Assembly (NCBI GenBank): GCA_944389505.1
Contig: CALXMP010000001.1
Coordinates: forward strand, 186,001 to 250,000
Length of the DNA stretch: 64,000 bases
Reading direction: 5' to 3'
Source: an uncultured Spirochaetaceae bacterium
GTDB taxonomy: Bacteria > Spirochaetota > Spirochaetia > Sphaerochaetales > Sphaerochaetaceae
In this document: positions 1 to 64,000 of the stretch, piece after piece
Layout: each line of letters opens with the position of its first letter
Position numbering within the stretch: the first letter of the stretch is position 1
Notes under the pieces: model-generated
Databases searched by the model: none
What the model saw: only the letters and a program-made list of their open reading frames with translations
Told to the model about the DNA's origin: nothing
Translations under genes and position numbers: made by a program

Positions 1-1027
1 TATAATGGGCACGTACTGTAGCAGGGACCTCGTCATGCATCAAAGCAAGATCAAGCAGCTTGTTCACCATCGCGATATCTATCCCCGCAGGGCATGGAGC
101 ACAGTGCCCGCAGTATGTGCACTGGCCGGAATATGCATGCGCAGGAGCTCCTGCAAGTACCGTTGCATAGTCCTTCTCCTCCTCGGAGGCTGTCTCATAG
201 GCGACCGCCGCATCAACATGCCCGATGGAATCAAATCCAGTCAGAACACTGGCGACAGCAGGCCGTGTAAGCGCATAATGGATGCACTGTACAGGAGTCA
301 GGGCTACTCCGAAAGGTGAAGTCTTAGCATCGAGCAGTCTTCCTCCAGCATAGCCCTTCATCACGGTGATTCCTACCCCATTCTGCTCGCAGATGCGATA
401 CAGCTCTGCTCTCTCCGGGGTTATGCCGCCTGCATTGGCGTAATATTCATCCTTGAAGTAATCATTGAGATCCTCAGAGGCTGGAAGCATATCAAAAGCA
501 GGATTCACAGAGAACAGTATCATCTCAATCTTGCCGCTCTCCGCAGCAAGTTTGGCAACTTCAGGATTATGGGTACTCATGCCGATATGCCTTATGATTC
601 CTTTCTCTTTAAGGGATAAAGCAAAGGCATAGAATTCTCCATCCATCAGCGCATGGAACTCTTTTGTCTCATCGACGAAATGGATCATGCCAAGATCTAT
701 GTAATCTGTATTGAATCTGTTCAGAAGATCCTGGAATGCAGCCCGCACTATCCCGAGATTCCGTGATTTGACATACTGTCCATTCTGCCAGGTAGAACCA
801 AGATGGCCCTGTATGATCCAGTGCTCCCTGTTGCCTTTTATGGCTTTCCCTATATTCGATCTCACCTCTGGATTGGACATCCAGCAGTCGAGGATATTTA
901 TGCCTTTATCCGCGCAGTAATGGACAATCTCACAGACCTCCTCTGTATTATGCCTTTCAAGCCATTCGGCGCCCAGTCCGATCTCGCTTACTTCCAACCC
1001 TGTCTTTCCAAGAGCTCTGTAATTCAT
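1..1027 (-). CDS. Aldo/keto reductase with C-terminal 4Fe-4S motif (partial, 3' end off window)
   Basis: Read leftward from ATG at 1027, preceded by GGAGG about 6 nt upstream; 342 codons lie in the window and the stop is beyond the left edge. The N-terminus (MNYRALGKTGLEVSEIGLG) is the typical start of the aldo/keto reductase TIM barrel. Near the visible end, complement of about 75-115, is the cysteine cluster CTYCGHCAPCP, the ferredoxin-like tail found in the iron-sulfur subclass of this family. Such proteins are soluble NAD(P)H-linked oxidoreductases, but the substrate cannot be read from sequence. It is divergent from a YhcH-family gene with 79 bp between starts, which suggests a sugar-related role by context only. 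Confidence 0.9.
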   Translation of the reverse strand, partial: MNYRALGKTGLEVSEIGLGAEWLERHNTEEVCEIVHYCADKGINILDCWMSNPEVRSNIGKAIKGNREHWIIQGHLGSTWQNGQYVKSRNLGIVRAAFQDLLNRFNTDYIDLGMIHFVDETKEFHALMDGEFYAFALSLKEKGIIRHIGMSTHNPEVAKLAAESGKIEMILFSVNPAFDMLPASEDLNDYFKDEYYANAGGITPERAELYRICEQNGVGITVMKGYAGGRLLDAKTSPFGVALTPVQCIHYALTRPAVASVLTGFDSIGHVDAAVAYETASEEEKDYATVLAGAPAHAYSGQCTYCGHCAPCPAGIDIAMVNKLLDLALMHDEVPATVRAHY

Positions 1028-1106
1028 CCAGCATCCTCCATAGATGATGATTATACAGCTGTAATCGTAATCCGTGGTATCATTAAGAAAATTCCAAGGA
1101 GTACAG

Positions 1107-1553
1107 ATGATCTACGACAAACTTGAAAGAATCGGATTGTATTATTCTGCAATACCACATCTCGAAGAACTTGCAGAAGAACTGAAATCAATCGATCTCA
1201 GCACCATAGAGGCAGGAACATACTATACGAAGAAAAGTGGCATAAAATACATGGTTCAGGAGTATTCCACAGCCATGTCTAAGCAGCCGGAGGTCCATGC
1301 CGAATACATGGATGTCCAGATAGTGCTTGATGGCAATGAGAGATTCCAGGCTTTCCGTGCCATAGATAGTCTTCCTGATTCATTCAGCAAAGCTGATGAC
1401 ATTGGCTTTTTTGATATCGAAGATGGCGTAGACTTCCCTCTCAGGAAGAATACATTCATCATTGTTTTCCCATATGAACCCCATACACCAGGACTCAGCC
1501 TTGGGAATCAGGAGAATATAAGGAAGATAGTGGCGAAGATACCATTCAACTAA
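1107..1553 (+). CDS. YhcH/YjgK/YiaL family protein (DUF386), cupin-like
   Basis: A 148-residue protein starting MIYDKLERIGLYY. The start at 1107 is chosen over an upstream in-frame ATG at 1074 because AAGGAG lies at 1096-1101 with good spacing. The conserved pattern HAEYMDVQIVLDG near residue 65 and the late FPYEPHTPGL segment (with the metal-site-type histidine) match the YhcH/YiaL family, small beta-barrel proteins that accompany sialic acid, ketogulonate and other sugar pathways and may act as anomerases. The exact substrate is unknown. It is divergently oriented to the aldo/keto reductase and meets the antitoxin-like gene tail to tail with zero bases between them. Confidence 0.88.
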   Translation: MIYDKLERIGLYYSAIPHLEELAEELKSIDLSTIEAGTYYTKKSGIKYMVQEYSTAMSKQPEVHAEYMDVQIVLDGNERFQAFRAIDSLPDSFSKADDIGFFDIEDGVDFPLRKNTFIIVFPYEPHTPGLSLGNQENIRKIVAKIPFN

Positions 1554-1847
1554 TCAATCGGATTCTGCAGATATCCCTTCAGCGCATAATCCAGAGAGCA
1601 GAGTATCATAAGAGTGCTGCAGATTAAGCCAGTAACCAATACTGGTTCCAAGCGTATTTGACAGCTTTGCTGCTATATCAATTGACAGCTTCTGTTTTCC
1701 ACCAATGATTCCATCAAGTTCATTTGGGGGAATATCAAGCATCAGTGCAAAATCGCAAGGACGCAGTTCTTTCTCCTCCAGAATCTCGTTGATGTAATAT
1801 CCAGGATGAAATGCTATCTTATCACCACATTCAATATAATTGCTCAT
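1554..1847 (-). CDS. HigA-type addiction-module antitoxin, HTH (XRE)
   Basis: A 97-residue protein starting MSNYIECGD. The start at 1847 is preferred to an earlier one because GGAGGTGG sits 7-8 nt upstream. Residues about 15-80 carry the HigA signature: FHPGYYINEILEEKEL at the front, then a helix-turn-helix with NELDGIIGGKQKLS, then GTSIGYWLNLQHSYD, characteristic of the HigA/VapI antidote family. Such proteins bind their own operator and neutralise a RelE-like HigB toxin. No HigB-sized open frame lies on either side; upstream is a Fic gene on the opposite strand. It is therefore either an orphan antitoxin or a stand-alone regulator of the adjacent Fic gene. Confidence 0.9.
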   Translation of the reverse strand: MSNYIECGDKIAFHPGYYINEILEEKELRPCDFALMLDIPPNELDGIIGGKQKLSIDIAAKLSNTLGTSIGYWLNLQHSYDTLLSGLCAEGISAESD

Positions 1848-1952
1848 GATATCCACCTCCACGGATTAGATCATAATATTATTATATTCTATGTTTCTAT
1901 CATTTTCTATTATTTTCTGCAATCATATTGTATAATATAGCAGGAGAAGATA

Positions 1953-3017
1953 ATGAGCGTGATAAAAGTATCCGATATCCAGATAAGTCTGGAAATGACA
2001 AAAAACCTGATTGATGTGGAACGCTATGCCGTACAATGGAAGCAGCGTGCCGATGAGATACCAAGAGAACTGCTATCAAGGCTCAGGAATGCCAGCGCAT
2101 TTGAGAGCATCGGCTCTTCAAACAGGATAGAAGGCAATACACTTACAGATGAAGAGGTCCAGAAGGTGCTTTCCGGTCTGAATATGAAAACATTCAGAAC
2201 CAGGGATGAGCAGGAAGTAGCAGGATATGCGGAAGCCCTTGATATAATCTTCTCTGACTATGAAAGCATACCACTTACCGAAAACCACATAAAGCAGCTG
2301 CATCAGATACTGATGAAGTATTCAGACAAGGATGAACGACACAGAGGCGAATACAAGAAACTCGACAACTCCGTCGCAGCATTTGATGAAAATGGAAATG
2401 AAATAGGGATTGTCTTCAGGACAGCATCGGCATTTGAAACACCGATGCTTATGGAACAGTTGGTAAAAGAGACCAATGACCTCTTCTGCAGCAACCTTCT
2501 CTCTCCGCTGATTACGATAGGACTTTTCATAGTACATTATCTGGCAATACATCCTTTCCAAGATGGAAACGGAAGAACCGCCAGGCTCCTAACAATACTC
2601 CTTCTCATGAGAGCAGGCTATTCATATATGCCATACTACTCGATGGAAAAGCTGATCGAGGATACTAAGGATTCATATTACCGCAGTCTCAGAATGACGC
2701 AGATTACATTCCAGAATGAGAAGATAGACTATAGACCCTGGCTGGAATATTTCATCGCACTACTGGCACGCCAGACGAAATACCTGGATGAGAAAGTCCT
2801 GGAATACAGGTCAAGCACCCTCCTTCCCGGGAATGAGCAGAAGGTCATAGATATCATAAAAGCGCTCAATGGAGCTGGCTATGGTGATATATCAAAGCAG
2901 ATTCCTGATATGAGGCCGAATACTCTTCGCCGCATACTGCGGCATCTCCAGTCACTCCATATAATCGAGAAGCATGGAGAGGGAAAAGGCTCCTGGTACT
3001 GTTTCAGGCGCTCATGA
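1953..3017 (+). CDS. Fic family protein (putative AMP-transferase) with N-terminal inhibitory motif
   Basis: A 354-residue protein. The catalytic Fic motif HPFQDGNGRTAR is complete at residues 200-211 (His200), so nucleotidyl transfer (AMPylation of a target hydroxyl) is expected. Residues 56-61 (SNRIEG) fit the (S/T)xxxE(G/N) inhibitory helix placed N-terminal to the Fic core, the class II arrangement in which a Glu blocks productive ATP binding. The C-terminal 60 residues look like a winged-helix DNA-binding domain (ALNGAGYGDISKQIPDMR region). A TATAAT at 1931-1936 and CAGGAGAAG at 1941-1949 precede the ATG. The divergent neighbour is a HigA-like antitoxin. The target protein is unknown. 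Confidence 0.93.
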   Translation: MSVIKVSDIQISLEMTKNLIDVERYAVQWKQRADEIPRELLSRLRNASAFESIGSSNRIEGNTLTDEEVQKVLSGLNMKTFRTRDEQEVAGYAEALDIIFSDYESIPLTENHIKQLHQILMKYSDKDERHRGEYKKLDNSVAAFDENGNEIGIVFRTASAFETPMLMEQLVKETNDLFCSNLLSPLITIGLFIVHYLAIHPFQDGNGRTARLLTILLLMRAGYSYMPYYSMEKLIEDTKDSYYRSLRMTQITFQNEKIDYRPWLEYFIALLARQTKYLDEKVLEYRSSTLLPGNEQKVIDIIKALNGAGYGDISKQIPDMRPNTLRRILRHLQSLHIIEKHGEGKGSWYCFRRS

Positions 3018-3069
3018 AGAATGCCGCTGCAGCCGAGTCGGCCATAGCGGCATCCATGGGAAGCGAAGA

Positions 3070-4353
3070 TTACTTCCAATACTTTGCCATCCGCTCCTTC
3101 AGCGAGGCCCTGTACGCATCCCAGTCCTCTATCGGGCAGGCGGCAACGCCGTCCTCAACGGCAGCCTTGGCAACAGCGACTGCCTCATACTCTATCACCC
3201 TCGGGTCGAACGGCTTGGGCACGATGTACTTCCTGCCGAATGAGAAGTCCTCGCCTCCATAAGCCTTCCTCACCTCATCGGTTACAGGCTCATGCGCAAG
3301 CTTCGAGAGCGCCTTTGCGGCTGCCATCTTCATATTCTCCGTTATCCTCGATGCCCTGACATCCAGCGCGCCGCGGAAGATGAACGGGAAACCAAGGACA
3401 TTGTTTATCTGGTTCGGGTAGTCAGAGCGCCCTGTCGCCATTATCACATCATCCCTTGCATCCATAGCATCCTCATACGTGATCTCAGGATCGGGATTCG
3501 CCATCGCGAACACTATCGGATCATGGGCCATGCTCCTGAGCATATCCTTCGTCAGGCATCCTGCCACGGACAGTCCCATGAATACATCGGCATCCTTCAC
3601 CGCTTCTGCAAGCGTCCTCTTAGCAGTATCCGCAGCGAATTCGGACTTCTCCGCCGTAAGGCCTTCCCTGCCCTTGTAGATTACACCCTTGCTGTCAAGA
3701 AGAAGAAGATTCTCCTTCCTGACACCCGCCGCAATGAACATCCTTGCGCAGGAGATTCCCGCAGCTCCTGCTCCATTAACTACTACCTTCATATCACAGA
3801 GCTTCCTGCCGGTTATCTCCGCAGCATTCATAAGCCCTGCCGTCGCGATGATTGCGGTACCGTGCTGGTCATCATGGAATACCGGGATATCACAGCGCTT
3901 GATGAGCTCCCTCTCTATATAGAAGCACTCCGGCCCCTTTATATCCTCAAGGTTGATGCCGCCGAATGTCGGGGATATCGCTGCGATGATATCAACAAGC
4001 TTCTCAGGATCCTTCTCATTGATCTCTATATCGAATACATCTATATCCGAAAACCTCTTGAACAGCACTCCCTTGCCCTCCATAACGGGCTTTGAAGCAA
4101 GAGCGCCCCTGTTACCGAGGCCGAGGATCGCAGTGCCGTTCGAGATAACCGCCACAAGGTTCCCCTTCGATGTGTACTTATACGCATCCTCGGCATTCTC
4201 AGCGATCTTAAGCACAGGCTTGGCAACCCCTGGTGTATATGCAAGCGCCAGATCATCTGCAGTTGCGCACGGCTTTGTCGGTACTACCGAGACCTTGCCT
4301 GGAACCCCATCCTTTGAATGGTACTCAAGCGCTTTCTTCTCAAGTTCGTCCAT
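3070..4353 (-). CDS. NAD(P)-dependent malic enzyme, short form
   Basis: A 427-residue protein that decarboxylates malate to pyruvate and CO2 with reduction of NAD or NADP in the cytoplasm. The N-terminal catalytic half shows [26 protein letters not shown] and [11 protein letters not shown]; the C-terminal half is a Rossmann domain with [15 protein letters not shown]. The length corresponds to the short bacterial form without the phosphotransacetylase-like extension of MaeB. The start at 4353 has GGAGGGAGAAT directly upstream. A plausible promoter of its own lies at 4382-4410, although the ribokinase operon reads in from upstream. Cofactor preference cannot be decided by eye. Confidence 0.95.
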
Positions 4354-4381
4354 ATTCTCCCTCCATTATCAATGCAGAGAT

Positions 4382-4410
4382 ATTCTTCCAGCTGTTCATG
4401 CTCTAGTCAA
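4382..4410 (-). promoter_or_regulatory. Putative sigma-70 promoter of the malic enzyme gene
   Basis: On the minus strand TTGACT (4405-4410), a 17-nt spacer and AAGAAT (4382-4387) precede the malic enzyme start by about 30 nt. It lies in the 87-bp gap after the ribokinase gene, so malic enzyme can be expressed apart from the nucleoside operon. Confidence 0.5.
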
Positions 4411-4440
4411 TCTCTGGCCCTAAGATTATACATCGTACCC

Positions 4441-5322
4441 TCAGAAAAAGACCTCTTCTCTGACCGGGATGGACTCCATTGCCCCTTTCCTTGATACAGC
4501 AATGCCTGATGCCCTGGATGCAAAGAATAGAGCCTTCTGGATATCATAACCATCAATTCTGGATGCAAGGAAATAGCCAATGAAGGTATCGCCGGCAGCA
4601 GTAGTATCCAATACTGGATAATCAATTATATCCTGATGCCACACCCGGCCTCCGCTAATATAGCAGGCTCCTTCCCGCCCCAGAGTCAAGAGTATATCAT
4701 TCGATGGGTACTTGGAGCCAAGCTCCTCGATAAGATGGTCCTTATCATCCGAAGAACATCCGGCAAGTCCTGCACCCTCTATCTCGTTGACAACAATCAG
4801 TCTGACCTTATCAAGGGGAAGATCATTAACGGATGCATCAAAAGGAGCAGCATTAAAGCAGATATCCATACCGGTATCGATGGCTTTCTCCATGATCAGA
4901 TCAAGATTATTTATCTCGTTCTGCAGCACAAGCCAGTCCCCGGATCCGAATGATCTGAACACCTCCTCAATCTCAGCTTCGGCAATGCAATGGTTCCCTC
5001 CAGGATAAAGCAATATTGCATTCTGTTTCGAGGAGTCAATCTGAATGATTGCATGACCAGAGGCAGAATCCGTCACAGTAACGAAGCGTGTATCCACGCC
5101 ATAGCTTCCCAGAAGATTGAGAATAAACTCACCATCCTTTCCTATCTTCCCGGCATGGTATACCTCAAGACCAGACTTTGCCAGAGCAGCGGACTGGTTA
5201 GCTCCCTTTCCTCCTGCATTTCTTACCATCCCAGACGAAGATAGCGTCTCTCCCCCGAAAACGAAATGCGGTACGCTATACACATAATCTATATTGAGAG
5301 AACCATAATTCAGAACCTTCAT
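4441..5322 (-). CDS. rbsK: PfkB-family sugar kinase, probable ribokinase
   Basis: A 293-residue kinase. It starts MKVLNYGSLNIDYVY, has the substrate-binding GGKGANQSAALAKSG motif near residue 37 and the ATP/anion-hole motif DTTAAGDTFIGYF with the catalytic Asp near residue 246, as in ribokinases. It is the last gene of the operon binding protein-permease-permease-nucleoside hydrolase-kinase, only 3 nt after the hydrolase gene, so phosphorylation of the ribose released from nucleosides is the natural role. It is a clear paralogue of the kinase at 32537-33439, sharing the GGETLSS and LQNEIN segments. Ribose specificity is inferred from context. Confidence 0.88.
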   Translation of the reverse strand: MKVLNYGSLNIDYVYSVPHFVFGGETLSSSGMVRNAGGKGANQSAALAKSGLEVYHAGKIGKDGEFILNLLGSYGVDTRFVTVTDSASGHAIIQIDSSKQNAILLYPGGNHCIAEAEIEEVFRSFGSGDWLVLQNEINNLDLIMEKAIDTGMDICFNAAPFDASVNDLPLDKVRLIVVNEIEGAGLAGCSSDDKDHLIEELGSKYPSNDILLTLGREGACYISGGRVWHQDIIDYPVLDTTAAGDTFIGYFLASRIDGYDIQKALFFASRASGIAVSRKGAMESIPVREEVFF

Positions 5323-5325
5323 TTA

Positions 5326-6222
5326 CTACCCCAGAATCCTTTCCCTGAATGTGGCAAGAACACCCTCATTATCCACACTGCTTGCGCAGAAGATATTCCT
5401 ATCAGGAATAGTATGTACTCCGATCTTGCTCTTCCGGAATGTCATGCCCCTTGTAAATTCACCTTTCAGCTCAACAACGATATCCTCGGAAGAGAACTGG
5501 AAAAGCTCCGGTTTTATGAGTGAGATTATTGCAGATGGATCATGGAGGAATGTATGTCGTCCCCTTGCCTCCTTATATCTTCTCAGAAGCTCCCCGAGAA
5601 GATCGGTTATCGGGGAGCCATGTGCTCTTATCTCCTGATATAGCTCCTCCGTTACAGGGCATCTGAGCGTCGCATCCAATCCGACGGCATAGATCGGAAC
5701 CCCGCTTGAGAATACCACGGAAGCCGCTTCAGGATCACAGAAGATGTTCCATTCATCATAATGAAAATAGAAGGCTCCTCCCATCATCACAATCCTCTTT
5801 ATGTACTTCACGGAATCTGGATGGAGCATGAACAATGCTGCTATATTTGTCAGAGGGCCGATTGGGACAAGCGTAATCTCATTTCGGTTCTCCATAATCG
5901 AACGATATAGAAAATCTACGGCAGTGACATCGGAAGCAATCTCTATAGTTGCCATATCATCAAGGAATTGTATAGGCAGTACTTCCGTATCGGCCTCATT
6001 GATTATCGGATGGCCAATTCCTGCATACACGGGAATATCATTATGCCCAAGTATCCCAATAAGACGCTTAGTTATCTTAGCCCGTGCCACCGTATTACGG
6101 AAAACAGTTGTTATACCTTTGACCTCAAGTTCCGGAGATCGTAGCGCAAGGGAGATTGCAAGAGCATCATCAGCATCATCGCCGATATCCGTATCGATTA
6201 TTATCTTTTCTCTGATATCCAT
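5326..6222 (-). CDS. Inosine/uridine-preferring nucleoside N-ribohydrolase
   Basis: A 298-residue protein with the calcium-binding N-terminal motif IIIDTDIGDDADDA (residues about 7-20), the NALVPIGPLTNIA-type segment seen as ITLVPIGPLTNIAAL, and MGGAFYF. These are hallmarks of the IunH/RihA family, which cleaves the N-glycosidic bond of ribonucleosides to free base plus ribose. GGAGTG precedes the ATG. It sits between two ABC permease genes and a ribokinase-type kinase, with gaps of 3 nt on each side, giving an import-cleave-phosphorylate order. Whether purine or pyrimidine nucleosides are preferred cannot be told. Confidence 0.94.
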   Translation of the reverse strand: MDIREKIIIDTDIGDDADDALAISLALRSPELEVKGITTVFRNTVARAKITKRLIGILGHNDIPVYAGIGHPIINEADTEVLPIQFLDDMATIEIASDVTAVDFLYRSIMENRNEITLVPIGPLTNIAALFMLHPDSVKYIKRIVMMGGAFYFHYDEWNIFCDPEAASVVFSSGVPIYAVGLDATLRCPVTEELYQEIRAHGSPITDLLGELLRRYKEARGRHTFLHDPSAIISLIKPELFQFSSEDIVVELKGEFTRGMTFRKSKIGVHTIPDRNIFCASSVDNEGVLATFRERILG

Positions 6223-6225
6223 AAA

Positions 6226-7077
6226 TCACTCCTTCATTCCTGATGTGCTTATACCAAGCTTGTAATACTTCTGGAGCGGGAAGAAAAACGCCAGAGGTAC
6301 TGCGATGGTAACGACGATAGAGGCGAATATCTCACCCCACAGTGTTGCATATTCCTGCTGGAATACGGACTGTGCAATCTGTATGACCTGAACATTCGAG
6401 GCATTGGCGGCAAGAAGAGGCCACATATAGGACTGCCACTGATAGAAGAATATCAAAAGGCCTGCACTGACCATTATAGGTTTAGAGAGAGGTAGATATA
6501 TCCTCCTGAAAATCATGAACTTGCTTGCGCCCTCCAGCATCGCCGATTCGTAAAGGCTATGCGGAGTGTCTTCATACGAGTTCTTGAAGAGGAAGATATA
6601 CGTTCCGTTTGCAATCGCAGGCAGTATCAGAGCTGTTCTTGTATTCACCAGATTAAGATTGTAGACAAGCGAATAGAGAGGTATTGCTATAGCCTCAAAT
6701 GGTATCATCATCGTGACAATAACGAGTGTAAACCAGAATGTCTTTGTCCTGAAGCGAATCTTTGCGAAGGCGAATCCTGCCATTGCATTGATCAGTATTC
6801 CGAATACTACCGTGACAAAGCATACCCAGGCTGTATTCCAGAGAGGCATTAGGAATCCATAGTCAACGAAAAGGCTCCTGAACGATTCAAGGGTATACTT
6901 CTCCGGAACAAGCGTCCTCAGCGATAGCGGTGCAGCATATTTGAATATGTCCGATGCAGGTCTCAGGGATGAGACAAATGCATAGTACACGGGAAGCAGC
7001 AGGAATATTGCATAGGCAACCATGAAAGCATACTTGATAACTAAAAGAATCATATCTGATGGGGTTTTCTTTCTCAT
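6226..7077 (-). CDS. ABC transporter permease, MalG/UgpE type
   Basis: A 283-residue inner-membrane protein with six hydrophobic segments and the EAA-loop region ESAMLEGASKFMIFRRIYLPLSKP near residue 185, the site where the ATPase docks. It belongs to the carbohydrate-uptake type 1 permeases. GAGGTG precedes the start. It pairs with the upstream permease 7087-8001 and the binding protein 8068-9378. No ATPase gene is in this operon, so a shared MsmK/UgpC-type ATPase encoded elsewhere is needed, which is common for this transporter class. Confidence 0.93.
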   Translation of the reverse strand: MRKKTPSDMILLVIKYAFMVAYAIFLLLPVYYAFVSSLRPASDIFKYAAPLSLRTLVPEKYTLESFRSLFVDYGFLMPLWNTAWVCFVTVVFGILINAMAGFAFAKIRFRTKTFWFTLVIVTMMIPFEAIAIPLYSLVYNLNLVNTRTALILPAIANGTYIFLFKNSYEDTPHSLYESAMLEGASKFMIFRRIYLPLSKPIMVSAGLLIFFYQWQSYMWPLLAANASNVQVIQIAQSVFQQEYATLWGEIFASIVVTIAVPLAFFFPLQKYYKLGISTSGMKE

Positions 7078-7086
7078 ATACGCACC

Positions 7087-8001
7087 TCAGTACTTCGGTT
7101 TGAGAAGCTTCATCTCAACCATAACAACAGCAAATGCAAAGATTATCAGGAGCGAAACCATTGCATAGGATTTACCGAAATCCGCATATACGAATCCCGT
7201 CTTATAAGCTTCATACATGATAAGATCTGTGGATCCTTCAGGACCCCCGAGCGTGATCATATGCACAGGGATGAACATAAGAAGATTCGATATTGTATCT
7301 GATACGACGACGAACATCATCGATCTCTTTATCATTGGGAGGATAATGCTCCATATTGTTCTGAGCCTTCCAGCGCCATCGATACGAGCAGACTCGAGTA
7401 CGGACTGCGAGACATCCTGAATTCCTGTGAGGAGATAAAGCATCCAGTATCCGCATCCACGCCAGTTGCAGATCAGTATCATGCTCATCATAGCCTGTGT
7501 CTTACTTGTGAAGAACGGCTGGGCATCGATACCGACAAGGCCTAGGATGCTGTTAACAATTCCTTGATTAGGATTGAGCATGATATTCCAAAGCATACAT
7601 GCCGATGTAAGTGCAATGGTAATCGGCATCATGAATATTACACGGAATGTAGAACTTGTCCTGCTCGGCTTTGATACAAGAAGAGCTAGAATCAACGCTA
7701 TCACAATCTGCACAGGTGTTGTTATCAGATTGAACTTCAGAGTGACAATCAGCGAATTTATGAATATGCTATCGCGGAAAAGCGATACGTAATTCTCGAA
7801 TCCAACGAACAGCGTCTTTCCCGTAAGGAATGATTCTGTGAAGAAGCTGCCAAAGAAAGACAGCAGTATAGGGTATATTTTGAAGATAATCAGAAGTAAG
7901 AGCGCCGGAACGACGAAGACTAGCGTCTCTATACCTGATCTGATCTTGAATTTTCTTATTTCAGGATTATATCCCGGAGAAATCCCATTATTCCTACTCA
8001 T
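7087..8001 (-). CDS. ABC transporter permease, MalF/UgpA type
   Basis: A 304-residue membrane permease. The start at 8001 (MSRNNGISPGYNP) is preferred to a longer reading because AAAGGA lies about 5 nt upstream. Hydrophobic segments begin with FVVPALLLLIIFKIYPILLS and the EAA loop reads ESARIDGAGRLRTIWSIILP. It is the first permease after the binding-protein gene, separated from it by a stable hairpin. Together with the MalG-type partner it should form the channel for a nucleoside or ribosyl compound, judged from the downstream hydrolase and kinase. Confidence 0.92.
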   Translation of the reverse strand: MSRNNGISPGYNPEIRKFKIRSGIETLVFVVPALLLLIIFKIYPILLSFFGSFFTESFLTGKTLFVGFENYVSLFRDSIFINSLIVTLKFNLITTPVQIVIALILALLVSKPSRTSSTFRVIFMMPITIALTSACMLWNIMLNPNQGIVNSILGLVGIDAQPFFTSKTQAMMSMILICNWRGCGYWMLYLLTGIQDVSQSVLESARIDGAGRLRTIWSIILPMIKRSMMFVVVSDTISNLLMFIPVHMITLGGPEGSTDLIMYEAYKTGFVYADFGKSYAMVSLLIIFAFAVVMVEMKLLKPKY

Positions 8002-8018
8002 AGACATCCTTTTCCAAT

Positions 8019-8043
8019 GTGGGGCCAGATGAACTGACCCCAC
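8019..8043 (-). promoter_or_regulatory. Intercistronic hairpin between binding-protein and permease genes
   Basis: Inverted repeat GTGGGG (8019-8024) and CCCCAC (8038-8043), extended by CAG/CTG around a 5-nt loop with one mismatch. There is no U-tract on the minus strand. Position suggests a processing or stabilising hairpin that raises binding-protein mRNA relative to the permeases. Confidence 0.55.
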
Positions 8044-8067
8044 TTATCTCATAACACAAGGAGCTTA

Positions 8068-9378
8068 TTATCTGCTGTAACGTGCCAGGAGGCCATCTAT
8101 CCTTGAAGCTGCTTGATCAAGGCTTGTCTTCACATCCGATCCATTCCTTATATCCTCGATAGCCATATCGACAACATCAGACCATTCATTGTATCCAGGA
8201 GTCTTCGGGCGACCTACGGAATAGGCGTCAAGATCTTCAGAGAGAAGCTTATAGACCTCATGTCCCTCATAATCATCAGCCGTTATGACCTCGATTCTTG
8301 ACTTATTGCATCCGAGGTTACTCTGGCTGTCGAGGAAGATATCGGAACCTTCCTCACACGTGATGAACCTCACGAACAATGCAGCCGCTTCCTTGTTCTT
8401 TGAATAAGCGTTGACAGCAACGTGCCATGAATCAGAACCAACAGCAGGAACACCATCCTCAAATGCGGGAACTGGCATGATACCAACGTTGAGCCCCTTC
8501 CCTGCAGCTCTTGCATAGCAGACCGGATCGCCGAAAATAAATGCACATCTGCCAGTATCAAAGAGCTCTCTACCTTCATTCGTCGCAACACCCTTCGGTG
8601 AAATACCGAGATCATTAAACCAACTCTGATAGAACTTCATAGCCTCTATGCTCTCTTCGCTGTTGAGATAACCCGTTGCTGTTGTTCCATCTTCTGAAAG
8701 CCAGCGAGCCCCAAGGGAATTAGCAATCGGCATTACATTCCATGCCCTATTCACCTGATCAGGGATGAGGCCCCATGTAGTGACATTGCCATTCTCCTTC
8801 TCAACGCACTGAGCTGCGATATCAACAAGCTCTTCCCAGGTCATGCGCTCTGCGGGATCCGATGAAGGATATGGTATGCCATGCCTATCAAGTATATCCT
8901 TATTGTAAACCATGATCATTCCGGATTCCTTCTTTGGGCCTGTCATCACCTTGCCATTATAGGATGCGGCATTGAGACCTGTTGATGTGAATGTATTCTC
9001 GAGATCCTCTTTTGACATGTAATCCTCGAACGGAGAGATATATCCCCTTACGCTGTAGGAAGCCACAAGCGGAGCATCAACATTAAATACATCGAAATCA
9101 GAGGCCTTTGACTGCATTCTCACCTCGACAAGCTCCATATACTGATCGAATGGATAGGATTCCGAACGAACCTTAATACCATATTTCTCATAGAACTTAT
9201 CAAAGATCTCCTGCCCTACAGGACCATCCCATGGATCGGCATGAGAGTTAAGGTATACAAGTTCAGTCCCTCCACTGCTGCTTTTAACTGCCGGCTGTGA
9301 AGATTCGGAATTCCCGCCTGCAAACAGCAGAGCTGACAAAACAAGTAGAATGCTGATCAATCCGATTGCTTTCTTCAT
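8068..9378 (-). CDS. ABC transporter periplasmic solute-binding protein (sugar/nucleoside type)
   Basis: A 436-residue protein of the family 1 extracellular binding proteins. The ATG at 9378 (MKKAIGLISILLVLSALLFAGG) is preferred to a GTG two codons upstream, with GGAGG spaced 5 nt. The signal peptide has no lipobox cysteine, ending in FAGGNSES, a style frequent in spirochaete binding proteins. Middle motifs such as DVFNVDAPLVASYSVRGYISPF are typical of sugar-binding members. It heads an operon with two permeases, a nucleoside hydrolase and a ribokinase, so a nucleoside or related riboside is the best guess for its ligand. Confidence 0.92.
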   Translation of the reverse strand: MKKAIGLISILLVLSALLFAGGNSESSQPAVKSSSGGTELVYLNSHADPWDGPVGQEIFDKFYEKYGIKVRSESYPFDQYMELVEVRMQSKASDFDVFNVDAPLVASYSVRGYISPFEDYMSKEDLENTFTSTGLNAASYNGKVMTGPKKESGMIMVYNKDILDRHGIPYPSSDPAERMTWEELVDIAAQCVEKENGNVTTWGLIPDQVNRAWNVMPIANSLGARWLSEDGTTATGYLNSEESIEAMKFYQSWFNDLGISPKGVATNEGRELFDTGRCAFIFGDPVCYARAAGKGLNVGIMPVPAFEDGVPAVGSDSWHVAVNAYSKNKEAAALFVRFITCEEGSDIFLDSQSNLGCNKSRIEVITADDYEGHEVYKLLSEDLDAYSVGRPKTPGYNEWSDVVDMAIEDIRNGSDVKTSLDQAASRIDGLLARYSR

Positions 9379-9681
9379 TTCCACCTCCAGATGATTGTTG
9401 GAACTACAAATTGATTTCCCCTCTCCTTTTCAGTTCCAACCCTTTTGCTATAGATAATGGTATCCCCCAGAAAAAAAACAGGAAAGAAAAAGTTTTCAGT
9501 TATTTTTGCAAATATTTGAAATATAATAGAAAATAAATATTTTTAAATATTTATTTATAAAATATAATAATATCGATTATATAAAAATATATTTTTTGAA
9601 AAATTCGTAGCAATATAAAGTAGCAAAATGAAAACTATGAATAGCAATTGAAATATTCCGTTTTTATGACAGAATCAGAAT
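9379..9681. promoter_or_regulatory. AT-rich divergent control region with 9-bp inverted repeat
   Basis: This 303-bp gap separates the nucleoside ABC operon from its LacI-type gene. GTTGGAACT (9397-9405) and AGTTCCAAC (9432-9440) form a perfect 9-bp inverted repeat with a 26-bp interval, just upstream of the binding-protein ribosome site; it could be an mRNA stem-loop or paired half-operators. About 9480-9610 is very AT-rich, with runs such as AAATATTTATTTATAA, probably bent promoter DNA. No open frame of interest lies here. Confidence 0.5.
9648..9675 (+). promoter_or_regulatory. Putative leaderless promoter of the LacI-type regulator
   Basis: TTGAAA (9648-9653), 16-nt spacer, CAGAAT (9670-9675), then 6 nt to ATG 9682. 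No Shine-Dalgarno sequence precedes the start, so transcription probably begins at or next to the start codon. Confidence 0.45.
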
Positions 9682-10674
9682 ATGAATGCAAAGCCGACCC
9701 TTAAAGAGCTAAGTGCGATTACCGGTATATCGATGTCAACGATATCGAGAGCGCTGAACATGCCGCAGAAAGTAAAGTACTCGACACGACTCAGGATTGA
9801 ATCCGCAATTCAGGAATTCCAGCGGCAGGGCCTGCATTCCAGGCGTGGTATAATTGGGATGATAGTTCCTGACATCGCGAACCAGTTCTTCCCCCTTATG
9901 CTTGAAGGCATAAACAGTGCGGCAGATGATTTCGACAATACCATCATGCTCTGCAACTCCGATGGCAGCAGAGAGAAGGAGGAGATAGCCCTAAAAAAAC
10001 TGATGGACATAGATGTCGATGGAATAATATACACAGCAACAGAACAGCCCCCCGCCCTGTTGACTGAGGTGATAAAGCACAACATCCTTCCGATTGTATT
10101 CCTTGATAGGGATCCGGGGCTGCCTAACATCAATGTCGTTACAACCGACAATAAAAACGGAATGTATCAGGCGACAAGGTATCTTATAACACTCGGACAT
10201 CGTAATCTGCTCTATCTGGGAGGACGCAAGGGGACCTCGACTGATGAAGAAAGAATGGAGGGATTCCATGAGGCTATCACGGACACAGGTATTGATGAAG
10301 CCTACACAGGAATCATACATGGCAACTTTACAATGGGCCAGGCATATAAGGAGATATCAAACCTGTTGTACAGAGATGAATTCCGGTACACGGCCATAGC
10401 TGCAGCCAATGATGTCATGGCCATCGGGGCAATCAAGGCTCTGAATGATCATGGCATCATTGTCCCGAATGATGTATCCGTAATCGGATATGACGATATC
10501 CCAACGGCGGCATTCACCGACCTGACAACGGTGAAACAGCCATTCAGAGAGATGGGCCGCACGGCTATTCTCCAGCTGATAGCCGCAATAGCTGATTCGA
10601 ACTCACCTCGTAAAAAGACAATGCTGCCAAGTAGCATCACATTCCGAGGCTCATGCTCTGTCGTAAAAGGATAG
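9682..10674 (+). CDS. LacI-family transcriptional regulator (nucleoside operon)
   Basis: A 330-residue regulator: helix-turn-helix at residues about 5-25 (TLKELSAITGISMSTISRAL), hinge, then a periplasmic-binding-protein-like effector domain (GIIGMIVPDIANQFFPLMLEGI; DVMAIGAIKALNDHG; VIGYDDIP). It is transcribed away from the nucleoside ABC transporter operon, so it is the likely repressor or activator of that operon, with a nucleoside, ribose or ribose phosphate as effector. No Shine-Dalgarno element precedes ATG 9682, whereas a -10-like hexamer ends 6 nt before it. Confidence 0.92.
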   Translation: MNAKPTLKELSAITGISMSTISRALNMPQKVKYSTRLRIESAIQEFQRQGLHSRRGIIGMIVPDIANQFFPLMLEGINSAADDFDNTIMLCNSDGSREKEEIALKKLMDIDVDGIIYTATEQPPALLTEVIKHNILPIVFLDRDPGLPNINVVTTDNKNGMYQATRYLITLGHRNLLYLGGRKGTSTDEERMEGFHEAITDTGIDEAYTGIIHGNFTMGQAYKEISNLLYRDEFRYTAIAAANDVMAIGAIKALNDHGIIVPNDVSVIGYDDIPTAAFTDLTTVKQPFREMGRTAILQLIAAIADSNSPRKKTMLPSSITFRGSCSVVKG

Positions 10675-10688
10675 AGCCCCAATCAATT

Positions 10689-11819
10689 CTACGAATAATC
10701 TGGGAATGACTCGCTGAATGGCTTCCCAATTGCATTCTTTACCTTCATCATCAATGCCTTTGAATTGATGAGAACAGCACCTCTGACTATGCCATTCTCA
10801 GTGAATATAGTGCATCTTGATGCGTCGCTATCGATGATGACATCGCTCTCATCTGTGATTCTCCCGAATGATGCAACATCGATTCCCGCGACCTTGAGCA
10901 TGGCGGAAGGTTCAGACGGGACATAAGGGGATGTATCTCCTCCGATTATCGATGCGGCTTTGCTACCCATCTCCCTGGCATGCATTGCAAGCCCGAATGT
11001 ACGGCCATCAAGCTCTGCAGCATCGCCTATAGCGAAGATATCGGGATCAGAAGTCCGTAGATGAGCATCGACAATGATTCCCTTATCCGTACTGAGTCCT
11101 GCCTGGGAAGCAAGGGAGCATTCTGCCCTGACTCCGGCTGAGAAGCACAGTACATCGGAAGGCACATCGGTGCCATCGGAGAGTCTCAGAGTGTGGTCAT
11201 CTGCACTGACAGCTTTGGCTCCGGCATAGATATGCACACCATCCTCTTCAAGCTTCTTCTGCAGAAGGAGCGCGGAGTCCTTATCTAGCTGTCTTGGAAG
11301 AATATGCTCTGCGCTCTCAATGACATTCACCGTGATGTTGAACCCTGCAGCTATGGAATGGGCCAGCTCAAGTCCAAGAAGCCCTCCTCCGATTACAGTA
11401 AAGCTTTCTGCACCATCAAGTGCCTTTCTGATAGCGATGGCATCGGCTGCACTTCTGAGGGAGAATACGGTTCTGCGATTTCCTTCCAATGGGAAGACGA
11501 ATGCATTGCTTCCAGTTGCAAGTATGAGCTTATCATAGGGAAGGACGGATCCATCCTCCAGCTTCACAGAGTGCTTATCGCGATCTATCGAAGAAGCCTT
11601 CGAATGACAAAGACGTATTCCCTTTTCCTCATACCATCCTGCAGGATGGATATAGAGCGATTCAGGGGCCATCCCTGCTATGATCTCCTCAATACGCATT
11701 CTGTAATACGGAAGAAAATCTTCCCCGAGAACCAGAGATACCTCCCAGCTGCCTGCAAGAGAGGATGCCGCCTGTACACCGGCTATTCCTCCGCCAACGA
11801 TAACAATCCTTCCATTCAT
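10689..11819 (-). CDS. FAD-dependent NAD(P)H oxidoreductase (rubredoxin reductase/nitrite reductase N-domain type)
   Basis: A 376-residue two-dinucleotide-binding flavoprotein. The FAD fold starts RIVIVGGGIAGVQAA at residue 4, the NAD-binding GxGxxG is FTVIGGGLLGLELAHS near residue 140, and the C-terminal FAD motif is DPDIFAIGDAAELDG near 260. It resembles NADH:rubredoxin reductases or the reductase part of nitrite reductase. No partner rubredoxin or ferredoxin gene is adjacent, so the acceptor is unknown. ATG 11819 has no Shine-Dalgarno; TATCAT ends exactly 6 nt upstream, pointing to a leaderless mRNA. It is transcribed on its own downstream of the ara operon terminator region. Confidence 0.88.
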   Translation of the reverse strand: MNGRIVIVGGGIAGVQAASSLAGSWEVSLVLGEDFLPYYRMRIEEIIAGMAPESLYIHPAGWYEEKGIRLCHSKASSIDRDKHSVKLEDGSVLPYDKLILATGSNAFVFPLEGNRRTVFSLRSAADAIAIRKALDGAESFTVIGGGLLGLELAHSIAAGFNITVNVIESAEHILPRQLDKDSALLLQKKLEEDGVHIYAGAKAVSADDHTLRLSDGTDVPSDVLCFSAGVRAECSLASQAGLSTDKGIIVDAHLRTSDPDIFAIGDAAELDGRTFGLAMHAREMGSKAASIIGGDTSPYVPSEPSAMLKVAGIDVASFGRITDESDVIIDSDASRCTIFTENGIVRGAVLINSKALMMKVKNAIGKPFSESFPDYS

Positions 11820-11825
11820 TCTTCA

Positions 11826-11831
11826 ATGATA
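11826..11831 (-). promoter_or_regulatory. -10 element of a leaderless promoter (flavoprotein gene)
   Basis: TATCAT on the minus strand, then TGAAGA, then ATG 11819. The -35 region is poor. The spacing matches other leaderless starts in this window. Confidence 0.45.
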
Positions 11832-11859
11832 GCAGGAAACAGACCTGCTATACACAAGA

Positions 11860-11883
11860 AACTGCCGGATTTCCCCGGCAGTT
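11860..11883 (-). terminator. Hairpin downstream of araD
   Basis: Perfect 9-bp stem AACTGCCGG/CCGGCAGTT with a 6-nt loop, 18 nt after the araD stop. No good U-tract follows, but the position fits the end of the ara transcript. A second smaller hairpin (AGCAGG/CCTGCT, 11831-11849) lies beyond it. Confidence 0.55.
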
Positions 11884-11901
11884 CCAATGATAGATATAAT
11901 C

Positions 11902-12591
11902 TCACTTCTGTCCGTAGTAAGCATTGGCTCCATGCTTGCGGAAATAGTGCTTGTCCAGGATTACCTGAGGCGCTGGCTTGGTATCAGGATTAATAGCCAG
12001 AGCTCGTGCTGCCATCTTTGCAACCTCCTCGACGACAACGGCATTGTGGACCGCTTCGAAAGCATCCTTGCCCCAGGCGAATGGACCATGGTTGCTGCAG
12101 AGCACCGCGGGAACTGCAAGAGGATCCTTCCCCTCGAATGTCTCTGCAATGACGAGCCCTGTGTTCTTCTCATACGCCGTGTTTATCTCATCATCGGTAA
12201 GAGGCCTTGCGCAGGGTATCGGGCCATAGAAATAATCAGCATGCGTTGTGCCATAGCATGGAATGGATTTGCATGCCTGAGCCCAGCTTGCTGCCCATGG
12301 GGAATGGGTATGCACGATGCCGCCGACAGTCGGGAATGCCTTATAAAGCACGACATGGGTAGGAGCATCGCTGGAAGGCCTGAGCTTGCCTTCAACGACA
12401 TTGCCTTCGAGATCCAGTATCACGATATCATCAGCGGTCATGGTCTTATAGGAAACACCGCTCGGCTTTATCGCGATAAGGCCTGCTTCCCTGTCAATCT
12501 CCGATACATTGCCCCATGTGAACGTCACAAGCCCATACTCAGGAAGCATGAGATTCGCTTCCAGCACTTTCTTCTTAAGACCCTCAAGCAT
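11902..12591 (-). CDS. araD: L-ribulose-5-phosphate 4-epimerase
   Basis: A 229-residue class II aldolase/epimerase: [20 protein letters not shown] start, [15 protein letters not shown], metal ligands in [15 protein letters not shown] and [13 protein letters not shown], and the AraD-specific C-terminal [17 protein letters not shown]. It converts L-ribulose 5-phosphate to D-xylulose 5-phosphate, the last step of arabinose entry into the pentose phosphate pathway. It is the third gene of araA-araB-araD with 3 nt after araB and a good Shine-Dalgarno (AAGGAGTGATTT). Confidence 0.97.
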
Positions 12592-12594
12592 AAA

Positions 12595-14190
12595 TCACTC
12601 CTTTCCCAGATGCTCTACAGCAGCTCTCTCGATGGCAAGTCCCTCATGGTAGCGCCTGAAGAACTTATCAAAACCTTCAATATCCTTCTCATCCGGTGCG
12701 ACTATGCTGCTCTCAGCCGAAGCGAAGACAATCGTATCAAGATAGGAGGAGAGATCCATATCCTTATGCGAGAGATAGTCGGCAAGGAGAGCGATTCCCC
12801 ATGCACCGCCCTCACCTGCAGTCTTTAGTACCCTGCATGGCGTCTTCGCGGCAGCTGCCATCACACGCTGACCGACTGCAGCGGTCTTGAAGAATCCGCC
12901 ATGGCCGGAGAGCATATCAAGGCTGGCACCTTCCTTCTCGAAGAGGATATCAAGGCCAGTACGCATAGCGCAGAGGGATGTAAAGAGCTCGGCACGCACG
13001 AAATTCGCAAGCGTGAAATGAGCATCAGGATGCCTTACAGAGAGAGGTCTTCCCTCAGAGAACCCTGTGATATGCTCTCCCGAGATATACCCATAGCTGA
13101 GGAGTCCTCCGCAATCGGGATCGCCCTCAAGAGCCTTTGCCAGAAGCGTATCATAGAGAACAGGCTTGCGGACACTGAAGCCAAGAGCCTCGACAACCTC
13201 CCCAAAGAGGGAGAACCATGCATCATAGCCACCTGTGCAGTTATTGCTATGCGACATAGCGACAAGCCTACCATCTGGTGTCGTTACGATATCAAGGGAG
13301 GAGTAAGCCTTTGAAAGCGGCTTCTCAAGCACGACCATCGCGAATACGCTTGTCCCCGCCGATACGTTTCCCGTTCTTGGAGCTACGGAGTTCGTCGCCA
13401 TCATCCCGGTCTCCGCATCACCCTCTGGAGGACATAGCGGACAGCCAGCCTGAAGATTCCCCTCGGAATCAAGAAGCTCTGCTCCTTCCTTAGTAAGATA
13501 CCCCGCAGTCTCTCCTGCAAGCAGCACCTTCGGGAAAACCTCGCGGAGCTTCCAGGGATACCCTGAAGCATAATGGCTATCGAAAAGACCGATGCAGTCC
13601 TCAGCATAATCCTTTGTTGCAGTATCAATCGGGAACATGCCGGAAGCATCGCCTATACCTATGGTCTTCTCACCTGTCAGCAGCTTGTTCACGTAGCTTG
13701 CAAGCGTAGAGACATGGGCAAGCTTATCAAGATAGGGCTTCTTCTCCTTTATATCCTTCAGAAGATGGCTTATCGTCCAGCGCTGTGCAATCGGATGGCC
13801 GAATAACTCTGTAAGCTCATTCGCCTCGGCTTCCGTGATGTTGTTTCTCCATGTCCTGAAGGGAGTAAGGAGATTGCCATCCTTATCAAATGCCATATAG
13901 CCATGCATCATTGCCGAGACGCCCATTGCCCTGATCTTCTCAAGCGTTATCCCGTACTCTTTCCTGACATCTTCCTTAAGAGCCATATAGGAAGCGCGGA
14001 GACCTTCCTTTATGTCCTCTATGCTATAGGTCCAGACACCATCAAGGTTCCTGTTCTCCCAGTCATATGCGCCAGAGGCAACGGGATTGCATGCTGAATC
14101 GATGAGCACTGCCTTGATGCGTGTGGATCCGAACTCTATACCGATGACGCAGCGGCCATCGGCTATCTCCTTTCTCACATTCCCTTCCAT
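12595..14190 (-). CDS. araB: Ribulokinase-like FGGY sugar kinase
   Basis: A 531-residue FGGY-family kinase. The start at 14190 (MEGNVRKEIADG) has AAGGAAAAG upstream; longer readings run back into araA. The phosphate-binding N-terminus is CVIGIEFGSTRIKAVLID, and the C-terminal nucleotide fold includes MLSGHGGFFKTAAVGQRVMA. The protein phosphorylates L-ribulose to L-ribulose 5-phosphate. It resembles the ATPase/XylB-like ribulokinase variant found in non-enteric bacteria rather than E. coli AraB. It lies 10 nt after araA and 3 nt before araD, in one operon. Confidence 0.92.
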   Translation of the reverse strand: MEGNVRKEIADGRCVIGIEFGSTRIKAVLIDSACNPVASGAYDWENRNLDGVWTYSIEDIKEGLRASYMALKEDVRKEYGITLEKIRAMGVSAMMHGYMAFDKDGNLLTPFRTWRNNITEAEANELTELFGHPIAQRWTISHLLKDIKEKKPYLDKLAHVSTLASYVNKLLTGEKTIGIGDASGMFPIDTATKDYAEDCIGLFDSHYASGYPWKLREVFPKVLLAGETAGYLTKEGAELLDSEGNLQAGCPLCPPEGDAETGMMATNSVAPRTGNVSAGTSVFAMVVLEKPLSKAYSSLDIVTTPDGRLVAMSHSNNCTGGYDAWFSLFGEVVEALGFSVRKPVLYDTLLAKALEGDPDCGGLLSYGYISGEHITGFSEGRPLSVRHPDAHFTLANFVRAELFTSLCAMRTGLDILFEKEGASLDMLSGHGGFFKTAAVGQRVMAAAAKTPCRVLKTAGEGGAWGIALLADYLSHKDMDLSSYLDTIVFASAESSIVAPDEKDIEGFDKFFRRYHEGLAIERAAVEHLGKE

Positions 14191-14200
14191 TTTCTTTTCC

Positions 14201-15676
14201 TTATCTTCTGTAGTATATCTCATTCCAGCGCATTCTATCCTTGAAATCATCGATATCCAGGGAGCTGTCTATGACAAGGGCCTCAATGCCCATAGCCTCT
14301 GCCCATCCCTTCATCTGATGCGCTGTGATGTTATATGAGAATGAGGTATGATGCCCTCCTCCTGCGAGGATCCAGGCCTCGGCTCCGCGGATAAGATCTG
14401 GCATCGGCTTCCAGTATGCGGTAGCGACAGGAAGCTTCGGCATCGGTTCCGGAACGGGAAGGCATTCCACATCATTTATTATGAGCCGGAGTCTTCCACC
14501 CATATCGACCATCGAGACTGCGATGGCTTTCCCTGTTCTGCAAGTGTAGACAAGACGCGCAGGATCTTCACGGTTTCCCATCGAGAGCGGGCATACCTTT
14601 ATCGCGATATCCCCATCCGCAACAGAAGGACATACCTCAAGCATATGGGCTTCAAGCACAGCCTCACTGCCAGGCACAAGATGGTATGTGTAATCCTCGA
14701 AGAAGCTAGTGCCCTTGTTGCCAGCCATCTCCTTCATGACCCTGACAAGAGCTGCCGTCTTCCAATCTCCTTCCGCGCCAAAGCCATAGCCCTTCTCCAT
14801 AAGACGCTGGATGGCAAGGCCCGGAAGCTGCTTAAGCCCTCCGAGATCCCCAAAATGCGTTACGACAGCATTGTATCCGTGCTCTGCCAGGAAGCGCTCG
14901 AATCCTATCTCGATTCCAGCCTGGACCTCCACATGCCTCCTGAACTCATTCTCATCACGGCCCTCTGAAAGAATCCTGTATCTGGAATAGTACTCATCGG
15001 TAAGATTCCGTATCTCGGACGGAGTCACGGCATCGACATACTTCACCACCTCATTGACAGGCCAGGCATCGACAGTCCATCCGAACTTTATGGCTGTCTC
15101 CACTTTATCGCCTTCGGTATCAGCGACATCACGCATATTATCCGCAAGACGGCATACCTTCACCTTTGCTGATGCTAATATGCCTATTGCAGTCTGCATC
15201 CATCCTGCGATTCTCTTCTGCACATCCTCATGCGACCAATGCCCGACGACAACCTCGCGCGGGATGCCAAGCCTGGTCATCATGAATCCGAACTCTCTGT
15301 CGCCATGGGCTGACTGATTCTCATTCATGAAATCCATATCGATTGAAGAGAATGGCAGCGCTTCATTGTACTGCGTATGGAGATGGAGTATGGGCTTCCT
15401 TGCAGCCATAAGTCCCTTTATCCAGGCTTTTGCAGGGCTGAACGTATGCATCCATACAATGGTTCCTGCACACTCCTCATCATCATTTGCCTCGGAAAAG
15501 AACCTGAATATGCCATCAGCTGTAAGCAGTGTCGGCTTATACACAAGCTCAAAAGGAAGATTGCCGCTTCCGTTCAGAGCCTTCACCATAGCCTCTGCAT
15601 GTGCTTTCACATGGTCAAGGCACTCATTCCCATAGAGATCCTGCGAACCTGCCGCAAAATAGAACTTATAGCTCAT
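14201..15676 (-). CDS. araA: L-arabinose isomerase
   Basis: A 491-residue enzyme that interconverts L-arabinose and L-ribulose. The start MSYKFYFAAGSQDLYGNE and internal IVWMHTFSPAKAWIKGL, LHLHTQYN, and MDFMNENQSAHGDREFGF segments are diagnostic; the late GGGHHTSFSYN carries metal-ligand histidines. AAAGGAGAAACC precedes ATG 15676. It is the first gene of the ara operon, expressed from a promoter at 15727-15754 with a palindromic operator immediately downstream, and faces a LacI-type regulator just upstream on the same strand. Confidence 0.97.
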   Translation of the reverse strand: MSYKFYFAAGSQDLYGNECLDHVKAHAEAMVKALNGSGNLPFELVYKPTLLTADGIFRFFSEANDDEECAGTIVWMHTFSPAKAWIKGLMAARKPILHLHTQYNEALPFSSIDMDFMNENQSAHGDREFGFMMTRLGIPREVVVGHWSHEDVQKRIAGWMQTAIGILASAKVKVCRLADNMRDVADTEGDKVETAIKFGWTVDAWPVNEVVKYVDAVTPSEIRNLTDEYYSRYRILSEGRDENEFRRHVEVQAGIEIGFERFLAEHGYNAVVTHFGDLGGLKQLPGLAIQRLMEKGYGFGAEGDWKTAALVRVMKEMAGNKGTSFFEDYTYHLVPGSEAVLEAHMLEVCPSVADGDIAIKVCPLSMGNREDPARLVYTCRTGKAIAVSMVDMGGRLRLIINDVECLPVPEPMPKLPVATAYWKPMPDLIRGAEAWILAGGGHHTSFSYNITAHQMKGWAEAMGIEALVIDSSLDIDDFKDRMRWNEIYYRR

Positions 15677-15702
15677 GGTTTCTCCTTTACGATATTTGCT
15701 TA

Positions 15703-15720
15703 TGCGTTATCGTTAACGCA
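15703..15720 (-). promoter_or_regulatory. Palindromic operator upstream of araA
   Basis: TGCGTTA (15703-15709) and TAACGCA (15714-15720) form 7-bp arms around TCGT, an 18-bp LacI-family style operator. It directly follows the araA -10, overlapping the expected transcript start, so binding would block initiation. The regulator at 15764-16786 is the obvious candidate binder. Confidence 0.7.
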
Positions 15721-15726
15721 CTTTTA

Positions 15727-15754
15727 ATTGTCTCATAGCCAACAGTAAAGTCAA
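15727..15754 (-). promoter_or_regulatory. Promoter of the araA-araB-araD operon
   Basis: Minus-strand TTGACT (15749-15754) and GACAAT (15727-15732) with a 16-nt spacer, or ACAATT one base on with 17. Start of transcription would fall inside the operator palindrome. Confidence 0.6.
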
Positions 15755-15763
15755 GGAAAAGAA

Positions 15764-16786
15764 TCAGAACCAGGATCTATCTTCTGGGATATTCTCCTTT
15801 ATGTAGATATCAACAGGGATATGCACGCTCCGCCGCTCCTGCCCCAGCACTATTGCCCGGTATAAAAACATAGCCGCCTCATATCCCTGAAGCCTTGGCC
15901 TCTGCCCTATAACCGCAGCAATCAATCCGGAATCAAGGAGCTCTCTGTTCTGAGGAGAGAGATCGAAGCCGATTATCGTGAAGCGGGAGATATCATCGGA
16001 GGACTTGATTGCATCCACAATCCTATGGACACCATCATTTACAACAAAGAGCCCTACCCGCCCGCTGCGGCCAACCATATCAGGGATGATGGCGAAATCG
16101 TCCTCCGTCGCGATATTTATGCTCGCAGTCGGAACATCATCATGCACAGCCCTGTAAGCATTGAGGAAGGCCTCCGCACGCATTCTCCCGTTGTATGCAC
16201 TGCTGTATGTCTGTATGGTAAACACCGAATCAAGGGAGGAGTCAAAGAGATCCATTACCCTGGCTGCCGTGCGTCCTGCCTGCTCAGGATCCTGTGAAAG
16301 ATCGTATAGCGGAGATATGCCAGGAAGCGATGAATCGATGAATACCGCCGGTACCGAGCCATGATCACCCATCACACGCCTCGTCGCATCTCCCATCAGA
16401 GGTGCCATTATATATGCAGAGATATCATTGGCAAACAGATGCTCGCAGGCTGTAAGGAAGTCATCGGGGCTGCGCCTGTCATAGAATGAATAGATTATGT
16501 CGACCTCAAGGGAATTCAGCTCCGTTCTCGCGGTCTCTATCCCCTCCTTTATCTGCTGCCAGTAGCCGAACTCCGACTCAAGCGCAGGAAGCAGGACACC
16601 GAATGAATACTGCCTGTTGTCCTGCAGTCGCCTTGCAAGCTGATTAGGCACATAACCGTTCTCCCTTGCGATACAGAGTATCAGGTCGATGTTCTCCTTC
16701 GATACCCTGCCTCTGTTATGGAGCACCCTGTCAACCGTTCCTATGGATACTCCTGCTTTATCTGCAATCTCCTTAAGCGTCACCAC
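15764..16786 (-). CDS. LacI-family transcriptional regulator (arabinose operon)
   Basis: A 340-residue regulator: HTH TLKEIADKAGVSIGTVDRVLHNRGRVS at residues 3-30, then a type I periplasmic-binding fold (YSFGVLLPALESEFGYWQQIKEGI; FTIIGFDLSP). The VDRVLHNRG version of the HTH and the effector domain resemble the ribose/galactose-binding subgroup. It begins with GTG (16786 or 16783), no ATG being available, and shows no clear Shine-Dalgarno; CATCAT ends 6 nt before it. It is just upstream of araA on the same strand and probably represses it through the 15703-15720 palindrome. Confidence 0.88.
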   Translation of the reverse strand: MVTLKEIADKAGVSIGTVDRVLHNRGRVSKENIDLILCIARENGYVPNQLARRLQDNRQYSFGVLLPALESEFGYWQQIKEGIETARTELNSLEVDIIYSFYDRRSPDDFLTACEHLFANDISAYIMAPLMGDATRRVMGDHGSVPAVFIDSSLPGISPLYDLSQDPEQAGRTAARVMDLFDSSLDSVFTIQTYSSAYNGRMRAEAFLNAYRAVHDDVPTASINIATEDDFAIIPDMVGRSGRVGLFVVNDGVHRIVDAIKSSDDISRFTIIGFDLSPQNRELLDSGLIAAVIGQRPRLQGYEAAMFLYRAIVLGQERRSVHIPVDIYIKENIPEDRSWF

Positions 16787-16810
16787 ATATCAATGATGCC
16801 CTGCATGAAG

Positions 16811-16843
16811 GGAAAAGAAAAGCCCCATCCTTCAGGACAGGGC
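16811..16843 (-). terminator. Rho-independent terminator of the outer-membrane protein gene
   Basis: On the minus strand GCCC-TG-TCCT-GA-AGGA-TG-GGGC folds into an interrupted stem (16822-16843) followed by TTTTCTTTTCC. It ends the transcript of the gene at 16863-18227 before the LacI gene. Confidence 0.75.
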
Positions 16844-16862
16844 AATAAGCTGGAGCTTTCGC

Positions 16863-18227
16863 TCAGAATGTGAATCCAAGCACCAGATCAGCAGAGCCAT
16901 AGTGCTCGCCAGACGGCATGTAGTAGCGGTAATGGACCTCGGCTCCGAGTGAGAAGATATCACCGCAATAGAACCTTATGCCAAGCACTCCGGAAGCGAA
17001 CCATGCAGAGCTGAATACAGTTCCGATGTTGACATCTGCAAGCGTATGGATGCTGTTGAAGTAGGCGTTATCAGTATTATCCGCAGGATTAGCCAGCGAG
17101 TATCCGACACCGCCTCCGAGATAGAAATCAACTGGCCCTGATATCACATCGGCTGTGATCTTGAGATCGATCGACGAAGCTTCTGCGTAGTTGAGCGCAT
17201 TGAAATACTGGAGATTATCAGCAAGATTCCAGACGCCTCCCTTTGGAAGGAAGTCGACTGTTATATCCGATCTGAGACCGAATCCGAAATGATCGCCGAT
17301 TGGGATGATATTCCTGAAATCAAGCCCTATACCGAACTGGGCAGCAGGGGTTGAGAAGCTGAATGCATCTGTGAATCTCGAACCAGCGCCGAACCTGAAG
17401 AGCAGGGAGAATGCAAACGGCGAGTCATCATCAGCAGCCTCAGGAAGGACAGGAACGGGCTCCGTGTCAGGCAGAATGACGTCAACAGCAGCAATCTCCT
17501 CAGCCACAGCAGTCTCTTCCTCTGCAGGAGCAGATGCCTCGGATGGCATGGAAAGATGCATGATATATGCGATTATATCCTGATAAACCACATCGGCATT
17601 GGCCTTTGCTGTCTCCCTGCTGATGGTCTCCGGGAGATTCAGCCTTGCACCGCCTTCGATGAAGCTGTATGTGATACCTTCAATGCTGCTGCCATACTTC
17701 TCTGCCTCATATGCAAAGAAGCCTTCAGCATCGGCCTCTGTCACGATAGAAGGATAGAGAAGATCGGCATAGCCATCACCGACAGCTATAGTAAGCTCAT
17801 AGCCATTGTATTCATAGGTGAATACATCAGCCTCCGGTGTCTCCGGGACATCGGTCTCAGCTGCAGCAGCCTCTGCAGGGACTGGCTCTGCAGAAGGAGG
17901 AAGCACAGCCTCAGTTCCTTCCGGAATCATAGCGCTGGCAGTCGATGCCGCAGATTCCGACCAGTTCTCACCATCATATGAGCGCTGTATATACAACGTG
18001 TAATCCTGATAAGGATCAAGTCCTTCGGCCCTATATGTGCTCGTATCGGCGGAGACAACGATCCAACCATCTGGATCCTCCCCTCCCAGCTGATAGCGGT
18101 ATGCCGTAACATCTGGATCATCAAGGAGCCATTCCCATTCGACAGTCATGCTGGCAGCAGCAAGCTGTCCGAGAGCGGCAAAGAATACAACGGCAAGAAT
18201 CAGCACGTATTTCAAAGGTTTATGCAT
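16863..18227 (-). CDS. Secreted outer-membrane beta-barrel protein with N-terminal FN3-like domain
   Basis: A 454-residue exported protein of no recognised named family. Residues 1-25 are a signal peptide (LKYVLILAVVFFAALGQLAAA). Residues about 26-105 look like a fibronectin type III domain (VEWEWLLDDPDVTAYRYQL, then YTLYIQRSYDGENWS). Two acidic Ala/Pro/Glu-rich linkers surround a compact central domain (about 137-222). Residues about 270-454 alternate polar and hydrophobic positions like beta strands and end in the aromatic C-terminal signature LVLGFTF expected for BAM-inserted barrels. GGAGACTAGAAT precedes the start. The layout suggests a surface-exposed or periplasm-spanning adhesin or anchor; function is unknown. 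Confidence 0.8.
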   Translation of the reverse strand: MHKPLKYVLILAVVFFAALGQLAAASMTVEWEWLLDDPDVTAYRYQLGGEDPDGWIVVSADTSTYRAEGLDPYQDYTLYIQRSYDGENWSESAASTASAMIPEGTEAVLPPSAEPVPAEAAAAETDVPETPEADVFTYEYNGYELTIAVGDGYADLLYPSIVTEADAEGFFAYEAEKYGSSIEGITYSFIEGGARLNLPETISRETAKANADVVYQDIIAYIMHLSMPSEASAPAEEETAVAEEIAAVDVILPDTEPVPVLPEAADDDSPFAFSLLFRFGAGSRFTDAFSFSTPAAQFGIGLDFRNIIPIGDHFGFGLRSDITVDFLPKGGVWNLADNLQYFNALNYAEASSIDLKITADVISGPVDFYLGGGVGYSLANPADNTDNAYFNSIHTLADVNIGTVFSSAWFASGVLGIRFYCGDIFSLGAEVHYRYYMPSGEHYGSADLVLGFTF

Positions 18228-18307
18228 ATTCTAGTCTCCAATACCCCTATTCTATGCTCAAGGCGCCCGGCAGGCAAGAATGAATGGAATCTTACGGCAT
18301 AGGCTTA

Positions 18308-18313
18308 TATAAT
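18308..18313 (+). promoter_or_regulatory. -10 element of a leaderless promoter (LOG-family gene)
   Basis: TATAAT, then CATCCC, then ATG 18320. No Shine-Dalgarno is present. Spacing puts the transcript start at the start codon. Confidence 0.5.
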
Positions 18314-18319
18314 CATCCC

Positions 18320-18898
18320 ATGGAAACTATCAGAAGCATAGCCGTATTCTCAGGAGCCTCCTTCGGGAATAAGCCTGAGTACAAAGAAGCGGCAGTGGCT
18401 CTGGGCAAGGCAATCGGAAGCAAAGGACTGACTCTGATCTATGGCGGAGGATACTGCGGCCTGATGGGAGCAATCGCGGAAACTGCCGGAAAAGCCGGAA
18501 GCCTTGTCATAGGAGTCCTCCCTGAGGCAATGAATACAAAGGATGTACGTCTTAAGGATGTTGAGACGGAGCTAATTATCGTCCCTGATATGCATGAGAG
18601 GAAAAGCAGGATGTACGGACTTGCAGATGCATTCATCGCAGCCCCGGGAGGCATCGGTACGATGGAGGAGCTTTCCGAGATATATACATGGCGCCAGCTC
18701 GGATACCATAGCAAGAACATAGCTCTCTACAACCCCTGCGGCTACTGGGATCCATTCATCAGGATGATAGACAGAGGAACTCAGGAGGGATTCATATCCG
18801 AAGAAGTCAGGGACATACTGATTGTCGAATCCAATCCGGAAAGGCTTCTGGAGAAACTGGCCGAGAAGTCGTGTGCGCTGCCGGTAAAGCATGGCTGA
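18320..18898 (+). CDS. LOG-family (TIGR00730) nucleotide 5'-monophosphate phosphoribohydrolase
   Basis: A 192-residue Rossmann-like protein. The start METIRSIAVFSGAS is chosen because family members begin here and a -10 hexamer ends 6 nt upstream. It has IYGGGYCGLMGAIAETA and the family signature PGGIGTMEELSEIYTWRQLG, which holds the catalytic Arg/Glu for cleaving ribosyl phosphate from purine-like nucleotides (cytokinin-activating or nucleotide clean-up activity). The downstream cyclo-ligase gene starts 2 nt after its stop, so the two are co-transcribed. Confidence 0.9.
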   Translation: METIRSIAVFSGASFGNKPEYKEAAVALGKAIGSKGLTLIYGGGYCGLMGAIAETAGKAGSLVIGVLPEAMNTKDVRLKDVETELIIVPDMHERKSRMYGLADAFIAAPGGIGTMEELSEIYTWRQLGYHSKNIALYNPCGYWDPFIRMIDRGTQEGFISEEVRDILIVESNPERLLEKLAEKSCALPVKHG

Positions 18899-18900
18899 CA

Positions 18901-19440
18901 ATGGACAAGAAACAGCTGAGAAAGACCATCAAGAGCCGCATCAGCGGGGTTGAATCAAAAGCAGATGAAGCTCGCATGATCATGGAGAGGATCAAAGAGC
19001 TCCCGGAATACAGGGAAGCTAGGACGGTGCTTGCATTCATTCCCCTTCCAGATGAACCGGATATAATGCCCTTGCTGGCAGATGACCCACGGGTGCTCTT
19101 CCCATACATTGAGGACGGACTGATGCACTTCAGCGCATCGGATGAATTCCACATGTCATCATATGGGGCAATGGAAGCCGGACATGCCGAGGCAGATTAT
19201 GATTCAGCCCTTATGCTCGTACCTCTTCTTGGATACAGCAGACACCTGCAGCGTCTTGGCCGCGGTGGCGGATTCTACGACAGATACATTGCAGCAAACA
19301 AGGAAAGGATAATAACAGCAGGCATCGCATTCAGTATTTCACTGCTTGAGGATTTTGAGGGAGAAGACCATGATGCGGTCCTCGACATGGTAATCACTCC
19401 GGATTCTGTGGTACGAAATCCTGGGTACGCATCATTGTGA
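18901..19440 (+). CDS. 5-formyltetrahydrofolate cyclo-ligase
   Basis: A 179-residue protein starting MDKKQLRKTIKSRI. The nucleotide/folate-binding signature LVPLLGYSRHLQRLGRGGGFYDRYI near residues 110-130 is that of methenyltetrahydrofolate synthetase, which converts 5-formyl-THF to 5,10-methenyl-THF with ATP. It follows the LOG-family gene by 2 nt. Its last 47 bp overlap the tail of the convergent EIIA-Ntr gene, so the two mRNAs have complementary 3' coding ends. Confidence 0.92.
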   Translation: MDKKQLRKTIKSRISGVESKADEARMIMERIKELPEYREARTVLAFIPLPDEPDIMPLLADDPRVLFPYIEDGLMHFSASDEFHMSSYGAMEAGHAEADYDSALMLVPLLGYSRHLQRLGRGGGFYDRYIAANKERIITAGIAFSISLLEDFEGEDHDAVLDMVITPDSVVRNPGYASL

Positions 19441-19861
19441 GGAATCTCTCCGTAGTCTCATTTTCTGCGCATTCCACAAGCATCTTGCGGAAATCCGGAT
19501 CATGAACCCATGAGAGTATGGATGCAACGGCTTTCAGGTAGTCCGATTCATGGGATGGGGATGATGCGATGACGAATATAAGCTTCACGGGATCGGGGTA
19601 TCTGTCATCAAAGATAATCCCATCCCTGGAGAATCCAAGAGCCGCTATTGGATGATCAATCCCGGGAACCTTGCCATGTGCGATTGCAACGCCATGACCG
19701 ATTCCCGTTGACTGTATGCGTTCCCTCCTGTGGACAGCTTCCCGGAAACATTCTTTATCGGGAAGCTCATCAAATACAGAGCATGATGAGATTATCTCAT
19801 CGATTGCCCTGTATTTCTCATCGGAGGAGACAATGCATAGCACCGAGGAAAGCTCTCTCAC
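19394..19861 (-). CDS. ptsN: PTS EIIA domain protein, nitrogen-type (PtsN-like)
   Basis: A 155-residue single EIIA domain. The active-site region GIGHGVAIAHGKVPGI near residue 60 contains the phosphorylated His in AIAHG. The C-terminal VASILSWVHDPDFRKMLVE helix is typical of EIIA-Fru/Ntr. It starts with GTG overlapping the nfnB stop (GTGA) and uses a GAGGAGAAAG ribosome site, so it is co-transcribed with nfnAB. No PTS permease is nearby, which favours a regulatory role linking phosphoryl state to metabolism rather than sugar uptake. Confidence 0.88.
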   Translation of the reverse strand: MRELSSVLCIVSSDEKYRAIDEIISSCSVFDELPDKECFREAVHRRERIQSTGIGHGVAIAHGKVPGIDHPIAALGFSRDGIIFDDRYPDPVKLIFVIASSPSHESDYLKAVASILSWVHDPDFRKMLVECAENETTERFLTMMRTQDFVPQNPE

Positions 19862-21336
19862 TCTTTCTCCTCAAGGTAGGCGTTTATCGCACGTGCGGCC
19901 TTCCTTCCCTGCCCCATGGCAAGTATCACGGTAGCAGCCCCCAGAACGATATCACCACCGGCGAACACGCCCTTCATCGATGTCTCATTCGTAGCCTCAT
20001 CGACTATGAAATTGCCTCTCTTATTCGTTTCGATCTCCGGTGTTGTCTTCTTGATAAGCGGATTGGAAGCATTGCCTATGGCAACAATCACCGTATCATA
20101 GTCGACAGTATAATCGGAGCCGGGGATCTCAACAGGAGAACGGCGGCCAGAAGCATCAGGCTCACCAAGCTCGCAGCGCCTGATGACAACACCTTTGACA
20201 ATCCCATTCTCATCACCAAGGATCTCCACAGGCTGGGAGAGTGTGCGGAGATTGCATCCCTCCTCTATCGCATGCTCGACCTCTTCCTTTCTTGCAGGCA
20301 TCTCGGAGCGTGTCCTTCTGTATACGATATCTACAGTCTCTGCTCCTAAGCGTAGAGCTGTGCGGGCAGCATCCATGGCAACATTGCCGCCACCGAATAC
20401 AGCGACTCTCTGTGAGTGGAAATAAGGGGTAAGCGAATGCTCGGTATCATAGGCCTTCATGAGATTGGAGCGTGTAAGGTACTCATTCGCAGAGAAGACG
20501 GAGATAAGGTTCTCACCTGGTATGTTCATGAACTTCGGGAGACCTGCTCCTGTCCCGATGAATACAGCATCGTATCCATCCTCCTCCATAAGCTCCTTTA
20601 CCGTGCGTGTGCGCCCGATGAGCACATTGCGCTGGAACTCTATTCCCATAGCCTCAAGCTTTGACAGCTCCTTCTCGACAAGATGCTTCGGAAGCCTGAA
20701 CTCAGGAATGCCATAGGAAAGCACCCCGCCCATCTTATGCAGGGCTTCGAATACAGTCACGCTATGGCCCATTCTCCTCACATCGGCAGCACAGGCCATT
20801 GAAGCAGGGCCAGAGCCGACAACAGCGACTCTCTTGCCGGTTGCAGGCGCAATCTCCGGAAGCTTCACATTGTCCTTCTCATGGTCAGCGACAAAACGCT
20901 CAAGACGTCCTATTGCCACAGCCTTATCGACATCCTTATGCATTCTGCCGACCGTGCAGAATTTCTGGCACTGGTTCTCCTGAGGACATACACGACCGCA
21001 GATCGCAGGCAGAAGGCTGCTCTCCTGGATGACATCCATGGCACCAGAATAGTCCTTCTCCGCGACAGACTTTATGAAGCGGGGGATATCAATGCCGACA
21101 GGACAGCCTGATACGCATGGCTTATTCTTGCACTGCAGGCAACGCGAAGCCTCAACGACAGCCTCATTCTCCGTATATCCCAGAGCAACCTCCGACATAT
21201 TATGGATTCTTTCCTTCGGATCCTGCTGAGGCATCTCCTGCTGCGGTATAGCAGCTCTGTCCTTTGCCGTCAGATTCTCAGGGAGGGATGACAGGATATC
21301 CCTTGCTTCTTTATCAAGAACATCTGGCGTCTTCAT
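19858..21336 (-). CDS. nfnB: NfnB: NADPH-binding subunit of electron-bifurcating ferredoxin-NADP oxidoreductase (GltD-like)
   Basis: A 492-residue flavoprotein. The start MKTPDVLDKEARDIL at 21336 has GGAGGGAAGAGT upstream and overlaps the nfnA stop by ATGA. The N-terminal cysteine region CLQCKNKPCVSGCPVGID, with further CGRVCPQENQCQKFC, binds two 4Fe-4S clusters; VAVVGSGPASMACAADVR binds FAD; VAVFGGGNVAMDAARTALRLG binds NADPH. Alone it could be read as a glutamate synthase small subunit, but adjacency to an NfnA gene and the absence of gltB favour NfnAB, which transfers electrons between NADH, reduced ferredoxin and NADP. This should supply NADPH in a fermenter. Confidence 0.9.
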   Translation of the reverse strand: MKTPDVLDKEARDILSSLPENLTAKDRAAIPQQEMPQQDPKERIHNMSEVALGYTENEAVVEASRCLQCKNKPCVSGCPVGIDIPRFIKSVAEKDYSGAMDVIQESSLLPAICGRVCPQENQCQKFCTVGRMHKDVDKAVAIGRLERFVADHEKDNVKLPEIAPATGKRVAVVGSGPASMACAADVRRMGHSVTVFEALHKMGGVLSYGIPEFRLPKHLVEKELSKLEAMGIEFQRNVLIGRTRTVKELMEEDGYDAVFIGTGAGLPKFMNIPGENLISVFSANEYLTRSNLMKAYDTEHSLTPYFHSQRVAVFGGGNVAMDAARTALRLGAETVDIVYRRTRSEMPARKEEVEHAIEEGCNLRTLSQPVEILGDENGIVKGVVIRRCELGEPDASGRRSPVEIPGSDYTVDYDTVIVAIGNASNPLIKKTTPEIETNKRGNFIVDEATNETSMKGVFAGGDIVLGAATVILAMGQGRKAARAINAYLEEKE

Positions 21337-22169
21337 ACTCTTCCCTCCAGTGCGCGGCACTTATGGTATTCCTCTGCCTCCTGCGCTTTATATGTCCTCT
21401 GCCTCATCATCATATTATCCCAATCGACAAGATGGCCATCGAACTCCGGGCCATCGACGCATACGAACTTTGTCTCGCCTCCGACCATGACGCGGCATCC
21501 TCCGCACATTCCAGTCCCATCGATCATAATCGTATTCAGGGAGACGATGATCGGTGTATTGAACTCTGCAGCTGCTGCAGTGCAGAACTTCATCATTATC
21601 GCTGGACCGATTGCAACAACAAGATCAGCACCGCCATCCTTCAGCATTGCCTTCAGAGGATCGGTGACAACACCTTTCATGCCATATGACCCATCATCCG
21701 TGACAACCGTGAGATCAGGATCGATCGTACGCATCATATCCTCTTCGATGATGAGATCCTTGTTGCGTGCTCCGATGATTACCGACACATCATTGCCTGC
21801 TTCCTTCATCGCCTTGGCAATCGGATAGAGCGGCGCGACGCCGATACCGCCTCCGACGCAGATCACGCGCCCATACTTCTCTATATGCGTAGGTGAGCCA
21901 AGAGGCCCTAGCACATTCTCTATGTAATCACCTTCATTGAGCTCTGCAAGGAGATATGTCCCCGCACCTACTCTCTGGAACACGATGGATATCGTTCCTT
22001 TATCAGGATCGGCATCTGCGATGGTAAGCGGAATACGCTCATTCCAGTCCCCACCCTTCTGCACAATCACGAACTGCCCGGCCTTGCGCTCCCTTGCGAT
22101 CATGGGAGCCTCTATCTCCATTAGGAAAACCTCGGGCGAGAACTGCTTTTTCCTGACTATTCTGTACAT
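21333..22169 (-). CDS. nfnA: NfnA: ferredoxin-NADP reductase subunit alpha, 2Fe-2S/FAD
   Basis: A 278-residue protein starting MYRIVRKKQFSPEVFLMEIEAP, with GGAGAGAGCAAG directly upstream. It has the ferredoxin reductase-like FAD fold (GQFVIVQKG, IPLTIADAD), the NAD site VICVGGGIGVAPLYPIAKAMKEAG and the C-terminal 2Fe-2S ligands GMCGGCRVMVGGETKFVCVDGPEF. This set matches the NfnA/sulfide dehydrogenase beta family. It is the first gene of nfnA-nfnB-ptsN and is divergent from carA across 181 bp. Confidence 0.92.
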   Translation of the reverse strand: MYRIVRKKQFSPEVFLMEIEAPMIARERKAGQFVIVQKGGDWNERIPLTIADADPDKGTISIVFQRVGAGTYLLAELNEGDYIENVLGPLGSPTHIEKYGRVICVGGGIGVAPLYPIAKAMKEAGNDVSVIIGARNKDLIIEEDMMRTIDPDLTVVTDDGSYGMKGVVTDPLKAMLKDGGADLVVAIGPAIMMKFCTAAAAEFNTPIIVSLNTIMIDGTGMCGGCRVMVGGETKFVCVDGPEFDGHLVDWDNMMMRQRTYKAQEAEEYHKCRALEGRV

Positions 22170-22269
22170 CTTGCTCTCTCCAATGGAGAGAAGTATAGCG
22201 GCAACGGGAAAGAAGGAAAAGCTTACCCATCCCTTTTGCACATTGATTGGCGAGGTTGTTGCGGTATTG

Positions 22270-22328
22270 TTGCATTTTTATGCAATTTGTGCATTCCTGT
22301 TGCATATTCATCCATATTTCTCTACACT
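22270..22328 (+). promoter_or_regulatory. carA promoter with phased TGCA operator array (ArgR-box-like)
   Basis: TTGCAT (22300-22305), 17-nt spacer and TACACT (22323-22328) form a good promoter; TTGATT-16-TATTGT at 22243-22270 is a possible second one. Upstream is the palindrome TTGCATTTTTATGCAA (22270-22285), and TGCA recurs at 22271, 22281, 22290 and 22301, about one helical turn apart. The arrangement resembles paired ARG boxes that repress carAB in other bacteria. Binding by an ArgR homologue is inferred. Confidence 0.5.
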
Positions 22329-22350
22329 TCATCCGATTTGGCGGTAGATT

Positions 22351-23445
22351 ATGAAGAAAGCTATTCTGAAGCTCAGAGACGGGAAGGAATTCGAAGGCAT
22401 TGCCTTTGGCGCAGACGTATCGCTTGAAGCCGGAGAGGCAGTATTCAACACAGGAATACCAGGTTATCAGGAGATTCTTACCGATCCATCGTACAATGGA
22501 CAGATCGTAACGCTCACAAGCCCGATGATAGGCAACTACGGCATAAGCCCATCGGACAATGAGAGCGATAGCATAAAGGCCACGGCGCTAGTGATCCGCA
22601 AGCTCTACAGAGGCCCAGTAATGCCAGGGCGCATAACGCTTGATGAGTTCCTGAAAGAGAACGGGATTCCGGGAATCGAGGATATCGACACGAGGGCACT
22701 TACTCTGCATCTGAGGAATCATGGCTCGCAGAATGCTGTGCTTTTCTACCCGGAGGATAGGGAGAAAGCTGAGCAGAAGCTTGCATCGTTTCCCCTTATA
22801 ACCGAGCGGGATCTTATCGATGGCGTATCGGTCAGGAATGCGATTGACAATCCAGATCTCGGAGAAGGCTTCATAACAGCTCCCAAGTATCCAGACCTAC
22901 ACTTCGCTGTCATCGATTACGGCATAAAGAGATCGATAATCAACTCTCTGTATAAAGAGAATATAGGGGTGACACTCCTGCCCTATACCGCAGATATCAA
23001 TGATGTCCTGGCAATACGCCCTGATGCGCTCTTCCTATCGAACGGACCGGGAGACCCAGCTCTCCTCAATGATGCCGTGAAGCTTGCATCCGATGCCATA
23101 GGGAAGCTGCCTGTCGAGGGTATCTGCCTGGGCCATCAGATAATAACCATCGCAATCGGCGGCAGGACGGTGAAGATGAAATTCGGCCATCACGGATCGA
23201 ATCATCCTGTAAGGGACATGCTGACAGGCCGCACATTCGTCACAGCGCAGAACCATGGCTTTATGTCCGATCCAGACTCTCTGCCGGCAGGCACCGAGAT
23301 CTGGTTCAGGAATGCAAATGACGAATCGATCGAGGGCCTGTTCTCAGAGAAGCTCAATGTAAGATCGGTACAGTTCCATCCTGAGGCTGCTCCCGGGCCG
23401 CTTGAAGCCTCGGCAATCTTCAGAATCTTCAAGGAGAGCGTATGA
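22351..23445 (+). CDS. carA: Carbamoyl-phosphate synthase small (glutaminase) subunit
   Basis: A 364-residue protein. The N-terminal half (FNTGIPGYQEILTDPSY, CxxH-free) is the CarA domain; the C-terminal class I amidotransferase domain has LFLSNGPGDPALL, the nucleophile in GICLGHQIITIAIGG, and QFHPEAAPGP. It hydrolyses glutamine and channels ammonia to CarB for arginine and pyrimidine synthesis. ATG 22351 is preceded by a weak GGCGG. Its last 4 bases overlap the carB start (ATGA). The upstream TGCA array suggests arginine-responsive control. Confidence 0.97.
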   Translation: MKKAILKLRDGKEFEGIAFGADVSLEAGEAVFNTGIPGYQEILTDPSYNGQIVTLTSPMIGNYGISPSDNESDSIKATALVIRKLYRGPVMPGRITLDEFLKENGIPGIEDIDTRALTLHLRNHGSQNAVLFYPEDREKAEQKLASFPLITERDLIDGVSVRNAIDNPDLGEGFITAPKYPDLHFAVIDYGIKRSIINSLYKENIGVTLLPYTADINDVLAIRPDALFLSNGPGDPALLNDAVKLASDAIGKLPVEGICLGHQIITIAIGGRTVKMKFGHHGSNHPVRDMLTGRTFVTAQNHGFMSDPDSLPAGTEIWFRNANDESIEGLFSEKLNVRSVQFHPEAAPGPLEASAIFRIFKESV

Positions 23446-26400
23446 AGCGCAATGATATCCACCACATACTTGTCATAGGATCAGGCCCGATAGTAATCGG
23501 CCAGGCCTGCGAATTCGACTACTCAGGCAATCAGGCGGTAAGGGCCCTCAAAGAGGAAGGATACGAGGTATCGCTCATCAATCCCAATCCTGCGACGGTC
23601 ATGACAACCCCGGGCATTGCGGATCATATATTCCTTGAGCCTCTTAAAAAGGAGTATATCGAAAGGATATTCGACCAGGTCGGTCCCGATGCCATTCTCT
23701 CAACGATGGGAGGGCAGACAGCCCTGAATCTCACAATGGAGCTTGAGAAGGAGGGAATCCTCGAGAAATATGGCGTAAAGGTCATCGGAGCTTCGGCAGA
23801 GGCTATCGAGAAAGCGGAAGACAGGGGAATCTTCAAGGACATCATGACATCCCTGGGCTACGAGAGTGCGAAAAGCGGTATTGCACGTTCTGTCGAAGAG
23901 GCTCTCAAGGTAAAGGAGAACATTCCTCTCCCGCTGATCATAAGACCTTCCTTCACACTCGGAGGAATGGGCGGATCGATAGCCGAGACAGAGGAGGATT
24001 TCATCCCGCTTGTTGAGAAGGCTCTCTCCGTCAGCCCTGTGCATGAGATTCTTATTGAGGAGTCTTTGATCGGTTGGCGCGAGTTCGAGATGGAGGTCAT
24101 GCGCGACAGGAAGGACAATGCAATCATCGTTTGCTCGATAGAGAACATCGATCCGATGGGAGTGCATACTGGTGATTCGATAACAATTGCACCGATACAG
24201 ACCCTCAATGACGAGGAGTACCAGAAGATGCGTACAGCATCCATCGAGATACTCAGAGCAGTAGGTGTTGACTGCGGAGGATCGAATGTCCAGTTCGCTC
24301 TCTCGCCAGACCATAAGCGCATGGTCGTCATCGAGATGAACCCGAGAGTCTCAAGGTCCTCTGCGCTTGCCAGCAAGGCAACAGGATTCCCGATTGCAAG
24401 AATCTCCGCGAAACTTGCTGTCGGATACACACTTGACGAGGTGCAGAATGAGATAACAGGCGCATCCGTCTCCTGCTTTGAGCCTGCCCTTGACTATGTT
24501 GCTGTAAAGGTGCCGAGGTTCGAAATGGAGAAGTTCCCATTCGAGGCAGCAGCCCTTGGTACGCAGATGCGCTCAGTAGGAGAAGCTCTCGCACTCGGAC
24601 GGACAGCGCTCGAAGCGATAAACAAGGCATTCCGCTCTGCGGAGCAGAAGCGTGAGGGAATCGAGGTTCTCGATAAATCAGCATATGATACAGAGCTGCT
24701 CCTGAGATCGGCACACCCCCTCAGGTTCCTTGCCGCATATACTGCAATAAAGGATGGAGAGACAGATCTCAGCAAGCTCTCATCAATAACAGGATACGAC
24801 ATCTATTTCCTGTCCCTGCTTATGGAGATGAAGGATCTTGAGGACAGGATAGCCAATGGACCTCTCACCGATGAGCTGTACAAGGAAGCGAAGAAAGCAG
24901 GGCTTTCAGACAAGCATATCGCATCGATTGCACCATCGGCATCACTTCCCGCTCCTCTTGTTCCTGCCAGGCACTATGTCGATACCTGCGCCGGAGAATT
25001 CGAGGCGCTCACCCCCTACTGCTATACCTCATATGATGAGGAGGATGAAGGAGAGGGTCTTGGCAAGGATGCGGTCATAATCCTTGCATCCGGCCCGAAC
25101 AGGATCGGACAGGGACTGGAGTTCGACACATGCTGTACGCTCTCATCGAAGGCATTCAGGAAGCATGGCAGAAAGACAATAATGATCAACAGCAATCCGG
25201 AGACTGTCTCAACGGACTACAATACTTCGGACAGGCTGTACATCGAGCCTCTTACAGCTGAAGCCGTCCTGCAGATAATGAAGAAGGAAGGCACGAAGGA
25301 TGTTGTCGTACAGCTGGGAGGGCAGACTCCTCTGAACATGGCAGCCGAGCTTGAAAGGAATGGTGCTCATATTGTAGGAACCAGTCTTGAATCGATAGAC
25401 CGCACGGAGGATAGAGGCCTCTTCTCCGCTCTGGTAAAGGAGCTTGGACTTAGGCAGCCTGAGAACAGGAGTGCCTCAAGCGTCGCAGATATAAAGAAGA
25501 TGGCAGCAGAGATCGGCTTCCCGGTGCTTCTCCGCCCTTCATTCGTTCTTGGTGGAAGGGCAATGTTCATTGCATATGATGATGCAGGTCTTGAGGAGTT
25601 CATGAAAAAGCCTGAAGTTACTGTATCGGAAGAAGCTCCGGTGCTCGTCGACCAGTTCCTTGAAGATGCCTTTGAGTATGATCTGGATGCAGTTTCCGAT
25701 GGAGAGTCCGTATACATAGGAGGAATCCTGCAGCACATAGAGGCAGCAGGCATCCACTCCGGCGACAGCGCTGCTGTCTTCCCTCCATACAAGAGCAAAC
25801 CCGAGATACTTGATGAGATGAGGGATTGGACGCTCAGACTCGCAAAGAAGCTCTCCGTAAAGGGACTGATGAATATACAGTTCGCGGAAAAGGACGGGAA
25901 GCTCTATATAATCGAAGTGAATCCAAGAGGCAGCAGGACCGTGCCGTTCATATCTAAATCCAGCGGAGTGGACCTTGTTGAGGCTGCTGTCCGTGTCTGG
26001 ATGGGAGAGGATCTTGTTGCCCAGGGCCTTGTGAAGGAAAGAGGATCATACGCAGAGGGCCGCTGTATAATGGGATGGGCAATAAAGGAAGCCGTATTCT
26101 CATTCGATCGCTTCCAGCATGTCGATCCAATACTCGGCCCGGAGATGAGAAGCACGGGAGAGGTTGTCGGCTATGGAAGGACCTTCGGAGAGGCTTATGC
26201 AAAGAGCCAGGCAGCAGCTTCCAACAAGCTTCCGACCTCCGGAAGAGTGATCATAAGCGTCAACAGCAAGGACAGGAAGACGATAGCACCTATTGCCAGG
26301 TCCCTTCAGGAGCTTGGTTTCCACATCCTCGCAACGAAAGGAACCGCTAGGGACCTGTTCAGCGAAGGTATTCTCGCAGATGTCGTTCTCAAGACACAGG

Positions 26401-26630
26401 ATGGACATCCGAATATCGTGGATTATATAAGGCATCATAAAGCCGATCTTGTGATCAACACCCCGATGGGATCGCACTCAAGGAAGAGTGATGATGATAT
26501 AAGGACGGAGGCTGTAAGGGCACATATCCCATACACAACCACGACAAGTGCCGCGAAAGCCGCTGTCGAGGCAATCCGCTACCTGCAGGAGAACCGCTTC
26601 ATCGTAAGAGAGCTCCCTCAGAGAAGCTGA
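23442..26630 (+). CDS. carB: Carbamoyl-phosphate synthase large subunit
   Basis: A 1062-residue enzyme with the usual duplicated ATP-grasp layout: first half beginning HILVIGSGPIVIGQACEFDYSG, second half with VIILASGPNRIGQGLEFDTCC near residue 545, and an MGS-like allosteric domain in the last 130 residues (LGFHILATKGTARDLF). Each half has its FTLGGMGGS or FVLGGRAMFIAYDD nucleotide motif. It makes carbamoyl phosphate from bicarbonate, ammonia and two ATP. Overlaps carA by 4 bp and overlaps the tail of the convergent gene at 26618 by 13 bp. Confidence 0.98.
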   Translation: MKRNDIHHILVIGSGPIVIGQACEFDYSGNQAVRALKEEGYEVSLINPNPATVMTTPGIADHIFLEPLKKEYIERIFDQVGPDAILSTMGGQTALNLTMELEKEGILEKYGVKVIGASAEAIEKAEDRGIFKDIMTSLGYESAKSGIARSVEEALKVKENIPLPLIIRPSFTLGGMGGSIAETEEDFIPLVEKALSVSPVHEILIEESLIGWREFEMEVMRDRKDNAIIVCSIENIDPMGVHTGDSITIAPIQTLNDEEYQKMRTASIEILRAVGVDCGGSNVQFALSPDHKRMVVIEMNPRVSRSSALASKATGFPIARISAKLAVGYTLDEVQNEITGASVSCFEPALDYVAVKVPRFEMEKFPFEAAALGTQMRSVGEALALGRTALEAINKAFRSAEQKREGIEVLDKSAYDTELLLRSAHPLRFLAAYTAIKDGETDLSKLSSITGYDIYFLSLLMEMKDLEDRIANGPLTDELYKEAKKAGLSDKHIASIAPSASLPAPLVPARHYVDTCAGEFEALTPYCYTSYDEEDEGEGLGKDAVIILASGPNRIGQGLEFDTCCTLSSKAFRKHGRKTIMINSNPETVSTDYNTSDRLYIEPLTAEAVLQIMKKEGTKDVVVQLGGQTPLNMAAELERNGAHIVGTSLESIDRTEDRGLFSALVKELGLRQPENRSASSVADIKKMAAEIGFPVLLRPSFVLGGRAMFIAYDDAGLEEFMKKPEVTVSEEAPVLVDQFLEDAFEYDLDAVSDGESVYIGGILQHIEAAGIHSGDSAAVFPPYKSKPEILDEMRDWTLRLAKKLSVKGLMNIQFAEKDGKLYIIEVNPRGSRTVPFISKSSGVDLVEAAVRVWMGEDLVAQGLVKERGSYAEGRCIMGWAIKEAVFSFDRFQHVDPILGPEMRSTGEVVGYGRTFGEAYAKSQAAASNKLPTSGRVIISVNSKDRKTIAPIARSLQELGFHILATKGTARDLFSEGILADVVLKTQDGHPNIVDYIRHHKADLVINTPMGSHSRKSDDDIRTEAVRAHIPYTTTTSAAKAAVEAIRYLQENRFIVRELPQRS

Positions 26631-27061
26631 TCTGAAAGCCAGCGTGCTTTCTTCCTCAGCAGCTCCCCTGCTTCTGCTGTATCGCAGTCAGGGGAGTATT
26701 TTCTTACAGCATGGACGAAGGGAATGATCCAGGCATCATAGATAACAAGATCGGCCCCTGTTATCCTGCCGTTCTCTTCAGATAGAGGACAATGATACGA
26801 TACATAGAGCACATCATAGCGGAACAGCGATAGCGGATCGGAAAAAGATGGACGATAGAGAATGGAAACAGCGCCGGCTGCCGGCACAAAGCCATCTCTC
26901 CCCTCTATTTCCACCTTCACAAACCATGGAGGAAGATCCGATGGAGTCATCGATGTACGGCTGCATCCATTCAGGTAAAGAAGGTTATTCTCCCCTTCTG
27001 CAATGCAATCCCATCCATTCAATGGGCCAAGTGTATAGAATCCACAGTATTTTCCGTTCAC
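26618..27061 (-). CDS. Conserved-looking hypothetical protein, 147 aa
   Basis: Not recognised. It reads MNGKYCGFYTLGPLNGWDCIAEGENN from GTG 27061; no in-frame ATG exists before the upstream stop. The sequence is soluble, rich in aromatic residues (Trp, Tyr, Phe) with the central LYRPSFSDPLSLFRYDVLYVSYHCPLSEENG, suggesting a compact beta-rich fold. TATCTT ends exactly 6 nt before the GTG and there is no Shine-Dalgarno, consistent with a leaderless mRNA. It converges on carB and their ends overlap by 13 bp. No neighbour suggests a function. Confidence 0.65.
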   Translation of the reverse strand: MNGKYCGFYTLGPLNGWDCIAEGENNLLYLNGCSRTSMTPSDLPPWFVKVEIEGRDGFVPAAGAVSILYRPSFSDPLSLFRYDVLYVSYHCPLSEENGRITGADLVIYDAWIIPFVHAVRKYSPDCDTAEAGELLRKKARWLSDQLL

Positions 27062-27130
27062 GGATAGAAGATACCATGCAAAAGCATAACTTTTTCATAA
27101 ATTCCATTTTTTCTGTGAAAAACATTGTTT

Positions 27131-27150
27131 TTGTCGTATTTTTACGACAA
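27131..27150. promoter_or_regulatory. 20-bp perfect palindrome, orphan operator candidate
   Basis: TTGTCGTA and TACGACAA arms flank TTTT. It lies between the divergent gene 26618-27061 and the aspS leader, about 17 bp upstream of the putative -35 of the leader promoter. It resembles a TetR- or LacI-sized operator and matches neither the Rex consensus nor CIRCE. Confidence 0.5.
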
Positions 27151-27166
27151 TTTCAGCGATTAGCTA

Positions 27167-27333
27167 TTGACTATTAATCCATTTTCTGTACAAGCAATGT
27201 CAAAAACTTCTCAGAATCTTCATATTGTCCTATTCCCACAATCGGAGAAATATGCCATATTATGCATGGCGAGCAAGGATGCAAAACCTCAGATCCCCCC
27301 ACGGACAAACAGCACCTGCTCGCCTTTTCTTTT
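27167..27333 (+). ncRNA. aspS leader with intrinsic terminator (putative attenuator) or small RNA
   Basis: A promoter TTGACT (27167-27172), 16-nt spacer, TACAAG (27189-27194) would start RNA near 27201. A long stem pairs GGCGAGCA (27268-27275) with TGCTCGCC (27317-27324), extended by GG/CC and TGC/GCA past bulged As, then TTTTCTTTT. GGACAAA (27303-27309), in the loop, can instead pair with TTTGTCC (27331-27337), which would trap the 3' arm and U-tract, or with TTGTCC (27225-27230). This is the layout of a transcription attenuator. No T-box motif or Asp-rich leader peptide is seen. Confidence 0.5.
27268..27333 (+). terminator. Rho-independent terminator in aspS leader
   Basis: Stem GGCGAGCA/TGCTCGCC with additional pairs and a large loop, followed by the T-rich run 27325-27333, 42 nt before the aspS start codon. 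Confidence 0.65.
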
Positions 27334-27374
27334 GTCCTTCCAGATGATAGAATACGCCGGAGACGGAGGAAATT

Positions 27375-29162
27375 ATGGAAGAAGCATTCATGCAGCGAAC
27401 CGTAACATGCGGGGATCTCCGCGCTGCGGATGAGGGAAAGTCAGTAATCCTCAACGGATGGGTACACCGTGACAGAAACCATGGCGCACTTCATTTCATC
27501 AATCTGCGCGACAGATATGGTCTAACACAGATCGTTGTCGATGATGATGCGGATGAGAATCTGCAGAAGGCAGCTTCGGAGCTGAAGCTGGAATACTGCA
27601 TTGCTGTCAAGGGAACAGTAAGACGCCGTCCTGATGATATGATCAATCATGATATGCCGACAGGCGAGATCGAGGTGAAGGCTGAGAAGATAGAGATACT
27701 GTCCAAATGCGATGTTCTTCCATTCATGATCGACGAGGAGAACAGTGCTAGAGAGGATCTCAGACTGCGTTACCGCTATCTTGACCTCAGGACGAATGGC
27801 ATGCAGAAGCGCATTGCTCTCCGCCATGAGATCGTGAAGGCAATCAGGGAATATTTCTATAAGACGGATTTCCTCGAGATTGAGACGCCTACGCTCATAA
27901 GAAGCACACCAGAAGGTGCCAGGGACTTCCTTGTCCCGTCCAGGATCTATCCGGGCAAGTTCTTCGCCCTGCCGCAGTCACCGCAGCTCTACAAGCAGCT
28001 TCTGATGGTATCGGGGTTCGACAAGTACTTCCAGATAGCCCGCTGCTACCGCGACGAGGATCCAAGAGGCGATAGACAGCTTGAGTTCACTCAGCTCGAT
28101 ATAGAGATGAGCTATGTGAAGCGCGATGATGTGCTTGCCCTCATGGAGGATCTGTTCGGATCCGTATTCAGATCTGTACTGTCAATCGAGCTTCCAGCTC
28201 ATTTCAGAAGACTCTCGTACCATGATGCGATGAATACATATGGATCGGATAAGCCGGATCTCAGGTTCGGCATCGAAATCCATGATGCAGCATCTTTTGC
28301 TTCTATCTCAACATTCAATGCCTTCACGGAGACACTCAGCGAAGGCGGATATGTGAAGTATATCGTTGCCCCTCACAAGGATGGGTTCGATTATACAAGG
28401 AAGTACCTTGCCGAGCTCGAGAGCGCTGCAAAGATCTACGGAGCGCATGGACTGGCATGGATGAAGGTTGAGAACGGAACCATCTCAGGAGGCGTCTCGA
28501 AATTCTTCCAGGGAAATGAGGCGAAGGTTCTTGAAGAGACGGGAGCAAAGGATGGGGATGTGATTCTTCTCGTCGCCCATAAGGACTGGAAGAAATGCTG
28601 CACAAGCATGGGAGCGGTACGTTCACGCCTCGGTGCTGATCTCGGTGTCATCAAACCAGGATATGAGTTCTGCTGGATCATCGACTTCCCGCTCTTTGAA
28701 TACAATGAGGATGAAGGACACTGGGAAGCTGCCCACCACATGTTCTCGATGCCGCAGGCTGAATACCTTGATACGCTTGAATCAGATCCAGGCTCGGTCA
28801 AGGGTGATCTCTATGACCTCGTCCTTAATGGATACGAACTGGCTTCCGGCTCGATAAGAATCCACGACGTGGAGCTTCAGAAGAGAATCTTCAGAATCTG
28901 CAATATACCAGACGAAGTATCAAAGGAGAGATTCGGATTCCTTCTTGACGCATTCCGCTTCTCACCACCACCGCATGGAGGTATCGCTCCTGGAATCGAC
29001 AGGCTCTGCATGATAATTGCTGGCGAGTCTTCGATCAAAGAGGTCATCGCATTCCCGAAGAACACAGCAGCTCTATCGCCGATGGATGACTGCCCTTCTC
29101 CTGTCGATCCGAAGCAGCTTGAAGAGCTCCATATAAGCATCGTAGAAGACAGCAAGGAGTGA
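27375..29162 (+). CDS. aspS: Aspartyl-tRNA synthetase
   Basis: A 595-residue class II synthetase of the bacterial long type: N-terminal anticodon-binding OB fold (VILNGWVHRDRNHGALHFINLRDRYG), motif 2 FDKYFQIARCYRDEDPRGDRQLEFTQ, the bacterial GAD insertion (about 290-420), and motif 3 GGIAPGIDRLCMIIAG. It charges tRNA-Asp, possibly also tRNA-Asn in bacteria lacking AsnRS. ATG 27375 has GGAGGAAATT upstream. The 170-nt leader carries a terminator hairpin. The next gene begins at GTG overlapping its stop codon. Confidence 0.98.
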   Translation: MEEAFMQRTVTCGDLRAADEGKSVILNGWVHRDRNHGALHFINLRDRYGLTQIVVDDDADENLQKAASELKLEYCIAVKGTVRRRPDDMINHDMPTGEIEVKAEKIEILSKCDVLPFMIDEENSAREDLRLRYRYLDLRTNGMQKRIALRHEIVKAIREYFYKTDFLEIETPTLIRSTPEGARDFLVPSRIYPGKFFALPQSPQLYKQLLMVSGFDKYFQIARCYRDEDPRGDRQLEFTQLDIEMSYVKRDDVLALMEDLFGSVFRSVLSIELPAHFRRLSYHDAMNTYGSDKPDLRFGIEIHDAASFASISTFNAFTETLSEGGYVKYIVAPHKDGFDYTRKYLAELESAAKIYGAHGLAWMKVENGTISGGVSKFFQGNEAKVLEETGAKDGDVILLVAHKDWKKCCTSMGAVRSRLGADLGVIKPGYEFCWIIDFPLFEYNEDEGHWEAAHHMFSMPQAEYLDTLESDPGSVKGDLYDLVLNGYELASGSIRIHDVELQKRIFRICNIPDEVSKERFGFLLDAFRFSPPPHGGIAPGIDRLCMIIAGESSIKEVIAFPKNTAALSPMDDCPSPVDPKQLEELHISIVEDSKE

Positions 29163-30280
29163 GAACGCTTATAATAGGCGGGGGTGCGGCAGGGCTTTAT
29201 CTGTCCACCCTCGTTCCATACAGCATCATTGTAGAGAAAGAGCCCCGGTGCGGCCGCAAGCTTTATATGACAGGCGGCGGCAGGTGCAATTTTACCCATA
29301 AGGCCACTGTTCCGGAGCTCCTTCCCCATTACAATGGCAATCTTCCATTCATACGCAAAGTGCTCTACTCCCATACCCCTGATGATATAATCAGGCACAT
29401 GGAGAGCCAGGGCATAAAGGCAATGACAGAAGAGGATGGAAGGGTATTTCCCGAAACAGAGCTCTCCGAGAGCGTGATCATGGCTCTAATGCCGGAGACA
29501 AGCAGGATAATCAAAGGAAGAGAGGCTGTCAGCGCTGTGAAGAACAGAGGGCTTTTCGAGGTCACTCTCGATGATGGGCAGAAGCTGCGCACGGAGACGC
29601 TGGTAATAGCGACGGGCTGCTCAGCCGCATGCTTCCCTCCATACAATGGCAGCGGGTATAAACTTCTCTCCTCTTTCGGGCATACAATCACAGATAGACA
29701 TCCTGCCCTTGCCCCTCTGAGGCTCGAAAGATCGATATCAGGGGCAGAGGGAATCACCACGGGAATACGCATCAAGGCTGGACGGAAGGAAGCCGAAGGC
29801 GATGCCGTGATAACCCATAATGGAATCTCAGGCCCGGTCGTCCTCAATATGTCGCGCAACGTGCTGGATGGAGATGAGATCACCATCTCATTTTCTGATG
29901 TGGACATCAAGGAGCTTAGAATCAGGGAGCCGAAGAAGCTTGTCAGGAATGCCATAGATCTGCCCGAAAGGCTCATAAGAACCCTGATAGGCAATCTTGC
30001 GGATAAGAAGATCGGCAATCTCTCAAAGGATGATGAGAGGAAGATCGAGGAGAATATCACAGCATTCAGAACCAGAGCCTGGCCTGTGAAGCAGCAGGCG
30101 ATGACTGAAGCTGGAGGAGCGATTCTATCGGAATTCAATCCCGTTACGATGGAATCGAAGCTCCTGCCCGGGCTATACGCTGCAGGGGATGTTCTGGATG
30201 TCGATGCAGATACTGGCGGCTATAGCCTGACATGGGCATTTGCTACAGCATGGTGCATATCAAGAGCGGTGATGCTATAA
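29159..30280 (+). CDS. BaiN/RdsA-family (HI0933-like) NAD(P)/FAD-dependent flavoprotein
   Basis: A 373-residue flavoprotein with N-terminal LIIGGGAAGLYLSTLV, the family-specific KLYMTGGGRCNFTHK, ETLVIATGCSAACFPPYNGSGYKL and a C-terminal GLYAAGDVLDVDADTGGYSL FAD motif. Members are uncharacterised oxidoreductases; the family name comes from a bile-acid 3-dehydro-4 reductase assignment. The GTG start overlaps the aspS stop, so translation is coupled. Substrate unknown. Confidence 0.9.
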   Translation: MRTLIIGGGAAGLYLSTLVPYSIIVEKEPRCGRKLYMTGGGRCNFTHKATVPELLPHYNGNLPFIRKVLYSHTPDDIIRHMESQGIKAMTEEDGRVFPETELSESVIMALMPETSRIIKGREAVSAVKNRGLFEVTLDDGQKLRTETLVIATGCSAACFPPYNGSGYKLLSSFGHTITDRHPALAPLRLERSISGAEGITTGIRIKAGRKEAEGDAVITHNGISGPVVLNMSRNVLDGDEITISFSDVDIKELRIREPKKLVRNAIDLPERLIRTLIGNLADKKIGNLSKDDERKIEENITAFRTRAWPVKQQAMTEAGGAILSEFNPVTMESKLLPGLYAAGDVLDVDADTGGYSLTWAFATAWCISRAVML

Positions 30281-30281
30281 T
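30276..30281 (+). promoter_or_regulatory. -10 element of a leaderless promoter (OsmC gene)
   Basis: TATAAT overlaps the stop codon of the flavoprotein gene and is followed by CGCTCT and ATG 30288. No Shine-Dalgarno is present. Confidence 0.5.
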
Positions 30282-30287
30282 CGCTCT

Positions 30288-30668
30288 ATGGCACGCGAAA
30301 GAAGAATCACAGCACATTTCTCGGATGGACGCAGATACTTCGAGAATGATCTCGGAAGGGAATTCGATTATACACAGTCAACAGGTCCTTATGAGTACCT
30401 TCTCGGTGCTCTTGCGGGGTGTTTCTACCTGACTCTCATATCATTTCCACACGATGGCAGATGGAATGGCATGGATATATCCGTATCAGGCATCAAGCGA
30501 GATGAGATCCCGACTACGCTCAAGCATACAACGCTGGCTATCAAAGTGCATGGCGCGGACGATGAGCAGGAAGTCCTCTCCCTTATAGAGAAAGCTAAGG
30601 CGGAATGCTCTGTATATGCTACAATATCGAAAGTATCGGAGATAGAGGTACTAACGGAGTTTGACTGA
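30288..30668 (+). CDS. OsmC/Ohr-family protein
   Basis: A 126-residue OsmC-fold protein with both redox cysteines in place: GALAGCFYLTL near residue 45 and KAECSVYATIS near residue 108. OsmC-type proteins reduce organic hydroperoxides using a dithiol; some members of this short class have other roles. The start has a perfect TATAAT placed 6 nt upstream and no ribosome site, so it can be made from its own leaderless mRNA inside the aspS-flavoprotein string. The next gene overlaps by one base. Confidence 0.88.
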   Translation: MARERRITAHFSDGRRYFENDLGREFDYTQSTGPYEYLLGALAGCFYLTLISFPHDGRWNGMDISVSGIKRDEIPTTLKHTTLAIKVHGADDEQEVLSLIEKAKAECSVYATISKVSEIEVLTEFD

Positions 30669-31201
30669 TGGCGGACCTTGAGGAGCGTTTTGAGATATTC
30701 AGTGCATTCAGGCTGGGCATGATAGAGTTCTTCTCCAATGATCTTGCCGAGGATGGCATGAGGCATAGGAAAAGCTCTATATCACATAGGATTGCGCTCC
30801 GGCTGAGGCCATTCTTTCCCATGCAGTATACAATCGATATAGACACCGATGGTGCCGACATCCTTGTCTGGAAGGATGATGAGATCCCTCTTGCCATATT
30901 CTGGTCCGAAGAATATCTCACGGAGAAGGAAAAGAAGAAAGCCATAGAGTACCACAGGGAGAAATCACCGGGGCTGACGCTCGCATTCTCCCTACTCCAT
31001 GACAGATCATGGATACTGATCTACCGCTTCGGGGATGACTACGTGGAGTATCTGCATATCGACAAATACACATTTGATGAGAATGTTATAAAGCGTCTCA
31101 TCATCCCTGAGAAGGCCAAGGATGATGGACAATTGATGCTGTCACTGAGACCTGAGAGGAAGCGGGAAAGAAGAAAGGAGGCAATCACACAGGATCAATG
31201 A
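30668..31201 (+). CDS. Hypothetical protein with degenerate PD-(D/E)XK-like segment
   Basis: A 177-residue soluble protein, start overlapping the osmC stop, with GGAG 9 nt before the ATG. Residues about 60-95 (DGADILVWKDDEIPLAIFWSEEYLTEKEKKKAIEY) follow the rhythm of a restriction-endonuclease-like core (Asp, hydrophobic strand, then E-x-K, then a helix), but the E-x-K position reads F-W-S, so catalysis is unlikely. The C-terminus is a basic RPERKRERRKE tail. Converges on the DUF6062-like gene with a 17-bp overlap. Function unknown; it may be a nucleic-acid-binding relic of the fold. Confidence 0.6.
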   Translation: MADLEERFEIFSAFRLGMIEFFSNDLAEDGMRHRKSSISHRIALRLRPFFPMQYTIDIDTDGADILVWKDDEIPLAIFWSEEYLTEKEKKKAIEYHREKSPGLTLAFSLLHDRSWILIYRFGDDYVEYLHIDKYTFDENVIKRLIIPEKAKDDGQLMLSLRPERKRERRKEAITQDQ

Positions 31202-31916
31202 CCTGTCCCTCTCCTACAAGCTTATAAACCGCTCTCTTCTGCGCATCCTCGCAGCCATTCCATGGCTTGTCCTTATTCTCGCTCTTGTACTTCTGCGTCA
31301 TCCACCAGTCATCATGCTGGACTCTGTCGATATTCTTCTCCATCAGGGAGAATATATCCTGATAATAAGCAAGCAGGTCATCGCCGGATAATGCTTCCTT
31401 TGCAATCCTGAGAAGCGCTTCGGTATGATGGACACAGAATCCCTTTGATTCCATGAGAGCCTTGCGGAATTCAGCATCCTCCTTCCACAATGAGGCCACC
31501 GTATAGCAGTATCTCATCAGCCTGTCTTCCATCCTGGAGCAGATCAGGCATCCCTTGTCCCTCTTCTCATGATAGGCATTGAAATACGCATTGATAGCCT
31601 TCTCCGCCTTTCTTGCGCTCGATGCGGAGTGGACCTTGTCTGCATATGAAGACAGGATACGCTTTGATTCCTCATAGAATGTATCCATAACAAGGGCAAG
31701 AGACTGAGGCTTGCCCCCCTCTGCAAGCATAGAAAAATGATGGGAGCAGAAACCATGGGTATTGGTCTCGACCCTTACCTCAGGAGTCATAACAGCCGAG
31801 GAGAGATAGTATCTTATGCCATCCTCCTCCGCCTTCTTCATAAGAGTGCAAATAAAGCACTCGCTTCCTTCCTTAACACCATCCCATACGGGAATTGTCT
31901 CAAGCTGTATCTTCAT
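31185..31916 (-). CDS. DUF6062-like protein with paired CxxC/FCxxH motifs
   Basis: A 243-residue soluble protein starting MKIQLETIPVWDG; the ATG overlaps the upstream aldolase stop (ATGA). It has a duplicated pattern: ECFICTLMKKAEEDG...GFCSHHFSML, then GCLICSRMEDRLMRY...GFCVHHTEALL. Each half supplies C-x2-C and F-C-x-H-H, so two metal sites (zinc or iron) are plausible. The pattern matches what I know as DUF6062, a family without assigned function. It is the fourth gene of mtnA-kinase-aldolase-DUF6062, which makes a role in 5-deoxyribose or methylthioribose disposal worth testing. Confidence 0.75.
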   Translation of the reverse strand: MKIQLETIPVWDGVKEGSECFICTLMKKAEEDGIRYYLSSAVMTPEVRVETNTHGFCSHHFSMLAEGGKPQSLALVMDTFYEESKRILSSYADKVHSASSARKAEKAINAYFNAYHEKRDKGCLICSRMEDRLMRYCYTVASLWKEDAEFRKALMESKGFCVHHTEALLRIAKEALSGDDLLAYYQDIFSLMEKNIDRVQHDDWWMTQKYKSENKDKPWNGCEDAQKRAVYKLVGEGQVIDPV

Positions 31917-32533
31917 CTGAGATCCGCAATCTCCTTGCACTGGGCAGCTGAAAGCCCATTGGCCTTAACCTCCTTCGAGAGATAGGTGATCTTTGCAGCC
32001 TGTTCCAGGCATTCAAGCCTGTCAAAGGCCTTCATCAGCGTCTTACCGAAAGCTATTGCCCCATGATTCTCCATCAGGAGGACATTGCGTCCTACGGAAT
32101 AATCTGAGACCTTCTCCGCAAGTTCCTGTGACCCCATCAGAGCATAAGGAACCTTGACTACCTTATCGAGAAGGTACCAGCTCTCCGCTATCAATGTCGT
32201 GTTGATCTCCTCGTCCGATGCAGCGAACAGACAGCAGAATACAGGATGGGAATGGACAACAGCATCCACATCAGCATTCTTCTGATACACAAGCCTGTGC
32301 ATACCGCTTTCGATGCTGAGCTTAAGGTGCGGTGTGAGGTTCTCGCCATCGGAAATCCTCACCTCTGCTATATCCTCGGCCGTAAGGGATGACTTGGCCT
32401 TGCCCGAAGGGGTGATGAGCATCAGATCTCCGAATCTCACGCTTATATTCCCACCGGTAATCGTCGTCAGTCCACGCTGATAGCATCTTCCCATGAAATC
32501 AGCAACGCTCTTCTTTGCTTCATTGATATCCAT
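31913..32533 (-). CDS. Class II aldolase (fuculose-phosphate aldolase/Ald2-DrdA type)
   Basis: A 206-residue zinc-dependent class II aldolase: TTITGGNISVRFGD, ITPSGKAKSSL, the metal motif AVVHSHPVFC near residue 92-94, and LLMENHGAIAFGKTL with the third His near 152. It resembles L-fuculose-phosphate aldolase and the aldolases of the DHAP shunt, which split 5-deoxyribulose-1-phosphate or 5-methylthioribulose-1-phosphate into DHAP and an aldehyde. Context with mtnA and a sugar kinase points to that shunt rather than fucose. GGAGAGTGAGAT precedes the ATG. Confidence 0.88.
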   Translation of the reverse strand: MDINEAKKSVADFMGRCYQRGLTTITGGNISVRFGDLMLITPSGKAKSSLTAEDIAEVRISDGENLTPHLKLSIESGMHRLVYQKNADVDAVVHSHPVFCCLFAASDEEINTTLIAESWYLLDKVVKVPYALMGSQELAEKVSDYSVGRNVLLMENHGAIAFGKTLMKAFDRLECLEQAAKITYLSKEVKANGLSAAQCKEIADLR

Positions 32534-32536
32534 ATC

Positions 32537-33439
32537 TCACTCTCCAGATACTTCCCCTGCCCATGGCATTGCCTGCATTGCACCTGATCTTGAGACTGCT
32601 ATGCCCGCAGCCTTGCTTGCGATGCATAAGGCTTCTTCCGCATCCTTCCCCGCCGCCTCAGCTGCGAGGAAATAGCCGCAGAATGTATCGCCGGCACCGG
32701 TTGTATCCACTACAGGATAATCCACTATCGGCGCAAAAGAAACCTTTCTGTTCTTTTCAAGGCAATACGCACCATTCTTTCCTGCGGTAAGGATTATCCT
32801 CGTATCAGGATACATATTCCCAAGAATATCCATCACAGTCCTGAATCCTTCATCATCTGCAGGAACAGGAACACCGGCAAGTGATGCGGATTCCACCTCG
32901 TTGACGAAGAGGGTATCGGCAAGATGGAGTGGCAAGGCGCTTATAGCTAAATCGAAGGGTGATGGATTCAGGATAACTGCAAGCCCTGCCGCAGAAGCTC
33001 TCTCCATAGCATAGGCAACCTCATTGATCTCATTCTGCAGGATTATCGTATCGCCTTTGCTGAAATGGCCCAGGATCTTATCGATATCCGACCTGGTGAA
33101 TTCCTTGTTGCCGCCAGTATTGAGCAGTATGCAGTTCTGCCCTGCCTTATCGACCTGAATGAGGGCCTGGCCTGTATGGATATCATCAGAGGAGATTGAA
33201 AGCGAAGTATCGACGCCGAACGATCTGAGCATGTCCAGAATCCACGCTCCATCGGTTCCCATCTTGCCAGCGAAGTATACTTCCATACCGGCCTTGCCCA
33301 GCGCGGCTGCCTGATTAGCTCCTTTGCCTCCAGCATTGACTGAAAGTCCATAGCTGCTGAGAGTCTCACCTCCCCTGACTATATGATCAACTCTGAATGT
33401 CATGTCTATATTGATTGACCCAAGGACAAGGAATCTCAT
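32537..33439 (-). CDS. PfkB-family kinase, candidate 5-deoxyribose/5-methylthioribose kinase
   Basis: A 300-residue ribokinase-like enzyme: RFLVLGSINIDMTF, NAGGKGANQAAALGKAG, and DTTGAGDTFCGYF with the catalytic Asp near residue 248. It is a paralogue of the kinase at 4441-5322. AGGAGG lies before ATG 33439. Downstream of mtnA by 14 nt and upstream of the class II aldolase by 3 nt. MtnA needs a 1-phosphate substrate; a PfkB enzyme normally phosphorylates O5, which is missing in 5-deoxy sugars, so if the pathway assignment is right this kinase must act at C1, an unusual property. Confidence 0.85.
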   Translation of the reverse strand: MRFLVLGSINIDMTFRVDHIVRGGETLSSYGLSVNAGGKGANQAAALGKAGMEVYFAGKMGTDGAWILDMLRSFGVDTSLSISSDDIHTGQALIQVDKAGQNCILLNTGGNKEFTRSDIDKILGHFSKGDTIILQNEINEVAYAMERASAAGLAVILNPSPFDLAISALPLHLADTLFVNEVESASLAGVPVPADDEGFRTVMDILGNMYPDTRIILTAGKNGAYCLEKNRKVSFAPIVDYPVVDTTGAGDTFCGYFLAAEAAGKDAEEALCIASKAAGIAVSRSGAMQAMPWAGEVSGE

Positions 33440-33453
33440 AACAGCCTCCTATG

Positions 33454-34518
33454 CTACCGGATTCCCATCCGTTCAAATGCTCTATCAAAAGGCGGATACG
33501 CTATGCCCTTCTCCGTGATTATCCCAGTCACGAGGGAATGGTCAGTGACATCGAAGGCTGGATTGCATACCTTCACTCCCTCCGGTGCCATCCGGTGCTT
33601 ATACCACATCTCCGTAACCTCCTCTGGTGCCCTCTCCTCTATCGGGATATCATCGCCTGAGCGTATGGACATATCGATAGTAGAAGAAGGCGCAAGACAA
33701 TAGAAAGGAATACCGTAGTACCTAGCTAGTATCGCAACCCCGCTCGTACCTATCTTATTGGCGAAATCACCATTTGCAGCAACTCTGTCTGCGCCGACAA
33801 AGACGATATTTATCTTTCCCCTCTTCATTGTTATCGAGGCCATATTATCGCAGAGCAATGTCGTGTCTACACCGGCAGTCTGCATCTCAAAGGCAGAGAG
33901 CCTTGCTCCCTGAAGAAGGGGCCTCGTCTCATCACAGTAGACATGAAGATCGTTCCATCCATGCTCAAGCGCAATATAGACGGGAGCAAGCGCTGTACCG
34001 TATTTCGCAGTAGCAAGTGTTCCGGCGTTGCAATGCGTCAGTATCCCATCTCCATGGTGCAAGAGCGAGAATCCATGCTCCCCAATGCTCCTGGAAAGCC
34101 TTATATCCTCATCACGGATATCGTCAGCTTCCTTTCCAAGCCAGTCCTTCAGCTCAGGGATGGACATGGACTGCAGGTTATCATCCATGACAGCTTCCAT
34201 GCGGCGAAGCGCCCATGAGAGATTGACAGCTGTTGGCCGGGATGAATTGAGATACGCCTTCTCCCTACGGAAGAATTCCGCAAATCCATCTTTATCATCC
34301 CCATCGAATTTCCTGGCAAGCACATAGATTCCATATGCAGCCGCAACACCGATGGCAGGAGCTCCACGCACTCTAAGTTTCTTTATTGCCTCATAAATAG
34401 ATTCCCTATCATCAAGCTCAAGATACTTTATCTCATTCGGGAGCAATGTCTGATCAAGGATCACAAGCCTTTTCCTGTCAGATGATATATCAACTGTCGT
34501 AAGATTAAGCGCATTCAT
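33454..34518 (-). CDS. mtnA: S-methyl-5-thioribose-1-phosphate isomerase (MtnA family)
   Basis: A 354-residue aldose-ketose isomerase of the eIF2B-like fold. It shows KLRVRGAPAIGVAAAYG, ILTHCNAGTLATAKYGTALAP with the catalytic Cys, and FVGADRVAANGDFANKIGTSG with the catalytic Asp. It converts 5-methylthioribose-1-phosphate (or 5-deoxyribose-1-phosphate) to the ribulose form. No classical mtnB-E salvage genes accompany it; the kinase and class II aldolase do. TAAAAT ends 6 nt before ATG 34518 and there is no Shine-Dalgarno, so this first gene of the operon is probably leaderless. Confidence 0.95.
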   Translation of the reverse strand: MNALNLTTVDISSDRKRLVILDQTLLPNEIKYLELDDRESIYEAIKKLRVRGAPAIGVAAAYGIYVLARKFDGDDKDGFAEFFRREKAYLNSSRPTAVNLSWALRRMEAVMDDNLQSMSIPELKDWLGKEADDIRDEDIRLSRSIGEHGFSLLHHGDGILTHCNAGTLATAKYGTALAPVYIALEHGWNDLHVYCDETRPLLQGARLSAFEMQTAGVDTTLLCDNMASITMKRGKINIVFVGADRVAANGDFANKIGTSGVAILARYYGIPFYCLAPSSTIDMSIRSGDDIPIEERAPEEVTEMWYKHRMAPEGVKVCNPAFDVTDHSLVTGIITEKGIAYPPFDRAFERMGIR

Positions 34519-34524
34519 ACATTT

Positions 34525-34530
34525 ATTTTA
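34525..34530 (-). promoter_or_regulatory. -10 element of a leaderless promoter (mtnA operon)
   Basis: Minus-strand TAAAAT, then AAATGT, then ATG 34518. A TTGGCA at 34550-34555 is a possible -35 with a long 19-nt spacer. Confidence 0.45.
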
Positions 34531-34649
34531 AACGCATCAGCAGCAGTAATGCCAAGAAAACAGACTTCAATATTATTAATTAAATATCATTCCTAAATCA
34601 CAATGTTTTACTAGATAAAAATGTTGATTAAGACGGATAAAACCCACTC

Positions 34650-34678
34650 TTGATTTTCCTCCCATAAATGTTTAACAT
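34650..34678 (+). promoter_or_regulatory. Promoter of tRNA-Ala
   Basis: TTGATT (34650-34655), 17-nt spacer, TAACAT (34673-34678), 17 nt before the tRNA 5' end. Confidence 0.5.
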
Positions 34679-34695
34679 GTCACAGTAATCCGCAT

Positions 34696-34769
34696 GGGGC
34701 TGTAGCTCATCTGGCTAGAGCGATTGAATGGCATTCAATAGGTAGTCGGTTCAAGTCCGATCAGCTCCA
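34696..34769 (+). tRNA. tRNA-Ala (GGC anticodon)
   Basis: Cloverleaf of 74 nt: acceptor GGGGCTG/CAGCTCC with the G3-T70 pair that identifies alanine tRNAs, D arm GCTC/GAGC, anticodon stem ATTGA/TCAAT with loop ATGGCAT (anticodon GGC), T loop TTCAAGT. Discriminator A at 34769; CCA is not encoded. Confidence 0.95.
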
Positions 34770-34772
34770 CTC

Positions 34773-34810
34773 TAAGCAACTCTCTGCATGTCAGGGAGTT
34801 GTTTTCATTT
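34773..34810 (+). repeat. Direct repeat copy 1: TAAGCAACTC hairpin unit
   Basis: TAAGCAACTC, hairpin, GAGTTGTTTT, ATTT. Shares outer stem and flanks with copy 2 at 35271-35306, about 500 bp away, flanking the DUF1016 relic. Confidence 0.55.
34778..34810 (+). terminator. Terminator of tRNA-Ala
   Basis: AACTCTCTG (34778-34786), loop CATGT, CAGGGAGTT (34792-34800), then GTTTTCATTT. It starts with TAAGCAACTC at 34773, a sequence repeated at 35271. Confidence 0.8.
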
Positions 34811-34990
34811 CTAGGGCTCAACTGAAATGTCTTGGGCTGAATACCATTCTAAGCAGCTGTTGCTATCAGAACTCTATTCTATTAACTATACAAGCAACTT
34901 ACCGTTGAGTATCTCCGGAATAAGTAAAGTCAAAAATAGCGGTATTTACAACAACAAGACAACAATTCAAGATAACGATTTCACTCACCC
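34811..34990 (+). other. Non-coding or degraded stretch between tRNA-Ala and the DUF1016 relic
   Basis: I see no gene here. A short open frame (MSWAEYHSKQLLLSELYS from 34827) runs through it but matches nothing I know. It may be the 5' remainder of the same decayed insertion. Confidence 0.4.
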
Positions 34991-35274
34991 CAGGCCAGAG
35001 CCTTTGCATCCATGAATCGTGAACTTATTGCTATGTACAGGGAAATAGGAAGGATTATCAGTAAGAATGCTGCTACTGACGGATGGGGCAAATGCACTGT
35101 ATCTTCTCTTGCAACATACATTCAATCGAATATCCCTTCTTCCAATGGTTTTCCGATAGAAACATCTGGAGGATGAAGCAGTTCTATGAGACATACAAGG
35201 ACAACAAAAAACTGTCACCACTGGTGGCAGAAATTCCATGGACGAACAATCTCCTGATAATGACAGCCTGTAAG
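34991..35274 (+). pseudogene. Relic of DUF1016/YhcG-type nuclease N-terminal domain
   Basis: Two overlapping frames together spell a DUF1016 N-terminal domain. Frame one from 34991 reads QARAFASMNRELIAMYREIG and continues with DGWGKCTVSSLATYI. After a T-run at 35149-35152, where one T seems to have been lost, the next frame continues FSDRNIWRMKQFYETYKDN and EIPWTNNLLIMTACK. The match stops at 35274, inside a TAAGCAACTC repeat, so the catalytic C-terminal half is missing. This is a frameshifted, truncated remnant; complete homologues often accompany type I restriction genes. Confidence 0.7.
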
Positions 35275-35306
35275 CAACTCCCTCTTAAACGGAGAGTTGT
35301 TTTATT
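35271..35306 (+). repeat. Direct repeat copy 2: TAAGCAACTC hairpin unit (terminator-like)
   Basis: TAAGCAACTC (35271-35280), a variable middle, then GAGAGTTGTTTTATTT. Outer stem CAACTC/GAGTTG with a following T-run, as in copy 1. It cuts the DUF1016 reading frame exactly where homology ends. Confidence 0.55.
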
Positions 35307-35408
35307 TAGGATTTACGGAAAGCCGACCCCGAAAAACGGTTCTTCTTCAAGAACAAGTCCACTTTTATGAGAGGCCCTTATAATCCCCACCTGATTATGA
35401 TGGGATTC

Positions 35409-36206
35409 TTATTCCCACTCTCTTTCAAGTCTGCAGATCTCTGCAACTGTATCCCATGACTTCCTTGGCATATCAATACCATTGATCCGTCTTACAGGCA
35501 TAGCACCCATGCTTGTCGATGAGATGAATAGTGAATCGAAGCTCTCCAGGGAATCCTCTGCTGGTGGATTGAATACTATCTCAAGACCGATAGCCTTTGC
35601 CGCCTTCAGCACAGATATCCTCGTTATTCCTGAAAGAACAAGATTGTCAGGAGCGGTATATAGCTTATTGCCTGAAAGCCCATAGAAATTGCTTCTCGTT
35701 CCTTCCAGGACAAGGCCGTTTCTGTTTACAAGCAGAGCCTCAAAGGCTCCTTTTCTCTTCGCCTCTTCCAATGCGATGTACTGCATAAGAAGATTGGATG
35801 TCTTTGCTTCTGGGAGGAAGCGCTCACCATGATAGAGCGTGCAGTCGATGCCATCGCTATAATAGCTATCAGGATACGACAGGAGATCCGTATATGTTAT
35901 GAAGAATAATGGCTGATTGCCACCGACTATCAGTATGCGCATTGTCGCATCTTCTATACTATCGGCTTTGATCAGAGCTTCAATCGAGGAGGCTATCATG
36001 CCGTCATCAAACGGATGGGAAAGGTGGATAGCGCCACATGAGAATGCTAGTCTCCTCAGATGGTCATCCAGATGCACAACATGGCCCTTCAGGACCCTCA
36101 ATGCTTCATAGACAGAGAATGAATACTGCACCTCCCTGTATGTCACAGGAAGGACAGCCTCACTCTCCTTCACGATTTTCCCATTCCTGATTGCGCTTCT
36201 TTCCAT
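35409..36206 (-). CDS. Class IV PLP aminotransferase (branched-chain/ADC-lyase type)
   Basis: A 265-residue fold-type IV PLP enzyme: GKIVKESEAVLPVTYREVQYSFSVYEALRV at the start, the Schiff-base Lys in LPEAKTSNLLMQYIALEEAK near residue 148, and EALLVNRNGLVLEGTRSNFYGL. It may be a branched-chain or D-amino-acid aminotransferase, or aminodeoxychorismate lyase; the sequence does not decide. ATG 36206 overlaps the ftsK stop by one base (TGATG). Last gene of the mnmE operon. Confidence 0.87.
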   Translation of the reverse strand: MERSAIRNGKIVKESEAVLPVTYREVQYSFSVYEALRVLKGHVVHLDDHLRRLAFSCGAIHLSHPFDDGMIASSIEALIKADSIEDATMRILIVGGNQPLFFITYTDLLSYPDSYYSDGIDCTLYHGERFLPEAKTSNLLMQYIALEEAKRKGAFEALLVNRNGLVLEGTRSNFYGLSGNKLYTAPDNLVLSGITRISVLKAAKAIGLEIVFNPPAEDSLESFDSLFISSTSMGAMPVRRINGIDMPRKSWDTVAEICRLEREWE

Positions 36207-39200
36207 CACTTTGTGTAATCGATGATCTCGCGGGGCTTCGACCCGTTAGGCGGTCCTACGATTCCATCATCCTCCATCATTTCTATAAGCCTTGCAGCCC
36301 TGTTGTACCCGATCCTCATGCGGCGCTGGAGGTACGAAGCGGATGCGGTCTTACGCTCATAGCAGATTCTCTTCGCCTCTTCATACAGAACCTCATCGCT
36401 ATCCTCATCGGAGAAATCACCACCGCCCTCAGAGACATCCTCAGACGGTTCTGGCTCATCCTCGAAGATATCATCGGCAAGATAGTCTGGCTCGCCATTG
36501 CGCTTGCTTGCTGAAGATATCCCATCGACCTCCTCATCGGAGAGAAAAGCTCCCTGTATTCTCTGGTTTCCGAGCTGCGTAGGATCCATGAAGATCATAT
36601 CGCCTTTACCAAGGAGATTCTCTGCACCCTGCTCATCGAGGATGATCCTTGAGTTGATACCGGATGAGACTGCGAATGCTATACGGGCAGGGAAATTGCT
36701 CTTGATCGTTCCTGTTATTACATCCGCGGACGGACGCTGCGTTGCAAGAACAAGATGTATACCAGCAGCCCTGGCCTTAGCTGTAAGACGAGCTACGAAT
36801 GTATCGACATCCTTTCCAACCGATGATGTCATGATATCAGCAAACTCATCCATGATAAGCACGATATAAGGCAGCTTCTCCGCAGGGATCCTTTCATTCT
36901 GAATCTTCTCATTCAATCCCTTTATGTTCCTGACACCGAATCTGGAGAGCATGTTATAGCGCCTGTCCATCTCATCGCAGAGCCATTTAAGAGCCTTGAC
37001 GACCTTCTTCGGCTCCGTGATCACTGGAGTGAGAAGATGAGGTATTCCATTGTAGATCGAAAGCTCAACGACCTTCGGATCTATCATTATGAATCTCACT
37101 TCCTTAGGTGATCTCGTATACAGCACAGTACATATGAATGTATTGATACAGACAGACTTTCCGGATCCGGTCGTTCCTGCAATGAGCATGTGGGGCATCT
37201 TCGCCACATCGATGATCTGAGGAGAACCTGTTATCGTACGGCCTAATATCATCGGGACATTGAGCTTCGCCCTATCCGGGTTCTTCTTGTATTCCCTGAG
37301 CATATCCTTGAATCCGACAACATCGCGCTTCTTGTTCGGGACCTCTATGCCCACGACCTGCTTGCCAGGCACAGGAGCAAGTATTCTTATGTGGACTCCT
37401 CCGAGATTGAGGGAGAGCTCATTGTACTTACTTGTGACCTTGGAGACCAATGTTCCCTCATGAAGCCTGATCTCATACATGGTGACTGTCGGACCCTTGA
37501 CTATATTCACGAGCTCGACATCGACATTGAACTCAGCAAGAGTCCTGACAATCGTATCACCTGTTGCTCTTGTAGCATCGTCTATCTCTGTTGATATCCC
37601 CGGGTAATCATAGAGGATGGAGTCATCAGGGAAGACATATTTCTGCTTGGCTCTCTGCGCAATGCTTCCATAGCCATACTCATTTGACCTCAGACCGCCT
37701 ATGCCGACAGACAGCATGAGCTCATTCTCCTGCTTGGGAGGTGCTTCCTCCTCAGCTTCTTCCTGTACGTGGACTTTCTTCTTCTGAGGCGCTGTGAACG
37801 GATCGAATGCAGCCATCTTCTTCGGCTGGATTTCCTCCGGCTCCTCTGCAGCCATAACCTCCGGTTCAGAAGCCGCAGGAATGCTGCGTATAGGAGCTGG
37901 CTCTGGAGCGGCTTCCGGCTCCGGTTTCACGAACATCGGGTTATCGACAATGGAGGATTCCTCAGACTCTGCCTTCACGGATACAGCATGCGTGCTGCTC
38001 TCCTCCTCGGCAACAAAAGCCTTTGAGGGGAAATGCGAGACATTCGGACTATGGGTAAGAGACTCGAACATGCGGTATCTTGGATGGTCAGGCGAGAGCG
38101 TGGACGGGGCAAAAGAGGAATTATTGCGCTTCTCCTTCTGCTCCTTCCTGTCATCACCAAATCCGATGATGGGCTTTCTGGGCTTCTCCACCGGCTCCTG
38201 GTCCTTCATCATATTCTCAAGCGTCGCTTCAAGCATGCCGCCTCTTGCAAACGGCTTAGGATGCTTGAAATCGAAGTGGATTCTCTCTTCCTCCTCTTCT
38301 TCTGCCGCCTCTGCCCCATTTCTCTCAATCTCTTTCTTGACCTCTGAGAAGACATCTGTATCTATATTCCTGTGCACTTCAGGCTGTGCAGGCTGTACTT
38401 CCGGCGCGATATCCTCTATTATCGGAGCACTCTCCAGAGTGGAGTCCTCCTGATGGATTGTCCTTAGCTCAGGCAACTCTGCTATATCAGGGAAAACAAC
38501 AGGCTTCTTCGGATCAGCAGCAAGATGGGGGATATATCCAGTGCCTTCTGTCGTGAAGCTCTCTGAGGAATCATCATCAGAAAGGGATGCCTTTGCTTTC
38601 GCAGCCTCCTTCATTGCAGCTTTCGCAGCTTTCTTCTCCGCCTTGGCCTCAGCACGGGATTCTGCCCTCTCCTGCTTCTCAGCCTCCTTGCGAGCCTTCT
38701 TCTCTGCCCGTTTCTCCTCTTTCCTTGCTTCCTTCTCGGCTTTCCGCCTTATCTTAGCCTCTGCGCGCTCTCTATCCCTGCGGTACTTCTCACCAGCTTT
38801 CTCATCACGCTCTATGGCAGGAGCAGCATTCTCCTCTTCAGAAGAAGCCTCCTCTGAAGCTGTCTGCTGCCTGACACGGAGCTCCTGCTTCTTCCATATA
38901 CGCTTATCGAGAGGTGAGAACACCACGAAGAGCGCCGCATAAAGCAGTATCTCAAGTATTGCGCAGACGAATACGAGAAGCTCCCGGCCTGGATCTATCG
39001 CAGACATCAGATAGACAGGCTCTGGATTTCCGCTATCAAGATGGAAATAAGCCAGGAATGTGAAATAAATGCAGATCCAGTATGGGAAGGTAAGGATCAT
39101 GGTTGCACGTTTTTTTCTGCGGAAGGCCAGTATCATAAGGCCTTCCAGAAACAGAAAGCATCCGGCTGACAGCGACATCGGATAGTCGCCGAAAGAATAG

Positions 39201-39340
39201 ACATGGAGTATCGGCTCAATCAAAGAGCCCACAGCTGCAGGCATCATGCCATTCGCAGCAAGATATCCGGAAATACCGGCAAGAGCCCCTGCAAGAAGCA
39301 GGATAAGCCCCGCAAACAGAGAGAATCTGTATTTCTTCAT
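36206..39340 (-). CDS. ftsK: DNA translocase FtsK/SpoIIIE
   Basis: A 1044-residue septal DNA pump. The first 150 residues carry four or so membrane segments; residues about 165-265 are a striking Lys/Glu/Ala-rich charged coiled coil (KEARKEEKRAEKKARKEAEK); a low-complexity Pro/Glu linker follows. The RecA-like motor begins near residue 560, with Walker A GTTGSGKSV around residue 725 and VLIMDEFADIM. The final 65 residues form the winged-helix gamma domain that reads KOPS-like polarity sequences. It moves chromosome termini through the closing septum. Start overlaps the rsmG stop (ATGA). Confidence 0.96.
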   Translation of the reverse strand: MKKYRFSLFAGLILLLAGALAGISGYLAANGMMPAAVGSLIEPILHVYSFGDYPMSLSAGCFLFLEGLMILAFRRKKRATMILTFPYWICIYFTFLAYFHLDSGNPEPVYLMSAIDPGRELLVFVCAILEILLYAALFVVFSPLDKRIWKKQELRVRQQTASEEASSEEENAAPAIERDEKAGEKYRRDRERAEAKIRRKAEKEARKEEKRAEKKARKEAEKQERAESRAEAKAEKKAAKAAMKEAAKAKASLSDDDSSESFTTEGTGYIPHLAADPKKPVVFPDIAELPELRTIHQEDSTLESAPIIEDIAPEVQPAQPEVHRNIDTDVFSEVKKEIERNGAEAAEEEEEERIHFDFKHPKPFARGGMLEATLENMMKDQEPVEKPRKPIIGFGDDRKEQKEKRNNSSFAPSTLSPDHPRYRMFESLTHSPNVSHFPSKAFVAEEESSTHAVSVKAESEESSIVDNPMFVKPEPEAAPEPAPIRSIPAASEPEVMAAEEPEEIQPKKMAAFDPFTAPQKKKVHVQEEAEEEAPPKQENELMLSVGIGGLRSNEYGYGSIAQRAKQKYVFPDDSILYDYPGISTEIDDATRATGDTIVRTLAEFNVDVELVNIVKGPTVTMYEIRLHEGTLVSKVTSKYNELSLNLGGVHIRILAPVPGKQVVGIEVPNKKRDVVGFKDMLREYKKNPDRAKLNVPMILGRTITGSPQIIDVAKMPHMLIAGTTGSGKSVCINTFICTVLYTRSPKEVRFIMIDPKVVELSIYNGIPHLLTPVITEPKKVVKALKWLCDEMDRRYNMLSRFGVRNIKGLNEKIQNERIPAEKLPYIVLIMDEFADIMTSSVGKDVDTFVARLTAKARAAGIHLVLATQRPSADVITGTIKSNFPARIAFAVSSGINSRIILDEQGAENLLGKGDMIFMDPTQLGNQRIQGAFLSDEEVDGISSASKRNGEPDYLADDIFEDEPEPSEDVSEGGGDFSDEDSDEVLYEEAKRICYERKTASASYLQRRMRIGYNRAARLIEMMEDDGIVGPPNGSKPREIIDYTK

Positions 39341-39990
39341 CGGTCCTGTGTCCAGTTGGCAAGAACGCAGAGCGTCCGCCTCTCATCAAGGTACGGGACC
39401 TTCAGATCCAGCACCTCCGCATCGAAGGAATAGCCCGCTCCCCTGAGGACATCCAGCTCCGACACGGCATTCTGCCGCTGTCCTTTATAGAATAGCGATA
39501 CAGAGGAAGGCCCGATAACGCCAAGGACATCCTCCGCGATATCATAAAGAGGATGGAAGGCCCTTGCCGTCACAGCATCAAAGACCCTTTTCTCCTCCTT
39601 CAGATCCCTCTCATCGCATTCAGCGTTCTTTATTCCCGTCCTGGCTATCGCAAGAGATAGGAACTGCGCCCTTCTCCTCATACGCTCGACAAGCACGAAA
39701 TGCCTGTCCGGCATGAGTATCGAAAGGACAATTCCAGGAAACCCAGCACCGGAACCGAGATCCGCTATCACAGAGCCAGGAAGCGTATGGGACATGAAAG
39801 CTGGATAAGCGGCTGCAGAATCCAGCACATGCCGTATTATAATCTCATCGGGATCCTTGTCCCCGACGAGCTTATACGTAGGATTGAAGAGCATTATCTC
39901 GCTGACATATGCCACGATACGATCGATACTGTCAGCAGAATATGGAACCCCGATTCTCTCCAGGCCGGATTCCAGCAGTTCTCTATCCAC
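39337..39990 (-). CDS. rsmG: 16S rRNA (guanine-527-N7)-methyltransferase
   Basis: A 217-residue SAM-dependent methyltransferase (GidB). The SAM site reads [18 protein letters not shown], followed by [17 protein letters not shown] and [12 protein letters not shown]. It methylates the 530-loop of 16S rRNA; loss gives low-level streptomycin resistance in other bacteria. The start overlaps the mnmG tail by 8 bp, and its stop overlaps ftsK, so it is translationally coupled in mnmE-mnmG-rsmG-ftsK. Confidence 0.95.
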
Positions 39991-41782
39991 GTTCCCTGCT
40001 CCTTACCGCCACGCTGAGCACCGCGATATCAGAAACCCTGACTCCGGATATCCTCATCGCCTGCCCGACCGAAAGCGGTCTGATGGCTTTCAGCTTCTCT
40101 TTCGACTCAGAAGAGATGCCATCAACGCTATCATAATCGAAATCCGCAGGAATAGCCATATTCTCGCTCTTCCTAGACCGTTCGACCTCCCTCTCCTCCC
40201 TTTCGAGATACCCCGCATATTTTATATCGAGCTCCGCTGTATCGATGACAGCTGCGGAATAGCCTCCAAGTTCAGGAATGCCAAGGGAGGACGCGCTCAC
40301 GCCTGGTTCCCTTAGCTTCTCATATGCGCTCTTGCCGCCAATGCGCTTTGAGCGGAGTATGCTGCATATATCAGCGATATCCTGCTCCTTCCTACGGAGC
40401 CTTTCCGTTCTGTCACTGCCAGCAATACCAAGCCTGGCTGCAATTGGTGTCAGACGCCTATCAGCGCTGTCATGCCTTAGAAGAAGACGATGCTCAGCCC
40501 TCGATGTGAACATCCGATAGGGCTCCTTCGTTCCTTTTGTCACAAGATCATCAATCAGCACCCCGATATATGCCTCTGACCGTGAAAGAACCAGCATCTC
40601 CTCACCTTTCAGAAGCTGGGATGCGTTGATTCCCGCGATCAGACCCTGTGCAGCTGCTTCCTCATAGCCCGATGTACCATTCGTCTGTCCTGCGATGAAC
40701 AGCCCTTTCATCAGCTTTGACTCAAGCGTCGGATAGAGATCAAGGGGATCGAGATAGTCATACTCGACCGCATATGCAGGTCTGATTACCTCAGCATGCC
40801 TAAGGCCAGGGATTGAATGGATGAACGCTCTCTGCACATCCTCCGGGAGCGATGATGACAGGCCATTGAGATACATCTCCTCCGTGCCTATGCCCTCCGG
40901 CTCAACAAAGATCTGATGACGTTCGCGCTCTGGGAATCTGACGACTTTATCCTCTATGGACGGACAGTATCGCGGGCCCTTGCCGATTATCTTGCCACCA
41001 TAAAGCGGAGACCTGCCTATATTCTCCCTTATTATCCTGTGGGTATCCTCATTCGTATATGTCACCCAGCATGGAAGCGATGGACGGTCCACCGAATCGG
41101 AAAGGAAGCTGAATGCCTCCATCGGCATATCTCCGTCCTGTCTTTCCATCTCATCGTAATCCAATGAGCTCATCTTCACACGTGCAGGTGTTCCGGTCTT
41201 CATCCTGCCTGTATGGAAACCTTTTGCACGCAGGCTGTCACCCAGTCCTATCGCAGCGCTCTCTCCAAGCCTTCCCGCAGGAGCATCATACTCCCCGATG
41301 AAGATCCTTCCATCCATGAATGTCCCTGTAGTAAGAACGACCGTTCTGGATGTTATCGTCCATCCACGCTCCGTCTTCACACCTGATGCATGCCCGTTCT
41401 CAGAAAGGATATCGATAACGGTATCCATGAAGATATGGAGATGGGGAGTACCTTCCAGTGTCTCCTTAGCCAGCCTTGAATATGTGAATTTATCAGCCTG
41501 TGCGCGTGGAGCCTGGACAGCAGGCCCCCTCCTTCTATTCAGTATCCTCATCTGGATCATAGAAGCATCGATAAGCTGTCCCATCTCACCGCCAAGCGCA
41601 TCAATCTCCCTTACAAGATTACCTTTCGCAAGACCCCCGATCGAAGGATTGCAGCTCATTCTGCCGATTGTATCGGGAGACTGTGTCACAAGAAGCGTCT
41701 CAAAACCTGCATGGGCAAGCGACAGGGATGCCTCTATCCCTGCATGTCCTCCTCCAATCACTATCGCATCATAATCACTCAT
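39983..41782 (-). CDS. mnmG: tRNA uridine-5-carboxymethylaminomethyl modification enzyme MnmG
   Basis: A 599-residue FAD protein: [21 protein letters not shown], the signature [27 protein letters not shown], then [16 protein letters not shown]. With MnmE it installs the cmnm5 group on U34 of tRNAs reading two-codon boxes. ATG 41782 is taken ([11 protein letters not shown]); a GTG two codons earlier overlaps the mnmE stop. The C-terminal helical domain that binds tRNA and MnmE is complete. Confidence 0.97.
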
Positions 41783-41784
41783 AA

Positions 41785-43095
41785 TCACTTCCCCAGACAG
41801 AACGATGAGAAGAGCTTATCGAGAAGCTCATCCGATGTGACTGCTCCTGTAAGAGCAGATAGCGAGGAGAGCGCAAGCTGTATGTACATCGCGACCACAT
41901 CCTCTCCGGAATCAACCGCATTCTCCGCATCGCATAGAGCAGAAGCAGCATCCAGCAGACAGCCTCTCTGACGCTCTGAGTCTATGCGAGGGACATCGGA
42001 AGCTATGGAAGAACCTTCCAGAAGCCTTTCCTCTATTGCCTTCAGCACATCACCAAGCCCTTCGCCCGTTACGGAAGAGAATGAGAGGCTCCCGCTCGCC
42101 CCTGTTATATCCCGCTTCGATCTGACGATAAGCGCATTACTATCGATACCGGACGGCTCCTCCTCATTTCCATCAAGGACATAGACAATGAGATCAGCAC
42201 CTTCCATAAGCTTCCTTGTGCGCTCTATCCCCTCCCTCTCAATTGACTCATCCGTATCCCTGAGTCCTGCGGTATCAAAAAGGTGCACCGGAATATCGCC
42301 GATAAGGCACTCTGTCTCGATATAATCACGTGTAGTTCCTTCCGATGCCGACACGATGGACCTATTCTCCTTCAGGATTGCATTGTAGAGCGAGCTCTTG
42401 CCTGCATTCGTCCTGCCTGCCAGCACAACGGAAGCTCCTGTGCTATAGAGCCTTGAGGCATCATAGGTCGCAGCAATCGATTCAAGCCTTGATATAATCC
42501 GTGAGACCTCATCATGTGGAAACACCCATTCCTCAGGTATCTCATCTTCCCCATAGTCAAGCTGGACCTCAAGGGATGCAAGGATATCGAGAAGGGAGGA
42601 ACGTATGGAATCGGCCTCTGCCCTTATGGATCCGGAAAGCCTGGAGAGCGCATCCTGGCTGGCTGACTCCGATTTCGACTTCACAATCTCCTCTACGGCC
42701 TCCGCTTCCGTCAGGTCCATGCGCCCATGCATGAATGCCCTATAGGTGAATTCACCACGCTCAGCCTCCCTGATTCCCTGACTCTCAAGTGCCAGGGAAA
42801 TGGCCCTGATCACGGGAAGGGAGCCATGGCACATGATCTCGAACGCTTCCTCTGAAGTATATCCATGTCCTTTCCCGTATTTTATGATAACTACCTCATC
42901 AATCTTCCGGCCATCGCTTCCGACAAGGAATCCATGGACTGCTGTATTTGTCGGTGCTTTCATAAGCTTTCCGGTAAACAGCGGCTCAAGCATTGACAGC
43001 ACTCCATCGCCAGAGGCCCTGATCACAGCCAGTGCAGAAGGGGCAAAAGGCGTAGCAAGCGCATATATTGGTTCATCTACCGTATAGTGTGGCAT
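41785..43095 (-). CDS. mnmE: tRNA modification GTPase MnmE (TrmE)
   Basis: A 436-residue GTPase. Start at 43095 ([20 protein letters not shown]) is the true family N-terminus; a longer upstream frame would run into epmA. N-terminal formyl-THF-binding domain, G1 [18 protein letters not shown]3 [10 protein letters not shown], and the invariant C-terminal FCLGK with the catalytic Cys. It works with MnmG on tRNA U34. No Shine-Dalgarno: TACAAT ends 6 nt before ATG and a TTGCAA -35 is 17 nt further, shared with the divergent epmA promoter. Confidence 0.97.
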
Positions 43096-43101
43096 ACCGC
43101 G

Positions 43102-43153
43102 ATTGTATGCATCATAAGCGCTTATTGCAATGCATTGCATAGAGTAATACAAT
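43102..43153. promoter_or_regulatory. Mirror-symmetric divergent leaderless promoters of mnmE and epmA
   Basis: A single palindromic TTGCAA (43125-43130) serves as -35 for both strands. Each side has a 17-nt spacer, TACAAT (43148-43153 on plus, complement of 43102-43107 on minus), six bases, then ATG (43160 plus, 43095 minus). The arrangement is exactly symmetric about 43127.5. Confidence 0.75.
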
Positions 43154-43159
43154 CGCTCC

Positions 43160-44152
43160 ATGTTCGATTTCAATGCAGCCAGAAAACGTTCAGAGCTATT
43201 CATGGCAATACGCCGGTTCTTCACGGAAAAGGATTTTCTGGAGGTCTCCACGCCTACCCTTTCTCCTTATCTTATCCCGGAGCCACCAATAAAGGTCTTC
43301 AGGACAGACTTCATGAATGAATTCAAGGGCCATCTCCCTCTTTATCTTATTCCCTCCCCTGAGATATTCATGAAGAAGCTTCTTGCTGCTGGATCCGGAA
43401 GCATCTTCCAGATATCACAGTGCTTCCGCAATGCCGAGCAGCTTGGGGATGTGCACAATCCTGAATTCACGATGCTTGAATACTATGCAGTCGATGCCGA
43501 CGAGAAGGATTCGATAGAGCTTACTATTGAGATGATAGAGAGGACAAAGCTCGCTTCCTGCCCTGCATGGATTGATGAGAAGCCGCTCATAATAACCATG
43601 GCAGAAGCTATGTATAAGTATGCTGGTGTCGATATGGACAAGGCTGAGAACATTTCCTATCTCAGGAAAGAAGCAGAGCGTCTATCACTGACACCTGCTC
43701 CGGATGAGCCTTGGGATGATACATTCAACAGAATCTTCCTGACATATACCGAGCCCTCACTTCCCAAGGACAGGGAAGTCTATCTCACGGAATATCCTGA
43801 CAGAATCCGCTGCCTTGCGGCAAAAGACAACGATAAACCGGTACGCAAGCGCTGGGAGATGTATATCAACGGGATCGAGATTGCGAACTGCTATGCGGAA
43901 GAAACAGACAAGGAAGAGATGGCATCATACTTCAGCGAGGAGGAAACCAGACTCATGAATGACAGGGAAGGAACGGACGATGTTATTCCTCCTGCAGATC
44001 CGGACTTTCCTTCGCTCAGCATACCGAAATCATCGGGAACGGCAATGGGACTGGACAGGCTTCTTGCGGCCGAGCTTGGGCTTAAAACCATAGAGCCTTT
44101 ACTTTTATTCCCTCTTTCTGATATGCTCTCGGATGGAAAATCCAGTATATAG
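43160..44152 (+). CDS. epmA: Elongation factor P--lysine ligase EpmA (PoxA/GenX)
   Basis: A 330-residue LysRS-like class II enzyme lacking the anticodon-binding domain: FFTEKDFLEVSTPTLSPYLIPEPPI, FQISQCFRNAEQLGDVHNPEFTMLEYY (motif 2), and SSGTAMGLDRLLA-like motif 3 read as SGTAMGLDRLLAAELG. EpmA attaches beta-lysine or lysine to EF-P. It lies 22 nt upstream of efp, as in other bacteria that use this modification. Start at 43160 has no ribosome site but an ideally placed promoter for a leaderless mRNA. Confidence 0.94.
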   Translation: MFDFNAARKRSELFMAIRRFFTEKDFLEVSTPTLSPYLIPEPPIKVFRTDFMNEFKGHLPLYLIPSPEIFMKKLLAAGSGSIFQISQCFRNAEQLGDVHNPEFTMLEYYAVDADEKDSIELTIEMIERTKLASCPAWIDEKPLIITMAEAMYKYAGVDMDKAENISYLRKEAERLSLTPAPDEPWDDTFNRIFLTYTEPSLPKDREVYLTEYPDRIRCLAAKDNDKPVRKRWEMYINGIEIANCYAEETDKEEMASYFSEEETRLMNDREGTDDVIPPADPDFPSLSIPKSSGTAMGLDRLLAAELGLKTIEPLLLFPLSDMLSDGKSSI

Positions 44153-44174
44153 ATTACATTAGGGGTATATAGTC

Positions 44175-44738
44175 ATGATTAAAGCAGGACAGATTGACAA
44201 GGGAACAGCTTTGCTCATCAAGGGGCAGCCGTTCGTATGCATCGAACGCGAGTTCGTCAACCCTGGCAAGGGATCGGCTTTCGTACGCCTCAAGCTCAAG
44301 AGCCCAGCAACAGGCCAGGTGCTTTCAGAGACGATGAAGAGCCAGGACAATGCAGAGGATATCACTGTTGAGGACAGGGACATGCAGTATCTCTACAACG
44401 ATGGTGAGAACTTCTTCTTCCAGAACACAGAGACATTCGACCAGATCGATGTTCCTATGAAGTCATTCCCTGACTACCAGTACTTCATGAAGGAAGGCGA
44501 GACATACAGGGCAACCTTCTGGGAAGATCAGGTCCTTGATATCATCATCCCATCAAAGATCGTTTTCACAGTTGCTGAAGCTGAAGAAGCAGTCAAGGGC
44601 GATACAGTCCAGGGTGCTACAAAGTATGTAACCACTGAGACAGGCCTCCGCGTCCGTGTTCCTATCTTCATCAAGCAGGGTGAGAAGATCAGGGTAAACA
44701 CAGAGACAAAGGAATACCTTGAAAGGGTCAATGGCTGA
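44175..44738 (+). CDS. efp: Elongation factor P
   Basis: A 187-residue three-domain EF-P. The domain I loop NPGKGSAF holds Lys32, equivalent to E. coli Lys34, the residue modified by EpmA. The C-terminal OB fold ends with GLRVRVPIFIKQGEKIRVNTETKEYLERV. EF-P relieves ribosome stalling at proline runs. Preceded by epmA, and followed by a strong terminator at 44758. The product EpmB, needed to make beta-lysine, is not in the window. Confidence 0.97.
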   Translation: MIKAGQIDKGTALLIKGQPFVCIEREFVNPGKGSAFVRLKLKSPATGQVLSETMKSQDNAEDITVEDRDMQYLYNDGENFFFQNTETFDQIDVPMKSFPDYQYFMKEGETYRATFWEDQVLDIIIPSKIVFTVAEAEEAVKGDTVQGATKYVTTETGLRVRVPIFIKQGEKIRVNTETKEYLERVNG

Positions 44739-44757
44739 TATAAATCAGCTATGGAAA

Positions 44758-44790
44758 AAGGGCTGCGGATTTGCAGCCCTTTCCTTTTGC
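44758..44790 (+). terminator. Bidirectional terminator between efp and livF
   Basis: AAGGGCTGC (44758-44766), loop GGATTT, GCAGCCCTT (44773-44781), then TCCTTTT. The opposite strand also ends in a short T-run, so it can serve the convergent liv operon. Confidence 0.85.
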
Positions 44791-44800
44791 CTGATACAGC

Positions 44801-45529
44801 TCAGGCCCCTAGATATGCTTTCTGCACCCTTTCGTTATTGAGGAGATTCTCCCCCTTGTCCTGAAGGACTATGCGGCCATTCTCAAGAACATATCCATAA
44901 TCAGAGGTCCTGAGCGCAAGCCTTGCATTCTGCTCGACAAGGAATACCGTCACATTGTTCTCCTCATTGATGATCTTTATCTTGTTGAAGATATCCTGGA
45001 CGATAAGCGGAGCAAGCCCAAGTCCCGGCTCATCGAGAAGGAGGAGCTTCGGGGAGGACATCAGCGCACGGGCAATAGCCATCATCTGCTGCTCACCACC
45101 GGAGAGGGATCTTGTCTTCTGCTTCTTCCTTGCTCCAAGGATCGGGAAGAAATCATACATCTCCTCTTTTTTCTTATCGATGATGCTCTGGTCACGAATC
45201 ATGAAAGCACCCATATCGAGGTTCTCCTCGACAGTCATATCGGCAAAGACATGGCGGCCTTCGGGAACAAGGGCGATACCCTTACGCACTATGAGGTCAG
45301 TCGTGAGCTTCTGATGCTTCGACAGACATATAGGCTCCCCCTCGAATGAGATCTGCCCGCTCTCAAGCGGTACCAGACCTACTATCGCATTGAGTAATGT
45401 AGACTTACCTGCACCATTCGCACCGATCAGCACAACAATGTCGCCCTCAGAGACCGACATGGAGACCCCGGATAGCGCTCTGATGTTGCCATAGCAGACA
45501 GAGATATTATCTATGCTCAGCTTCTCCAT
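44801..45529 (-). CDS. livF: Branched-chain amino acid ABC transporter ATP-binding protein LivF
   Basis: A 242-residue ATPase: Walker A LIGANGAGKSTLLNAI, LVPEGRHVFADMTVEENL (LivF-typical), signature SLSGGEQQMMAIARAL, Walker B LLLLDEPGLGLAP. The start MEKLSIDNISVCYG at 45529 lies just past the livG stop and has AGGAGGAATGAT. Last gene of the livJHMGF cluster, energising uptake with LivG. Confidence 0.96.
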   Translation of the reverse strand: MEKLSIDNISVCYGNIRALSGVSMSVSEGDIVVLIGANGAGKSTLLNAIVGLVPLESGQISFEGEPICLSKHQKLTTDLIVRKGIALVPEGRHVFADMTVEENLDMGAFMIRDQSIIDKKKEEMYDFFPILGARKKQKTRSLSGGEQQMMAIARALMSSPKLLLLDEPGLGLAPLIVQDIFNKIKIINEENNVTVFLVEQNARLALRTSDYGYVLENGRIVLQDKGENLLNNERVQKAYLGA

Positions 45530-45530
45530 A

Positions 45531-46310
45531 TCATTCCTCCTCTCTTCCAAGATATGCCTCGATTACGGCCTTATCCTTCTTGATCTCATTCGGCGTGCCA
45601 TCTGCGATCTTCATTCCGAAATTCAGAACAGTGATCTGGTCACAGATATTCATAACAAGCTTCATATCATGCTCAATCAGGACAACAGTCACTCCAAGGC
45701 TGCGGATCTTATCGACTACATGCATCAGATGCTCGGTCTCTGCGGGATTCATACCTGCAGCAGGCTCATCGAGGAAGAGAAGCTTCGGACCAGCGGCAAG
45801 CGCCCTTGCAATCTCAAGCTCACGCTGTGTTCCATATGGAAGATTCCTTGCAAACTCCTGTGCGCTTTGATCTATATCGAAGAAACGCAGCCATTCCATT
45901 GCTTTGGAATAGACTTCCCTGTTCTCCCTGGAAGCGAAGATATAGCTCTTGATCGCCTGCTGGAAGCGATTATGGAAGGGGCTCTCCCCGACCTTGAAGT
46001 GCAATCCCATCATTACGTTCTCAACAGCTGTCAGTTCACGATACAGACGGATGTTCTGGAATGTACGGGCTATTCCCATCCTGCTTATCTTCCATGCAGG
46101 AAGACCTGTAATCTCCTTGCCGTCGAAGAATATGCTTCCGGAAGTTGGTTTATCAACACCTGTAATCTGATTGAACAGAGTCGTCTTGCCGGCTCCATTA
46201 GGGCCGATAAGTCCTGTTACAAGACCTTCGGTGACGACAAAGTCGACGTCATTTACAGCAATGACACCTCCGAACTCACGGGTAAGGTGCTTAGTCTCAA
46301 GAAGCGTCAT
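45531..46310 (-). CDS. livG: Branched-chain amino acid ABC transporter ATP-binding protein LivG
   Basis: A 259-residue ATPase: LIGPNGAGKTTLFNQITGV, the LivG insertion MGIARTFQNIRLYRELTAVENVMMG, PYGTQRELEIARALA as signature and LLFLDEPAAGMNPAE. It overlaps the livM stop by 4 bp. It forms the ATPase heterodimer with LivF under permeases LivH and LivM. Confidence 0.96.
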   Translation of the reverse strand: MTLLETKHLTREFGGVIAVNDVDFVVTEGLVTGLIGPNGAGKTTLFNQITGVDKPTSGSIFFDGKEITGLPAWKISRMGIARTFQNIRLYRELTAVENVMMGLHFKVGESPFHNRFQQAIKSYIFASRENREVYSKAMEWLRFFDIDQSAQEFARNLPYGTQRELEIARALAAGPKLLFLDEPAAGMNPAETEHLMHVVDKIRSLGVTVVLIEHDMKLVMNICDQITVLNFGMKIADGTPNEIKKDKAVIEAYLGREEE

Positions 46311-47242
46311 ACAGCACCTCCTTTTCCCTTTCTCCTGAATGTATCGGAGACGCGCTCTGAGAAAGTGCGTGGATCGCCATAGCGGAATTTATCGCGGCCA
46401 AGGAGTCCCTGAGGTCTCCAGATCATCATAACGACAAGAATGAGTCCGAAGATTATCTGCTTTGCCTGGGCTGGTATGACATTCGTCAGTCCCGTAAGCT
46501 GCGGGAAATATGAGATGAACTGGATGATGAAAGCTCCGAGTATAACAGCCTTGCCATTGCCCATACCTCCAAGAACAACAGTACAGAGGACCATGACAGA
46601 AACCATGAAAGTATAGGAAGCTGGCTGCACTGTGAGCGTATATGCAGTCTGGAAGCATCCTGCTACCCCGCCTACGGCAGCTCCAAGGACGAACGAGATG
46701 ATCTTGTATGCCGTCACGTTGATTCCATTGGATGCGGCAGCTACCTCATCCTCCCTGACTGCGGTCATCGCACGTCCAATGCGGCTATGCGCCAGACGCT
46801 GGAAAAGCAGGTAGAAGATAAGCACGAATACCCAGATAAGCACGATGAACGCAAGCTTGTTCCTTGATGCGAACTGGTACCCGAAGAGCGTTACTCTCGG
46901 GATGCTGTTGTATCCTACAGGGTTGATGTTCGTTGCCACATTGCGGATTATCTCGCCGAGTCCAAGTGTTGCGATACAGAGATAATCGCCTTTGAGCCTC
47001 AGCGTAGGAACACCGATAAGGAATCCGATTATACCTGCGGCAATTGCAGCTACAGGCAGCGAGAGCCAGAATGAGAGTCCCATCGTCTTGCACATTATCG
47101 CAGTGGCATAACTGCCGATGCAGAAGAAGCCCGCATGACAGAGCGAGAGCATTCCTGTATATCCTGTGATGCAGTTCTGGCCGATAGCCATCATTGCGTA
47201 TACGCCTGAATATATGAGTATGAGCTGGAAGAAATTGAGCAT
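46307..47242 (-). CDS. livM: Branched-chain amino acid ABC transporter permease LivM
   Basis: A 311-residue inner-membrane permease with about eight hydrophobic segments. Family markers include GYTGMLSLCHAGFFCIGSYATAI, DYLCIATLGLGEIIRNVATN and AVREDEVAAASNGINVTAYKI. Its start lies 1 nt after the livH stop. Pairs with LivH to form the channel. Confidence 0.95.
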   Translation of the reverse strand: MLNFFQLILIYSGVYAMMAIGQNCITGYTGMLSLCHAGFFCIGSYATAIMCKTMGLSFWLSLPVAAIAAGIIGFLIGVPTLRLKGDYLCIATLGLGEIIRNVATNINPVGYNSIPRVTLFGYQFASRNKLAFIVLIWVFVLIFYLLFQRLAHSRIGRAMTAVREDEVAAASNGINVTAYKIISFVLGAAVGGVAGCFQTAYTLTVQPASYTFMVSVMVLCTVVLGGMGNGKAVILGAFIIQFISYFPQLTGLTNVIPAQAKQIIFGLILVVMMIWRPQGLLGRDKFRYGDPRTFSERVSDTFRRKGKGGAV

Positions 47243-47243
47243 A

Positions 47244-48164
47244 TCAGACCTTCTCCCTCTCGTTCTTTCCGAGTATTCCCTCAGGCTTTACCAGAAGGAT
47301 GATGATGAGAACAGCAAAGGCGACTGTGTCCCTCATGCCGTTCGGGATATGAAGGAGCGGCGCTCCTACAGCTTCGAGGATGCCAAGAAGGACTCCTCCT
47401 ATCATTGCGCCCTGGATATTCCCGATGCCTCCGATAACAGCAGCGACGAAGGCTTTGAGGCCAGTCATCGTACCCATTGAGGGATAGACGCGGAAATCGA
47501 AGGAAGCAAGCATTCCGCCGACAGCGGCAAGTGCTGATCCAATCGCGAATGTGAGCGATATGACACGATTGACATTTATTCCCATGAGAGCACTTGTATT
47601 CTGATCAAGCGATGTAGCCCTCATAGCTTTCCCCATCCTCGTCTTATTAACGAAGAATGCAAGAAGCACCATCATGATTATCGAGACAATCACGACAAGA
47701 ATCTGATGGGGAGTGATAGTGACTCCGCCGAGATGGATCGGCTCGTTTTCAAAGGGATAAGGGAAACGCCTTGATGTGGTTCCGAATATCCATGCAGCGC
47801 CATTTGAGAGAATGAATGATACACCGATAGCGGAAAGCAGAGGAGCAAGCCTGTTCGCATTGCGCAGCGGCTTGTACGCCACACGCTCGATGAATACACC
47901 GAGGACTGCGCATAGTGCCATGCTGATGACCATAGCGATGAAGAATGCCAGCAGCGTCCATGCCCCTGGCTCTGCTGCTCCTGCCAGCCCCTGATACACA
48001 AGAAGGCCGGTGAATGCTCCGACCATGAGAATATCACCATGGGCGAAGTTGATGAACTTCAGGATGCCATATACCATCGTATAGCCAAGCGCTATCAGGG
48101 AATAGATAGCCCCGAGCGTTATGCCATTGACGATGTATTGCATATAAAGTGAAAGCGTATTCAA
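47244..48164 (-). CDS. livH: Branched-chain amino acid ABC transporter permease LivH
   Basis: A 306-residue membrane protein: ALGYTMVYGILKFINFAHGD, RVAYKPLRNANRLAPLLSAIGVSFIL, and ATSLDQNTSALMGINVNRVISLTFAIG with FDFRVYPSMGTMTGLKAFVAAVIGGIGN are LivH hallmarks. GGAGGCATTC precedes the start. It is separated from the binding-protein gene by 88 bp that contain a hairpin with T-run. Confidence 0.95.
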   Translation of the reverse strand: MNTLSLYMQYIVNGITLGAIYSLIALGYTMVYGILKFINFAHGDILMVGAFTGLLVYQGLAGAAEPGAWTLLAFFIAMVISMALCAVLGVFIERVAYKPLRNANRLAPLLSAIGVSFILSNGAAWIFGTTSRRFPYPFENEPIHLGGVTITPHQILVVIVSIIMMVLLAFFVNKTRMGKAMRATSLDQNTSALMGINVNRVISLTFAIGSALAAVGGMLASFDFRVYPSMGTMTGLKAFVAAVIGGIGNIQGAMIGGVLLGILEAVGAPLLHIPNGMRDTVAFAVLIIILLVKPEGILGKNEREKV

Positions 48165-48186
48165 GAATGCCTCCGGAAACCCTTAT

Positions 48187-48230
48187 CCTATATAAATGCA
48201 AAACTGCCGGAAGCGCAATGCCTCCGACAG
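48187..48230 (-). terminator. Hairpin with T-run between livJ and livH (leaky terminator)
   Basis: Minus-strand CTG-CGGA-GC type stem (48204-48230, two mismatches) followed by TTTTGCATTTATAT. It should lower transcription into livHMGF, keeping binding protein in excess. Confidence 0.6.
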
Positions 48231-48252
48231 CCTATACAAAGATAAACCTCAA

Positions 48253-49437
48253 TCAGTCAACCTGTACAATCTGTCCATTCTGGACCTGGAATGATCCAAC
48301 ATAGACAGGAGTTGTACCCTCAACATGATAAACACCCTGGCTTGCGACGAGATCGCCATTCTCTGCGAAGTTCATCACGCCATTGGCACCCTGGAAATCC
48401 TTTGTCGCAGCGACTTCGTCCCTGACGAGAGTGCGGTCACCGCTTCCTGCGCGCTCGATAGCAGCAGCGAGGATATTCACGGCATCATAGGAGTTGGTTG
48501 CGAATGAATCAGCCTCGTCTCCGTTATATGCCTCTCTGTAAGCAGCCTGGAAATCCGTGAGGATCGTGGAAGCCTCTGCCTGAGCAGGTCCGATATACAC
48601 AACACCATCGGTGAAGTCACCAGCAAGCTGGTAAACCATCGGATCGGAGAAGCCATCGCTGGAGAGGAACGGACCGACAGCAAGCTGAGCACCCTGCTCG
48701 AGAATCTGTGCGATCTCAACTGTATAATCAGGGATATATACAGCCTCAGGAGCTGCGGACTTGATCTGGGAAAGCTGTGTTCTGAAGTCTTTATCGCCTA
48801 CCATGCATGTCTGGGATGAGACAATCTCACCACCGAGAGAGGTGAATGTGCTCTCAAGACCTTCTGCAAGGCCCTGGCTGTAATCATTCATTGCATAGAG
48901 AGTTGCAAGCTTTCTGTATCCGAGAACCTGATAGAAGTAGTAAGAAGCGACCTCTGCCTGAAGAGCATCGGAAGGAACTGTCCTGAAGACATAGTTCTTG
49001 CCATCGGCATTGTTCCTTGCCTGCGCTGTGACATCCTTGTGTGTTGCGGATGGAGAGATCATGACGATCTCATCTTCCATAGCGCGCTGTGCGACAGCAA
49101 GGGCCGGGGATGTGAATACAGGTCCGATGATAGCAACTACATTGTCGGAATACACAAGCTTCTCATAGCCTGCGATAGCCTTATCAACAGTACCTTCGCT
49201 ATCCTCTGCAATCAGCTCAAGCGTCTTTCCGCCGACACCGCCGGCTGCATTGATCTTATCGATTGCAAGACGAGCAGCATTGGAGCATCTGATACCATAA
49301 TTGGCGTTATCACCAGTAAGAGGTCCGATGAATCCGATCTTATAGACATCTGAATCAGCAGACTCCGAAGAGCCTCCTGCATACACTCCCGCTATTGAAA
49401 GGAGCAATACGAGCAGAATTGCAACAGTTTTTCTCAT
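48253..49437 (-). CDS. livJ: Branched-chain amino acid ABC transporter substrate-binding protein
   Basis: A 394-residue type I periplasmic binding protein. The start MRKTVAILLVLLLSIAG at 49437 has GGAGGTGGCT upstream. The signal peptide ends VYAGGSSESAD with no lipobox Cys, like the other binding protein in this window. The mature part shows YKIGFIGPLTGDNANYGI, GGKTLELIAEDSEG, and VIGPVFTSPALAVAQ, typical of the Leu/Ile/Val family. Head of the livJHMGF operon. The exact ligand (branched-chain amino acids, amides or urea) is not fixed by sequence. Confidence 0.94.
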   Translation of the reverse strand: MRKTVAILLVLLLSIAGVYAGGSSESADSDVYKIGFIGPLTGDNANYGIRCSNAARLAIDKINAAGGVGGKTLELIAEDSEGTVDKAIAGYEKLVYSDNVVAIIGPVFTSPALAVAQRAMEDEIVMISPSATHKDVTAQARNNADGKNYVFRTVPSDALQAEVASYYFYQVLGYRKLATLYAMNDYSQGLAEGLESTFTSLGGEIVSSQTCMVGDKDFRTQLSQIKSAAPEAVYIPDYTVEIAQILEQGAQLAVGPFLSSDGFSDPMVYQLAGDFTDGVVYIGPAQAEASTILTDFQAAYREAYNGDEADSFATNSYDAVNILAAAIERAGSGDRTLVRDEVAATKDFQGANGVMNFAENGDLVASQGVYHVEGTTPVYVGSFQVQNGQIVQVD

Positions 49438-49475
49438 AGCCACCTCCGAATAAGACTGGAAAAAGTTATTTTCAC

Positions 49476-49504
49476 TATATACAGAAAATTGTATTAATAT
49501 GCAA
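49476..49504 (-). promoter_or_regulatory. Promoter of livJ operon
   Basis: Minus-strand TTGCAT (49499-49504), 17-nt spacer, TATATA (49476-49481), about 30 nt of leader before the ribosome site. The rest of the 288-bp gap up to tRNA-Arg is AT-rich and holds no gene that I can see. Confidence 0.55.
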
Positions 49505-49725
49505 TATCGCAACATCACCCGAAGAGAAGATTTCTGTTCCAATATACATATTTCCATAAACAGGAAGACAATATATGGGAAAAGGAAGGACTGGATTATT
49601 GGAGACTGGCTATTCATATGCCTGTTCATCATCTGAAAAACCATATCATTTCATAATTGGATGGGCATATTGCCTAAGTCGATGAAATACGGTAAATTGT
49701 CATTCGCAGTATAATTCTGCAGGTC

Positions 49726-49799
49726 GATCCTGTAGCTCAGCTGGATAGAGCGTCCGCCTCCTAAGCGGAAGGTCAGCAGTTCGAATCTGCTCAGGATCA
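49726..49799 (+). tRNA. tRNA-Arg (CCT anticodon)
   Basis: Cloverleaf of 74 nt: acceptor GATCCTG/CAGGATC, D arm GCTC/GAGC, anticodon stem TCCGC/GCGGA with loop CTCCTAA (anticodon CCT), T arm AGCAG/CTGCT with TTCGAAT. CCA not encoded. TATAAT at 49710-49715 lies just upstream. Confidence 0.95.
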
Positions 49800-49802
49800 G
49801 AG

Positions 49803-49832
49803 AAGCGGCTCATGTGGCCGCTTTTCCTTTTC
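49803..49832 (+). terminator. Terminator of tRNA-Arg(CCT)
   Basis: AAGCGGC (49803-49809), loop TCATGTG, GCCGCTT (49817-49823), then TTCCTTTTCC. Confidence 0.82.
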
Positions 49833-49834
49833 CA

Positions 49835-50563
49835 TCATTCCCCTTCCGAAGCTGAGAGCGCTTCAAGCTCCCTGTCATCCCGGCAGGCAAATACAAGCTG
49901 TATGAAGTATTCGGGATATCTATGAAGGAATGCGGATACCGATGATAGTGCGATATCAGCGAAAAGCGATGGATCATAGCCAGAGAAGACAGGGATCACC
50001 ACGCTATGGAGATTGAGATCCTTTATGGTACGGAAGAGAAGGAAGAATGACTCTGCAAGATGCTTCCTATCCTGATCATTCCCCGTTGCAGGCGGAACAG
50101 GAAGCTGTATTATCAGATTCTGCGGTGTATCAGCAGGGATCGATGTGAGGACTTCTTCTCCTGCATAAGGTATGACAGCAGCCTCCGCTTCCTCGGCAAG
50201 CACATCGCCGACGACCGCACTGACACCGCTTTCGTCCAGTCCGGAAATGATCTCCTCGATGAAATCCTTCTCTATGATGATTCCATCCAGGACAAATCCG
50301 TCGTACTCGACATAGTTGGATGAGAAGCTGTAAAGGAATGTACGGAGAGACAGCCAGGTACCCTTTCCCGATTCCGAGAGAGATGCTGCGATGTACCGTT
50401 TCCCATTATCCTCAATGTAGTGATGATGATTGAATATCTCTTTGCCAAGCCCTGCCGAAGCAAGGAATGAATGGAAGAGCGCATCATCATAGTCGCCAGA
50501 AGGATCGGCCAGTATCCTTTCCCGCACAGACCGGAGCATATGGTTATCACGTGGATCAAGCAT
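49835..50563 (-). CDS. Hypothetical protein, macro-domain-like C-terminal half
   Basis: A 242-residue soluble protein of no firm family. Residues about 120-235 run EEAEAAVIPYAGEEVLTSI, then LNLHSVVIPVFSGYDPSLFADIALSSV, then YFIQLVFACRDD, echoing the tail of macro domains (ADP-ribose-binding fold with I-P-x-x-x-x-G, a helix, then V-F-x-x-x-D). The N-terminal nucleotide loop of a true macro domain is not evident, so binding is unproven. ATG 50563 lacks a Shine-Dalgarno; TATCAT ends 7 nt upstream. Divergent from the MocA-like gene with only 54 bp between starts. Confidence 0.6.
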   Translation of the reverse strand: MLDPRDNHMLRSVRERILADPSGDYDDALFHSFLASAGLGKEIFNHHHYIEDNGKRYIAASLSESGKGTWLSLRTFLYSFSSNYVEYDGFVLDGIIIEKDFIEEIISGLDESGVSAVVGDVLAEEAEAAVIPYAGEEVLTSIPADTPQNLIIQLPVPPATGNDQDRKHLAESFFLLFRTIKDLNLHSVVIPVFSGYDPSLFADIALSSVSAFLHRYPEYFIQLVFACRDDRELEALSASEGE

Positions 50564-50570
50564 ACTCAGG

Positions 50571-50611
50571 ATGATAGCAGATTGACGCCATGAAATATAT
50601 CGGTAGAGAAT
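50571..50611. promoter_or_regulatory. Interleaved divergent leaderless promoters
   Basis: Plus: TTGACG (50582-50587), 18-nt spacer, GAGAAT (50606-50611), 6 nt, ATG 50618. Minus: TATCAT (complement of 50571-50576), 7 nt, ATG 50563. The two promoters must physically overlap. Confidence 0.5.
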
Positions 50612-50617
50612 GTCGCT

Positions 50618-51190
50618 ATGACGATAATAGTTCTTGCAGCAGGCCTGTCAGCAAGAATGGGAGAGAATAAGCTGCTGCTTCCATACAATGGCAGACCGAT
50701 TATACAGAGCGCTGTGGATACGGCTCTATCATTCTCGGATGATGTCATTGTCGTGACCGGCCATGAAAGAGAGAGGGTCGAAGAAGCCTTATCGGGCTTC
50801 GATGCCAAGGTCATATACTGCCAGAACTATATGGAAGGACAGAAACAGAGTGCGTTATGCGGGCTTAAGGCCTCCCCCTCCGATGATTTCGCAATTGTCC
50901 CCGGGGATCTTCCGCTCCTTTCCATCTCAGACTATGAGGGGACAGCTTCCCTGCTCTCATCGCATACGATCTCAAGAGCCATCTGCTCTGGCATTCCCGG
51001 CCACCCTGTAATGTTCAGGAAGGAGCATCGGGACCGCCTGCTGGAATTCAGAGGAAGCTTCAGGGAATATCTTTCAATGTATGATGTCGGAAGATATAAC
51101 GGAAGTATCGGCACCGTACTCGATGCCGATACTCCTTCACGCTACAAAGCAATACTCTCAGGAAACAGAGATCTTTCCATTCTCCATTGA
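50618..51190 (+). CDS. MobA/MocA-like nucleotidyltransferase
   Basis: A 190-residue NTP transferase: [27 protein letters not shown] holds the nucleotide and metal site, followed by [31 protein letters not shown] and [20 protein letters not shown]. This is the MocA subgroup, cytidylyl- or nucleotidyl-transfer to molybdopterin-type cofactors or small phospho-acceptors. No other molybdenum cofactor gene is in view. Leaderless-type start; its 3' end overlaps the clpB tail by 33 bp in convergent orientation. Confidence 0.87.
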
Positions 51191-53722
51191 GATATGGATC
51201 GTACTGCCTTCGGTAAGCTTTCCAGAAAGAAGCAGCGTAGACAGTTCGTTCTCCACGGAATCCTGTATGAATCTCCTGATCGGACGCGCACCATAGACAG
51301 GATCAAAGCCCGCCTTAGCGATATACGCCTCGACATCATCGCTCCACTCAAGTCTGTATCCGCGCCTCTCAACACGCTTTGCCAGAATCCCGAGCTGGAT
51401 ATGGACAATCTTCCTGATCTCACTCTCTCCAAGAGGATTGAAGACCACGATCTCATCGATCCTGTTGATGAACTCAGGCCTGAATGTATGCCTTATGACA
51501 TCCAGGACCTTCTCCTCCGCATGTGATGGATCTGCAAGGATATCAGCAGAACCGAGGTTCGAGGTCATGATGATGATCGTATTGGTGAAATCAACAACAC
51601 GTCCCTGGCCATCGGTAAGCCGTCCGTCATCGAGAACCTGCAGAAGAATGTTGAATACATCAGGGTGCGCCTTCTCGATCTCATCGAAGAGGATGACGGA
51701 GTATGGCCTTCTTCTGACCACCTCTGTCAGCTGTCCGCCCTGATCATAGCCGACATACCCTGGAGGTGCTCCTATAAGCCTCGATACCGAGTACTTCTCC
51801 ATGTACTCAGACATATCGATACGGGTAAGAGCCTTCTCGTCATCGAACAGGAAGGATGCAAGCTCCTTTGCGAGAAGCGTCTTTCCAACTCCTGTCGGAC
51901 CTGCGAACAGGAAGGATCCAAGCGGTCTGTGCTCATCGCCTATTCCCGCCTTATTCCTCCTGATTGCATTCGCAACCGCGCTTATTGCCTTATCCTGACC
52001 GACAACCTTCTCAGAGAGAATCTTCTCAAGATTGATGTACTTCTCCGTCTCAGAGCTCATCATCTTCGCCACAGGCACACCCGTCCATGCGGATACGACC
52101 TTAGCGATATCATCCTCGGAAACCTCTTCCCTGAGCAGTCTCCTGCCATCATGCTGGAAAGAATTCACCTTATCCTCAGCTTCCTTGATAGCCGCTTTGA
52201 CAGCAGGTATCTGGCCATGCTTTATCATGGCAGCTGTATTGAGATCGCCCTGTCTCTCCGCATTCTGCTCCTGGGTATTGAGCTTATCAAGCTCAGCCTT
52301 CTTCTCACGGAGATTGAGGATAGCAGATCTCTCGTTCTGCCATTCAAGGTTGAGAGCATCATACTTCGTCTGCATCTCGGAAAGCTCTTTGCCGATCTTC
52401 TCCAGCCTCTCCTTCGATGCTGCATCATCCTCCCTTGTCAGAGCCTGCTTCTCAATCGAAAGCTGAAGCATCTTCCTGTGGAGGTTATCGAGCTCAGCTG
52501 GCTGGCTCTCAATCTCCATCTTTATCTGCGATGCAGCCTCATCGACAAGGTCGATAGCCTTATCCGGGAGGAATCTGTTCGTAAGATACCTGTCAGAAAG
52601 AACCGCAGCAGCGACAAGAGCCTCATCCTTGATCCTTACACCATGATGGAGCTCATACTTCGGCTGAAGACCACGGAGTATCGATATCGTATCCTCAACG
52701 GATGGCTCCTTCGTATAGACAGGCTGGAACCTTCTCTCAAGAGCCTTATCCGTCTCGATATACTTCCTGTACTCGTCGAGCGTTGTTGCGCCGATAGCAT
52801 GAAGCTCTCCCCTTGCAAGCGCAGGCTTGATGAGGTTGGAAGCATCTGTCGAGCCCTCGGCTGCACCAGCCCCCACAATCGTGTGGAGCTCATCGATGAA
52901 GAGTATGATCTTTCCCTCGCTCTTCGTGACCTCATTTATGACACCCTTCAGCCTCTCCTCGAACTCACCACGGAACTTAGCACCGGCTATAAGGGACCCC
53001 AGATCGAGCGAGAGAAGCCTCTTGTCAGCTAGCGACTCCGGGACATCACCCTTCGCAATACGCTCGGCAAGTCCTTCAACAATAGCTGTCTTTCCTACAC
53101 CAGGCTCTCCGATGAGCACAGGATTGTTCTTGGTCCTTCTGCATAGAACCTGCATAACACGCCTGATCTCCTCATCCCTTCCGATGACAGGATCAAGCTT
53201 ATCCTCCGCAGCAAGGCGGGTAAGATCCTTGCAGTACTTATCCAGTGCCTGATACCCCGCCTCAGGATCCTGACTTGTGATCCTCTGGTTGCCCCTGATA
53301 GCCTGAAGCGCTTTCATTACCTCATTTTTTGTAACACCAAGCGCGATCAAAGCATCTTTCTCAGGGCATTCATCCCCAAGAAGAGAGAGCAGGAAATGCT
53401 CTGCCGAAATATATTCATCCTTGAATTCCGAAGCTACTCTATCACATGCGCCCAGTATCCTTGCAGCAGAACGGGAGAATGTCTGCTGCCCGGCACCATA
53501 GGTGCGCGGAAGCTTATCGAGTATTTCCTGCATCGATGCGATAACACGGTCAGGAGATACGCCGAGCTTCTCGAAAAGGGGCATCAGGACCCCATCCTTC
53601 TGCTTTGTCAGCGCAATGATGATATCTGCAGGGGTAACTTCAGGATGCTGTGCTGAGGATGCGCTCTGTGCTGCTTCCTCAATAGCATTCTGCAGCTTAA
53701 GCGTAAACTTGTTGTAATCCAT
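51158..53722 (-). CDS. clpB: ATP-dependent disaggregase ClpB
   Basis: An 854-residue Hsp100 chaperone: double Clp N domain (residues 1-145), first AAA+ module with [15 protein letters not shown] near residue 205, long coiled-coil middle domain (about 400-520), second AAA+ with [17 protein letters not shown] near 600, and a C-terminal D2-small domain. It resolubilises aggregates with DnaK. The start [14 protein letters not shown] at 53722 has GGAGGTATAT. A promoter at 53762-53790 lies upstream, and no CIRCE element is seen. Confidence 0.97.
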
Positions 53723-53761
53723 ATATACCTCCATTCTGCAATCATCTGACTGCACAATGGA

Positions 53762-53790
53762 AATATAATAACCGGAACCGGAATCGTTAA
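53762..53790 (-). promoter_or_regulatory. Putative clpB promoter with tandem CCGGTT in spacer
   Basis: Minus-strand TTAACG (53785-53790), 17-nt spacer and TATATT (53762-53767). The spacer contains two tandem copies of TCCGGT, a possible binding site for a heat-shock regulator. Confidence 0.45.
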
Positions 53791-53793
53791 GAC

Positions 53794-54390
53794 CTAAGCC
53801 CTCAGCCCTTCAATATATACAGAGGCGAACTCATAAGCCTCCTCCCTGCTGAATGAACGGAAGAACGCAACCTGGAAGCAAATCGTCTCAGCTATCGCAA
53901 ACAGCTCTGAAGCAGCACGTGCGATATCCACAGGTCTGATTGTTCCATTGGACACACCCTGACGGATAAGCCTTTTAAAAAGTATTGAGAGCTTTGCTGT
54001 CCTGTGCTGGATGACATCGGCGAAATCAACACCATCCTTCTTGGCACTGAGCATGACCGCCATAAGATTCATCAACGCATCCTCATTCGCGATGGCTTCA
54101 TTGATGATATCCTTGAGGATAGCCTTCATGCGGGCAATCTCATCATCCTTACCATCGCCCCATGCGATCTCCGAGTACTTTGCGAAAAGCCTGCCAGTGA
54201 CAAGCTTCACCGCATAGTAGTAGATTTCCTCTTTATCATGGAAATACTGGTAGATGGTAGGACGTGAAAGACCAGCTCTCTCCGCAATGAGCGAAAGATT
54301 CGAATCACGATAGCCCTCACGTGCGAAAACATCGAGGGCAGTCTTCAGAATATGCTCTTTTCTCTCCTCATGGTCTATCTTCTTAGGCAT
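53794..54390 (-). CDS. TetR-family transcriptional regulator
   Basis: A 198-residue repressor: N-terminal [42 protein letters not shown] (residues about 17-55), then an all-helical ligand domain. Divergent from a LysE-type exporter with 74 bp between starts, the usual arrangement for control of an exporter by its substrate. No good Shine-Dalgarno before ATG 54390. The ligand cannot be deduced. Confidence 0.9.
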
Positions 54391-54395
54391 ATCAC

Positions 54396-54442
54396 TAGAA
54401 AATGATAATATGTTTCAATTCGAAAGTGAATGATTATTTTCC
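54396..54442. promoter_or_regulatory. Imperfect inverted repeats between TetR and LysE genes
   Basis: GAAAATGATAAT near 54398 and ATGATTATTTTC near 54430 are inverted with 10 of 12 matches, and TTTC-AATTC-GAAA lies between them. These are candidate TetR operators. Confidence 0.4.
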
Positions 54443-54464
54443 TTTATCTCGGTATTCTAAAGCC

Positions 54465-55031
54465 ATGACAGCTCTTCTTGCTTACCTCTTTGCGATGGCA
54501 ATAACCCCGGGCCCAAACACAATACTATCGATGGCCAATGCTGCTGCAGTGGGACTGAGGAAAGGCATATGGCTGAATATCGGCATGCTGTTCGGCATAA
54601 CGGCTGTAACAGCTATTTCCTATACGGCATCGGCATTCCTCTATGAGGTCATCCCGGAAGCGGAACCCTGGCTGAAGATAATCGGTGCAGGCTATCTTGC
54701 CTACCTCGCCTACAGAACATACAGAAAAGGCGATATAAACACAGAGGAAAGAAGCGCAGGTTTCTTTGAGGGAATGCTGCTGCAGCTTATAAACGTCAAA
54801 GTATACCTCCTTGCACTGACAGCTATCTCCACGATGATCATCCCAGCATACGGGAATGGCACGGAAGGGATTGCCGTCTCAGCGCTCATTCCGCTTGTAT
54901 GCTTCGTATCGGGACTTGCATGGGCAGTCGGGGGTTCGCTTCTATCAGGGATATACAGAAGGCATGGAAAAGCCGTCAGAATCACGATGTCCCTCCTGCT
55001 CATATATACTGCAGTCAGATTCTTTGTCTGA
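54465..55031 (+). CDS. LysE/RhtB-family amino acid exporter
   Basis: A 188-residue membrane protein with about six hydrophobic segments and the family start FAMAITPGPNTILSMANAAAVGLRKG. LysE/RhtB members export lysine, homoserine, threonine or other amino acids. ATG 54465 is preferred to an upstream in-frame start because the family begins at MTALLAYLFAM; TATTCT ends 6 nt before it, again without a ribosome site. Control by the divergent TetR regulator is likely. Confidence 0.88.
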   Translation: MTALLAYLFAMAITPGPNTILSMANAAAVGLRKGIWLNIGMLFGITAVTAISYTASAFLYEVIPEAEPWLKIIGAGYLAYLAYRTYRKGDINTEERSAGFFEGMLLQLINVKVYLLALTAISTMIIPAYGNGTEGIAVSALIPLVCFVSGLAWAVGGSLLSGIYRRHGKAVRITMSLLLIYTAVRFFV

Positions 55032-55112
55032 AAAATCAGACAAAAACAGGAAGAATCCGGAAAAATCGCTTAATTATCTCCCAAGACGCCTTCTTTATGC
55101 GATACTCCGGGT

Positions 55113-55454
55113 ATGAAAGCCTCAGGAAAGACATTCTGGAACAACGTCGACAAGCTATGGCCTTCCAGCCTCAGGCGGCTGTGCGATGTCACGGGACTAA
55201 GCTATCAGAGAATCAGGGACCAGAGAAGCACAGGCAGGCTGCCTGCCCTCTCCGATGCCTATATGATATCGACAGCGGTAGGAGCTACAATCGAGAAGCT
55301 TATATCAGGGATGAATACATCAGACTTCCCAGAGAACATCAATGCGATAGCGGAGAGGAGTCTGCAGGCCGATGACGATGATATAAGATTCATACGCACC
55401 ATACTCGGGATCGATGACAGCATATACACCCTCTATGGTGATTTTCGTCTGTAA
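55113..55454 (+). CDS. Small putative helix-turn-helix protein, 113 aa
   Basis: Not a named family. Residues about 8-60 read FWNNVDKLWPSSLRRLCDVTGLSYQRIRDQRSTGRLPALSDAY, which fits a lambda-repressor-like helix-turn-helix (LCDVTG as helix 2, LSYQRIRDQR as recognition helix, LPALSDAYMI as following helix), followed by an acidic C-terminus. GATACT ends 6 nt before ATG and no Shine-Dalgarno is seen. It sits directly upstream of tRNA-Arg(CCG). It is a candidate DNA-binding regulator with unknown target. Confidence 0.6.
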   Translation: MKASGKTFWNNVDKLWPSSLRRLCDVTGLSYQRIRDQRSTGRLPALSDAYMISTAVGATIEKLISGMNTSDFPENINAIAERSLQADDDDIRFIRTILGIDDSIYTLYGDFRL

Positions 55455-55476
55455 ACCTGCTAGAATCCTGATGTAC

Positions 55477-55548
55477 GCCTCCATAGCATAATGGATAGTG
55501 CATTCCCCTCCGGAGGGAAGGATAGCGGTTCGATTCCGCTTGGAGGTG
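55477..55548 (+). tRNA. tRNA-Arg (CCG anticodon)
   Basis: Cloverleaf of 72 nt: acceptor GCCTCCA/TGGAGGT (G-T at the end pair), short D arm GCAT/GTGC, anticodon stem TTCCC/GGGAA with loop CTCCGGA (anticodon CCG), T arm GCGG/CCGC with TTCGATT. CCA not encoded. TAGAAT at 55461-55466 is a likely -10. Confidence 0.93.
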
Positions 55549-55600
55549 CTGTTTTCCAGATAGCGCAAATCAGAAAAGAATAATATACTCCTCCATTGGT

Positions 55601-56971
55601 ATGGGAAGACGTTACGATCTCGGGAAAGATGGAATATGGTCGCTTGTACTCTCGCTTGCGCTGCCGACAGCGCTCGCACAGGCCGTCAATGTGCTGTATG
55701 CGATTGTCGACAGGATGTATATCGGGCATATTGCCGGATATGGTGATATAGCACTGGCCGGCGTGGGGGTTGCAGCTCCGATTGCCGCATTCATCTCCTC
55801 ATTCGCCTCTCTGATCGGAATGGGCGGTGCTCCTATAATGGCCATGCGCGAAGGCCATGGGGACCATGAAGCCGCGGAAGGGATTGTCACGACAGGCTTC
55901 TATCTGCTCCTTATCTCTGCGGCTATTCTCACCCCTGTATTCTTCATCGCCAGGGATCACGTGCTGATGGCATTCGGCGCATCCGCATCAACGCTTCCCT
56001 ACGCATCCGAATACCTTGGATGGTATCTTCTGGGAACACCGTTTGCACTGCTTGCTACAGGGCTCAACAGCTTTGTCATCAATCAGGGACAGTCAACGAA
56101 GGGAATGATATCAGTACTGGCAGGCGCTGTGATGAATATCATCCTGGATCCAATCTTCATCTTCCTTTTCGGCATGGGAGTCAAAGGAGCGGCAATCGCT
56201 ACTGTCATATCGCAGATCGGTTCCATGCTGATTGCTATCCAGGCCCTCCGGTCGAAGAACACAGCGATAAAGCTGCGCTTCAGCGGATTCCTTCCCGGAG
56301 AGATAGGAAGGATCATCAAGTTCGGACTCTCTTCATTCATAATAATATCGACAGACAGCCTGCTCCTGATCGTCCTTAATGCCATGCTGCAGAAGTATGG
56401 CGGACCGGAAACCGGAGATATCCTCATCACATGCTCTACGATTGTCCAGAGCTACCATATACTCGTAACATATCCGATGGGAGGCATGACCGCTGGCTGT
56501 CAGGGGCTTGTAAGCTACAATTACGGAGCTGGCAATAGCGAGAGAGTCAGGCTCAGCATAAGGAATCTCCAGATCCTTATAACTGGATACACGGTGATCA
56601 TGTTCTTCTTCACGATCTTCGGAGCAGGACTTTTCGCCTCGCTCTTCACCGATGATCCGGAGATACTTGGATTATCATCGCACTACATGTTCATATTCGA
56701 ATGCATGGTGATACCACTATCGCTGCAGTATGTGAATGTGGATATGATGACAGCGCTTGGACAGGTAAGATTCTCGCTGCCGCTTTCGCTGAACAGGAAG
56801 ATAACGTTCATGATCGCGACGATTGTCCTTCCGATATTCTTCGGAGCGGAATCCGCATTCTTCGCTGAGGGGATATCCGATATAATCGCAGCGACAGCGG
56901 GAACAATTGTAATGTATACGCAGCTCCCGAAGATACTGAAGAAGAGAGAAAGCGCAGGTCTCATGATATGA
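55601..56971 (+). CDS. MATE-family multidrug/sodium antiporter
   Basis: A 456-residue membrane protein with twelve hydrophobic segments in two halves. Features include LALPTALAQAVNVLYAIVDRMYIGHIAG at the start and MISVLAGAVMNIILDPIFIF in the first half, typical of the MATE/NorM-DinF superfamily that exports drugs or metabolites against Na+ or H+. The start has no ribosome site; TATACT (55584-55589) predicts a leader of only about 5 nt. Downstream hairpin 56974-56995 ends the transcript. Confidence 0.92.
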   Translation: MGRRYDLGKDGIWSLVLSLALPTALAQAVNVLYAIVDRMYIGHIAGYGDIALAGVGVAAPIAAFISSFASLIGMGGAPIMAMREGHGDHEAAEGIVTTGFYLLLISAAILTPVFFIARDHVLMAFGASASTLPYASEYLGWYLLGTPFALLATGLNSFVINQGQSTKGMISVLAGAVMNIILDPIFIFLFGMGVKGAAIATVISQIGSMLIAIQALRSKNTAIKLRFSGFLPGEIGRIIKFGLSSFIIISTDSLLLIVLNAMLQKYGGPETGDILITCSTIVQSYHILVTYPMGGMTAGCQGLVSYNYGAGNSERVRLSIRNLQILITGYTVIMFFFTIFGAGLFASLFTDDPEILGLSSHYMFIFECMVIPLSLQYVNVDMMTALGQVRFSLPLSLNRKITFMIATIVLPIFFGAESAFFAEGISDIIAATAGTIVMYTQLPKILKKRESAGLMI

Positions 56972-56973
56972 GA

Positions 56974-56995
56974 ACAGCCGGGTCTCCCCGGCTGT
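56974..56995. terminator. Hairpin between convergent matE-type gene and hydrogenase gene
   Basis: Perfect 9-bp stem ACAGCCGGG/CCCGGCTGT with a 4-nt loop, 3 nt after the MATE stop codon. Neither side has a strong T-run. Confidence 0.6.
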
Positions 56996-57016
56996 CCAGC
57001 ATCAGATACAATGCTC

Positions 57017-58468
57017 TTATTTTGCCTTTGCAGGCGCAGCCTTCTGCCCTCTCAGCTTGAGAGCAAGCGCTGGTTTTACGATTGTACCAGGACCCGCGAT
57101 GCATCCACCTTCGCATGCCATAACCTCGACAAGCTCCGCATCAGGTGCTCTGCGCTCCCAGGTCTTCATAAGACGAACGGTCTTCTTGTCCAGTCCATTG
57201 ATAGGCAGCGTGCGGACATTGATACCCTCTGCCTGGAATCTTCTCATCACGCAGGCTGCGACACCTGTCGTAACAGCGAACTCGCGGCAGTCTTCGAAGG
57301 AAGCGGTATCACCGAGATCATCGGATTCCATCTCCCTCACATCGATATCCTTAGCGATGAATATCGCAGCAAGCTCAGAGAAAGTCATGACACCATCAAT
57401 CTTATCACGGTACTTCTTCGCAGCCTCAACCTTCTTCGCAAGACAAGGGCCGATGAACACGGACTTGGCATCGGGGTACTTCTCCCTGACGATATCAGCG
57501 GTATAGCCCATAGGAGAGAGAGTCGAAGATCTCTTCTGCTGTAGGTATGGAATATGGATATCCACAAGCTCCATGTAGGACGGACAGCATGACGTAGTCA
57601 TGAAGTTCACACCATTGGAAATCCTTTCATGAAGCTCCTCAGCCTCCTTGACCGATGTGACCTCAGCGCCTTCAGCAACCTCGACAACATCATAGAATCC
57701 GGCCTTCTTGATAGCAGCCTTCAGCTGTCCCAGCGTTCCAGGGAACTGGCCCTCAATCGCAGGAGCAATCATCGCTATGACCTTCTCTCCGCGCTTGAGC
57801 ATCTTTGCAACTGGGAAGAGACCAGAGCGCTCTACAATCGCACCAAACGGGCATGAGCGTACGCACTTGCCACAGCCGATGCACTTATCATGCTCAATCT
57901 CAACGAAGCCTTCCTCATTCTTCTTAACAGCGTCGACAGGACATGCTTCCTCGCATGGTACCGGAATATGCACGACAGCGTGGAAAGGACATACCTCCAT
58001 GCACTTGCCGCATCTTATGCACCTGTCTTCCTGGATATGGGCCTGACCGTTGATGAACACAATCGCATCCTTAGGACAGTTGGACATGCATGGACGCGCA
58101 AAGCATCCTCTGCATCCGTCGGATATCCTGTACTGCGACTTAGGACAGCCTGAGCATCCCGTTATGATTGTCGTCAGAAGCGGAAGAGGCGGCTTATCCT
58201 CATCAAGAACTTCCTGCATATATGCGGAAAGGTTCTTCTCCTCGTCATCATCGCGCTCGATATTGATGCCTGCAAGAGCCATGATGCGGTAACGCACCAT
58301 CGCCCTCTCCTTATAGATGCAGCATCTGAACGGAACTCTTGTCTTGGGGATTATCTCCAGAGGCAGTTTATCAGCCTTCTCAACGAGGGTATCGTCAAAG
58401 AAGCACTTAAGCACTTCTGTATCGATCTTCCTCTTCATGAGCGTATACTGATTATTCAGTTCAAGCAT
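57017..58468 (-). CDS. [FeFe] hydrogenase, group B type
   Basis: A 483-residue enzyme. The N-terminal GCSGCPKSQYRISDGCRGC (residues 104-122) and three CxxCxxCxxxCP-like segments (149-160, 172-176, 196-206) bind several 4Fe-4S clusters. The H-cluster motifs are complete: TSCCPSY (292-298), PCLAKK (341-346) and ACEGGC (451-456). This cysteine layout matches group B hydrogenases of anaerobes, which are monomeric and poorly characterised. It probably produces or consumes H2 with ferredoxin. The start overlaps the thioredoxin-like ferredoxin gene upstream by 8 bp. Confidence 0.93.
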   Translation of the reverse strand: MLELNNQYTLMKRKIDTEVLKCFFDDTLVEKADKLPLEIIPKTRVPFRCCIYKERAMVRYRIMALAGINIERDDDEEKNLSAYMQEVLDEDKPPLPLLTTIITGCSGCPKSQYRISDGCRGCFARPCMSNCPKDAIVFINGQAHIQEDRCIRCGKCMEVCPFHAVVHIPVPCEEACPVDAVKKNEEGFVEIEHDKCIGCGKCVRSCPFGAIVERSGLFPVAKMLKRGEKVIAMIAPAIEGQFPGTLGQLKAAIKKAGFYDVVEVAEGAEVTSVKEAEELHERISNGVNFMTTSCCPSYMELVDIHIPYLQQKRSSTLSPMGYTADIVREKYPDAKSVFIGPCLAKKVEAAKKYRDKIDGVMTFSELAAIFIAKDIDVREMESDDLGDTASFEDCREFAVTTGVAACVMRRFQAEGINVRTLPINGLDKKTVRLMKTWERRAPDAELVEVMACEGGCIAGPGTIVKPALALKLRGQKAAPAKAK

Positions 58469-58721
58469 TCTTCACAGCCTCCGCAAGGAGCTTGCAGAAC
58501 ATATCCTGGTTAACTCCGCTATAGACTTTGTCATTGATCGATACATAAGGTGCGCTTCCATTGCCGACCTTGCACTCATCAAGGCATGAGCAGCCTTCGA
58601 TCTCGCATTCCGCAAGTATTGCCGGATCCACGAAATCATTGTACAGAAGAAGGTCTGCGCCTCCCTGTACAAAGCATGCCGTGCCTAAGCAGATTCTTAC
58701 TTTTACTTTGGACTTCTTCAT
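58461..58721 (-). CDS. Thioredoxin-like [2Fe-2S] ferredoxin (NuoE/HydC-like), 86 aa
   Basis: Start MKKSKVKVRICLGTACF at 58721 with GGAGGATTCC. Cysteines C-x4-C (CLGTAC) and C-x3-C (CLDEC) give the four ligands of a NuoE-type 2Fe-2S cluster. It likely passes electrons to or from the downstream group B hydrogenase. A second member of the family is at 61690-61971. Confidence 0.9.
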   Translation of the reverse strand: MKKSKVKVRICLGTACFVQGGADLLLYNDFVDPAILAECEIEGCSCLDECKVGNGSAPYVSINDKVYSGVNQDMFCKLLAEAVKNA

Positions 58722-58731
58722 TGGAATCCTC

Positions 58732-59928
58732 CTATAAATACTCCTGTGATGTTTCCTTGAGATATATATCCTCAAGCGCCTTCCTCAGACGCCCGATGAT
58801 TGTCCTTCTGATTCCGATCTCAACCGGGATATTCGGATCCTGATGCGCCTCATTGATCTTCGTTCCCACTATGAAATGGACCTGATCGCTATCGAGAAGC
58901 ATCTCGACGAACTTCTTCGCAGGATCATTCGGAAGATCTGCTGGGTTCGTCTTCTTCTCGAGTATCGTCGCCACCTTCGACAATGTAAGCATACCCTCCG
59001 TGACAAGGTCGATGCCCTCCATCTTCGAGGCAGGAGGCACATCCTTTGACCAGGATGAGAGGTCGAGGGTCAGCTTCTTGCCGAGTAGTCTTGATACAAT
59101 CTGGGCAGTTGTTCCGCCGCTGACAATCTTCCGTCCCTGGAATGCCCTGATCTTCTCTCCGAGAATCTCATCTGCTTCCTTCGTGAACGGAGGACCGGTG
59201 ACTATCAGGAGGCGCCTCGGCCTTCTGACATATACAACCACGCATGTTATATCATCCTTGGATGCAAGACCATCCAGGGAATACGCCTTCTGTACTATTG
59301 CACGTGAGAGCTCCCTTGCGGAGATATCAGGATCCTTCCTGATCTCCTCGCTGACAAAGCTCTTCACGCCATCGAGCCTCCATCCAAGGGGAAGGCTCTT
59401 TCCAAGCCCTGACTGTGTTACGCCATCGGAGAACATCACCAGCCTGTCACCTATCTCAAGATTGAATGCGGACTGGGCGACAATCTCCTTCTTGAACGCT
59501 CCTTCCCTCTGCAGCTCGGTCTTATCGCGCTTCCAGGATATCGGCTCAGGGCCGGAGAATCTGAGAGATGGCGGGTTGTCATACTCGACAAGATTCACCG
59601 CGATATGCTCCATATCCTCTCCGTAGCGGATATCAGCGATGGTGAAGGTCGAATAGCTTATCTTCCTCTCCTTGCAGACAGGAAGCGTATCCATGATTAT
59701 CTTCGCAGAGTGGCTCAGGTCAATCGGGGAGAACGACAGGCGATGAGCCATATGCGCTGTAAGAGAAGCAAGCACATTGGCCTTGACCCCGCTCCCGAGA
59801 CCATCGGAAAGCGTAGAGACTATCTGATTGTTCTCCGGGTTCCTTGAAAGAAGGAATACGTCGCCTCCTATCTTCTGCCCGTGCTTGAATACCTGAGCAT
59901 AATCCACATCTATGAAGATATTATTCAT
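58732..59928 (-). CDS. SpoIIE-type PP2C serine phosphatase with unknown C-terminal domain
   Basis: A 398-residue protein. Residues 1-235 are a SpoIIE/PPM phosphatase: GGDVFLL with metal-binding Asp, VSTLSDGLGSGVKAN, and LEIGDRLVMFSDGVTQ plus ASKDDITCVVVYVRR. Residues about 240-398 (RRLLIVTGPPFTKEAD onward) form an extra domain that I do not recognise. It has no N-terminal sensor of its own; the upstream gene, a PAS-containing hydrogenase-like protein, overlaps it by 4 bp and is the likely input. It should dephosphorylate a partner-switch protein encoded elsewhere. Confidence 0.88.
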   Translation of the reverse strand: MNNIFIDVDYAQVFKHGQKIGGDVFLLSRNPENNQIVSTLSDGLGSGVKANVLASLTAHMAHRLSFSPIDLSHSAKIIMDTLPVCKERKISYSTFTIADIRYGEDMEHIAVNLVEYDNPPSLRFSGPEPISWKRDKTELQREGAFKKEIVAQSAFNLEIGDRLVMFSDGVTQSGLGKSLPLGWRLDGVKSFVSEEIRKDPDISARELSRAIVQKAYSLDGLASKDDITCVVVYVRRPRRLLIVTGPPFTKEADEILGEKIRAFQGRKIVSGGTTAQIVSRLLGKKLTLDLSSWSKDVPPASKMEGIDLVTEGMLTLSKVATILEKKTNPADLPNDPAKKFVEMLLDSDQVHFIVGTKINEAHQDPNIPVEIGIRRTIIGRLRKALEDIYLKETSQEYL

Positions 59929-61712
59929 GTCAGATCCCCGCCTTCGTCTTCCGTGAATGATGAATCGGATTCAGCCGATGAATGCACGCTGAATGCATCA
60001 ATCAGCGAATTGAGCATGATCTCGGTCTCTGCGGCATTCTCTCCGAGGAGCGATGCAATCTGCTGAACAGTCTCAAGGGACTTCTGGATGACATCCTCAG
60101 CCTTCTTTACGACCGTCTCCCTTCTGATCGTCGGATTCGTTATATCCTCGAACATAGCACCAAGAAGCCTCTTCTCCTCAACGAGGAAGAATGTGACCCT
60201 GAGATACTTATCCTTGAAGTGCAGCCTGTACTGCCCCGGATGCGACAGATAGAACTGATCGCGGAACTTGTCCGAGAAGGATATGAAGCGCTCAAGAGGA
60301 AGCCCTTTCACCATAGAAAGCACGCTCTGGTCGACAAAGCCCTCCTCCATATCGCCGAAGAGATCGAGGAATCTCGTATTGCAATCAGCAATCTGCAGGT
60401 CGGAATCGACAATGACAACGCCCATCGGGATTGTCCTGAGAAGCACATCAACCTTGCTCTCAGCTTCCTTCCTCATCTTGGTCACGCACATCTCGATCTC
60501 AGCCATTCCATCAAGATATGCGACAGCCATATCGCGGCAGGTATTGTATCCGCAGCCGCCGCAGTTAAGCTCATCGGCCTTGGTAAGCTTTCCAAGCTCG
60601 ACAAGCGCACGCTTGATCTCGCTCTCCGTATGCTCTTCGCGGAAACCAGCTTCTGCCAAAGGCTTTGACGCATCGAGCATTGAGTATCCTTTCTCTAAGA
60701 GCTCTCTGGCAAATGCCTCGTCCCCTGTGAAGAGCTCAGGCTCATCCAGCCTCTTCTCCGTCCACTCTGCAGCCTTTCTCTTCTTCTGCGCTATGGATCC
60801 CTTCATGCTGGTTCCCGGGCCGTTGACACAGCCTCCATCGCAGGAGAGAAGCTCAAGGAATGGGAATGGATCATCCTCGACAGAGAGTGCTGAGAGGACC
60901 TCCTCCATACCGGACATCGAGATAGCCTTTGTATCGATTCTGTTCTTGCCCCATATCGAAGAGCTCATTATCTGACCACCCTCAACAGGATAGAGAGTTG
61001 TGATTCCTGCCTTCTTAGGAACAAGATCGACTGCCTCCGGCTTTATCTCATCAAGGGAGATACCCTCGCTATCAAGCCAAGCTCTGAGCTCATCGAATGA
61101 GATTGCGAGATCGGGATAGCCCGGCGTTGTATCGGCCTCCATCTTCTTTGCGATGCATGGACCGACGAAGACAATGATGAGATCCTCGTTATATAGATGC
61201 CTGAGATATGCGCTGTGCGTCTGAAGCGGAGATGGAACAGGAGCAAGCCTGCTGACATACTGGGGATAGTACTTCTTTACAAGCTCAACGACCGCAGGAC
61301 ATGCCGTTCCGATGAACGGACAGTCGCCATTATGCTCCGATGCGTATATATCCAAAGCCTCTGTCACCAGAGCTGCACCGATCGCCGTCTCCGATATAGC
61401 GGTGAAGCCAAGCTTCTTAAGCGCTGTCAGGAGCTCTTCCTCATGGCCTGCGAACTCCGCTGCATATGAAGGTGCAAGAGAGCAGAAGACCGGTCTGCCT
61501 GATTTGATGGCAAGTTTGACGCGCTCAGTATCATCCCTGACCTTCTTTGCATTATTCGGGCAGACATGGACGCACTTGCCGCAGTATACGCACCTGTCCT
61601 TCATGATCATTGCATTGCCATCCTTGATCTGGATAGCCTTCACGGGACATGCCCTTACGCACTTATAGCAGTCGCGGCAGCTTGTAACCTCAGTGTAGAT
61701 TGGATTCTGCAT
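59925..61712 (-). CDS. Sensory-type [FeFe] hydrogenase with PAS domain (HydS-like)
   Basis: A 595-residue protein starting MQNPIYTEVTSCRDC at 61712 with GGAGGAAATCG. Two ferredoxin motifs at residues 12-22 and 41-51; H-cluster-region cysteines GTACPAV (138), GPCIAKK (186) and SCDGGCVNGPG (291, 295); a further Fe-S domain CGGCGYNTC (384-392); a PAS domain about 420-530 (LLRTIPMGVVIVDSDLQIADCN); and an acidic C-terminus. The L1 motif has lost the second Cys and the usual Pro-x-Trp context, which fits sensory hydrogenases. It likely reports H2 or redox state to the SpoIIE phosphatase downstream. Confidence 0.9.
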   Translation of the reverse strand: MQNPIYTEVTSCRDCYKCVRACPVKAIQIKDGNAMIMKDRCVYCGKCVHVCPNNAKKVRDDTERVKLAIKSGRPVFCSLAPSYAAEFAGHEEELLTALKKLGFTAISETAIGAALVTEALDIYASEHNGDCPFIGTACPAVVELVKKYYPQYVSRLAPVPSPLQTHSAYLRHLYNEDLIIVFVGPCIAKKMEADTTPGYPDLAISFDELRAWLDSEGISLDEIKPEAVDLVPKKAGITTLYPVEGGQIMSSSIWGKNRIDTKAISMSGMEEVLSALSVEDDPFPFLELLSCDGGCVNGPGTSMKGSIAQKKRKAAEWTEKRLDEPELFTGDEAFARELLEKGYSMLDASKPLAEAGFREEHTESEIKRALVELGKLTKADELNCGGCGYNTCRDMAVAYLDGMAEIEMCVTKMRKEAESKVDVLLRTIPMGVVIVDSDLQIADCNTRFLDLFGDMEEGFVDQSVLSMVKGLPLERFISFSDKFRDQFYLSHPGQYRLHFKDKYLRVTFFLVEEKRLLGAMFEDITNPTIRRETVVKKAEDVIQKSLETVQQIASLLGENAAETEIMLNSLIDAFSVHSSAESDSSFTEDEGGDLT

Positions 61713-61971
61713 CGATTTCCTCCAGTGCCTTTCTGACAAGGTCTATTGCGCAGCTGGAATCGGAAATACCTGAGAACTCTTTGTCCCCGATCGTGATGTG
61801 CGGGCCTGAATTGCATTTTCCAAGGCAGAGATGCCCTTCAAGCTCTACTCTATCCTCAAGTCCGTTCTCGCTTATGAATCCTTCCAGATCGGAAAGAATA
61901 CCGCTGTTGCCTCTAGCAAAGCAGCTGGAGCCCATGCACAGCTCCACTTTCAGCTTATTATTCTCAGCCAT
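61690..61971 (-). CDS. Thioredoxin-like [2Fe-2S] ferredoxin, 93 aa
   Basis: Starts MAENNKLKVELCMGSSCF with GGAG upstream. C-x4-C (CMGSSC) and C-x3-C (CLGKC) are the NuoE-type cluster ligands. Its tail overlaps the sensory hydrogenase gene by 23 bp. It is the first gene of the hydrogenase operon and probably the electron partner of the HydS-like protein. Confidence 0.9.
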   Translation of the reverse strand: MAENNKLKVELCMGSSCFARGNSGILSDLEGFISENGLEDRVELEGHLCLGKCNSGPHITIGDKEFSGISDSSCAIDLVRKALEEIDAESNLH

Positions 61972-61993
61972 TTTAGCTCCTAGTCATTAAAAG

Positions 61994-62020
61994 ACTATAC
62001 TATGTCGAAAAGTAAGTCAA
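61994..62020 (-). promoter_or_regulatory. Putative promoter of hydrogenase operon
   Basis: Minus-strand TTGACT (62015-62020) and TATAGT (61994-61999) with a short 15-nt spacer, upstream of GGAG and ATG 61971. A short spacer often means an activator is required. Confidence 0.45.
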
Positions 62021-62079
62021 TAAAATGATTCAGTGCTAGGAATTAGCTATCAAAAATCTGAAAAATATGTCTATATCTG

Positions 62080-62107
62080 AATAAAATGCCGGTTAATATT
62101 ACCAGCA
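62080..62107 (-). terminator. Terminator of rex
   Basis: Minus-strand TGCTGGT and ACCGGCA form a 7-bp stem (one G-T pair) around AATATTA, followed by TTTTATT. It separates rex from the hydrogenase operon. Confidence 0.6.
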
Positions 62108-62111
62108 TCAC

Positions 62112-62129
62112 ATAAAAACGCGTTTTTAT
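62112..62129. repeat. 18-bp perfect palindrome after rex
   Basis: ATAAAAACG/CGTTTTTAT, centred on CGCG, starting 4 bp after the rex stop codon. No known site matches. Confidence 0.5.
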
Positions 62130-62132
62130 ACG

Positions 62133-62813
62133 TTATATGTCATATTCGCTATAATCATCTCCCGCCTCTTCCGCAAGTTTTTTCCTGAGTTTGATGGAAA
62201 GAACAGCGAAAGATGTCGCAAGATCGGTCCTCTGCAGCACGACATCCGATGGGATCTTCAGGTCCTTCGGGGCGAAATTCCATATGCCGCGGATACCGCA
62301 ACCTACAAGGAGGTCTGCCGTAGCCTGCGCCTGGGAAGCGGGAACGGCGATTACAGCAATCGTGACTCTGTGTGTCTTGATATACTGGTTGATGGTCTCC
62401 ATCGGATACACAGTGATATCCCCGATCCTTGCCCCGATCTTCCCCGGATCCTTATCGAATGCCGCTACAATCTTGAGACCATAGGCATCGAACCCTCCAT
62501 ATGCAGCAATCGCAGACCCGAGATTACCACAGCCGACGATCAGAGCTTCGGTAGGATTATCCCATCCGAGCGCATGGTTTATCGCAGTGATAAGCTCATC
62601 GATGACGAATCCGATCCTGGGCTTCCCTTCTATCCCTGTGCTCGATATGTCCTTCCTGACCTGTATCGGCTTGAGAGAGAGCTCCTCAGCGAGCTCCGTT
62701 GCGCTTATATTCTTCCTGCCGCTTTCGCGTGCCTGCCTGAGGATCCTCAGGTATGACGGGAACCTCTTCACTGCCGGTATGGGGATCATCTCCCTTGAAA
62801 TATCATCTGCCAT
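62133..62813 (-). CDS. rex: Redox-sensing transcriptional repressor Rex
   Basis: A 226-residue repressor: winged helix ISATELAEELSLKPIQVRKDISSTG with the Q-V-R-K-D recognition helix, Rossmann fold ALIVGCGNLGSAIAAYGGFDAYG that senses NADH/NAD, and a C-terminal swapped helix. Rex releases DNA when NADH is high and typically controls fermentation and hydrogenase genes. It sits directly upstream of the hydrogenase operon and overlaps the ispH tail by 11 bp. No clear Rex box is seen before the hydrogenase genes. Confidence 0.96.
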   Translation of the reverse strand: MADDISREMIPIPAVKRFPSYLRILRQARESGRKNISATELAEELSLKPIQVRKDISSTGIEGKPRIGFVIDELITAINHALGWDNPTEALIVGCGNLGSAIAAYGGFDAYGLKIVAAFDKDPGKIGARIGDITVYPMETINQYIKTHRVTIAVIAVPASQAQATADLLVGCGIRGIWNFAPKDLKIPSDVVLQRTDLATSFAVLSIKLRKKLAEEAGDDYSEYDI

Positions 62814-63630
62814 TATTCTCGATTCTCCTTTTTACTGCCGCGATAAGCTCATCCGGCGCCGAAGCCCCTGCAGTCAATCCAATAGTATCATATTCCAGAA
62901 GCTCAGAGGGAACTGCCTCCGGGCTTGATATCAGGAAAGAAGGCTTCCCAAGGCGCTTTGCAAGCTCGGCCAGTTCCCTTGAATTCGCGCTGGCGCTGTC
63001 TCCTACCACTGCAATGGCATCAGCTTCCAGGGCAAGCTGCACGAGTGCTTCCCTTCTATCTGCAGATGCCTGGCATATGGAGTTCAGGCATCTTATGCTT
63101 ATGCCAACCCGGCCAGCTTCCGCAAGTATTGATTCCAGTGTAACCGCAGAAAGAGTTGTCTGGATGACTGCCTCATAATCAATTCCCGGAGAGAGTCTGC
63201 ATAAATCATCTGCACATCCTATCACAGGAACATCGCGGCACCCGGCAAGTCCTATGATTTCGCTATGCCTCGAATCCCCTATCAGTATTGGATTGGAAGA
63301 ACTGCGCAGCAGCTCTGCATTTCTTAGAAGAACCGGACAGGTTGCATCCACGATGATGAAACCGCCATCAATGAATGCCTTTCTCAGACCATCGCCGATA
63401 CCATGGGTACGTATAACAACAATCCCCGGAGGATTGCCGCCAGGGCCATCGATCTGCTTTATTCCTGCATCTGACAGCATAGCAGAGACAGCACTGCTGT
63501 GGACAAGACTGCCTGAGACATAGCAAGGCATCCCCATGGCATGAGCCTGGGATGCTGCTTCAAGTGCCTTCCTGACGGCGGAGCGTACCCCGCCGCAGAA
63601 ACCATAGGATGAGGACATCAGGACTTTCAT
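62803..63630 (-). CDS. ispH: 4-hydroxy-3-methylbut-2-enyl diphosphate reductase
   Basis: A 275-residue 4Fe-4S enzyme: YGFCGGVRSAVRKALEA, VVIRTHGIGDGL, DATCPVLLRNAELL and GLTAGASAPDELI, which hold the three cluster cysteines and catalytic residues. It makes IPP and DMAPP at the end of the non-mevalonate pathway. The start MKVLMSSSYGFCGG at 63630 overlaps the secF stop by one base (TGATG). It is slightly shorter than E. coli IspH. Confidence 0.95.
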   Translation of the reverse strand: MKVLMSSSYGFCGGVRSAVRKALEAASQAHAMGMPCYVSGSLVHSSAVSAMLSDAGIKQIDGPGGNPPGIVVIRTHGIGDGLRKAFIDGGFIIVDATCPVLLRNAELLRSSSNPILIGDSRHSEIIGLAGCRDVPVIGCADDLCRLSPGIDYEAVIQTTLSAVTLESILAEAGRVGISIRCLNSICQASADRREALVQLALEADAIAVVGDSASANSRELAELAKRLGKPSFLISSPEAVPSELLEYDTIGLTAGASAPDELIAAVKRRIENNGR

Positions 63631-64000
63631 CAGACCAGAGAATACTCCTCTTCCTTCTTCTCCTTCTCCACATTGATCGGCATGATGCGATGGAAGAATG
63701 ACAGGAATGCAGGTGCGAGGAACACGGAGGAATAGGCTCCGGCAATCAGTCCCCACGTAAGATTGATGGCAAACAGCTGAATATCTCCGGAACCAAGGAA
63801 TGCAAGCGGGACTATCGCAAAGAGCGTCGTAAGGCTTGTTATCACGGTTCTTGTCATCGACTGTCTGACGGACATCGAGATCAGCGACTCCACATCAAGC
63901 TTCTTCTCTATCTTTATATTCTCCCTTATACGGTCGAATATAACGATTGTGTTATTGAGTGAATATCCGATGATGGTGAGCACTGCCGCAATCGTCGTTG
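63630..64000 (-). CDS. secF: Protein translocase subunit SecF (partial, 5' end off window)
   Basis: The last 122 codons of secF. The visible part shows LTIIGYSLNNTIVIFDRIREN, SMTRTVITSLTTLFAIVPL and FLAPAFLSFF, the conserved C-terminal membrane segments of SecF, then a short charged tail. SecDF uses proton motive force to pull proteins out of the Sec channel. The start lies beyond the right edge. Confidence 0.95.
   Translation of the reverse strand, partial: TTIAAVLTIIGYSLNNTIVIFDRIRENIKIEKKLDVESLISMSVRQSMTRTVITSLTTLFAIVPLAFLGSGDIQLFAINLTWGLIAGAYSSVFLAPAFLSFFHRIMPINVEKEKKEEEYSLV

Follow-up and report, generated by a model that had tools for sequence, protein, structure and literature searches.

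The gap between carB and aspS in a group of uncultured gut spirochaetes appears to hold a small-RNA gene. On balance, and with moderate confidence, we read the element as a stand-alone RNA of about 66 nt with its own promoter and terminator, which would act in trans, likely by base-pairing, without Hfq or CsrA. The window, i.e. the whole stretch of 64,000 nucleotides that was analysed, is part of a 2.1-Mb draft genome (G000). Comparisons were made within a genus set of 48 genomes, composed of Candidatus Ornithospirochaeta and uncultured Spirochaetaceae and Spirochaetales relatives present in the genome collection. On the 5' side of the element are found carAB and then a 147-aa frame on the reverse strand; on its 3' side lies aspS, an identity proposed by the first-pass annotation and with which NCBIfam agrees. 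The features of the locus are distributed as follows:

27233..27238, plus strand: -35-like element of the small RNA, TTCCCA (TTnnCA in most homologues), 17 nt 5' of the -10 when 21 leaders are aligned without gaps
27253..27261, plus strand: extended -10-like element of the small RNA, TGC-CATATT, whose distance to the loop hardly varies in 20 of the 21 genomes
27268..27333, plus strand: putative small RNA of ~66 nt, a hairpin with a built-in terminator, its start placed 7 nt past the -10; proposed from its distribution, a covariance model and 21 of 21 folds
27268..27275, plus strand: 5' arm of the main stem, GGCGAGCA, from the fold, with compensated substitutions in the basal pair and the inner stem
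27287..27307, plus strand: invariant loop, CCTCAGATCCCCCCACGGACA, identical in 21 of 21 genomes
27317..27324, plus strand: 3' arm of the main stem, TGCTCGCC, from the fold
27325..27333, plus strand: terminator U-tract, TTTTCTTTT, its first six bases being shared with the aspS -35-like element (TTTTCT/TTTTCC, 17 nt 5' of the aspS -10)
27345..27353, plus strand: extended -10-like element of aspS, TGATAGAAT, with a putative aspS start near 27360
27375..29162, plus strand: aspS, aspartate--tRNA ligase, above the cut-off of NCBIfam NF001750 and TIGR00459; a neighbour, outside the RNA

The distribution of the element was analyzed with a 22-nt loop pattern, allowing up to 3 mismatches. Of 149 genomes searched, 21 carry it; all of these belong to the genus (48 genomes), and none is among the 101 others. 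All 21 copies are located upstream of aspS in the carB-aspS gap, where the 17-nt search core ends 66-104 nt before the aspS ATG in 20 genomes and 168 nt before it in G033, which carries an insert. Within the loop, 21 consecutive bases are identical in all 21 aligned copies, and conservation of the spacer around the element is far lower. For comparison, a single one of 189 fourfold-degenerate sites of aspS is invariant among 20 distinct species, and nowhere in the 1788 columns of the aspS alignment do 12 or more consecutive nt stay invariant. A covariance model was built from 19 of the 21 copies; G019, almost identical to G000, and G028, whose stem was mis-aligned, were left out. It recovers all 21 copies, including G028 from outside the model at E 1e-4, and its remaining matches are weak. 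Second matches to the model were fetched from G042, G026, G036 (two), G006 and, one of them, G076, and were discarded, the loop being absent; one on contig C54 of G019, which has the loop, is described below. Other loop matches with 1 mismatch in the genus (15 loci inspected) do not form this type of hairpin and mostly look like genes by eye. A pattern scan of the genome collection returned 26 stretches, of which 20 are spirochaetal; the remaining 6 belong to other phyla and were rejected for want of a matching hairpin.

No Rfam family matches the element, either in a scan of the window or in a scan of positions 27180-27400: the gathering score was reached in the window by three tRNAs only, and the shorter region gave only two unrelated snoRNA models (E 5.4-7). 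In the literature on Ornithospirochaeta, on spirochete or C-rich small RNAs and on aspS, the RNA is not described, as judged from titles and abstract openings. The family is apparently undescribed. On the aspS tree, which comprises the 30 genomes of the 48 with a full AspRS, presence of the RNA needs 3 changes; this fits one gain and two losses, one in G018/G025 and the other in G004/G035/G037 around G028.

As the first-pass annotation described, a strong hairpin with arms GGCGAGCA/TGCTCGCC followed by TTTTCTTTT stands before aspS, the U-tract ending 41 nt before the ATG (27375). Folded within its natural limits, the 65-nt hairpin has an energy of -20.4 kcal/mol, lower than in any of 200 dinucleotide shuffles, and z is only -1.5 to -1.8 when longer stretches are folded. 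All 21 homologues fold into the same terminator-like hairpin, with a mean z of -3.4. Our hairpin scan overlooked it because only loops of 3-8 nt were allowed. In the stem alignment 96.8% of the cells are paired, with one pair altered on both sides. The pair at the base of the stem is A-U in 12 of the 19 rows and G-C in 6; for an inner pair, C-G stands in 10 and U-A in 4 of the 19. In G028 the hairpin is retained and its upper part differs; inspection of the G028 fold by eye reveals two more compensated pairs. Covariation over the whole structure is modest because the stem itself is conserved. These data bear on a quite different reading, that the locus is a DNA element, i.e. a recombination or replication hairpin, instead of an RNA gene. 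Such an element would also be single-copy and hairpin-forming with an invariant core; we consider it the least credible of the explanations and very improbable, since the orientation is fixed, with a promoter-like sequence on one side and a U-tract on the other, and since the stem tolerates wobble pairs (A-U to G-U, C-G to U-G).

The promoter-like sequence of the small RNA was defined on leaders anchored without gaps, which give the consensus TTnnCA-17-TGC-NATATT. In the -35-like element both T and the C are present in at least 90% of the rows and the final A in at least 70%. TGC-N-ATATT was counted in 20 of the 21 genomes. The deviating leader, that of G028, was positioned manually, and 20 is the fair count because the start pattern contained one alternative written for G028 alone. 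From this conserved -10 we infer a transcription start 7 nt further on, which coincides with the first base of the stem at 27268, so that an RNA of ~66 nt would be transcribed from its own promoter with its start at the base of the hairpin. The promoter initially proposed, TTGACT-16-TACAAG, is present in 1 of 21 homologous leaders and absent from the output of the consensus promoter scan. The suggestion of an independent small RNA, which the first-pass annotation had offered as a second choice, is supported, with another promoter and a size of ~66 nt rather than about 130. Upstream of the -35-like element, many leaders contain CTTCA-type direct repeats spaced ~11 bp apart (27205-27232 in the window, by eye), a sequence arrangement that might resemble a response-regulator site.

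A second promoter-like sequence belongs to aspS. The motif TGnTAnnnT occurs in 40 of 45 genus aspS leaders compared to 7.7% of shuffled leaders; the 45 leaders represent the 48 genomes less G022, G027 and G029, which are without an aspS start. In each of the 21 RNA-bearing genomes the aspS promoter-like sequence is placed 3' of the terminator, and close RNA-less relatives retain it. Its -35-like TTTTCT is located in the window at 27325-27330, inside the U-tract of the RNA, and a spacer of exactly 17 nt separates TTTTCT or TTTTCC from the aspS -10 in every one of the 21 RNA-bearing genomes as well as in the RNA-less G018, G025 and G004. This fixed spacing in every RNA-bearing leader indicates that the -35-like element of aspS is provided by the U-tract itself, a compact layout in which the U-tract of one transcript would serve the next gene as -35 element. 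Exceptions to the shared use are G030 and G041, where a further TTTTCC comes from additional nucleotides that follow the terminator.

This overlap raises the question of a cis effect: polymerase stopped at 27325-27333 would cover the aspS -35 and limit initiation, or else readthrough would add aspS transcripts. The coincidence of U-tract and -35-like element in most RNA-bearing genomes, and the fact that the element always adjoins aspS, speak for such interference. The gene upstream is carB in 21 of 21 RNA-bearing genomes, so the order is fixed and adjacency to aspS carries no independent functional weight; we dropped that argument. In addition, extra nucleotides separate the RNA from aspS (~20-40 in G030 and G041, ~100 in G033), and interference would not need an invariant loop. 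We therefore regard it as unlikely. Under the small-RNA reading, aspS would simply be a downstream neighbour on its own promoter, with its -35 embedded in the U-tract.

The first-pass annotation had itself proposed a transcriptional attenuator of aspS, in which GGACAAA (27303-27309) pairs in a mutually exclusive manner with TTTGTCC downstream (27331-27337) or TTGTCC upstream (27225-27230). The three segments are indeed present in the window, where GGACAAA and TTTGTCC are able to pair, and a terminator-like hairpin does stand before aspS. Checked across the 21 homologues, the alternative pairings are not kept: 7 of the 21 genomes contain TTTGTCC and 4 contain TTGTCC, and the latter segment sits upstream of the start implied by the conserved promoter. 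Such lack of conservation is an outcome that the first-pass annotation itself had named as refuting the attenuator. With unconserved pairings, an aspS promoter-like sequence 3' of the terminator in all 21 genomes, and neither a T-box nor any other Rfam match, attenuation by this route is highly improbable. T-box leaders precede aminoacyl-tRNA synthetase genes and end in a terminator, two traits that the element shares. It differs from them by the absence of a match to the T-box covariance model of Rfam, in keeping with the annotation's remark that no T-box is visible, and by the conserved aspS -10 downstream of the terminator, which would argue against a T-box riboswitch; that candidate was rejected for want of an Rfam hit. 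For the calling of attenuators this is a note of caution, as a terminator located 5' of a synthetase gene need not mean a leader.

An own promoter-like sequence, a short predicted RNA and a conserved C-rich terminator loop are found together, at the sequence level. In the mechanism that we propose, the RNA's own promoter would drive a transcript of ~66 nt ended by its own hairpin terminator, which would present a largely unpaired, C-rich loop of 20-30 nt. By analogy with known RNAs we infer that this loop would act in trans, most likely by pairing with G-rich stretches around the ribosome-binding sites of at least one mRNA, and that pairing would proceed without Hfq or CsrA. The Hfq profile (PF17209) has no match in the 48 genus genomes, and as a control the same profile responds in 5 of 14 named genomes; CsrA (PF02599) has none in the 21 RNA-bearing genomes, with a control response in 3 of 14. 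An Hfq-dependent small RNA was rejected on the first result. A CsrA-sequestering RNA was rejected on the second, and also because a single GGA is conserved (one copy in all aligned rows) where several GGA hairpin loops are required. To our knowledge Helicobacter pylori, like this genus, has no detectable hfq. Small RNAs acting without Hfq or CsrA are little understood, and the element would add a family of them in uncultured gut spirochaetes, in a genus without Hfq match and in members without CsrA match.

Small RNAs of the RsaA type are longer and contain several hairpins. S. aureus RsaA and other C-rich-motif small RNAs of Firmicutes are thought to hit Shine-Dalgarno sequences with this motif (PMC3961350); the C-rich motif is the point of likeness, and the phylum is another one. 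In H. pylori RepG, a C/U-rich terminator loop pairs with a G-repeat target in tlpB (PMC8295292). Like the element, RepG is encoded between genes and displays C-rich loop sequence on its terminator hairpin (PMC8295292); it differs by an additional stem-loop, by the C/U-rich character of its loop and by having a known target, whereas the carB-aspS RNA has one hairpin with a mixed, invariant 21-nt loop. RepG may serve as the nearest working model, the proposed likeness being one of mode only.

Sites complementary to the loop were searched by patterns, which could miss short seeds. A 20-nt wobble pattern (up to 3 mismatches, 21 genomes) returned the gene itself and scattered sites, none of them shared between genomes. 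With a 16-nt pattern, for which 10 of the 21 genomes were scanned, non-self matches numbered 23 and control matches 13. Inspection covered 20 of the matches: they lie mostly within coding regions, 3 being without a same-strand frame of 60 codons, and no 5'-UTR site recurs upstream of one gene. For a 15-nt pattern, 18 of the 21 genomes were scanned, and no excess over its control emerged. The loop could equally well be a protein-binding site, as an invariance of 21 nt exceeds typical seed length. A stand-alone small RNA whose loop binds a protein or small molecule, i.e. a decoy or cofactor RNA rather than an antisense seed, is accordingly a possibility of some weight, though a minor one. It would account for 21 invariant nucleotides with no conserved complementary site detected, and for the UCC/GGA inner pairing predicted inside the loop; against it, CsrA, the usual protein of hairpin decoys, is without match in 21 of 21 genomes and no candidate protein is known. 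The invariant 21-nt loop provides a precise sequence for testing.

A second hairpin with the same CTCAGATCCCCCCA...GGA..AAAC loop is present in G019, the closest relative, at positions 4082-4150 of contig C54 (L173). It begins at the end of a tRNA-Asp, stops before a tRNA-His, and has a model E of 0.00175 for that genome, ~0.24 such matches being expected by chance over the 139 genomes searched. The contig contains 11 tRNA genes, and its proteins match phage families (SbcC-like, recombinase family, nucleoside triphosphate pyrophosphohydrolase). Given these phage-family proteins and a tRNA-Asp without match in the other 47 genus genomes, C54 is probably a phage or foreign contig. Since ~0.7 exact 14-mer matches are expected by chance in 48 genomes (a rough estimate), the similarity of its loop to that of the host RNA is only suggestive. 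The SbcC-like protein has no relatives among the viral contigs, on which four loop patterns returned 0, 2, 0 and 0 stretches; the two (L174, L175) were rejected, their fold being unlike the element and their sequence coding by inspection. Phage and plasmid records gave no match spanning 80% of the query. A speculative idea, to which we give little credence, is that of a lineage-specific regulator made of a single hairpin and active in host-phage contact, which a phage would mimic or sponge; if true, a class of phage-copied host small RNAs becomes testable.

Some minor observations concern the surroundings of the RNA. The 147-aa frame (26618-27061, minus strand) has no NCBIfam match, and among 50 upstream stretches compared it lies between carB and aspS only in the window genome and its four closest relatives, with 37-88% identity. 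In G033 (L025), the insert of ~100 bases that separates the RNA from aspS includes a perfect TGATATAAT element. In the RNA-less G018 (L007) and G025 (L018), a short conserved motif, TCGTTATTCnACGA, is visible by eye just 5' of aspS, at about the position of the RNA.

Follow-up and report, generated by a model that had tools for sequence, protein, structure and literature searches.

The hydrogenase locus at positions 57017-62813 of the analysed window (the whole stretch of 64,000 nucleotides) is a tight minus-strand operon of the order fd1-hydS-phosphatase-fd2-hydB, preceded by rex, in which the gene of a putative sensory [FeFe] hydrogenase, HydS, is joined to that of a SpoIIE-type phosphatase. 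With a probability of roughly 0.6, we read it as a phosphatase-linked C3 sensory operon beside a group B H2-evolving hydrogenase, where a helix of HydS would switch the phosphatase and the phosphatase would act on a target other than a STAS protein. That the sensor-phosphatase pair is kept almost without exception while the standard substrates are missing reduces the range of outputs to be considered and directs attention to two sites, namely the terminal helix of HydS and the C-terminal Rossmann-like domain of the phosphatase. The question bears on how [FeFe] H2 sensors signal, the C3 group being labelled phosphatase-linked (putative), and the control of fermentation by H2 matters both for gut H2 and for biofuel strains. 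The genes are as follows.

62133..62813, minus strand: rex, redox repressor (NF003994, 252 bits against 130)
61690..61971, minus strand: fd1, thioredoxin-like [2Fe-2S] ferredoxin of 93 aa, first gene of the operon (PF01257, E 3e-7)
59925..61712, minus strand: hydS, putative sensory [FeFe] hydrogenase (PF02906, E 3e-41; PF04060; PAS_8)
58732..59928, minus strand: SpoIIE/PP2C-type phosphatase of 398 aa (PF07228, 45.4 bits against a cut-off of 25)
58461..58721, minus strand: fd2, thioredoxin-like [2Fe-2S] ferredoxin of 86 aa (PF01257, 25.6 bits against a cut-off of 24.8)
57017..58468, minus strand: hydB, group B [FeFe] hydrogenase of 483 aa (TIGR04105, 518.7 bits against a cut-off of 450)

The placement and coordinates of these genes in the original prediction are borne out by domain profile matches over cut-off and by the translations, and so is its group B hydrogenase beside the sensor-phosphatase pair with a thioredoxin-like ferredoxin (TIGR04105 and PF01257 over cut-off). 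In HydB both cysteines of the TSCCP motif, C294 and C295, are present in 31 of 32 aligned sequences. The same gene order recurs in nearly all of the 80 related loci compared, so that the arrangement is not due to chance, and fd1 precedes hydS in nearly all related loci extending that far. As for rex, 17 loci carry ispH and have no rex at this place, which makes rex a frequent neighbour rather than a core part. The source genome, of a gut spirochaete, is a Ca. Ornithospirochaeta-like member of the Sphaerochaetaceae.

In HydS, two N-terminal [4Fe-4S] motifs are followed by the H-domain, an extra FeS domain, a PAS domain and a terminal helix, with the following segments.

61293..61310, minus strand: L1 motif GTACPA (translation and alignment)
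60468..60602, minus strand: C-terminal FeS domain with four Cys (PF04060, E 5e-9)
60123..60467, minus strand: PAS domain (PAS_8, 22.2 bits against a cut-off of 21.8)
59994..60092, minus strand: terminal helix TVQQIASLLGENAAETEIMLNSLI..., proposed from its conservation as an output or docking helix

Matches to PF02906, PF04060 and PAS_8 confirm the sensory-type hydrogenase with GTACPA, PAS domain and extra FeS site that had been described from this locus. The L1 motif retains the H-cluster cysteine C138, while Ala137 stands where the proton-relay cysteine would be; in sensory enzymes Ala is the most frequent residue at this position, and in the characterised TmHydS the cysteine is also replaced by Ala with some activity retained (PMC10055695). 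The H-cluster cysteines C138, C186, C291 and C295 as well as the C-terminal FeS cysteines C384, C387, C392 and C409 are present in 37 of 37 aligned HydS sequences, and 11 of the 45 residues of the C-terminal FeS domain are near-invariant. Moreover, HydF has a match over cut-off, so that the genome encodes at least one maturase of the H-cluster. By its domains and the adjoining phosphatase gene, HydS would fit the HydDB [FeFe] group C3. The intact H-cluster ligands and the residual activity of TmHydS would also agree with HydS being a slow ferredoxin-linked hydrogenase and no sensor, with the phosphatase as a structural or unrelated protein of the same operon; we consider this improbable in view of the PAS domain, the lost proton-relay cysteine, the hyperconserved terminal helix and the strict pairing with an intact phosphatase. 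Against the sensory reading it counts that in TamHydS, a group D relative, a C-terminal FeS cluster gave no H2 response (PMC13104023).

The proposed tie between a sensory-type hydrogenase and a SpoIIE-fold phosphatase holds as a strict pairing: the HydS gene lies directly upstream of the phosphatase gene in 80/80 related loci and in 30/30 phylum-wide loci. The end of hydS and the start of the phosphatase gene share the letters ATGA, which verifies the 4-bp overlap, at 59925-59928, and this overlap is kept in 69 of the 80 loci; no fusion gene was seen among these 80, and in two of them hydS and the phosphatase gene share a frame with a stop codon between. Over the 37 HydS sequences the terminal helix is the most conserved segment, with a mean identity of 0.87 as compared with 0.54 for PAS and 0.52 for the H-domain, and its motif is recovered in most distant loci. 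Judged from this conservation, the helix probably docks on the phosphatase.

The phosphatase itself appears to be an intact enzyme of the PPM fold by prediction, as its model matches 3pu9 and 5ucg with Z ~24, and the metal-binding residues D23, D42, D168, D225 and D226 are invariant in 34 sequences. It is not SpoIIE proper of sporulation, since it scores 40 bits on TIGR02865 against an equivalog cut-off of 490.8. Its beta-strand 1 starts at residue 5 and an N-terminal helix is absent; without a sensor or linker of its own in the phosphatase, the pair would act as an RsbP-type PAS-linker-PP2C protein split over two co-translated chains. In PPM phosphatases of the RsbP/RsbU type, control usually comes from PAS/coiled-coil linkers on the same chain (PMC12143880). 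With the Bacillus subtilis RsbP/RsbU system the present pair shares the expectation that a sensor switches a PPM phosphatase via a helix, whereas here the sensor and its helix belong to a second protein, the STAS substrate class is missing and there is an extra C-terminal domain. In what we hold to be the likeliest course, HydS would read H2 or the redox state of its ferredoxin pool through a slow H-cluster, and the signal would pass from the C-terminal FeS domain via PAS to the terminal helix. Working in trans, this helix would supply the regulatory linker that the partner phosphatase lacks, and the phosphatase in turn would act on a Ser/Thr-phosphorylated protein other than a STAS anti-anti-sigma factor and so tune hydrogenase expression or fermentation. 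H2 sensing, the HydS-phosphatase complex, the sign of control and the target are all what we infer.

The second site of interest is in the C-terminal part of the phosphatase.

58735..59223, minus strand: C-terminal Rossmann-like domain with no family name (motifs GGTTA, LVTEGMLTL and VGTKINEAHQD)

This domain is modelled with a pLDDT of 88.8 and is highly conserved, with 41 of 163 residues invariant. It matched no Pfam family, and Foldseek against the PDB gave no match at E <= 0.001; among the PDB matches listed by VIA-align, Z values reached 9.6 to Rossmann-like domains of formylmethanofuran and formate dehydrogenases and NuoG, and of ~7 to CARF-domain nucleases, both at ~10% identity. A function drawn from this fold likeness was dropped, as Z <= 9.6 with ~10% identity is too weak. 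We only tentatively entertain, at distinctly lower confidence than the main reading, a fuller version in which the split PAS-linker-PP2C switch works in trans, the Rossmann-like domain reads a second metabolite or selects the substrate, and the signal ends at a Ser/Thr phosphoprotein that has no part in sigma-factor partner switching.

What the phosphatase acts on was sought in the genome, which is 96.4% complete in 19 contigs and in which it is the only SpoIIE-type phosphatase. The original prediction had assumed a partner-switch target and had named the absence of partner-switch proteins from the genome as evidence against itself. In fact no anti-sigma or anti-anti-sigma gene was found over the thresholds, and as far as it is testable the assumption is not supported: STAS (PF01740) has no match at E <= 0.1 in this genome, the RsbW/SpoIIAB-type HATPase (PF13581) has none over its curated cut-off, its seven weak matches all lying in frames of 370-608 aa, the size of histidine kinases, and the genome search found no Hanks-type kinase. 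Classical partner switching, where removal of phosphate from a STAS anti-anti-sigma factor by the phosphatase leads to the release of a sigma factor, would suit the SpoIIE/RsbU fold of the phosphatase, and some STAS domain occurs in 40 of the 81 phosphatase-bearing genomes of the family. However, many STAS matches of the family sit in transporter-sized frames of ~530-660 aa, STAS has no positive association with the phosphatase across the family's genomes (odds ratio 0.45, p 0.07; counts not independent of ancestry), and of the 28 genomes of the genus 25 are without STAS while 27 have the phosphatase. Such a switch is thus largely refuted and very unlikely, and the output is probably not a classical sigma-factor partner switch.

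A further candidate target is HPr-Ser-P, or some other protein phosphorylated by HPr kinase, which would link H2 or redox state to carbon catabolite control. Among the kinase families searched in the genome, HPr kinase alone is a Ser kinase that was found, and it occurs in 71 of 81 genomes with the phosphatase as against 15 of 38 without it (odds ratio 10.9, p 1e-7), though these counts are not independent of ancestry and ten phosphatase-bearing genomes have no HPr kinase. HPr kinase doubles as the phosphorylase for HPr-Ser-P, which counts against HPr-Ser-P as the phosphatase target. We regard this candidate as unlikely, if somewhat less so than partner switching.

The preferred reading, of a C3 sensor with a phosphatase partner, can be compared with several known systems. 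HydDB defines [FeFe] group C3 as phosphatase-linked sensory hydrogenases, putatively (PMC5037454); an H-domain with altered L1, an extra FeS domain, PAS and an adjacent Ser/Thr phosphatase are common to both, and nothing essential differs as judged on domains and gene context. In Ruminococcus albus, a group C hydrogenase that carries PAS and is putatively sensory is co-transcribed, together with a putative Ser/Thr phosphatase, with a catalytic hydrogenase (PMC6776011), as the genes here are combined, but there the catalytic partner is of group A1 in a cluster with an alcohol/aldehyde dehydrogenase, while here it is of group B with two thioredoxin-like ferredoxins. Thermoanaerobacterium hfsABCD unites the PAS-hydrogenase HfsB, the phosphatase-like HfsC and the catalytic HfsD in one operon (PMC5707799, PMC11837493), a composition resembling the present one by description, not by sequence; according to the description, HfsA aligns poorly with known proteins and HfsD resembles R. 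albus HydA2. In favour of the preferred reading, fermentation changes when the HydS-like HfsB is lost, and high ethanol yield requires intact hfsC (phosphatase-like) and hfsD (PMC5707799). In Thermoanaerobacterium thermosaccharolyticum, the phenotype is restored by hfsD on its own and the phosphatase gene is not needed (PMC11837493), so that the part of the phosphatase may be smaller than we assume. Vallitalea guaymasensis has C3 and group B hydrogenases, peg.96 and peg.98 (PMC6163223), one gene apart, a spacing that would fit a phosphatase between them. Since such C3 and B pairs have already been reported, the locus belongs to a known kind. It was fair to call the group B enzyme and its link to a phosphatase little studied, but the class had already been named (HydDB C3, PMC5037454; R. 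albus, PMC6776011), and group B has been shown to drive the production of H2 in the gut of humans (PMC12578642). The new details are the C-terminal domain of the phosphatase, the HydS helix, the 17-nt promoter spacer and the upstream palindrome.

The latter two lie between rex and fd1, where three signals were found.

61992..62020, minus strand: operon promoter TTGACT - 17 nt - TAGTCT, conserved upstream, in the extended motif ATTTTATTGACT
62087..62107, minus strand: hairpin of 21 nt with T-rich tail 3' of rex, probable terminator (76-nt region, fold z -2.5)
62093..62116, minus strand: conserved palindrome of clade consensus TTAATGTGAA-N4-TTCACATTAA, possible Rex or CRP-type operator

The promoter had been proposed with a 15-nt spacer, and TTGACT-15 nt-TATAGT is indeed readable here, but a comparison of 67 distinct upstream regions shows TA[G/A]TCT at 17 nt as the second hexamer that is conserved; there the first T, second A and last T are all kept in 85%, against 19% at 15 nt. 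The terminator predicted after rex is plausible: the 76-nt region at the hairpin folds better than its shuffles (z -2.5), a 34-nt piece alone folds no better than shuffles, and a simple terminator scan does not list it. A genome-wide scan for the palindrome with <=3 mismatches gave 16 sites against one for a reversed control pattern; nine of ten sites inspected lie inside ORFs, and a genome-wide regulon was dropped. The palindrome, which the hairpin overlaps, is degenerate in this window, with 15 of 20 positions of the clade consensus; a TGTGAA-N4-TTCACA pattern reads alike as a Rex or a CRP-type site, and the genome has a CRP-family regulator. In the clade, where the palindrome is strongly conserved, its mean best match is 14.7/20, as compared with 11.65 in shuffles (z 27), and it lies mostly ~140-155 nt before the start codon.

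On the minus strand, the genes run in the order ispH, rex, a gap of 161 bp and then the tight operon fd1-hydS-phosphatase-fd2-hydB, and profile searches back every gene name:

62803-63756, minus strand, ispH-like neighbour
62133-62813, minus strand, rex
61690-61971, minus strand, fd1, Trx-like ferredoxin (operon member)
59925-61712, minus strand, hydS, putative sensory [FeFe] hydrogenase with PAS and extra FeS domains (operon member)
58732-59928, minus strand, SpoIIE-type phosphatase, PF07228 (operon member)
58461-58721, minus strand, fd2, Trx-like ferredoxin (operon member)
57017-58468, minus strand, hydB, group B [FeFe] hydrogenase (operon member)

Within the operon, overlaps are found between fd1 and hydS (23 bp), hydS and the phosphatase gene (4 bp, ATGA) and fd2 and hydB (8 bp), and hydB scores 519 bits with the group B model, whose cut-off is 450 bits. 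The genome also encodes HydF and has three PF02906 hydrogenases in total; the third [FeFe] hydrogenase lies elsewhere (G000:C1:78852-79727, locus L001), a 602-aa frame with the strongest PF02906 match of the genome.

The layout is highly conserved, with HydS directly 5' of the phosphatase in all 80 loci, the 4-bp overlap retained in 69 and fd2 plus hydB downstream in 76, with two of the remaining four lying at contig ends; rex is absent at this position in 17 ispH-bearing loci. Moreover, the profile of the phosphatase C-terminal domain finds 42 places in 41 of the 296 genomes of the phylum, always in phosphatase-sized frames (388-488 aa), and among 30 such loci fetched HydS is directly upstream in 30 and hydB downstream in 26. 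The phosphatase is usually better conserved than HydS, for example 81% versus 65% in Bullifex porci (L060). The ispH-like neighbour is far more variable, often at 33-50% identity against 80-90% for the hydrogenase operon in the same loci. In an Ignavibacteria contig (L110:1-10010), the HydS-phosphatase pair has three Rex-like genes and an [FeFe] hydrogenase resembling group A nearby, in place of fd2 and hydB.

HydDB defines group C3 as 'phosphatase-linked (putative)' (PMC5037454), and C3 together with group B enzymes is reported for the spirochaete Rectinema (PMC6052044) and, as a pair one gene apart, for Vallitalea (PMC6163223); for R. albus, HydS with a phosphatase has been described (PMC6776011), so the operon belongs to a known kind. 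In the searched literature no report seems to exist of the lack of partner-switch machinery, of the phosphatase's unnamed C-terminal domain, of the hyperconserved terminal helix of HydS or of the conserved upstream palindrome.

In HydS, the PAS domain is barely above the Pfam cut-off. An alignment of 37 sequences shows the cysteines (eight N-terminal, four of the H-cluster, four of the C-terminal site) retained in 36-37 of them. In the same alignment the proton-relay position of the window HydS is Ala (L1 GTACPA), the commonest residue there among sensory enzymes (PMC10055695). The best-conserved stretch is the terminal helix, residues 541-573, with a mean identity of 0.87 against 0.52 for the H-domain and 0.54 for PAS.

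The phosphatase passes the PF07228 cut-off and fails the SpoIIE equivalog (40 versus 491 bits needed), which makes it an enzyme of the SpoIIE fold but not SpoIIE itself. Across 34 sequences its metal-binding aspartates never vary, and the predicted structure (pLDDT 86) has a PPM fold, matching 3pu9 (Z 24.4, 215 residues, rmsd 2.9) and 5ucg (Z 23.9, 217 residues, rmsd 3.0). Since beta-strand 1 opens the model already at residue 5, the phosphatase lacks the linker helix that RsbU/RsbP-like phosphatases typically carry at the N-terminus (PMC12143880). The second domain, residues 236-398 (pLDDT 88.8 when modelled alone), matched no family in a Pfam search; 41 of its 163 residues are invariant, with motifs GGTTA, TEG and VGTKINEAHQD. 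In the model it looks Rossmann-like, with Z up to 9.6, too weak to name a relative, and the low-confidence loop holding its best-conserved motif would suit a binding loop. Locus L116 encodes a protein of about 200 aa (4912-5520, minus strand) that resembles an isolated copy of this domain, with 30% identity and both the GGTTA and the LVTEG motif, beside a Trx-like ferredoxin and two NfnAB-like genes (5433-5750, 3696-4544 and 2275-3720, all minus strand) and with no phosphatase or HydS nearby, which hints at a redox-linked role of the domain's own.

Partner switching depends on two proteins, a STAS antagonist and a kinase of the RsbW type. In the window's genome neither is found above threshold, nor is a Hanks-type kinase found, and the operon's phosphatase is the only SpoIIE phosphatase; 25 of the 28 genomes of the genus lack STAS while 27 keep the phosphatase, which argues against the partner-switch target proposed originally. 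HPr kinase, present in this genome, may serve as a lead to the target: in the family it occurs in 71 of 81 phosphatase genomes versus 15 of 38 others, although these counts ignore shared ancestry, the kinase search covered selected families, and ten phosphatase genomes are exceptions.

We infer that HydS may sense H2 or redox state and form a complex with the phosphatase, whose target and sign of control are likewise putative. In the favoured reading, the PAS-helix end of HydS would switch the phosphatase in trans, the pair working as a PAS-linker-PP2C protein divided between two co-translated polypeptides. In the hfsABCD operon, similar in composition, loss of hfsB alters fermentation, and hfsC and hfsD are needed for high ethanol yield (PMC5707799); by analogy, this would fit HydS restraining the phosphatase, however in a related species hfsD alone suffices (PMC11837493).

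Upstream, 67 distinct regions share the promoter motif ATTTTATTGACT-N17-TA[G/A]TCT, so the spacer is 17 nt and not 15 nt as first proposed. About 140-155 nt 5' of the start codon lies a conserved palindrome, TTAATGTGAA-N4-TTCACATTAA (z 27 versus shuffles), whose core fits Rex and CRP-type sites equally, both kinds of regulator being encoded in the genome. The window copy is degenerate and overlaps the hairpin 62087-62107, probably the terminator predicted after rex, and therefore putative operator and terminator are inseparable from the window sequence alone. The palindrome is retained in many of the 17 loci without rex between ispH and fd1 (L034, L035, L036, L047, L062 and others).
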